Assembly (NCBI GenBank): GCA_945988915.1
Contig: CAMFTS010000002.1
Span: 1 to 36,240 of the forward strand
Direction of reading: 5' to 3'
Length of the DNA stretch: 36,240 bases
Source of the DNA: an uncultured Clostridia bacterium
GTDB lineage: Bacteria > Bacillota > Clostridia > Oscillospirales > Acutalibacteraceae
This document shows positions 1 through 36,240 of the stretch, in pieces; positions within the stretch are counted from its first letter, which is position 1, and every line of letters starts with the position of its first letter. The notes beneath the pieces are model-generated. The model saw nothing but the letters and a program-made list of their open reading frames with translations. It ran no database searches and was not told where the DNA came from. The translations under genes were made by a program, and so were the position numbers.

Positions 1-2944
1 TACCGCGTACTCTTGTACGAATACCGTTTTCCTTAAGAACAGCTGCTGTACCGCTCGTTGCTTCAATATTGAAGCCCATATTGTAGAATCTTCTGATAAG
101 CGGAATTGCCTCTTCTTTGTCTTCGTCGGCAAGTGTAACAAGTACAGTACCGTAATTCTGAAGATTCATTCCCGAAGCCGTAAGTGCTTTAAACATTGCA
201 CGGTGAAGCTTGTTATCGTAGCCGATAGCTTCGCCTGTGGATTTCATTTCAGGTGAAAGATATGCGTCAAGGCCCTTAATCTTATTGAATGAGAATACGG
301 GAACCTTTACATAGTGACGCTTCTTTTCCTGCGGATAAAGGTCAAATATACCCTGTTCTTTAAGACTCTTGCCGAGGATAACCTCTGTTGCAATATCAGC
401 AAGCGAATATCCGGTAGCTTTTGAAAGGAACGGAACTGTTCTTGAAGAACGCGGATTTACTTCGATAATATAAACATTGTCTTGAGGGTCAACGATAAAC
501 TGAATGTTGTAAAGACCTATGATACCTATGCCAAGTCCTAATTTTTTAGCATACTGTAAAATGATTCCTTTAACTTTATCAGAAATTGAGAATGTCGGAT
601 AAACGCTGATTGAGTCGCCTGAGTGGACACCTGTTCTTTCAACAAGCTCCATAATGCCCGGTACGAATACATCTCTGCCGTCGCAGATAGCGTCAACTTC
701 AACTTCCTTACCCTGAATGTATTTATCAACAAGAACAGGCTTATCCTCGTCAATTTCAACGGCTGTTTTAAGGTAATGCTTTAAATGCTCATCCTTTGAA
801 ACAATCTGCATTGCTCTGCCGCCGAGAACGAATGACGGGCGTACAAGCACAGGATAACCGATTCTGTTTGCAGCCTTAAGACCGTCTTCAATATTTGTAA
901 CTGCCTGTCCTGTCGGCTGAGGAATATTGAGGTCTTTAAGAATCTTTTCAAAGCTGTCACGGTTTTCCGCTTTTTCAATAGCTTCACAATCTGTACCGAT
1001 TATTTTAACACCTCTGTCCATAAGAGGCTGAGCAAGGTTGATAGCTGTCTGACCGCCGAGAGAAGCGATAACGCCTTCGGGCTGCTCAAAGTCGATGATA
1101 GCCATAACATCTTCAGGTGTCAGCGGTTCAAAATAAAGCTTGTCTGCCGTTGTGTAATCGGTTGAAACCGTTTCGGGATTGTTATTGATGATTATTGCTT
1201 CATATCCTGCGCGTTTGATAGTCTGAACGGAATGAACCGTTGAATAGTCAAATTCTACGCCCTGACCGATACGGATAGGACCTGCGCCGAGAACAACAAT
1301 CTTCTTTTTATCTGTAAGTCTTGATTCGTTTTTACCGGTATATGATGAGTAAAGATAAGCAATATATTTGCCCGTGTGCAGAGTGTCAACCATTCTGAAT
1401 ACAGGTGTAATACCGTTTGCTTTTCTCATATTATAAATTTCTGTTTCTTTTACATTCCAGATACTTGAAATGTATTTGTCTGAAAATCCGAGAATTTTTG
1501 CTTCCTTAAGGACTTCAAGAGAATTAACATTTGCCTTAATTTTTTCTTCCGTATCAACAATTCTCTTGTATGCTTCAAGGAAAAGCTCTGTAATCATTGT
1601 TACCTCATGAAGCTTTTCGATGCTTGTACCGCGGCGGATAAGCTCAAATATTGCATACACATTATCATCTTTAAATTCCTTGACATATTCAAGAAGCTCA
1701 GCGTCTGTGTAGCTGTCAAACTTTGCAAGGTGGAAATGGCAAACGCCTGTTTCAAGAGAACGAACTGATTTCAGCATACACTCTTCAAGAGTTGAGCCTA
1801 TACCCATAACCTCTCCTGTCGCCTTCATCTGTGTACCGAGTGTATTCGGTGCATCGGCAAATTTGTCAAACGGAAAACGCGGGAACTTTGCAACGATATA
1901 ATCAAGACTCGGTTCAATAGCTGCCGTGCCTCCTGCAACAGGAATTTCTTCAAGAGCCATACCCATAGCAATTTTTGCAGTTACTCTTGCAATAGGATAA
2001 CCGCTTGCCTTTGATGCAAGTGCTGATGAGCGTGATACTCTCGGGTTTACTTCGATAAGGAAATATTCGCTTGAATTCGGATTGAGTGCAAACTGAACAT
2101 TGCAGCCGCCCTCAATTTTGAGTTCGCGAATTATCTTAATAGCGCTGTCGTTAAGCATTTTAAGGTCATGTTCATTAAGTGAAAGTATCGGAGCAACAAC
2201 TATTGAGTCGCCCGTATGAACACCGACAGGGTCAATGTTTTCCATACCGCAAATTGTGATAGCGTGATCATTTGAGTCACGCATAACTTCAAATTCAATT
2301 TCTTTATAGCCCTTAACGCTTTTCTCAATAAGCACCTGATGAACGGGTGAAAGCTTAAATGCGTTCATACCGATTTCGACAAGCTCATCTTCGTTGTTAG
2401 CAAAGCCGCCGCCTGTACCGCCGAGGGTAAATGCAGGACGCAAAACAACCGGATAACCGATTTTTTCAGCTGCCTGCTTTGCTTCGTCAAGGCTGTATGT
2501 TATTTGTGACGGAATAACGGGTTCACCGATTGACTCGCACATTTCTTTAAAGAGCTCTCTGTCCTCTGCTCTCTCAATGCTTTCGCTCGATGTACCGAGA
2601 AGTTTAGTACCGCATTCTTTAAGAATACCTTTCTTTTCAAGCTGCATCGCAAGGTTAAGACCTGTCTGACCTCCTATGCCCGGTACGATTGCGTCGGGGC
2701 GTTCATAACGAAGAATTTTTGCAATGTATTCAAGAGTCAACGGTTCCATATATACTTTATCGGCAATGGTTGTATCTGTCATAATTGTTGCCGGATTCGA
2801 GTTGCAAAGAATTACCTCATATCCTTCTTCTTTAAGTGCAAGACAGGCCTGAGTACCTGCATAGTCAAACTCAGCAGCCTGACCGATAACTATTGGGCCT
2901 GATCCGATAATCAATACTTTCTTAACATCTGTTCTTTTAGCCAT
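1..2944 (-). CDS. carB: Carbamoyl-phosphate synthase large subunit (C-terminal end runs off the left edge)
   Basis: Manual reverse translation from ATG at 2944: MAKRTDVKKVLIIGSGPIVIGQAAEFDYAGTQACLALKEEGYEVILCNSNPATIMTD..., with a second synthetase half KKIVVLGAGPIRIGQGVEFDYSTVHSV. Absent from the ORF track because the frame is open to position 1. Confidence 0.96.
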   Translation of the reverse strand, partial: MAKRTDVKKVLIIGSGPIVIGQAAEFDYAGTQACLALKEEGYEVILCNSNPATIMTDTTIADKVYMEPLTLEYIAKILRYERPDAIVPGIGGQTGLNLAMQLEKKGILKECGTKLLGTSSESIERAEDRELFKEMCESIGEPVIPSQITYSLDEAKQAAEKIGYPVVLRPAFTLGGTGGGFANNEDELVEIGMNAFKLSPVHQVLIEKSVKGYKEIEFEVMRDSNDHAITICGMENIDPVGVHTGDSIVVAPILSLNEHDLKMLNDSAIKIIRELKIEGGCNVQFALNPNSSEYFLIEVNPRVSRSSALASKASGYPIARVTAKIAMGMALEEIPVAGGTAAIEPSLDYIVAKFPRFPFDKFADAPNTLGTQMKATGEVMGIGSTLEECMLKSVRSLETGVCHFHLAKFDSYTDAELLEYVKEFKDDNVYAIFELIRRGTSIEKLHEVTMITELFLEAYKRIVDTEEKIKANVNSLEVLKEAKILGFSDKYISSIWNVKETEIYNMRKANGITPVFRMVDTLHTGKYIAYLYSSYTGKNESRLTDKKKIVVLGAGPIRIGQGVEFDYSTVHSVQTIKRAGYEAIIINNNPETVSTDYTTADKLYFEPLTPEDVMAIIDFEQPEGVIASLGGQTAINLAQPLMDRGVKIIGTDCEAIEKAENRDSFEKILKDLNIPQPTGQAVTNIEDGLKAANRIGYPVLVRPSFVLGGRAMQIVSKDEHLKHYLKTAVEIDEDKPVLVDKYIQGKEVEVDAICDGRDVFVPGIMELVERTGVHSGDSISVYPTFSISDKVKGIILQYAKKLGLGIGIIGLYNIQFIVDPQDNVYIIEVNPRSSRTVPFLSKATGYSLADIATEVILGKSLKEQGIFDLYPQEKKRHYVKVPVFSFNKIKGLDAYLSPEMKSTGEAIGYDNKLHRAMFKALTASGMNLQNYGTVLVTLADEDKEEAIPLIRRFYNMGFNIEATSGTAAVLKENGIRTRVRG

Positions 2945-2965
2945 TATTCTTTCCTCCAATATATA

Positions 2966-4171
2966 TTAAAGATATTTATAAACTGTTTTTCCGCCGCAAA
3001 CCGTCAGTAAGCATTTTCCGTAAACCTCTGTATTTTCAAACGGCGTCGCTTTACCCTGTGACAAAAATTCTTCAGCTTTTATTACTGTTTTTTCATCAAG
3101 TGACCATACTGTGTAATCGTCATTAAGCGGCATATTAAATCTCTTTCGCGGATTTACCGCAAAAAGTTCTATTGCTTTTTCAAGTGTTATTATATTTTTC
3201 TTTACAAGGTGTGTATATACAAGTTGGAATGCCGACTCTATTCCGACTATTCCGAATGCACTTTTTTCAAGTCCTTTTGCTTTTTCTTCGGCGCTGTGCG
3301 GAGCGTGATCGGTTGCTATCATATCAACAGTACCGTCTTTTATTCCTTCTATAAGAGCTTGTCTGTCCTCTTTTGAACGAATAGGCGGATTCATTTTAAA
3401 TCTGCCGTCCTCCTGTAAATCCTCATCGGTCAGAATAAGATAATGCGGAGCTGTTTCACAGCTTACATTTACTCCCTCTGCCTTTGCTTTTCTGATAAGC
3501 TCTACACTCTCTTTGCATGAGATATGGCATATATGATAAGCACAGCCTGTTTCCTTTGCTAATCTGAGGTCGCGTTCGATAGGTTTCCATTCGCTTTCGG
3601 AGCAAATACCTCTGTGCCCGTGCTCTTTTGCATATGCGCCGTCGTGAATGTAACCGCCGTAGAGTAATGAATTGTCTTCACAATGAGCAACAATCATTTT
3701 TCCCAAAGCTTTTGCACGAAGCATAGCTTCACGCATCATATCTTCACTCTGCACGCCCTTACCGTCATCGGAAAAAGCAATAACGCTTTTTGCCATACCT
3801 TCCAAATCGGAGATTTTTTCGCCCGATTGACCTACGGTAATTGCACCGTAAGGCAAAACATTGATTACCGCATCATCTTTGATTATGTCAAGCTGTTCTT
3901 TCAAGTGTTCAACGCTGTCGGGAACAGGATTCAGATTAGGCATTGTGCATACTGCTGTGTAGCCGCCGTGGGCAGCAGCCATACTGCCTGATTTTATTGT
4001 TTCTTTATAAGAAAAACCCGGCTGACGAAAATGCACATGCACATCGCAAAAGCCGGGAAAAACAATATATTCCGAAAAATCAGAAACGGGTAACTGCTCC
4101 GTGTTAACACAGGGTGAAAATGACGGATAAGCTTCTGTTTTGAAGATTGTCAACTTGCTTTTTTCTGCCAC
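2966..4171 (-). CDS. pyrC: Dihydroorotase (class I PyrC type)
   Basis: ORF with GTG start and RBS AAAGGAG. Motifs GFCDVHVHFRQPG, TAVCTMPN, FSDDGKGVQ, AHCEDN, CHIS, ATDHAPH. Confidence 0.93.
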   Translation of the reverse strand: MAEKSKLTIFKTEAYPSFSPCVNTEQLPVSDFSEYIVFPGFCDVHVHFRQPGFSYKETIKSGSMAAAHGGYTAVCTMPNLNPVPDSVEHLKEQLDIIKDDAVINVLPYGAITVGQSGEKISDLEGMAKSVIAFSDDGKGVQSEDMMREAMLRAKALGKMIVAHCEDNSLLYGGYIHDGAYAKEHGHRGICSESEWKPIERDLRLAKETGCAYHICHISCKESVELIRKAKAEGVNVSCETAPHYLILTDEDLQEDGRFKMNPPIRSKEDRQALIEGIKDGTVDMIATDHAPHSAEEKAKGLEKSAFGIVGIESAFQLVYTHLVKKNIITLEKAIELFAVNPRKRFNMPLNDDYTVWSLDEKTVIKAEEFLSQGKATPFENTEVYGKCLLTVCGGKTVYKYL

Positions 4172-4308
4172 TTTACTCGCTCCTTTAAAAAATAAGTCTT
4201 GTTGAAATCAACAAGACTTTACAGCAAACTAACAGCATGGTACATGAACCACACTTTATATTACATTCTACCTTGTCGATATCACAGTATCGCCTTAAAG
4301 ATTTCATT
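4171..4308 (-). ncRNA. Putative attenuator leader RNA of pyrC
   Basis: Predicted ~137-nt leader with hairpin CGATA-CTGTGA-TATCG (4292-4277), an 11-nt segment ATCGACAAGGT (4280-4270) complementary to the terminator 5' arm GTCTTGTTGAT (4217-4207), and the terminator. Confidence 0.6.
4187..4219 (-). terminator. Intrinsic terminator/attenuator immediately upstream of the pyrC RBS
   Basis: Perfect inverted repeat AAGTCTTGTTGA-TT-TCAACAAGACTT (4194-4219) followed on the minus strand by ATTTTTT (4193-4187), then AAAGGAG. Confidence 0.85.
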
Positions 4309-4314
4309 TTAAAT

Positions 4315-4343
4315 ATTTTATCACAGCGCGCATACCTTGTCAA
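4315..4343 (-). promoter_or_regulatory. Sigma-A type promoter for the pyrC leader
   Basis: Minus strand TTGACA (4343-4338), 17 bp spacer, TAAAAT (4320-4315). Confidence 0.75.
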
Positions 4344-4366
4344 CAAAGAAATAAAAAATTCGGGAT

Positions 4367-5353
4367 TTATTTAAGTGTTGCCGCCATAACAGCTTTAATT
4401 GTATGCATACGGTTTTCAGCCTCATCAAATACTATTGACTGTTCGCTTTCGAACACCTCATCTGTAACCTCCATACAAGTAAGTCCGAATTTATCGTAAA
4501 TTTCCTTACCAACCGTTGTTTTAAGGTCGTGGAAAGCCGGTAAGCAGTGCATAAAGCGACACTGTGCACCTGCATTTTCCATAAGCTGTCTGTTAACCTG
4601 ATATTTCATAAGGTCGTTTATTCGCTCTTCCCAAACCTCATCGGGTTCGCCCATTGAAACCCATACATCTGTATAAATAACATCAGCGCCTTTTGTTGCC
4701 GATATCGGATCTTCAATAAATTCAAGAACAGCACCTGTATCTTTCGCGATATTCTGACATTCTTCAATAAGCTTTTCATCGGGGAAATACTTTTTGGGTG
4801 CGCAAGCTACGAAATGCATACCCATTTTTGCACAACCGACCATAAGAGAATTGCCCATATTGTATCTTGCATCGCCCATATATACGAACTTAATGCCCTC
4901 AAGATGACCGAAATGCTCTTTAACGGTAAGGAAATCCGCTAAAATCTGAGTGGGATGAAATTCATTTGTAAGGCCGTTCCACACAGGTACGCCTGCATAT
5001 TCAGCTAATTCTTCAACTATTTCCTGACCGAATCCGCGGTATTCAATGCCGTCAAACATTCTGCCTAAAACTCTTGCTGTGTCGGGAATACTCTCCTTTT
5101 TTCCTATCTGTGAGCCTTTCGGGTCAAGATATACGGGATGCATACCGAGATCAGCAGCGGCAACCTCAAATGCGCAACGGGTTCTTGTGCTTGTTTTTTC
5201 AAAAATCAATGCAACATTTTTGCCCTCGCACATTCTGTGTGCCGTGCCCTGTTTTTTCTTCTGCTTCAAATCAGCCGCAAGATCAATTAAATAACCGATT
5301 TCTTCGGGTGTATAATCAAGTAGTTTTAAGAAATTTCTGCCTTTTAAATTCAT
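4367..5353 (-). CDS. argF: Ornithine carbamoyltransferase
   Basis: [55 protein letters not shown] motifs. Confidence 0.95.
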
Positions 5354-5365
5354 TTTTTTCTCCTC

Positions 5366-6526
5366 TTATTTCAAAGCCTGTTTGATTATCTCAATAGCCT
5401 TTTTCAAATCACTTTCGGGAATGTTAAGCGCAGGCAACAGACGGACTTTATCCTTTGCCGTAAGACAAAGAACACCGTTTTCAATACAAGCCTTAACGAT
5501 TTCGCCTGCGGGTTTTACGGTCTTGATGCCCACCATTAATCCCATACCGCTGACGCTTTCAACACCTTCAGCGTTTTTGAATTCATTAAATATGTATTCG
5601 CTTTTGGCATTAACTTCAGACAATAGAGCATCATCAATTCTTTCTAAAATGCTCAATGCGGCCGCACAGCTTACGGGATTTCCGCCGAATGTTGAGCCGT
5701 GGTCACCGAAGCCGAGAACATTCTCAACCTTTTCCGAAAGCAAGGTTGCTCCGAGCGGTAAACCGCCTGCGAGTCCCTTTGCAGTTGTAACGACATCGGG
5801 CTGAATATCATAGTTCATATAAGCGTAAAGCTTACCTGTTCTGCCGTTGCCCGTCTGAACTTCATCAATAATTAAAACAATATCATTTTCTTTTGTGTAT
5901 TCGTAAACGGCTTTTATAAATTCTGCATTAAGCGGGACAACACCGCCCTCGCCCTGAATACATTCAAGCATTATTCCTGCCGTCTTATTCTCTTCGCATA
6001 CAGCCTTTAATTCTTCAAAATTATTTGCTTCTGCGTGAACAAACCCCGGAGTTAAAGGCGTGAATAATTCGTGATAATGCTCTTGTCCTGTTGCCGCCAA
6101 GGTTGTCAATGTTCTTCCGTGAAAGCTGTTCTTAAGAGTTACTATTATTGAATATTCCTTACCCTTTTTGTCCTGTGCATATTTTCTTGCAATCTTTATG
6201 GCACATTCATTTGATTCCGTGCCTGAATTTGAAAAGAAAACTTTTTTCATTCCTGTTTTCTCACAAAGCATTTTTGCAAGCAAAGCGCAAGGTTGTGTGT
6301 AATAAAGGTTTGACATATGCTGAACCTTTGAAATCTGCTCTGTTACTGCCTTTTGCCAAATTTCGTCGCAGATGCCGAATGAAGTTACGCCTATGCCCGA
6401 ACCCATATCAATATATTCTTTGCCGTTAATATCTTTAACAACTGAGCCTTTGCCCGAAACAATTTCAACGGGAAAGCGATTGTATGTATTTGCAACATAC
6501 TGTTTATCTGTTTGCTGTATGCTCAT
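5366..6526 (-). CDS. argD: Acetylornithine aminotransferase (class III PLP)
   Basis: NSGTESNECAIKIARKY, IIDEVQTGNGRTGKLYAY, GSTFGGNPVSCAAAL; start overlaps the argB stop. Confidence 0.92.
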   Translation of the reverse strand: MSIQQTDKQYVANTYNRFPVEIVSGKGSVVKDINGKEYIDMGSGIGVTSFGICDEIWQKAVTEQISKVQHMSNLYYTQPCALLAKMLCEKTGMKKVFFSNSGTESNECAIKIARKYAQDKKGKEYSIIVTLKNSFHGRTLTTLAATGQEHYHELFTPLTPGFVHAEANNFEELKAVCEENKTAGIMLECIQGEGGVVPLNAEFIKAVYEYTKENDIVLIIDEVQTGNGRTGKLYAYMNYDIQPDVVTTAKGLAGGLPLGATLLSEKVENVLGFGDHGSTFGGNPVSCAAALSILERIDDALLSEVNAKSEYIFNEFKNAEGVESVSGMGLMVGIKTVKPAGEIVKACIENGVLCLTAKDKVRLLPALNIPESDLKKAIEIIKQALK

Positions 6527-7392
6527 TTCTTAACTCCTGTAACCATAGTACCGGCACCCTCATCGGTAAGCAATTCCATCAGAATTGAATGAGGTACCGT
6601 ACCGTCCATAATGATAACATTTTTGACTCCGTTGTTGATTGCTTCTATACAGCAGTCAACCTTAGGTATCATGCCGCCCGAAATTATACCTTCATCATAA
6701 AGCCTTTCAGCTTCGTTGATAGTGATTTCGGGAATAAGAGAATCCGGATCGTCCTTATCACGAAGAATGCCTGCAATATCGGTCATCATAATAAGTCTTT
6801 CAGCTCCGAGTGCACCTGCAACCTGTGCTGCCGCAGTGTCACCGTTTATATTGTATGTGTTTCCCTGCTTGTCACAACCGACTGTTGAGATTACCGGGAT
6901 ATATCCGTTTTCAAGCAAGTCTTCAACCGGCTTAATGTGAATTTTTGTGATTTCACCAACGAATCCAAGTCTTTCATCTTTTATTCTTGCTTCAATAAGT
7001 CTGCCGTCCATTCCTGACAGACCGATAGCCTTGCCGCCTTTCATTTCAAGCAAGTTGACAAGGGTTTTATTAACCTTTCCGGCAAGCACCATCTGAACAA
7101 TATCAACGGTCTCTTTGTCAGTTACCCTCAGACCGTCAACAAACTCTGCTTTCTTGCCGAGCCTTCCCATTAAATCATTGATTTCGGGTCCTCCGCCGTG
7201 AACAAGCACTACTTTTACCCCGATAAGCCACAACAGAACTATATCTTCCATAACCTGCTGTTTCAGAGTTTCGTTAATCATTGCGTTTCCGCCGTATTTA
7301 ATTACCACGGTTTTACCCGTATATCGTTTTATATAAGGAAGTGCCTGAGTTAAAACCTCGGCGCGCTCCATATTTGAAAATCCATTCTTCAT
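6523..7392 (-). CDS. argB: Acetylglutamate kinase
   Basis: VVIKYGGNAMI, VLVHGGGPEIN, GLSGMDGRLI, NINGDTAAAQVAGALGAERL. Start placed at ATG 7392 (RBS GGAGAG) rather than the TTG at 7404 in the ORF track. Confidence 0.95.
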   Translation of the reverse strand: MKNGFSNMERAEVLTQALPYIKRYTGKTVVIKYGGNAMINETLKQQVMEDIVLLWLIGVKVVLVHGGGPEINDLMGRLGKKAEFVDGLRVTDKETVDIVQMVLAGKVNKTLVNLLEMKGGKAIGLSGMDGRLIEARIKDERLGFVGEITKIHIKPVEDLLENGYIPVISTVGCDKQGNTYNINGDTAAAQVAGALGAERLIMMTDIAGILRDKDDPDSLIPEITINEAERLYDEGIISGGMIPKVDCCIEAINNGVKNVIIMDGTVPHSILMELLTDEGAGTMVTGVKK

Positions 7393-7404
7393 AATTCTCT
7401 CCAA

Positions 7405-8619
7405 TCAGGTACGGTAGTCACCGTTGATTTTTACATATTCGTATGTTAAATCACAGCCCCAAGCAGTTGAACAGGCGTCACCGTCTTTTAAATCTATAAG
7501 AATTTCAATTTCTTTTTCAAGCAAGATTTCTTTTGCTTTGTCTTCTGAAAATTCAATTCCCGCACCGTTTATACATACGCATATTTCACCTTTATTACTT
7601 TTGAATGAAACATCGATTTTGTTAACATCGACATCCGCACCGCTGTAACCGATTGCACAGAGCACTCTGCCCCAATTTGCGTCGGCACCGAACATTGCGG
7701 CTTTTAAAAGTGATGAACAAATAACGCTCTTTGCTACCGTTTTTGCAGTAAGAATATCCTTTGCTCCGCTTACTTTACATTCGAGCAATTTTGTCGCTCC
7801 CTCGCCGTCGCCTGCAATCATTCTGCAAAGCGAAACGGTGACTGTATTAAGAGCTTTCATAAATTCATTAAAATCTTCGCCGTCTTCGGTTATTTCTTTG
7901 TTTCCTGCCATTCCGTTTGCAAGAACAGTTACCATATCATTTGTTGATGTATCGCCGTCAACGCTAACCATATTAAATGTATTTTTAATATCCGAAGAAA
8001 GCGCTTTTTGAAGCATTTCCTGAGAAATCGCCGCATCTGTTGTAATAAATACAAGCATTGTAGCCATATTCGGATGAATCATACCGCTGCCTTTTGCAAT
8101 GCCGCCGATTTTACAGATTTTGCCTCCGACTGTAAATTCAACTGCAATATCTTTTTTCACGGTATCAGTAGTCATAATGCCTTCTGCCGCAGCATCACTT
8201 CCGTTAGCCGAGAGATTTTTTACAAGCTCGGGAATACCGTTTGCGATAGGTTCAATATTAAGAGGCTGACCGATTACACCTGTTGAAGCCACCACAATGT
8301 CACTTGGCGCAACAGAAAGCGCATCTGCACAAAGCTCGCTCATTTTTTCTGCAATTTCAATGCCGTCTGCATTGCAGGTGTTTGCGTTACCGCTGTTGCA
8401 TATAACAGCCTGCGCCTTACCGTTTGCAATGTGATTCTTTGTCACGATAAGCGGTGCGCCTTTCACAAGATTTGTTGTATATACAGCGCAAGCAGTTGCA
8501 AGTGTTTCACTTACAATCAGTGACAAGTCCTTTTTTGATTTGTTGTTTCTTATTCCGCAGTGAACGCCTGTTGCTTTGAAGCCCTTTGCCGCGCACACTC
8601 CGCCTTTAATAATTTTCAT
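7405..8619 (-). CDS. argJ: Bifunctional glutamate N-acetyltransferase / amino-acid acetyltransferase
   Basis: GVCAAKGFKATGVHCGIR, NSGNANTCN, GIAKGSGMIHPNMATMLVFITTDA autoprocessing region. Confidence 0.95.
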   Translation of the reverse strand: MKIIKGGVCAAKGFKATGVHCGIRNNKSKKDLSLIVSETLATACAVYTTNLVKGAPLIVTKNHIANGKAQAVICNSGNANTCNADGIEIAEKMSELCADALSVAPSDIVVASTGVIGQPLNIEPIANGIPELVKNLSANGSDAAAEGIMTTDTVKKDIAVEFTVGGKICKIGGIAKGSGMIHPNMATMLVFITTDAAISQEMLQKALSSDIKNTFNMVSVDGDTSTNDMVTVLANGMAGNKEITEDGEDFNEFMKALNTVTVSLCRMIAGDGEGATKLLECKVSGAKDILTAKTVAKSVICSSLLKAAMFGADANWGRVLCAIGYSGADVDVNKIDVSFKSNKGEICVCINGAGIEFSEDKAKEILLEKEIEILIDLKDGDACSTAWGCDLTYEYVKINGDYRT

Positions 8620-8628
8620 AATATTCTC

Positions 8629-9552
8629 CTATATGTCAAGTCCTGTTTTTTCGTCAATGCCGAGTAAAATGTTCATATTCTGAATTGCCGCACCTGAAGC
8701 GCCTTTGCCCAGATTGTCAAAGCGCGAGACAAGCAAAATTCTGTCATCATTACCAAAGACTGAAATTTCCATACTGTCTTTACCGCTCAATTCACAAGCT
8801 GAAATAAAGCCGTTCCCGTCTGCATTCTCAACATATTTCACAAGACCGTTTTTATAATAGTTTTTAAACACTTCTTTAATATCTTCAACATTACCGTTCA
8901 AGTCAGATTTAAACAGCGGAACTGTTACCTCCATACCCGAGTAATAGGAATCCACGACAGGACAAAACACAGGTTCGTTCTCAAGTCCGCAAAGCTTTAC
9001 CATTTCGGGTAAATGTTTATGCTTTTGAGTAAGTCCGTACTGTCTTGGTGCATCTAGCAAATTACTGCGTGAGTCCGACTCGTAATCGGCTATCATTTTT
9101 TTGCCGCCGCCCGAATAACCGGTCAATGAAAATGCCGTCAGTTTCGCATCTTTATTTATAATTCCGTTTTCCGTAAGCGGTGCCACGAGCGAAATAAAAC
9201 CGCTTGCATGACAGCCGGGATTAGCAATTCTTTTTGAGGCTTTGATTTTTTCTCTCTGACCTGTAAGCTCCGGAAAGCCGTATATCCAGCCGTCAGCAGT
9301 TCTGTGAGCCGTGGAAGTATCTATTATAGCAGTTTTTTCATTTTTTAACAAGCCTACTGCCTCTATTGCAGCTTGATCTGGCAAGCAAAAAAAAGCAATA
9401 TCGCAAGAATTTAGTGCTTCTGCACGGGCCTCTGTGTTCTTTCGCAATTCTTCCGATAAAGTTAAGATTTCAATATCATTTCTTTTTTCAAGACGCTCGT
9501 AAATACGAAGTCCTGTTGTTCCGGCACTGCCGTCAATAAAGATTTTAGTCAT
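8629..9552 (-). CDS. argC: N-acetyl-gamma-glutamyl-phosphate reductase, short type-2 form
   Basis: IFIDGSAGTTGLRIYERL, ANPGCHASGFISLVAPL active-site Cys; 307 aa, consistent with the short type-2 ArgC family. Confidence 0.9.
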   Translation of the reverse strand: MTKIFIDGSAGTTGLRIYERLEKRNDIEILTLSEELRKNTEARAEALNSCDIAFFCLPDQAAIEAVGLLKNEKTAIIDTSTAHRTADGWIYGFPELTGQREKIKASKRIANPGCHASGFISLVAPLTENGIINKDAKLTAFSLTGYSGGGKKMIADYESDSRSNLLDAPRQYGLTQKHKHLPEMVKLCGLENEPVFCPVVDSYYSGMEVTVPLFKSDLNGNVEDIKEVFKNYYKNGLVKYVENADGNGFISACELSGKDSMEISVFGNDDRILLVSRFDNLGKGASGAAIQNMNILLGIDEKTGLDI

Positions 9553-9566
9553 TATTGTATTACTCC

Positions 9567-9659
9567 ATTGTATTTTTATACAAATATTATATATAAATCT
9601 CTATATACAGTCAAGAATTAATTGAAAAAATATTCATTGAATTTACATTTTTATACATA
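9567..9659 (-). promoter_or_regulatory. Putative cluster of three ArgR/AhrC ARG boxes
   Basis: TTTGTATAAAAATACAAT (9567-9584), CAATGAATATTTTTTCAAT (9621-9639) and TATGTATAAAAATGTAAA (9642-9659, minus strand) resemble the AhrC box CATGAATAAAAATKCAAK. Confidence 0.65.
9586..9614 (-). promoter_or_regulatory. Sigma-A promoter of the arginine operon
   Basis: Minus strand TTGACT (9614-9609), 17 bp, TATAAT (9591-9586). Confidence 0.8.
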
Positions 9660-9717
9660 TTATTCATATACATTATGTATATTATATATGATTATATACA
9701 AATTAGCAATAAAAAAC

Positions 9718-9750
9718 AAAAAATAACGGCGCGCTTATCAGCACACCGTT
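9718..9750 (-). terminator. Intrinsic terminator downstream of spo0A
   Basis: Minus strand AACGGTGTGC-TGATAA-GCGCGCCGTT followed by ATTTTTTG. Confidence 0.75.
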
Positions 9751-9758
9751 AAAAATAT

Positions 9759-10532
9759 TCAGCTTATTTTCATACTCAGCTTTAATTTATCACTGATCAT
9801 CGCAATAAATTCTGAGTTTGTCGGTTTTCCTCTTGTACTTTGAATAGTATAGCCGAAATACGAATTGAGAACATCAACATCTCCTCTGTCCCATGCTACT
9901 TCAATAGCATGCCTGATTGCTCTTTCTACTCTTGACGGTGTTGTAGAAAACCTCTTTGCAACAGTCGGATAAAGAAGCTTGGTAACAGAATTCATCATTT
10001 CGCTGTCGTCAATTGATAGAATAATTGCTTCTCTTAAATACTGATAGCCTTTAATATGCGCCGGAACACCTATCTGATGCATAATATCGCTTACTATTAC
10101 CTGCAAGTCGGAATCGGATTTTGAAGAATTGCCTGTCTTAATGCTCTTTTCCTTTCCCCAGCCCGTCATTTGAATTATTCTTTCTGCCATCATTGATGTA
10201 TCAAAAGGTTTAAGGAAATAGTAGTCGGCTCCGTTTTCGAGTATTTCCTGTTCAAAACGCTGATTGCTTACGCCTGAAACTACCATTACAAGCATATCGT
10301 CAAACCTTGAGTCATTTTTGATTTTCTTTAAAACTGCAAGCGCATCAAGATTCACCATAAAAGCGTCCATTACAACAACATCAGCTTTTTCTTTTTCCAG
10401 AATATTCAAAAGCTGCGCTCCGTCTTTAGATACAAGAATAACCTCAAATCCGTATGATGTAAGAATACTATGAGCATTTTTCCCAAACTCATTTCCCTCC
10501 GATGCTAAAACTACTTTTATTTTTCTTTCCAT
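9759..10532 (-). CDS. spo0A: Sporulation transcription factor Spo0A
   Basis: DNA-binding domain RVERAIRHAIEVAWDRG...TKPTNSEF-like KPTNSEFIAMISDKLKL; receiver with VVVMD and FLKPFD. Start at ATG 10532 (GGAGGT RBS) rather than ATG 10562. Confidence 0.95.
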   Translation of the reverse strand: MERKIKVVLASEGNEFGKNAHSILTSYGFEVILVSKDGAQLLNILEKEKADVVVMDAFMVNLDALAVLKKIKNDSRFDDMLVMVVSGVSNQRFEQEILENGADYYFLKPFDTSMMAERIIQMTGWGKEKSIKTGNSSKSDSDLQVIVSDIMHQIGVPAHIKGYQYLREAIILSIDDSEMMNSVTKLLYPTVAKRFSTTPSRVERAIRHAIEVAWDRGDVDVLNSYFGYTIQSTRGKPTNSEFIAMISDKLKLSMKIS

Positions 10533-10621
10533 GGTTTTACCTCCGTTTTTTATTTCTGCCATATTTTACCATATCTGTTAAATTTTGGCAATAGCAAAAA
10601 TAAAAATTTTGATAAAAAATT

Positions 10622-10668
10622 GAATAAAAAAGAAATGTGAAGAGAAATATTAAATAATTTCTCTTCAC
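10622..10668 (-). terminator. Terminator between spoIVB and spo0A
   Basis: GTGAAGAGAAAT-TATTTAAT-ATTTCTCTTCAC perfect 12-bp stem (10637-10668) then TTTCTTTTTTATTC on the minus strand. Confidence 0.75.
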
Positions 10669-10674
10669 ACCCTT

Positions 10675-11928
10675 TTAGGAAGCTTTATCAGTTTTTACTT
10701 CTTCTGTTTTTTTTGACACTGAGAGCATATTTTCGGCAAAAATAGCATAGCCTTGCAACGGATTATTCAAAAACACGTGTGTTATTGCTCCGACTAACAT
10801 TCCGTTTTGAATTATCGGACTTCCGCTCATTCCCTGTACTATTCCGCCCGTCTTTTCAATCAGATCCGGATCGGTTATCTCAATTACCATATTCTTTTCT
10901 TCATCATCATTACCCTTGACTATCTTTGTAATGCGAGCGTCATAATATTTGGGTCCTTCGCTGTCAACAGTTGATATTATCTGCACTTTACCGAGAGTAA
11001 CCTCGTGCCTTGCCGCGACAGGTATTTCCTGTTTTTTCGGTACTTCGTAAAGCGTTCCGTACAAACCCTTACTGCAGTTTATTTTTAAAATGCCGATATT
11101 ATTCAAACCGAAAACACCGCAGAGCTCACCTGCTGATTTTTCCGTACTTCTGTAGCAACCGTTAATAACTGCCTCAACCGCTTTACCCGAAAGCATTGGC
11201 ATAACTTCCCCTGTGTCAACGTCGCATACTGCATGGCCTAACGAACCGAAAACTTTGGTGTTCTTTTCATAATAGGTTATTGTACCTACACCGGCTGCGC
11301 TGTCTCTAGCCCATAGTCCTGCTTTGTTTTTGCCGTCACCGACAGATTTCTGTAAGGTAAGTTCAGTTTCGTACGGCTTCCCGTCTTTTGAAGCTTTTAC
11401 CTTAATTTTTTTATCCTCGGTATTCTGAAAAAAATCCGTCAGCTGAGATACTGTATTAATCTTAACACCGTTTAGCTCTTTTATGATGTCACCTGTTTCA
11501 AGTCCTGCTTCCTTACCCGGATTCTTGTTTCCCTGCGCGGTTAATACATCATCCATACCAACAATAAGCACACCGTCAGTGTAAAGCTTGATACCGAAGA
11601 TATCACCGCCCGGGACAACATACTGTCTTTTTGAAACAGTTACATAAGAAGATTTCACCGGAATCGTTTCAAATAGCGAAACATTCACAGTATAATGCTC
11701 TTCCTGATTCTTTTCATCTAATGATATTGCACTGTTTGTCAGCACTTGCTTTGATGATCCGTCATCTTTCAAAACATTAATACTGTAAACGCTGTTGAGC
11801 GAGTATTCTTCAGAATTTATAAGATAAATTTCATCAGGAATATCTCTCTGCCCTACATAAACGAATCCGAAAATAACAGAGGTTATCATAAGCCCAATAA
11901 AGCTTATCACTTTAAAAAATGTTTTCAT
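10675..11928 (-). CDS. spoIVB: SpoIVB peptidase (PDZ plus S55 serine protease)
   Basis: PDZ-like GLETGDIIKELNGVKINTVSQL; GSLGHAVCDVDTGEVMPM; GIVQGMSGSPIIQNGMLVGAITHVFLNNP; adjacent to spo0A. Confidence 0.93.
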   Translation of the reverse strand: MKTFFKVISFIGLMITSVIFGFVYVGQRDIPDEIYLINSEEYSLNSVYSINVLKDDGSSKQVLTNSAISLDEKNQEEHYTVNVSLFETIPVKSSYVTVSKRQYVVPGGDIFGIKLYTDGVLIVGMDDVLTAQGNKNPGKEAGLETGDIIKELNGVKINTVSQLTDFFQNTEDKKIKVKASKDGKPYETELTLQKSVGDGKNKAGLWARDSAAGVGTITYYEKNTKVFGSLGHAVCDVDTGEVMPMLSGKAVEAVINGCYRSTEKSAGELCGVFGLNNIGILKINCSKGLYGTLYEVPKKQEIPVAARHEVTLGKVQIISTVDSEGPKYYDARITKIVKGNDDEEKNMVIEITDPDLIEKTGGIVQGMSGSPIIQNGMLVGAITHVFLNNPLQGYAIFAENMLSVSKKTEEVKTDKAS

Positions 11929-11993
11929 TTTTTCCTCCGTTGCAGTTTTTACTGCAATAATAATTTATGATTATTTTTCATTTTTATAAGAGG

Positions 11994-12037
11994 AAAAAAT
12001 AAGACTTTTCGGTTTATTATAACAACCGAAAAGTCTT
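11994..12037 (-). terminator. Terminator downstream of aroK
   Basis: AAGACTTTTCGGTT-N9-AACCGAAAAGTCTT perfect 14-bp arms (12001-12037); minus-strand ATTTTTT tract. Confidence 0.8.
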
Positions 12038-12048
12038 AAAAATCTTTT

Positions 12049-12546
12049 TTAATTTTTTAAAATTTCAACAAGCCTTTCAACCGAGGTTTCCACGCTTTCG
12101 TTTTCAACCGTCAAAACAAAGTCTGCATATTCTTTATACAACGGTAAGCGCTGATTAAAAATGTCATCTACACTTTCATCTTTACCTGCCGCAATTCCCC
12201 GCGTTTTAATATTGCTCAATCTTTTCTTTAAAGTTTCAGGCGCAACATCAATAAAAATGATAATTCCGTCGTTTTTCAGATGAGTCATAGCCTCTTTGCG
12301 AAAAACAGCACTTCCGCCTGTTGAAATTACACTGTTTTTGCAGTCAACCGAAAGAATAGCATCTCTTTCAATATCCAAGAAGCTTTCAAGCCCGTCCTTA
12401 TCAATTATGTTTTGCAAAAGTCTGTTTTCACGCTGTTGAATAATCAAATCCGTATCAACAAAGCTCATACCGAGTGTTTTAGCAAGAATAACACCTATTG
12501 TACTTTTACCGCAGCCGGGCATACCTATTAAAACAATGTTTTTCAT
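12049..12546 (-). CDS. aroK: Shikimate kinase
   Basis: IGMPGCGKSTIGVILAKTLGMSFVDTD, ISTGGSAV; 1-nt overlap with pfkA (TGATG). Confidence 0.9.
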   Translation of the reverse strand: MKNIVLIGMPGCGKSTIGVILAKTLGMSFVDTDLIIQQRENRLLQNIIDKDGLESFLDIERDAILSVDCKNSVISTGGSAVFRKEAMTHLKNDGIIIFIDVAPETLKKRLSNIKTRGIAAGKDESVDDIFNQRLPLYKEYADFVLTVENESVETSVERLVEILKN

Positions 12547-13508
12547 CAGATTGAAATTTCGTGTGCTAATTTATAGAGGTTAAGGTCAATTTTCTTTGTC
12601 ATATTGAGTGCTTCAAAGATATCGTAATCAACAATATCTTCTTTCTTTGTAGCAACAACACGGTTACCGATACCCTTATCAAGAAGCTCAACTGCTTTGC
12701 AACCCATAAGGCTTCCCGTAACTCTGTCGCGAACAGTCGGAGAACCGCCGCGCTGAACATGACCGAGAATTGTCGCACGGCTTTCAATGCCTGTAATATC
12801 TTGAATTCTCTGAGCCATTTCGCTTACGCCGCCGATGCCTTCAGCAACAATAATGATGAAATGTCTTTTTCCTGTCTTCTGAGTTCTCTTCATTCTTTCA
12901 ATAACATCACGCTCAAAATCGAACTCAACTTCAGGAATGAGTATAGTTGTAGCACCGCAAGCGATACCCGCATTAAGTGCGATATAACCTGCGCGTCTGC
13001 CCATAACTTCAACAACTGAGCAACGGTCATGAGATTCTGTTGTGTCGCGAAGGCGGTCAACCATCTGCATAACGGTATTCATTGATGTATCATAACCTAT
13101 TGTATAGTCACAGCAAGCGATATCATTATCAATAGTTCCCGGAACGCCTACACAGGGAATACCTCTTAAAGATAAATCTCTTGCGCCTCTGAATGAACCG
13201 TCGCCGCCGATAACAACAACGCCGTCAAGTCCGACATTTTTACAAACATCAATAGCTTTCTGCATACCCTCTTCAGTTTTAAACTCAGGACTTCTTGCAG
13301 AATAAAGAATTGTACCGCCGCGGTTAATTATATTTGAAACAGAGCGAAGATTCATCTCATACATATCACCGTACATAAGACCGTTGTATCCGCGTCTGAT
13401 ACCCATAACGCGCATACCCTTTTCACAGCCGGAACGAACAACTGCTCTTATGGCAGCATTCATACCCGGTGCATCTCCACCGCTTGTTAAAACACCGATT
13501 GTTTTCAT
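12546..13508 (-). CDS. pfkA: 6-phosphofructokinase (PfkA type)
   Basis: GVLTSGGDAPGMNAAIRAVVR, GGDGSFRGA, GVPGTIDNDIACCDYTIGYDTS, EVMGRRAGYIA. Confidence 0.96.
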   Translation of the reverse strand: MKTIGVLTSGGDAPGMNAAIRAVVRSGCEKGMRVMGIRRGYNGLMYGDMYEMNLRSVSNIINRGGTILYSARSPEFKTEEGMQKAIDVCKNVGLDGVVVIGGDGSFRGARDLSLRGIPCVGVPGTIDNDIACCDYTIGYDTSMNTVMQMVDRLRDTTESHDRCSVVEVMGRRAGYIALNAGIACGATTILIPEVEFDFERDVIERMKRTQKTGKRHFIIIVAEGIGGVSEMAQRIQDITGIESRATILGHVQRGGSPTVRDRVTGSLMGCKAVELLDKGIGNRVVATKKEDIVDYDIFEALNMTKKIDLNLYKLAHEISI

Positions 13509-13551
13509 TTTATCACCTCAAGATTTTCTGTGCATAAAAAATTCCACATAT

Positions 13552-13579
13552 ATAATACACTAAAAGTAAAAATAGTCAA
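13552..13579 (-). promoter_or_regulatory. Putative pfkA promoter
   Basis: Minus strand TTGACT (13579-13574), 16 bp, TATTAT (13557-13552). Confidence 0.6.
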
Positions 13580-13609
13580 GTAAAAAAGTGTTTTTCGTGA
13601 ATATTCCGG

Positions 13610-16600
13610 TTACTGAAGAACTGCGTTTTCGTTACCTAACAAGCTCTTTAACAGTTCAACAGTCTTGCTTTGGGAATTTATTTTATAATTTGTATCCCTG
13701 TATTTTTTTGTATCCGAAAAGAAAAAGTAAACCGGAATATCACCGTTTTCATTTTTAAGAAGCTGAATACATTTATATATATTGCCGTCAGTATCATCGG
13801 CAAATCTCAAGAACATTCCACGCTTTTTAGCTTTCTTTTCAATGCTCGGACAAGGAGCAAAAGTATCTGCTACAATTTTTGCGTCTTCATCGTCGCGCAG
13901 GGAAAGTCTTCCGCTGAGGAGAACGACATTGCCTGCTTCTAACAGCGTTTTGGAATTTTCGTAATTTTTAGGAAAAACGATTACTTCCATACCGCCCGTA
14001 ACATCTTCAATGTTAAGGAACGCCATAGTTGTATCATTTTTAGTAATTTTCCTCTTTACGGAAGTTATTATTCCAAGTATCTTTACAGCTGTGGAATCTT
14101 TATAAACGCTTGATTCATCGTTTTCAGCTTCGAGCAAATCAATTATTCTTGTAGCCTTAATTCTGTTTGAAATGTCTGCATACTGAGCCATAGGATGCCC
14201 TGAAATATAAAGTCCGGTTGTTTCTTTTTCAAGATTTAAAAGTTCTGAAACGGGAAATTCATCAACATGCTGAATTTCAGGCTCGGTTGTATCGACAATT
14301 CCGCCCAAATCAAAAAGACCTATTTGACCGTCAATGTTTCTTCGCTTATTCATTTCAAGCGAAGCCGCAACCGAATTCAGATTTATCAGCATTTCCCTCC
14401 TGTTTAATTCAAACGAATCAAGGGCTCCGCATTTTATCAGACTCTCAACTGCGCGTTTGTTAAAATCCTTAGAATATACTCTCTTGCAAAAGTCGTAAAA
14501 TGAAGTATATTTACCGTTAAGGCAACGCTCTTTATAAATTGTTTCGATAAAATTATTTCCGAGATTTTTAACTGCAAGCAAGCCGAATCTTATTTTGCCG
14601 CAGTCAGTTGTGAACATTGCTTTTGAGTGATTGATATCAGGCTTCAGAACTTCGATTCCCATTGAATTGCACTCTGAAATATAAAGCGAAACCTTATTTG
14701 TATCATCAATAACGCTTGTAAGAAGCGCCGCCATAAATTCTGCCGGATAATGACATTTCAGATAAGCAGTCTGATAAGCCACAACAGCATACGCCGCCGA
14801 ATGTGACTTGTTAAATGCATACGAAGCAAAAGAAGTCATATCGTCAAAAATACTGTTTGCAGTGCTTTCATCAATGTTATTCTGTTTACAGCCCTGAATA
14901 AAAGTAGTCCGTTCCTGCTCCATAACATCGTGTTTTTTCTTTGACATGGCACGGCGGACAATGTCAGCTCTGCCGAACGAATAGCCTGCAAGTGAACGGA
15001 ATATTTCCATTACCTGTTCCTGATAGACCATACAGCCGTTAGTGACATCAAGAATAGGCTTCAGCTTCTCTGTTTTGTATTTTACAAAATCAGGATTGTG
15101 CCTGTTTGCGATATAAGTATCGATTGAGTCCATAGGACCGGGCCGGTAAAGAGAAATAACAGCTATTATATCCTCTAAGCTTTCCGGTTTTAAGCGGATA
15201 AGCACCCGACGAATTCCCGCCGATTCGCATTGAAATACGCCGTAAGTCTGACCGTTTTTGAAAAGCTCATAAGTTTTTTCATCGTCAAGAGGTACCTTGT
15301 TGATATCAAATGACGGATTTTTTTCTTTTACGGCTTTTACGCAGTCGTCTATTACGGTAAGAGTACGAAGTCCGAGGAAATCCATTTTCAGAAGTCCGAG
15401 TTCTTCGATTGTTGTCATTGTAAACTGTGTGACCACCGATTCGTCATTCCTTGCAAGAGGAACATACTCGTAAACAGGCTTGTCGGTAATAACTACGCCC
15501 GCCGCGTGTTTTGAAGCGTGACGAGGCATACCTTCGACAGCTTTTGCAAGGTCAATAAGCTCTTTGATTTTTTCATCATTATCATAAAGCTGTTTTAAGT
15601 CTGCATTCTTTTTTAAAGCTTTATCTATTGTAATGTCAAGTTCACGGGGTATCTGTTTTGATACGGCGTCAACGGTATTGTACGGTAAGCCGAGAACTCT
15701 TCCGACATCACGGATTGCCGCGCGTGCCGCCATAGTTCCGAATGTAACAATTTGCGCTACATGGTCGGCTCCGTATTTCTTTATAACATAATCAATTACT
15801 TCTTCCCGTCTGACATAGCAAAAATCGACATCAATATCAGGCATACTGACTCTTTCGGGATTCAAAAACCGTTCAAAGAGAAGATTATACTTCATAGGGT
15901 CAATGCCCGTAATTCCCATACAATATGCGGCAATACTTCCTGCTCCCGAGCCTCTTCCCGGTCCTACGGGAATCCCATTACTCTTTGCATAGTTTATAAA
16001 GTCAGCTACTATCAGGAAATAATCCACATAGCCCATATTTTTGATAACTGACAATTCATAGTTTAATCTGTCTTTGTATTCCTGATTACAGTCGTTACCG
16101 TAATTTCTGTATAGTCCCTCAAAGCATTTTTCTTTAAAATACTCAAAATGATCCTGCCCGTTCGGAACTTCAAAATGCGGAAGCTTTGTTTTGTGAAACT
16201 CAAACTCCAAATTACACATATCTGCAATTTTCGCAGTATTCTCAACAGCTTCCGGATAATCCGCAAACAGTTCGAGCATTTCTCTTTCATTTTTTAAATA
16301 AAAATCGTCCGTGCCGAATTCCATACCCGTTTCTTCGTCGATAGTATGGTTAGTCTGTATGCAAACAAGCACCTTCTGAGTTTTTGCATCTTCCTTATTA
16401 ACATAGTGAACATCATTTGTTGCAACAAGAGGAATTCCTGTTTCTTTTGAGAGCCGTGCAAATTTGGGCAATATTTCAAGCTGTTCTTTAATGTGATGAT
16501 TTTGCATTTCGATATAATAATTACCTTGTCCGAAAACAGAATTATACCAAAGTGCAGTCTGCTTTGCTCCTTCATAATCATTCTGAAGAAGCTTTCTCGG

Positions 16601-17026
16601 TATTTCACCCGCAAGACAGGCTGAAAGTGCAATAAGCCCCTCGTGATATTTTTCCAGAAGCTCTTTATCAACTCTCGGTTTTGAATAAAAACCTGAAACC
16701 CAGGATTCGGAAACCATTTTAATAAGGTTTTTGTATCCTGTTTCATTTTTGCAAAGCAGAATTAAATGATGCCTTTCATTGTCAACGGCATGTACCTTTT
16801 CATGTCTGCTTCTTACGGCAACATAAACTTCACAGCCGATAATCGGCTTAATTCCGTTTTTCTTTGCCTCTTTGTAAAAATCAATAACACCGAACATATT
16901 TCCGTGATCGGTTATAGCTACTGCCGTTTGTCCGTTTTTTTTCACAGCATCAAACAACTGCCCGAAGCGACATGCGCCGTCGAGCAGACTGTATTGAGTA
17001 TGCAGATGTAAATGAACAAATGGCAT
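13610..17026 (-). CDS. dnaE: DNA polymerase III alpha subunit (DnaE)
   Basis: PHP N-terminus FVHLHLHTQYSLLDGACR; GPGRGSGAGSIAAYCMGIT; MPDIDVDFCYVRREEVIDYV; OB-fold near the C-terminus. Confidence 0.97.
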   Translation of the reverse strand: MPFVHLHLHTQYSLLDGACRFGQLFDAVKKNGQTAVAITDHGNMFGVIDFYKEAKKNGIKPIIGCEVYVAVRSRHEKVHAVDNERHHLILLCKNETGYKNLIKMVSESWVSGFYSKPRVDKELLEKYHEGLIALSACLAGEIPRKLLQNDYEGAKQTALWYNSVFGQGNYYIEMQNHHIKEQLEILPKFARLSKETGIPLVATNDVHYVNKEDAKTQKVLVCIQTNHTIDEETGMEFGTDDFYLKNEREMLELFADYPEAVENTAKIADMCNLEFEFHKTKLPHFEVPNGQDHFEYFKEKCFEGLYRNYGNDCNQEYKDRLNYELSVIKNMGYVDYFLIVADFINYAKSNGIPVGPGRGSGAGSIAAYCMGITGIDPMKYNLLFERFLNPERVSMPDIDVDFCYVRREEVIDYVIKKYGADHVAQIVTFGTMAARAAIRDVGRVLGLPYNTVDAVSKQIPRELDITIDKALKKNADLKQLYDNDEKIKELIDLAKAVEGMPRHASKHAAGVVITDKPVYEYVPLARNDESVVTQFTMTTIEELGLLKMDFLGLRTLTVIDDCVKAVKEKNPSFDINKVPLDDEKTYELFKNGQTYGVFQCESAGIRRVLIRLKPESLEDIIAVISLYRPGPMDSIDTYIANRHNPDFVKYKTEKLKPILDVTNGCMVYQEQVMEIFRSLAGYSFGRADIVRRAMSKKKHDVMEQERTTFIQGCKQNNIDESTANSIFDDMTSFASYAFNKSHSAAYAVVAYQTAYLKCHYPAEFMAALLTSVIDDTNKVSLYISECNSMGIEVLKPDINHSKAMFTTDCGKIRFGLLAVKNLGNNFIETIYKERCLNGKYTSFYDFCKRVYSKDFNKRAVESLIKCGALDSFELNRREMLINLNSVAASLEMNKRRNIDGQIGLFDLGGIVDTTEPEIQHVDEFPVSELLNLEKETTGLYISGHPMAQYADISNRIKATRIIDLLEAENDESSVYKDSTAVKILGIITSVKRKITKNDTTMAFLNIEDVTGGMEVIVFPKNYENSKTLLEAGNVVLLSGRLSLRDDEDAKIVADTFAPCPSIEKKAKKRGMFLRFADDTDGNIYKCIQLLKNENGDIPVYFFFSDTKKYRDTNYKINSQSKTVELLKSLLGNENAVLQ

Positions 17027-17037
17027 ATTATTTCCTC

Positions 17038-18309
17038 TTATTCGGTAACTTTTTTATAAAAATCAAAGCAATCAAATGTTGCGAAATAATCCTTCGGTGT
17101 TTCTGCCCGTCTTATCATTTCAAAGCTTCCGTCTGCTTTGAGCAAGATTTCGGCAGATTTTAATTTACCGTTGTAATTGTAACCCATTGCAAAGCCGTGA
17201 GCACCTGTATCGTGAATATACAGAAGATCGCCCATTTCTATTTCAGGCAACATTCTGTCAATAGCGAATTTGTCGTTGTTTTCACAAAGCGAGCCTGTTA
17301 CATCATACATTTTTACACATTCGGCGTCTTCTTTGCCCAGAACGCTGATATGATGGTATGCACCGTACATGGCAGGACGCATAAGGTTAACGGCACAAGC
17401 ATCAACGCCTATGTATTCTTTATGCGTATGCTTTTGGTTTATAGCTCTTGTAACAAGCGCACCGTAAGGTCCCATCATATATCTGCCGAGTTCCGTATAA
17501 ATTGAAACATCGCCCATATCGTTCGGAATGAGAACTTCATCATAAACCTGCTTAACACCCTCTGCAATTTTAAAGATATCATTCTTTGTCTGGTCGGGTC
17601 TGTAAGGTATTCCGATACCGCCTGAAAGATTTATAAACTTAATGTCTGCTCCCGTTTCGTTTTTGAGCTGAACAGCAACTTCAAAAAGAGTTTTTGCAAG
17701 AGTGGGATAATAATCATTTGTCACGGTATTGCTTGCAAGGAAAGCGTGAATACCGAATTCTTTTACTCCCTTTGACTTAAGAATTTTAAATGCTTCAAAA
17801 AGCTGTTCTGTTGTCATACCGTATTTTGCATCACCGGGATTATCCATAATGCTGTTGGCAATTTTGAAGTATCCGCCGGGATTGTAGCGGCATGAAATCT
17901 TTTCGGGAAGCTTTCCGAGTGTCTTTTCAAGAATATCAATATGTGTTATATCATCAAGATTGATAATTGCACCTAAATCGTTTGCATACTTGAACTCTTC
18001 GGGCGGCGTGTCGTTAGAAGAAAACATAATTGCATCACCGCAAGCGCCGATAGCTTTTGAAAGCATCAGCTCTGTCATTGATGAGCAGTCGCAGCCACAG
18101 CCGTATTCACGCAGAATATTTATAAGAAACGGATTAGGAGTTGCTTTTACTGCAAAATACTCACGGAAGCCTTTATTCCAAGAAAATGCTTTATACATAT
18201 TCTCACAATTTTCACGAATACCTTTTTCGTCGTAAAGATGGAACGGAGTAGGATATACGCTTGCTATTTCTTCTGCTTTTTCTTTTGTTACGAAAGGTGT
18301 CTTTGTCAT
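17038..18309 (-). CDS. lysA: Diaminopimelate decarboxylase family protein
   Basis: PLP lysine context YFAVKATPNP; CGCDCSSMTELMLS; LSGGIGIPYRP; DTGAHGFAMGYNYNG. Confidence 0.82.
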   Translation of the reverse strand: MTKTPFVTKEKAEEIASVYPTPFHLYDEKGIRENCENMYKAFSWNKGFREYFAVKATPNPFLINILREYGCGCDCSSMTELMLSKAIGACGDAIMFSSNDTPPEEFKYANDLGAIINLDDITHIDILEKTLGKLPEKISCRYNPGGYFKIANSIMDNPGDAKYGMTTEQLFEAFKILKSKGVKEFGIHAFLASNTVTNDYYPTLAKTLFEVAVQLKNETGADIKFINLSGGIGIPYRPDQTKNDIFKIAEGVKQVYDEVLIPNDMGDVSIYTELGRYMMGPYGALVTRAINQKHTHKEYIGVDACAVNLMRPAMYGAYHHISVLGKEDAECVKMYDVTGSLCENNDKFAIDRMLPEIEMGDLLYIHDTGAHGFAMGYNYNGKLKSAEILLKADGSFEMIRRAETPKDYFATFDCFDFYKKVTE

Positions 18310-18310
18310 T

Positions 18311-18898
18311 TTATGCCTCCATATATGATTGAATTATTGCTTTAATCTTATCAACATTTTCCCCTGACTGAGAAGAAAACGGAATTATATTTTCAGGCTT
18401 AACAAAGCTAAGCTCCTGTCCGGATTTTTCAACTCTGTCCTTGTACTCGCCTTTGTTGAGTTTATCACTCTTGGTCATTACAACAATGTAATCAATTCCC
18501 GCGCTTTCAAGGAATTCCATCATCATAATATCATCAGCAGTTGCGGGATGCCGCATATCAACAAGCTGGACTACAAGCTTTATCTGTCTGCCGGAATTGA
18601 AATACTTTTCCATCATATTTGCCCAACGGATTTTTTCATTTTTAGCAACCTTTGCATATCCGTAACCGGGAAGGTCAACTATTTTTGCATCTTTGCCGAC
18701 AGAGTAAAAATTGATTGTAACGGTTTTACCCGGAACAGAGCTGACTCTCGCAAGATTTTTTCTGTTGAACACTTTATTTATCAATGATGATTTTCCGACA
18801 TTCGAGCGTCCCGAAAATACAATTTCAGGAACCGATGACGGCGGTAACTGTTCAAAAGTGCCGTATGCTCTTTCAAACTGTGCTTTTGAAAAATCCAT
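18311..18898 (-). CDS. engB: Ribosome biogenesis GTPase EngB/YsxC
   Basis: FSGRSNVGKSSLINKVFNRKNLARVSSVPGKT, DLPGYGYAKV, TKSDKL; downstream of lon as in Bacillus. Confidence 0.95.
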   Translation of the reverse strand: MDFSKAQFERAYGTFEQLPPSSVPEIVFSGRSNVGKSSLINKVFNRKNLARVSSVPGKTVTINFYSVGKDAKIVDLPGYGYAKVAKNEKIRWANMMEKYFNSGRQIKLVVQLVDMRHPATADDIMMMEFLESAGIDYIVVMTKSDKLNKGEYKDRVEKSGQELSFVKPENIIPFSSQSGENVDKIKAIIQSYMEA

Positions 18899-18908
18899 AA
18901 ACTACCCC

Positions 18909-21320
18909 TTAGTTTTGCTGCCAAAGCTTATTTTGTTTTTTATTTCCGGTATCAATAGGCATATCAAGCTTTTTAATCGGTTTTTCTTCTGTATTAAGCG
19001 TAAGCTTTAATACTTCGCTGACATGTGAAACCGGAATAAAGTTTACGGCGTCAACTACAACCTTATCAAATTTCTTAATATCGGCAATGTTTTCTTCAGG
19101 AATAATCACCGTTTTGATACCTGCTTTATATGCCGCCATTGATTTTTCTTTAAGTCCGCCTATTGCAAGTACTCTGCCCGTAAGCGTAACTTCACCCGTC
19201 ATTGCAAAATCGGACTTTACGCTGTATCCGGACAATGCTGATACAAGTGCAGTAACTATTCCGATACCTGCCGATGGGCCGTCTTTTGGTACTGCGCCCT
19301 CGGGGAAATGAATGTGAACATCTTTATTTTTATAAAAATCGGTATCTATTGAATATTCAGCCGCAACGCTTCTTATATAGCTATAAGCCGCTTTTGCGGA
19401 TTCCTTCATAACATCTCCGAGCGAACCCGTAAGCTCAAGCTTTCCCGTACCGTCAGTTGAAAGCGCCTCGATTTCAAGCATTTCTCCGCCTACCGAAGTC
19501 CATGCAAGACCGTTTACGACTCCAACCCTGTCAAACTTTGAAAGCTCGTCTTGCTTATACTTTCTCGGTCCGAGAAGCTCTTCTATATCATTTGCCTTAA
19601 CCGTGATTTTACCCTCAAAGCCCGTTGCAAATTTTACAGCCTCTTTTCTGAGTACCTTTGCGACAGTTCTTTCAAGCAATCTCACGCCTGCTTCTTTAGT
19701 ATAACCGTCAATAATCAGCTTCAACGCGTCATCTTTAATTTTTATCTGCGTTGATTTAAGTCCGTATTCCTTCAGTTGTTTAGGAATAAGATGCTTTTTT
19801 GCAATATTGAATTTTTCGTCAAATGTATAGCTGTAAAGCTCAATTATTTCCATTCTGTCACGCAGTGGTGCAGGAATACTGCCTATATCATTTGCCGTTG
19901 TCACAAATAATACCTTACTCAAATCGAACGGTATATCAATATAATGATCTCTGAATGAGTTGTTCTGCTCAGGATCAAGTGCTTCAAGCAAAGCTGACGA
20001 AGGATCTCCCTTATAATCATTTGAAAGCTTGTCCACCTCATCAAGCAGGATAAGCGGATTGGCACTCTTTGAGCGTTTAAGTGCATCAATAATATTACCG
20101 GGCATCGCTCCGATATAGGTCTTTCTGTGTCCTCTTATTTCAGCTTCGTCTTTTACACCGCCCAAGGATATACGGGCATATTTTCTGCCCATAGCACGCG
20201 CAAGGGATTTAGCTATTGAAGTTTTTCCGACACCGGGAGGTCCTGCAAGACAAATTATCTGACCTTTAATGTCAGGAACAAGATTACGGACTGCAAGCAG
20301 CTCTATAATTCTCTCTTTCACCTCGTTAAGACCGTAATGGTCTTTTTCAAGAATGTCAGACGCTTTTTTAATGTTGAGATTATCCTTTGTGTATGTATTC
20401 CACGGCAAAGCAAGAACTTCGTCAAGATAATTTCTTATAACTGCGCTCTCAGGACTTGTAGTCTGCATTTTCATAAGTCTGTCGCACTCTGTAAGAAGCT
20501 TTTCTTCGTCTTCTTTTGCAAAACCGATTTTTAAAATCCGTTCACGGTATTTCTGTGACTCGGCTTCGGGAGCATCGCCGTCATTCAATTCGGTTGATAT
20601 AGCTTTCAACTGCTCACGCAGATAGTATTCACGCTGATTATCATCGATTTGTTCCTGCACTCTGTCGTTAAGCTCAGCCTCCATTGCAAGAACATTTGCT
20701 TCTTTTGCAAGTATTACGCAAAGCTTTTCAATTCTTTTCAAATGATTAAGCTCTTCAAGAACTGTCTGCTTAACCTTATATTCAAGAGGAATATTTGCGG
20801 CAATGTAGTCAGCAAGCTCTCCCAGCTCGTTTTTAACCGTAACTCCCAAAGCAATATCAGGAGCGATTTTCGGTGCAAACTCACAGTAATCATCAAAAAG
20901 CCCTTTCATACTTCTGACTGCCGCCTCGGTTTTCAGCGAATCGGTTATCTTCGGAAGCTTTTCGATTACCTGCGCCGCAGTAGCGGTAAAGAACGGCGTT
21001 ACACCTGTAATACCGCAAAGTTTTGCTCTGTATTTACCCTCTACGACTACTCTCATATTGTCGCCTGAAGGCATTCTGACAATTTGCTTTATTTCGCATA
21101 CTGTTCCTATATCAAAAAGCGTCTTTGTGTTTATTGCATCCTCCTGAACATCCTTTTGAGCTACAAGGAAGATATCTTTTTTGGCAACCATTGCCGCTTT
21201 AACCGCCGCAACGGATTTCGGTCTGCCGACATCAAAATGCACTGTCGAATTCGGGAAAACTACAAGTCCTCTCAAAGCGACCATCGGCATAGCGACAATA
21301 TCACTGTTTAAATAATCCAT
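18909..21320 (-). CDS. lon: ATP-dependent protease Lon
   Basis: GPPGVGKTSIAKSLARAMGRKYARISLGGVKDEAEIRGHRKTYIGAMPG; catalytic KDGPSAGIGIVTALVSAL. Confidence 0.97.
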   Translation of the reverse strand: MDYLNSDIVAMPMVALRGLVVFPNSTVHFDVGRPKSVAAVKAAMVAKKDIFLVAQKDVQEDAINTKTLFDIGTVCEIKQIVRMPSGDNMRVVVEGKYRAKLCGITGVTPFFTATAAQVIEKLPKITDSLKTEAAVRSMKGLFDDYCEFAPKIAPDIALGVTVKNELGELADYIAANIPLEYKVKQTVLEELNHLKRIEKLCVILAKEANVLAMEAELNDRVQEQIDDNQREYYLREQLKAISTELNDGDAPEAESQKYRERILKIGFAKEDEEKLLTECDRLMKMQTTSPESAVIRNYLDEVLALPWNTYTKDNLNIKKASDILEKDHYGLNEVKERIIELLAVRNLVPDIKGQIICLAGPPGVGKTSIAKSLARAMGRKYARISLGGVKDEAEIRGHRKTYIGAMPGNIIDALKRSKSANPLILLDEVDKLSNDYKGDPSSALLEALDPEQNNSFRDHYIDIPFDLSKVLFVTTANDIGSIPAPLRDRMEIIELYSYTFDEKFNIAKKHLIPKQLKEYGLKSTQIKIKDDALKLIIDGYTKEAGVRLLERTVAKVLRKEAVKFATGFEGKITVKANDIEELLGPRKYKQDELSKFDRVGVVNGLAWTSVGGEMLEIEALSTDGTGKLELTGSLGDVMKESAKAAYSYIRSVAAEYSIDTDFYKNKDVHIHFPEGAVPKDGPSAGIGIVTALVSALSGYSVKSDFAMTGEVTLTGRVLAIGGLKEKSMAAYKAGIKTVIIPEENIADIKKFDKVVVDAVNFIPVSHVSEVLKLTLNTEEKPIKKLDMPIDTGNKKQNKLWQQN

Positions 21321-21366
21321 ATATATAACTCCTTAGAACTGTTAACATAAAACAATTTGAATGTCA

Positions 21367-21395
21367 ATTATATAATAATTTTCGACTTACTGCAA
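21367..21395 (-). promoter_or_regulatory. Putative lon operon promoter
   Basis: Minus strand TTGCAG (21395-21390), 17 bp, TATAAT (21372-21367). Confidence 0.65.
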
Positions 21396-21495
21396 TATAT
21401 TTTTTACAATTTTATCCTGTATAGTATTTATTTTTTATATTAAATAATAATTATAATAAAAATATAAACAATATTTACAAGTTGTATTTTTTCTC

Positions 21496-21524
21496 TTGCA
21501 AACAACAGCAAAATATGGTATAAT
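21496..21524 (+). promoter_or_regulatory. Putative promoter of the decarboxylase operon
   Basis: TTGCAA, 17 bp, TATAAT. Confidence 0.7.
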
Positions 21525-21530
21525 CACCCG

Positions 21531-21687
21531 GTAAATTTTATAATGGGAAAAATTTGGATTTTCTTTTCGTACAGTTCTTTACAGCTTGTAAAAATTGATT
21601 GATATTTCGATCTTTTTACAGCTTCTGCCCTGAATTGACAAATTTTTTCCGTATTAAAAATCATTAATAATTTAGGAGGATTGACAT
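21531..21687 (+). ncRNA. Putative structured 5' leader of the decarboxylase operon
   Basis: ATGGGAAAAATTTG (21543-21556) pairs over 14 bp with CAAATTTTTTCCGT (21639-21652); internal GCTTGTAAAAA...TTTTTACAGC hairpin (21584-21622) competes with TTTACA-GCT-TGTAAA (21578-21592). Confidence 0.5.
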
Positions 21688-23070
21688 ATGAAAGTTCAGT
21701 TTACTGAAACGGCTTTGAGAGATGCAAACCAATCTCTCATTGCGACAAGAATGCCCTTTGAAAAGTTTGAAGGCATACTTGAAACAATGAACAAAGCCGG
21801 TTACTATTCAATGGAATGTTGGGGCGGCGCAACATTCGATTCCTGTCTTCGTTATCTTGACGAGGACCCGTGGGAAAGGCTCAGAAAAATAAAAGCTAAA
21901 TGTCCTGACACAAAGCTTCAGATGCTTTTAAGAGGTCAGAATCTTCTCGGCTATAAGCATTATCCTGATGATGTTGTCAGAATGTTCGTAAAGAAGAGCG
22001 TGGAAAACGGTATTGATATTATCAGAATTTTCGACGCGCTTAACGATACCAGAAATATTCAGGTTGCCGTTGATGAAACAATTAAAAACGGCGCTATTGC
22101 TTCAGGTGCTATTTCTTATACAACAAGCCCTGTTCATACTCTTGAGAAGTATGTTGAGCTTGTAAAAGAAATGAAAGCAATGGGTTGTTCAACAATTTGT
22201 ATTAAAGATATGGCCGGCGTTATGACTCCTGCCGAAGCTAAAGACCTTGTAAGTGCAATTAAAGACGCATTACCGGATATGCCCGTTATTCTTCATACTC
22301 ACTGCACAACAGGTATGGCTTATATGACAATTCTTAAGGCTGTTGAAGCAGGCTGCGATATTATTGATACAGCAACATCCTGTTTCTCCGGCGGTACTTC
22401 ACAGCCTGCGACCGAAACACTTCACGACGCTCTCAGAGGACTTGGTTACACAACAGGACTCAGCAGAGAAACAATCAAAGAAGTTAATGACTACTTTAAG
22501 CCTATCAGAGATGAATATCTTGCTTCGGGACTTCTCAAGCCGAAAGCGCTCGTTACGGATACAGACGCTTTAACTTACAAGGTACCCGGCGGTATGCTTT
22601 CAAATATGATGGCTAACCTTGAAGATATGCACGCTCTGGACAGAATGGACGAGGCTCTTATTGAAATTCCAAAAGTGCGTGAAGATATGGGCTATCCCCC
22701 TCTTGTTACGCCTCTCAGTCAAATGGTTGGCAATCAGGCTGTAACTAATGTACTTGTAGGACAAAGATACAAGAATATTTCAAAAGAAATCAAGGCTTAT
22801 ATTAGAGGTGAATACGGTAAGGCTCCCGGTGAAATAAACGCCGCTCTTCAAAAGAAAGTGCTCGGCGACGAAGCTCCTGTCACTTGCCGTTTTGCAGATA
22901 CGCTTGAGCCTGAATTTGAAAAGGCAAAGGCTGAAATCGGTGACAAGGCTAAATGCGATGAAGATGTACTTTCATACATTGCTTTCCCGACACAGGCAGA
23001 GGCATTCTTCGACAAGCGTGAAGAAAAAGCAAAGAATACATTTAAGTATTCAATTAAAAGAATTGACTAA
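21688..23070 (+). CDS. oadA: Oxaloacetate decarboxylase alpha / pyruvate carboxylase B-type carboxyltransferase, without biotin domain
   Basis: FTETALRDANQSLIATRMP, MECWGGATFDSCLRYL, MLLRGQNLLGYKHYPDDVV, IFDALNDTRN, CIKDMAGVMTP, HTHCTTGMAYM. Confidence 0.9.
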   Translation: MKVQFTETALRDANQSLIATRMPFEKFEGILETMNKAGYYSMECWGGATFDSCLRYLDEDPWERLRKIKAKCPDTKLQMLLRGQNLLGYKHYPDDVVRMFVKKSVENGIDIIRIFDALNDTRNIQVAVDETIKNGAIASGAISYTTSPVHTLEKYVELVKEMKAMGCSTICIKDMAGVMTPAEAKDLVSAIKDALPDMPVILHTHCTTGMAYMTILKAVEAGCDIIDTATSCFSGGTSQPATETLHDALRGLGYTTGLSRETIKEVNDYFKPIRDEYLASGLLKPKALVTDTDALTYKVPGGMLSNMMANLEDMHALDRMDEALIEIPKVREDMGYPPLVTPLSQMVGNQAVTNVLVGQRYKNISKEIKAYIRGEYGKAPGEINAALQKKVLGDEAPVTCRFADTLEPEFEKAKAEIGDKAKCDEDVLSYIAFPTQAEAFFDKREEKAKNTFKYSIKRID

Positions 23071-23082
23071 GGAGTGTGAGGT

Positions 23083-23526
23083 ATGAATTTTCTTAATACA
23101 GTAAGCGAAGCTACTTTGACAGATGCATTACTTTCAGCAGCTCCTTCATCAAGTGAACCGCTCACTATTATCGAAGCTCTGAAAACCTCTGTTACAGGTA
23201 TCGTAGTTGTTATGATTATTCTTGCGCTTCTTGCGGTACTCGTTGTTATTCTTTCAAAAATTATCCGTGCATTTGAATCTGTTGCAAAGAAAAAAGAGAA
23301 TAAGGACGAAGCTGTCAGACCTGCAAACGAGAATAAAGCAGACAGCAAAGCAGACAGCAAAGGAACAACTCTTCCCGATACACAGTCTGCCGGTAATCTT
23401 GAGCTTTACAAAACAGATGAAAAGACTGCCGCTGTAATTATGGCTATTGTTTCAAATGAAAGCGGTATCCCGCTTAACAGATTACAGTTTAACTCAATTA
23501 AACTTTTAGAAGATAAGGGAGAATAA
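23083..23526 (+). CDS. Na+-translocating decarboxylase gamma-like subunit (OadG family)
   Basis: One N-terminal TM helix (VTGIVVVMIILALLAVLVVILSKII), charged linker, position between alpha and biotin-carrier genes. Confidence 0.75.
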   Translation: MNFLNTVSEATLTDALLSAAPSSSEPLTIIEALKTSVTGIVVVMIILALLAVLVVILSKIIRAFESVAKKKENKDEAVRPANENKADSKADSKGTTLPDTQSAGNLELYKTDEKTAAVIMAIVSNESGIPLNRLQFNSIKLLEDKGE

Positions 23527-23529
23527 GAT

Positions 23530-23916
23530 ATGAAATACATTGTTACATTAAATGGTATGGACTATGAAGTTGATGTTACAGAGCTTGACGAAGCAATAGT
23601 TTCAAATGTTGCACCGTCTGCACCTGTTGCAGCACCTGCTGCTCCCGTTGCGGCAGCACCTGCACCTGTTGCTGCAGCAGCTCCTGCGGCTGTTTCGGGA
23701 ACAGGCACACCTGTTAAATCACCTATGCCGGGTACAATACTTAAAGTAAATGTTTCTGCAGGTCAGAAAGTAAATGAAGGCGATGTTCTCTTCATTCTTG
23801 AAGCTATGAAGATGGAAAATGAAATCGTTGCTCCGACAAGCGGTACTGTTTCACAGGTAATCGCAAACAAGGGCGCTTCTGTTGCTACTGACGAAGTTCT
23901 TGCTTTTATCGGTTAA
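23530..23916 (+). CDS. Biotin carrier protein of the decarboxylase (biotin/lipoyl attachment)
   Basis: Ala/Pro-rich linker then [44 protein letters not shown] with canonical EAMKM. Confidence 0.93.
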
Positions 23917-23930
23917 GGAGGAGCTTGAAC

Positions 23931-25133
23931 ATGGATATTATAAATTCAATTATTGAAATCTTTCAGACCTCCGGTTTTGCTTCACTCGGTTGGCAGAATT
24001 GGGTTATGATTTTGGTTTCATTCGCTCTGTTATATCTTGCGATTGTTAAGAAGTTTGAGCCTTTGCTTTTACTTCCCATCGCATTCGGTATGCTTCTCGT
24101 AAATGTTTATCCTGAAATAATGTACGATCCGCTTGCGATTGCTACTCCCGGCGGCGAAGTGCTTGACGCTTCGGCACATTGGTACGATTCAGGTGTTTTA
24201 AGACTGATTTATTGCGGTGTTAAGTCGAGTATCTTCCCCTGTCTTATATTTATGGGTGTTGGCGCTATGACTGACTTCGGTCCCCTTCTTGCAAACCCGT
24301 CGAGCTTGCTTTTGGGTGCTGCCGCTCAGCTTGGTATCTATGTTGCTTTCCTTATTGCAACAGCAACAAAGTTTATTCCGGGATTTGAGGGCTTCTCTGC
24401 TTTAGAAGCTGCTGCAATAGCTATCATCGGCGGTGCAGACGGTCCTACGGCTATTTACCTTACCGGTAAGCTCGCTCCTCACCTTTTAGGACCTATCGCA
24501 GTTGCCGCATATTCATATATGGCATTGATTCCGCTTATTCAGCCGCCTATTATGAAAGCGCTCACAACCAAAAAGGAAAGAGAAATTAAGATGGATCAGC
24601 TCAGAACTGTAAGCAAGGCAGAGAAGATTATCTTCCCTATCGTTGTTACAGTTATCTGTGTAGTTATCATTCCGTCAACAGCCCCACTTATCGGTATGCT
24701 TATGCTCGGTAATCTATTCAAAGAATCAGGCGTAACAGAAAGACTTTCGGACACAGCACAAAATGCTCTTTGTAATATTGTTACAATTATGCTCGGCGTC
24801 ACTGTCGGTGCTACTGCAGAAGGCAAAACTTTCCTTGATATCAAGACACTTCTTGTCATTGCAATCGGTCTGATCGCATTCGCATTCTCGACCGCAGGCG
24901 GTGTTCTGTTCGGAAAGCTGATGAACATTATTACAAGAGGCAAGGTTAATCCGCTTATCGGTTCTGCCGGTGTTTCCGCCGTTCCTATGGCTGCCCGTGT
25001 TTCACAGGTTGAAGGTAGAAAATACAATCCTTCAAACTTCCTTCTCATGCACGCTATGGGTCCGAACGTTGCAGGTGTTATCGGTTCTGCGGTTGCGGCA
25101 GGCTTCCTGCTTCTCACATTTGGCGGCAAATAA
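23931..25133 (+). CDS. oadB: Na+-translocating decarboxylase beta subunit (OadB family)
   Basis: [62 protein letters not shown] at 23931 preferred over TTG 23925 by RBS spacing. Confidence 0.92.
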
Positions 25134-25152
25134 AATATTTTCAAAAAAATCA

Positions 25153-25186
25153 AACCGCAGACTTTTCAGCAGTCTGCGGTTTTTTA
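25153..25186 (+). terminator. Terminator of the decarboxylase operon
   Basis: AACCGCAGACT-TTTCAGC-AGTCTGCGGTT followed by TTTTAT. Confidence 0.85.
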
Positions 25187-25195
25187 TGCCATGAA

Positions 25196-25954
25196 TTATT
25201 TATTTTTGTTCTTCGGGAAGATAACTTCAAGTGCTTCTTTGTAATTTCCGAAATTCATTTTCGGGAACAAGCGTTTATATCTTGCAAGCTGTGACTTGCC
25301 GCTTTTCATTTTCTCAACAAGATTGTCAATATATGCGTTTGACTTGATTTTATCCGCCATTTCATCAATTTTCTCATCGGTCTTATCAATTTCATCCTGC
25401 ATATTTTCTACTAAATAGTTCTGAATTTCTTTAAGACTGCGGATAATATTTTTCAGGCTTTGCACCGTGAGTGCCAAGTCTATAATCAAAATGGAATAAA
25501 TCACAAAAGCAAGTATAAGTCTTATATCTTCAGGAATTCTCTCGGTAATGTTCATTACAAAAGGTTGAACAAATTTTATCAAAAGAGCAACACCTAAACC
25601 GAAAAGAATTGAGCTCGTCAAGCATATTCTGCCCTTAATATTAAATCTCTGATTTGAATAGTCCCACCACATTGCATGAAATACTTTTTCCAACACATAA
25701 TGAGTTATGTATTCAAGCGTATCGCAAAGCAGTAATCCTACAAAGAAAAGTGCAAAAAAGTTTGATATCTTTCCATAGAGAAGAATAGTGCAAAGAACTG
25801 CCCCGGAGCCGTAAATCGGGCATAACGGGCCAAATAAAAACCCTCTTTTTACTGATTTCTTATCTCTTACCGCAAAAAGAATTGTTTCGGTTATCCAGCC
25901 GAAAACACTATACATAATAAACCATAAGAAGTAGTTAACTATTTTAATTAACAC
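25196..25954 (-). CDS. Membrane protein resembling the putative ABC transporter permease family PF06541 (CmpB-like)
   Basis: FLWFIMYSVFGWITETILFAVRDKKSVKRGFLFGPLCPIYGSGA and CDTLEYITHYVLEKVFHAMWWDYSNQRFNIKGRICL; several TM segments. Confidence 0.72.
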   Translation of the reverse strand: MLIKIVNYFLWFIMYSVFGWITETILFAVRDKKSVKRGFLFGPLCPIYGSGAVLCTILLYGKISNFFALFFVGLLLCDTLEYITHYVLEKVFHAMWWDYSNQRFNIKGRICLTSSILFGLGVALLIKFVQPFVMNITERIPEDIRLILAFVIYSILIIDLALTVQSLKNIIRSLKEIQNYLVENMQDEIDKTDEKIDEMADKIKSNAYIDNLVEKMKSGKSQLARYKRLFPKMNFGNYKEALEVIFPKNKNK

Positions 25955-26504
25955 GATCTTTGGCCTCCTTTAATATTTCATTGTATAACGGTAAAAACCT
26001 ATTGCTCAACTTCATTAAGTCGTAGCATGTGCAGATTTTGTCTGCCAGAGTTAATATCATACCCTCCTTTGATTTCGGCGGTGCCAAATGAAGCGGCCAC
26101 ATATGAGAAAGTATCATATCCTGCTGTTTGTCGGTAAGTTCACCGAAGCAGAGCTCGGCATTTTTCTTTGCCTGTTTAGGATGATACCACGCATGAAGTT
26201 CATCGTGCTTCACTATATGCCAATCATATAGATAAAAATCATGCAACAACGACGCTCTTGTAGCCTCTTCAACACTGTATCCGTATAATAAATTTAATTT
26301 ATAAGCAATAAAAGACACAAAAACGCTGTGAAAATGACAGCTTATAATATTATGATGATGGAAATTTACCATTTCCTCAAATTTAGGATGATTAAGAATA
26401 TCTGCAACTTCATCAAGGTATCCGTCCAGATACTTCTTTTCTTCATCAACATTAAAATTAACAATAGAATTATATGCTTCTAATAATTTTGTTCTGTTCA
26501 TCAT
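25944..26504 (-). CDS. HD-domain protein (predicted phosphohydrolase)
   Basis: CHFHSVFVSFIAY..., RASLLHDFYLYDWH, ADKICTCYD; overlaps the downstream membrane gene by 11 nt. Confidence 0.75.
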   Translation of the reverse strand: MMNRTKLLEAYNSIVNFNVDEEKKYLDGYLDEVADILNHPKFEEMVNFHHHNIISCHFHSVFVSFIAYKLNLLYGYSVEEATRASLLHDFYLYDWHIVKHDELHAWYHPKQAKKNAELCFGELTDKQQDMILSHMWPLHLAPPKSKEGMILTLADKICTCYDLMKLSNRFLPLYNEILKEAKDRVN

Positions 26505-26529
26505 AAACCTCTTATAACAAATTCACTTG

Positions 26530-26558
26530 ATTATATACTGAATTATTATATAAATCAA
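26530..26558 (-). promoter_or_regulatory. Putative promoter of the HD gene
   Basis: Minus strand TTGATT (26558-26553), 17 bp, TATAAT (26535-26530). Confidence 0.6.
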
Positions 26559-26578
26559 TAATAAAATTCAACAAATTA

Positions 26579-26604
26579 AAAAGCCGAGTTAATTCTCGGC
26601 TTTT
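26579..26604 (-). terminator. Terminator of the DacF-like gene
   Basis: AAAAGCCGAG-AATTAA-CTCGGCTTTT on the minus strand. Confidence 0.75.
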
Positions 26605-26622
26605 AACGGTCAAAAAGCAATA

Positions 26623-28062
26623 TTATTTTTTACCCGTGGGTCTTTTTTTATTCGTATTTGCAGTTGTTTTTTTCTTTTGCGGTTGTTTACTGTTTATATT
26701 CTTTAAATTCTTAGCTCCCGAATACATCACAGGTCTTGTTCTGCCTTCGCTTCGTTTCATATTTTTTTCGTTTTGCTTTCTGAGCATAAAAAGATATGAA
26801 ATTCCGATTATTGACGCAAGAACAACAAGAATAATAAATACCGGTGATGTGACTACCACCTTAATCGCATGAAAAATCCAAAGAAATACATTTACGCTTA
26901 CATCCTCTGCCGCAACGAGGTCAACGGTTGCAATTACGCTGTCTGCATAAAGAATATTTGCTTTTCCGATTACCTCGCCTTTTTTTACGGGCGCATTTAT
27001 CTGCTTAGGAGTTTCTTTTTCGATGGGTTGAATTAAAACGCTGCCCTCATCGCTTCCCGTCGGAACAAGAGCCGTTACATCATTTGCGGGAATCAATCTT
27101 ACATGGTCGGCGTCAAAGGAAAGCTTAACATCAACAACTGTCACGATTTGAGAAACATCGGCAATTTTTTCAAGTCTGATATTTTCAAACACCCATTTAT
27201 AAAGGCGTTTTGACTCGGTAAATGCAAGGTTTTCTTTAGTTCCGTCTCCGTTAAGGTCCTTTGACGGAGCATTAAGAATAATACAACAGTAATTGTAGCC
27301 GTCTTTACTTGCTTTTGAAACTACACAGCATCCTGCCTTTTCCGTAGTTCCTGCTTTAATTCCTTGCACATATTTGTAATAATAAGTATGATAATTAGCA
27401 TTAATCAGCCAGTTGGAATTATAAAAATTGCGCTCGTCGCTTTTATTTGTCTTTTCAAGCGTATATTTGTTGGTATTACAAATTTCCATAAACGACGGCA
27501 AATTCACAGCATGCTTAACGATAAGCGCTAAATCCTTTGCTGTTGTGTATTGATTTTCCGAATCAAGTCCGTGCGGATTTTCAAAATGCGTATCGGTACA
27601 GCCTATTGATGCAACAAACTCATTCATCATCGCAACAAATTTTTCAATGTTTCCCCCGCCGATATAATCAGCAAGAATATTAGCTGATTCATTTGCAGAT
27701 TTCACCATAAGACAATACAACAGCTGTCTGACAGTTAACTCCTCATCTGCTTTTAAAACCGCAGGAGCTGATTTTGTTCCCCTTAAAAGCGAAATACAGT
27801 ATTCGGGAACAGTAATTTTCTGTTCAAGATTTTCACAATTCTCAAGTACAACAACCGCAGTTATTATTTTTGTAAGGGAAGCCATAGCTGTTTTTTTATT
27901 TGAATTCTTATCGAATATTACGGTTCCGTCATCAAGGCTGAAAAGCAATACAATATCAGCTTCGGTGTCAAGCTCGGAATTATAATTCGCCGACACCGGC
28001 AATATAAAAGCGGGAGAAATAAAAATTAAAACAGTAAGCAACAAACTGATGAATCTTTTCAC
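26623..28062 (-). CDS. D-alanyl-D-alanine carboxypeptidase (peptidase S11, DacF-like)
   Basis: SxxK in ASLTKIITAVVVLENC, SxN in VKSANESAN, third box KAG in QGIKAGTTEKAG; signal peptide; C-terminal TM and basic tail. Start at GTG 28062 (RBS AAGGGGG) rather than TTG 28083. Confidence 0.88.
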   Translation of the reverse strand: MKRFISLLLTVLIFISPAFILPVSANYNSELDTEADIVLLFSLDDGTVIFDKNSNKKTAMASLTKIITAVVVLENCENLEQKITVPEYCISLLRGTKSAPAVLKADEELTVRQLLYCLMVKSANESANILADYIGGGNIEKFVAMMNEFVASIGCTDTHFENPHGLDSENQYTTAKDLALIVKHAVNLPSFMEICNTNKYTLEKTNKSDERNFYNSNWLINANYHTYYYKYVQGIKAGTTEKAGCCVVSKASKDGYNYCCIILNAPSKDLNGDGTKENLAFTESKRLYKWVFENIRLEKIADVSQIVTVVDVKLSFDADHVRLIPANDVTALVPTGSDEGSVLIQPIEKETPKQINAPVKKGEVIGKANILYADSVIATVDLVAAEDVSVNVFLWIFHAIKVVVTSPVFIILVVLASIIGISYLFMLRKQNEKNMKRSEGRTRPVMYSGAKNLKNINSKQPQKKKTTANTNKKRPTGKK

Positions 28063-28115
28063 AATAATCCCCCTTGAAAACAAAGTAAAAAAAGTGTATT
28101 ATAAATATGCAATTT

Positions 28116-28144
28116 ATTATAGCAAAGAAATATGTAAATATCAA
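28116..28144 (-). promoter_or_regulatory. Putative promoter of the DacF-like gene
   Basis: Minus strand TTGATA (28144-28139), 17 bp, TATAAT (28121-28116). Confidence 0.65.
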
Positions 28145-28168
28145 TTATATTTTAAGGATGTGTAAAAT

Positions 28169-28861
28169 TTGATTTTTATCACAGGCGACACTCACGGAGA
28201 AATCGACAGATTATCATCTTCAAAGCTCAAGCATCTTAAAGAGGGCGATACGCTTATTATTTGCGGAGACTTCGGTTTTATTTGGGATGACAGCAAAAAA
28301 GAGCAGAAGCTTATCCGTCAGCTCGGTAAAAGAAAATATAATATTTGCTTTATTGACGGCACACACGAGAATTTTTCATTGCTTAACAACTATGAAGTAA
28401 GTGCTTGGAAAGGCGGAAAAGTTCATAAAATATATGATAATCTTTACCATCTTATGAGAGGTCAGGTTTACACTATTGAGGGTAAAAGAATATTCACAAT
28501 GGGCGGCGGTGAAAGTCCTGATATTGATATCAGAACTGAAGAAAACGGTTGGTCTAAAGAAGAAATTCCGACTCAGGAGGAGCTTATTGAGGGTGCACAA
28601 AACCTTGAAAAATACGATTATACGATAGATTACATTGTAACTCACGAGCCCCCTACCAAAATCAAGGGATTTTTACAGATGAACGATTATGATAATCTTC
28701 GTGTTTCGGCTCTTAACGCTTATTTTGAAGAGCTTTCACATTCCTGTAAATTTAACAGATGGTTCTTCGGCAGTCTTCATATGGACAAATATATTTCAAC
28801 GACTCACATTTCGGTATTTAAAAGCATAATTGATGCAGAAACCGGCGAAAAGATTAATTGA
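28169..28861 (+). CDS. Calcineurin-like metallophosphoesterase
   Basis: FITGDTHGEIDRL, IICGDFGFIWDD, IDGTHENF, VTHEPP, GSLHMD metal-ligand motifs; TTG start behind AAGGA. Confidence 0.85.
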   Translation: MIFITGDTHGEIDRLSSSKLKHLKEGDTLIICGDFGFIWDDSKKEQKLIRQLGKRKYNICFIDGTHENFSLLNNYEVSAWKGGKVHKIYDNLYHLMRGQVYTIEGKRIFTMGGGESPDIDIRTEENGWSKEEIPTQEELIEGAQNLEKYDYTIDYIVTHEPPTKIKGFLQMNDYDNLRVSALNAYFEELSHSCKFNRWFFGSLHMDKYISTTHISVFKSIIDAETGEKIN

Positions 28862-28869
28862 GCATAGAT

Positions 28870-28900
28870 TAACGGGTAAGGCGTTATGCCTTACCCGTTA
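28870..28900. terminator. Shared terminator between convergent genes
   Basis: TAACGGGTAAGGC-GTTAT-GCCTTACCCGTTA perfect 13-bp stem, then ATTATTTTTT on the plus strand. Confidence 0.8.
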
Positions 28901-28913
28901 ATTATTTTTTATT

Positions 28914-30314
28914 TCAAGCATTCTTTTCTTCCGCTCTTTTTTCTATGATATAATCGTGTACCTTATCAGCAAGATCGCCATAGATTTTGAATTTCTTTCT
29001 GAATACAAAAAGTGATGCCGTAAGGAAGATTATCGGCGCACCGAAAGCAAGTAATCCGATACCTGTCTTTGTTCCTTCAGAGAACATTCCTGCCTTGTTC
29101 TGCGCATTGTAATTCATCATCCAGAGCGTACCGAAAAGTACTATTGTTTGTATTGTATATGCCATCTTCTGCAAAAAGCCCTTCATTGAGAAGGTTATGC
29201 TTTCATTTCTTATTCCGTTCTTGTATTCTCCGTAGTCAACAATATCTGCCAGGAATATTGTCTGTGAAACGAACATTGAAGAAATACCTATTGACGCAAT
29301 AATATAGCAAAAATCAAGAACTATCGGTAACTTGATAAAAGCGCCGAATGTGAGCATTAAAGCATATCCGACTATTGAAATTACGAGAGATATTGTGTAA
29401 GTTGTTCGTTTTGAAAATTTCTGCGAAAGTACGGGAACAACAAAAAGACCGAGTATTGAGCCGACTGCTCCGATAGTTCCGAAAAGAGACTGTTTCGTAG
29501 GATCGCCAAGTGCATCGGAGAAATAATATGCCGCTGTTGAGCTTGTGAGATACCAACCCGCATTTGAAAGCATAGCGAATATCATAAATACTACAAGCTG
29601 GTCGTTTGATTTAATAACTCTGAATATCTGTTTTAAGCTGAATTTTTGCTTTTTATTATATACAACATTTGTTTCCTTTGTTGTAAGCACGCAGATAAGT
29701 GAGAAAAATACAAGAGCTATGCCACAGATAATTGCCCATTTTGAAAAGCCTGACGCTGAATAGCCTTTATCTGTTTTCTGTTCCAAATCACTTGCAAGCA
29801 ACGGGCAGATAATGGGTGTCAGAATTGATATTATTCCCTGGCCCAAGCCTGAAAAGGTTCTTGCTACCGTTGCAACAAGGTTTCTTTCTTTTTCTTCGCT
29901 CGTGAACGACGGAACCATTGACCAATAAGGTATATCCGCCATTGTGTTTGTCATACCCCAAAGAATATACATTACTGCAATGTAAATACAGAGCTTCATA
30001 CCGCTCAATCCAAAGGATGTAAACAATAATGAAAGTACTACTGCATTGGAAATTGCTCCGATTAAAATCCACGGACGGTACTTGCCGAATTTAGTTTTTG
30101 TATTGTCAACGATTGTACCCATCATCGGGTCGTTGATGCCGTCCCAGATTCTTGCAATCGGTGTGAGAACGAGCAAAAACGCCTCGGGAATATTAAGCAC
30201 GCTTGAAAGATAATACGAAAGGTATGTATAAAACATACCGTAGCTTAAATCAAGACCTATTGCCCCGACTCCGTAGCCTAATTTGCTCTTAATAAACTTC
30301 AACTGTTCTTTCAT
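28914..30314 (-). CDS. GPH-family (glycoside-pentoside-hexuronide:cation symporter) MFS transporter
   Basis: KLGYGVGAIGLDLSYGMFYTYLSYYL, RIWDGINDPMMGTIVDNTKTKFGKYRPWILIG; ~12 TM helices. Confidence 0.85.
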   Translation of the reverse strand: MKEQLKFIKSKLGYGVGAIGLDLSYGMFYTYLSYYLSSVLNIPEAFLLVLTPIARIWDGINDPMMGTIVDNTKTKFGKYRPWILIGAISNAVVLSLLFTSFGLSGMKLCIYIAVMYILWGMTNTMADIPYWSMVPSFTSEEKERNLVATVARTFSGLGQGIISILTPIICPLLASDLEQKTDKGYSASGFSKWAIICGIALVFFSLICVLTTKETNVVYNKKQKFSLKQIFRVIKSNDQLVVFMIFAMLSNAGWYLTSSTAAYYFSDALGDPTKQSLFGTIGAVGSILGLFVVPVLSQKFSKRTTYTISLVISIVGYALMLTFGAFIKLPIVLDFCYIIASIGISSMFVSQTIFLADIVDYGEYKNGIRNESITFSMKGFLQKMAYTIQTIVLFGTLWMMNYNAQNKAGMFSEGTKTGIGLLAFGAPIIFLTASLFVFRKKFKIYGDLADKVHDYIIEKRAEEKNA

Positions 30315-31606
30315 TATACTGTCTGACCTACTTTCACTGCTTCTGACTCTGCCTTCTTAGCGAGCTTTTCTTTATTTCGCTTGCAGGCTCTCTTGATTGC
30401 CGCTATGCATCCGAGAAGAACTGCAAAATATAGTATTTCTTTTACCGTACTCAATGTACTTTCAAAAATTGACATTGAAAGAAAGCCTACCAAAGATGAT
30501 ACAAAAGCTATTGCGTATCTCTTATACCAACCGTGGCTTCTGCAGAGATAAAGGACATCGGTTATTATTACCGCTACAAAGGCAGTAAATATAACTGTTC
30601 CGATTATTCCGCCCTCTGTAACCACTTCAACAAAAAGATTGTGCGCATGTGAAAACTCTATTGATTTTGACAACAGGTATTCATTAACATTTCCGCTTCC
30701 TGCGCCTAAACCGAGCAAAGCATTTTCTTTAAATGCTTTAAAGCAAATTTTCCAAAGTTCAAATCTGTAATTTGTTGAAAGGTCGTCACTTGTAGCGACA
30801 CCTCTTCGTTCAAATAATACAGCAAGAAGAATTACAGCAGTAACCAAGGCCGCACCCGACATAAACTTTGCAGGCTTTTTTCCTGCAAATGAAAGCATCA
30901 TAAAGGAAAGTACAACGGCAACTGCTGCTCCTCTCAGGAAAGTAAACATTATTCCGAAGAAGATGAATACTCCCGCAACAAGTGAAAGTGTGCGGCGTTT
31001 CTTGGTCGTTGCATAAAAAGAACAGAAAGCTGCCAACGGGAATGCCATTACAAGAAAGGTTGCAAGAACAAGAGGACTGTTAAAACAGCCTGAAGTTCTG
31101 TCAATGGTATCCTCAAAAAACACATTGTAACGCATTAAGTTATAAATAACAGTATCTGCTTTTTCATAAATCGGGCTTGGGAAATACTGCGACTTGCCTA
31201 TCGCCATAAAAGCCATCTGAATTATAGCCACAATGCTGTTCAGCGCAGCCGAGCCGACAAAACAGAGCATAATATTTTCAAGTCTGTCTCTTGAGTCAGA
31301 CATACTTGCAACAAGCAAAAATACAAGAAGCGCACAAGTCCAAGTAACACCGGAAGCAATACTTGCAAGCTTTACCTGAGCCCAAATCGCGCTTAAAAAC
31401 ATATATACAATATAAACCGCCATTACCTTTGCGGTTCTGCCCGCAGTAATAGCATCTCTCTGCTTTTTTTCCATAAGAAAATAAATTGCCAATACAATAA
31501 CCGAAACAAGCGCAAGATACTCAGGTAAAAGGCTTCCGAATAAAACTGCTATTGTTAATAATTTATAATAAACCGAATAGTGCTTTTCTTTTAAATAATT
31601 AAGCAT
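30314..31606 (-). CDS. O-antigen ligase-like (Wzy_C) polytopic membrane protein
   Basis: Polytopic protein with GLGAGSGNVNEYLLSKSIEFSHAHNLFVEVVTEGGIIGTVIF, typical of O-antigen ligase/polymerase families. Confidence 0.8.
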   Translation of the reverse strand: MLNYLKEKHYSVYYKLLTIAVLFGSLLPEYLALVSVIVLAIYFLMEKKQRDAITAGRTAKVMAVYIVYMFLSAIWAQVKLASIASGVTWTCALLVFLLVASMSDSRDRLENIMLCFVGSAALNSIVAIIQMAFMAIGKSQYFPSPIYEKADTVIYNLMRYNVFFEDTIDRTSGCFNSPLVLATFLVMAFPLAAFCSFYATTKKRRTLSLVAGVFIFFGIMFTFLRGAAVAVVLSFMMLSFAGKKPAKFMSGAALVTAVILLAVLFERRGVATSDDLSTNYRFELWKICFKAFKENALLGLGAGSGNVNEYLLSKSIEFSHAHNLFVEVVTEGGIIGTVIFTAFVAVIITDVLYLCRSHGWYKRYAIAFVSSLVGFLSMSIFESTLSTVKEILYFAVLLGCIAAIKRACKRNKEKLAKKAESEAVKVGQTV

Positions 31607-31644
31607 ATTTCGCTTTCCTCCGAAAACGCGTTATAGTAATTTGT

Positions 31645-31673
31645 ATAATATCATACTTTCTATAAAAAAACAA
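31645..31673 (-). promoter_or_regulatory. Putative promoter of the O-antigen-ligase-like/GPH operon
   Basis: Minus strand TTGTTT (31673-31668), 17 bp, TATTAT (31650-31645). Confidence 0.55.
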
Positions 31674-31754
31674 TATTATAAAAGTATATAGCTAATCATC
31701 TTTTAACAAATTTTTTAACAAATATTACTAAATTATGAATTTTTTAAAAAAGGG

Positions 31755-31782
31755 TTGATTTTTTCTATATATTGGCTAAAAT
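31755..31782 (+). promoter_or_regulatory. groESL promoter
   Basis: TTGATT, 16 bp, TAAAAT, immediately upstream of CIRCE. Confidence 0.65.
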
Positions 31783-31787
31783 ATATA

Positions 31788-31814
31788 TTAGCACTCGGGA
31801 TTAAAGAGTGCTAA
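31788..31814 (+). promoter_or_regulatory. CIRCE element (HrcA operator)
   Basis: TTAGCACTC-N9-GAGTGCTAA, exact match to consensus. Confidence 0.97.
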
Positions 31815-31840
31815 AATCATCAATAATATTTTATATATAG

Positions 31841-32137
<297 letters not shown>

Positions 32138-32151
32138 TTTTTTGGAGGTAA

Positions 32152-33795
<1,644 letters not shown>

Positions 33796-33809
33796 TAATA
33801 TAATCAATA

Positions 33810-33864
33810 TATAAAAACAAAAACGGGACGCAAACAATGCTTGCGTCCCGTTTTTGTTTTTATA
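33810..33864. terminator. Bidirectional terminator between groEL and pheT
   Basis: Perfect 24-bp inverted repeat TATAAAAACAAAAACGGGACGCAA / TTGCGTCCCGTTTTTGTTTTTATA with loop ACAATGC. Confidence 0.9.
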
Positions 33865-33880
33865 CTGTTGTTTGTAATTA

Positions 33881-36240
33881 TCAGCTTCTCAGACTTACGC
33901 CGATTTTTTCAAGTGCTTTAATTGCTTTCTTAACAGCTGAATCAGCATCTTCATCGGTAAGAGTTCTTTCTGCCGAACGAAGACGAAGGCTGAATGCTAC
34001 GCTCTTCATTCCCGCTTCAACCTGAGCGCCTTCATAAACATCGAACAGTGCGATATTTTCAAGCGTCTTGCCTACTGCTGTTGCAATAAGCTTTTCAAGT
34101 GAAACAACCGGAATTGATTTCTCGCAGACAAATGCAAGGTCACGGGTAACTGCCGGGAATTTCGGAAGGGCTGTATATACCTTTTCCAATTCTCTGTTTT
34201 CAAAGAGAACATCCATGGAAATCTGTGCAATATAACAGCGAGTACCGATAGAATAATTGTTTCTGACAGTCGGATGAACCTCGCCCAATATTGCAAGTTC
34301 TTTATCCCCTACCGTAATCTTTGCTGTTCTGCCCGGATGCATAAACGGACAATCCGTTACTCTTTCAATATCAAACGACTTGATTCCGACATTTTTAAGA
34401 ATTGTTTCAACAATTCCTTTGAGTGAGAAATAGTTATAACTGTCTCCGTAAAGACCGATTACAATATTTTCAGGCTCGTCTGGTAATTCCTCTGTGCCGT
34501 TTGACTTATAAACAGGACCTATTTCGTAAAGACCTGCCGAAGCATTACGGTTGTTATAGTTTCTTGCAAGGACCTGTAACATTGACGGAATTGCAGTTGT
34601 TCTCATAACCGATGTATCTTCGCCGAGCGGATTTGAGATTTTAACGCAATTACGAAGTTCACTGTCAGCAGGAAGTAAAATCTTGTCATATTCCTTAGGA
34701 CTGATAAATGTATATGTGCATATTTCCGAAAGTCCCTGTGAAATAAGAATATCATTAACTTTATTTTCAAGCATCTGAACATCATTGTATCTGCCGTCGG
34801 CAACGCCTGAAAGCGCTCTGTCCGGAATTCTGTCATAGCCGTAAAATCTTGCAATTTCTTCCGAAATATCAGCCTGATGCTCGATATCGTTTCTGAATGA
34901 CGGAGCGATAATCATACCGTCTTTTATTTCAAATCCGATTTTTTCAAGTGTTTTCTTCTGTTCTTCAGCCGAAACATCAATACCTATGAAGTTGTTAACC
35001 CATTCCGGATCAAAAGGAAGAGTAACCGGTGTTTTGTTGCTGCAGTCACAGTCAACTACTCCGCCTACGACATCACCTGCATCAAGCATTTCAACAAGTT
35101 GTAATGCTCTTGTAAGAGAGCGAAGACAACCGCTTGCATCAAGCTCTTTTTCATATCGTGCAGATGCTTCGGTTCTCATTCCGAGAGCCTTTGCCGTTCT
35201 TCTTACCGAAACTCCGTTGAACATTGCAGATTCAAATACAATAGTTGTTGTATCATCCATAATACCTGAATATTCACCGCCCATAACACCGGCAACGGCT
35301 ACGGGTTTGTTTGCATCGGCAATAACAAGCATTTCGGGATTTAACTCTCTGTCAAGGCCGTCAAGCGTTGTAATTTTTTCTCCGTCCTTTGCTCTTCTGA
35401 CAATTACCTGATTGCCATCAAGATATCTTAAGTCAAAAGCATGCATAGGCTGACCGAGTTCAAGCATTACATAATTCGTAATATCAACGATATTGTTAAT
35501 CGGTCTGACACCGCAGGCACGAAGTCTTTCTCTCATCCATCTCGGAGAAGGCTTAATTCTTACATTTTCAACTACTGCGCCTGCATATCTGTAACAAAGG
35601 TCGGGATCTTTAATTTCAACCTTGAGAAAATCATTAACATCGCCGTGAGTATTCTTAACGCTGATTTCGGGCATTTTAAGTTCTGCACCGAATGTTGCGG
35701 CCGCCTCACGCGCGAGTCCTGTAATTGAAAGACAGTCTGCACGGTTAGATGTGATTTCAAATTCCGTAATTACATCATTAAGACCGATAGCTTCGTGAAT
35801 ATCTTTACCGAGTGTTAAATCGCAGTCATCACCGAGAACAAAAATACCGTCTTCAACAGCATACGGGAAATCGTGTGCAGTAAGTCCAAGCTCACCGAGC
35901 GAGCAAAGCATACCGTTTGATTCCACGCCGCGAAGCTTGCCTTTTTTGATATGATGACCGCCTGCAACATAGCTGTTATCCATCGCAAAGGGAACAATAT
36001 CGCCTGCTTTAAGATTCTGTGCGCCTGTTACGATTTGTATATTCTCTTCTTTGCCGACATTGATTTGACAAACCCAAAGATGATCGGAGTCGGGATGTCT
36101 TTCAAGGGATTCAACCTTACCTACAATGACATTCTTAATTTCTTCGCCCTCTTTTTCAAATGATTCAACCTTTGAGCCCGAGAGCGTCATTTCATCAGCA
36201 AACTGCTGATCCGTTACATTTAATTCAACATAATCACTTA
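33881..36240 (-). CDS. pheT: Phenylalanine--tRNA ligase beta subunit (N-terminus beyond the right edge)
   Basis: tRNA-binding domain VGKVESLERHPDSDHLWVCQINVG, B3/B4 and B5 regions, C-terminal anticodon-binding domain. Frame stays open past the listed Met at 36190 (YVELNVTDQQFADEMTLSGSKVE), so that Met is internal. Confidence 0.96.
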   Translation of the reverse strand, partial: SDYVELNVTDQQFADEMTLSGSKVESFEKEGEEIKNVIVGKVESLERHPDSDHLWVCQINVGKEENIQIVTGAQNLKAGDIVPFAMDNSYVAGGHHIKKGKLRGVESNGMLCSLGELGLTAHDFPYAVEDGIFVLGDDCDLTLGKDIHEAIGLNDVITEFEITSNRADCLSITGLAREAAATFGAELKMPEISVKNTHGDVNDFLKVEIKDPDLCYRYAGAVVENVRIKPSPRWMRERLRACGVRPINNIVDITNYVMLELGQPMHAFDLRYLDGNQVIVRRAKDGEKITTLDGLDRELNPEMLVIADANKPVAVAGVMGGEYSGIMDDTTTIVFESAMFNGVSVRRTAKALGMRTEASARYEKELDASGCLRSLTRALQLVEMLDAGDVVGGVVDCDCSNKTPVTLPFDPEWVNNFIGIDVSAEEQKKTLEKIGFEIKDGMIIAPSFRNDIEHQADISEEIARFYGYDRIPDRALSGVADGRYNDVQMLENKVNDILISQGLSEICTYTFISPKEYDKILLPADSELRNCVKISNPLGEDTSVMRTTAIPSMLQVLARNYNNRNASAGLYEIGPVYKSNGTEELPDEPENIVIGLYGDSYNYFSLKGIVETILKNVGIKSFDIERVTDCPFMHPGRTAKITVGDKELAILGEVHPTVRNNYSIGTRCYIAQISMDVLFENRELEKVYTALPKFPAVTRDLAFVCEKSIPVVSLEKLIATAVGKTLENIALFDVYEGAQVEAGMKSVAFSLRLRSAERTLTDEDADSAVKKAIKALEKIGVSLRS

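Follow-up and report, generated by a model that had tools for sequence, protein, structure and literature searches.

We identified a short conserved sequence at the predicted 5' end of the mRNA for a Na+-pumping decarboxylase in an uncultured bacterium of the order Oscillospirales, in a 36,240-nucleotide stretch of DNA (the window). In our preferred reading, which we hold tentatively (probability about 45%), a 5'-terminal RNA stem-loop is a control element shared by OadA and the GTP-dependent PEP carboxykinase (GTP-PEPCK, encoded by pckG), and is read by a trans-acting factor. This reading draws on the place of the element at the 5' end, its conserved 5' strand, a co-varying partner strand and its occurrence at two genes of one metabolic node. 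No description of an oadA/pckG leader element was found in a literature search.

In gut anaerobes, the choice between succinate/propionate and acetate/lactate is made at the PEP-pyruvate-oxaloacetate node, and the decarboxylase lets this node feed a sodium gradient. An element common to two oxaloacetate-acting enzymes provides a concrete handle for finding their regulator, as well as a clean case for telling whether control at the transcription start acts on RNA or on DNA.

The decarboxylase operon and its leader

The first gene of the operon (21688..23070, + strand, ATG at 21688) encodes an oadA-type carboxyltransferase without a biotin domain (PF00682 and PF02436), for which the best NCBIfam models are pyruvate carboxylase subunit B and oxaloacetate decarboxylase alpha. 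The genes that follow on the same strand (23083..25133) encode a gamma-like subunit (23083-23526, PF04277), a biotin carrier (23530-23916, PF00364) and the Na+-pump beta subunit (23925-25133, PF03977/TIGR01109). Judged by these Pfam matches (OAD_beta, OAD_gamma, PYC_OADA and biotin carrier), the operon is that of a Na+-pump decarboxylase, with oxaloacetate or a related compound as its probable substrate; the carboxyltransferase falls short of the cut-offs of the alpha-subunit equivalog models. Downstream, a gene with a GTG start for a PF06541 (CmpB-type) membrane protein (25196-25954, - strand) faces the operon.

The initial annotation had placed a promoter, two pairing arms, a repeated 10-mer, a Shine-Dalgarno sequence and a start codon around the 5' end of the operon, and all of these coordinates proved exact when checked against the sequence. 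The promoter (TTGCAA-17-TATAAT, 21496..21524, + strand) consists of TTGCAA at 21496-21501 and TATAAT at 21519-21524, from which transcription is expected to start near 21530-21532. The 5' strand of the stem (AUGGGAAAAAUUUG, 21543..21556) pairs with the 3' strand (CAAAUUUUUUCCGU, 21639..21652), and the insert between them (21558..21638) holds two copies of the 10-mer TTTACAGCTT (21578-21587 and 21615-21624) together with alternative hairpins. The Shine-Dalgarno sequence of oadA, AGGAGG, is located at 21674..21679.

The conserved 5' strand and its pairing partner

The window's genome is 1.2 Mb in size and 69% complete. Relatives were gathered by whole-genome and contig searches, and the sequence preceding the start codon was taken as the leader; the genomes are draft metagenome-assembled ones, and the transcription start is inferred from the promoter. 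In the window's genus and in some other Oscillospirales, the sequence AAWTGG-N3-5-AATTTGGATTTT is kept directly behind the -10 box of oadA leaders, and a sigma-70-type promoter is found upstream of the element in nearly all element-bearing homologues. In the window, the conserved stretch (ATAATGGGAAAAATTTGGATTTT, 21540..21562, + strand) corresponds to the 5' strand of the annotated stem. Across oadA leaders, the element contains two TGG-type words 10-12 nt apart. Its internal spacing differs by 1-2 nt, and its distance to the -10 box is mostly 9-11 or about 15-19 nt.

With a two-part model trained on the 14 closest oadA leaders, 80 more distant ones were examined and 18 of them reached p<=0.05, compared with four expected by chance; at least 10 of these 18 matches sit directly behind a promoter, as in the window. 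Within the window's own genome, the sequence model finds oadA only. The element was spotted by eye in the first oadA leaders and modelled afterwards, which makes its definition post hoc; this choice has little bearing on the pckG result or on the swap test described below. A leader peptide starting from the AUG at 21543 was rejected as a candidate, as its start codon is changed to CTG, TTG or TCG in relatives, where the frame stops at the third codon.

The window leader folds with a minimum free energy (MFE) of -33 (z -2.4 against dinucleotide shuffles, of which 4/200 were as good), and the 14-bp stem is present in this fold. The comparison with shuffled controls thus came out in favour of the leader as a whole, while pairing between the two arms in the window alone is only modestly unusual (p 0.035). 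Since the variable loops could not be aligned by MAFFT for a covariance model, pairing in the homologues was examined by shuffle and swap. Pairing of the 5' strand with the downstream region exceeded that of shuffles in 25 oadA leaders (Fisher, p 4e-4) and in 22 pckG leaders (Fisher, p 1e-8), although these values are optimistic because the leaders are related and not independent. In the swap test, which set each leader's own partner against the partners of other leaders with main effects removed, p was 5e-5 for pckG and 2e-4 for oadA; here, relatedness among the leaders works against the signal.

The 3' strand has no conserved sequence, yet it co-varies with its own 5' strand, and variable stem positions display up to five pair types when chosen leaders are folded by MFE. 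At the GG, much of the pairing is G-U. Pairing is thus kept through co-varying partners, as is characteristic of a cis-acting 5' RNA stem-loop, but not in every leader: a minority retain the 5' sequence with little pairing (L003, L018, L020 and L010 for oadA; L248 and L251 for pckG), and the hairpin is therefore not universal. The two closest homologues of the window have the stem in a shifted register, so that the three closest leaders alone do not prove it. The annotated outer stem is nonetheless supported by its presence in the MFE fold, by pairing beyond chance once homologues are included, and by the swap test. The broader claim that the Na+-pump decarboxylase operon has a structured leader is likewise supported, by the Pfam matches, the conserved 5' strand and the co-varying stem.

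The interior of the leader fared differently. The initial annotation had proposed an internal switch, in which the repeated 10-mer offers two competing partners, within a closed domain resembling a ligand-responsive element. The two nearest homologues lack both the repeated 10-mer and the long alternative hairpin. Leaders of most relatives measure just 45-80 nt, which shows that the window's long insert is not a general feature; they are also too short for a two-partner switch, which is confined to the window. In many relatives the leader contains no more than a hairpin of ~35-50 nt, and in some just the 5' strand. Across homologues, the 5' strand and its partner are kept while the interior varies, in place of the conserved aptamer architecture that marks a riboswitch. 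Together with an empty Rfam search, this argues against a ligand-responsive closed domain.

The element at pckG and possible matches at other genes

A sequence-only model (R1) built from oadA leaders was scanned over 295 genomes of the order. It gave a match at E<=0.5 in half of the 295 genomes, most of them by chance, and is useful only at the top, where a pckG leader and Na/Pi symporter leaders came up; this GTP-PEPCK leader (L121) was among the best places. Leaders of pckG were subsequently gathered in the window's genus, and many of them open with this element, ATAATGGCGAAGATTTTGATTTTG and AAACTGGGTAGTTTGGTATTT being two examples. In pckG leaders, the element and the region immediately downstream form a duplex, in many cases of 9-16 bp including G-U pairs.

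With the oadA-only model in the nearest relative, oadA took rank 1 and pckG rank 3 among 883 leaders. Of the pckG leaders in the genus, 16/31 fall within the top 1% of this 883-leader background, as counted from the model-ranking table with genus membership taken from separate searches; 15 of the 16 match at the promoter-proximal place and one matches away from the promoter. About half of the pckG leaders in the genus have a diverged match or none. The pattern AATGG-N3-5-AGATTT[GT]GATTT occurs exactly twice in the 1.9 Mb searched of the nearest relative (about 95% of its genome), in the oadA and pckG leaders. With the window and its nearest relatives left out of the training set, a model still gave pckG the top rank of all places behind a -10-like box; oadA came within the first dozen, under several coding-region matches. 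A glyA leader that also ranked highly in the nearest relative served as a negative control and, unlike pckG, is not conserved in relatives. We conclude that oadA and pckG probably share a control element.

Some pckG leaders (among them L249, L257, L242, L246 and L243) have a second hairpin, such as TTTCGGATTACCGAAT or GTCCGACGCTATGTCGGA, between the element and the Shine-Dalgarno sequence; its arms change from leader to leader.

A strict pattern of promoter plus element gave five matches, compared with two for a reversed control pattern. Exact fits to the strict pattern were seen in Na/Pi symporter and nadA leaders (L143/L144 in G125 and G111, and L141/L170 in G254:C3). We did not retain nadA and the Na/Pi symporter as genes carrying the element, as the pattern is not kept in the relatives of these genes and could be a coincidence. 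Element-like sequences also lie directly behind the -10 box of an L-lactate dehydrogenase gene (L163, G235:C2:301644) and of a YicC-family gene (L155, G332:C26:19556); each is a single case and may be due to chance.

Readings of the element and candidate regulators

In the preferred reading, the sequence-conserved 5' strand, which lies a short and mostly fixed way behind the -10 box and recurs at pckG, would be read at the 5' end of the message by an RNA-binding protein or a small RNA. The stem may fold or hide this strand, and decay or translation of the oadA and pckG mRNAs would then change together. Co-variation of the 5' strand with its partner favours action at the RNA level, while the leaders that conserve the sequence without a hairpin favour action at the DNA level. 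It is possible, though we consider it doubtful, that this is an undescribed regulon element which couples the Na+-pumping oxaloacetate decarboxylase to GTP-PEPCK through mRNA 5' ends in uncultured gut Oscillospirales, with sensing either direct, by a minimal riboswitch that recognises a PEP/oxaloacetate/CO2-node metabolite, or through a new RNA-binding regulator.

The main rival is a DNA operator, in which the conserved 20-25 bp right behind the transcription start would be bound as double-stranded DNA by a transcription factor that blocks initiation at oadA and pckG, the hairpin being secondary. Operators that overlap the transcription start are short conserved sequences which, in a few promoters, keep an almost constant spacing behind the -10 box. 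The short element described here resembles them in its conservation, which extends to leaders without the hairpin, and in its mostly fixed distance to the -10 box, and its two TGG-type words 10-12 nt apart would also suit an operator. Unlike such operators, it is not palindromic as DNA, and where the 5' strand varies, its downstream complement co-varies; moreover, the G-U pairing at the GG would not be kept by a DNA palindrome, the internal spacing of the element differs by 1-2 nt, and no regulator gene was found adjoining the operon in the window. On balance we regard an operator as unlikely, although it is the strongest of the alternatives.

Bacterial mRNAs also have 5' stabilising stem-loops, and the stem could act passively by keeping a 5' exonuclease (RNase J) and a pyrophosphohydrolase off both messages. 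In most leaders just a few nt separate the predicted 5' end from the stem, whose interior and 3' strand are free to vary, as in such stem-loops; in Firmicutes, RNase J1 is known to be subject to control at the 5' end (PMC5419742). A passive stabiliser leaves unexplained why the sequence of the 5' strand is conserved and common to two unrelated genes and almost no others, which makes this explanation rather improbable.

We give still less weight to a riboswitch with Na+, a C4 acid, PEP or CO2/bicarbonate as its ligand. It would suit a short conserved leader element at two genes of one metabolic node, and the pattern fits Na/Pi symporter leaders of another genus. The Na+-I riboswitch (DUF1646 motif), a described family with two extended stems and conserved clusters, occurs occasionally upstream of oxaloacetate decarboxylase genes (PMC9337991), which is the position of the present leader element relative to its Na+-pump decarboxylase. 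Many leaders here are only about 35 nt and have no conserved loop or junction architecture, and the interior of the window leader is not conserved. Unlike the Na+-I riboswitch, the window has no Rfam match: covariance models at the gathering cut-off, including that of the Na+-I riboswitch, gave 0 matches in the window, and a permissive search of 21300-21800 gave weak, unrelated matches only. This agrees with the annotation, which had recognised no known riboswitch class. Chance pairing of A/U-rich sequence with a general promoter-proximal composition, a worry already voiced in the annotation and compatible with the weak single-leader statistics (window p 0.035), is scarcely credible given the joint shuffle tests, the swap test and the specificity for oadA and pckG.

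Known post-transcriptional regulators were searched for as candidate trans-acting factors. A tblastn search covering about 95% (1.9 Mb) of the nearest relative's genome detected neither CsrA nor Hfq, and several oadA leaders have TTTGTATTT without GGA, whereas a CsrA-controlled leader is marked by the presence of CsrA and a GGA in the hairpin loop. In B. subtilis, the small RNA RsaE/RoxS works at the 5' end of a malate-transporter mRNA (PMC5419742). In the present case, RsaE/RoxS (RF01820) was above the cut-off in 0/30 relatives, the nearest relative included, with a positive B. subtilis control, and no other non-coding place in the nearest relative has long complementarity to both elements. 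A further difference from RoxS/RsaE is that the site itself forms a stem and is common to oadA and pckG. Two small-RNA-like loci in the genus, L398 (G016:C34:14947-15059) and L399 (G012:C7:105543-105657), scored below the RsaE cut-off (about 30 bits). Each has three CCCCC-containing stretches and a terminator-like hairpin, and from these features they look like a putative C-rich regulator of the RoxS/RsaE type in two genomes of the genus.
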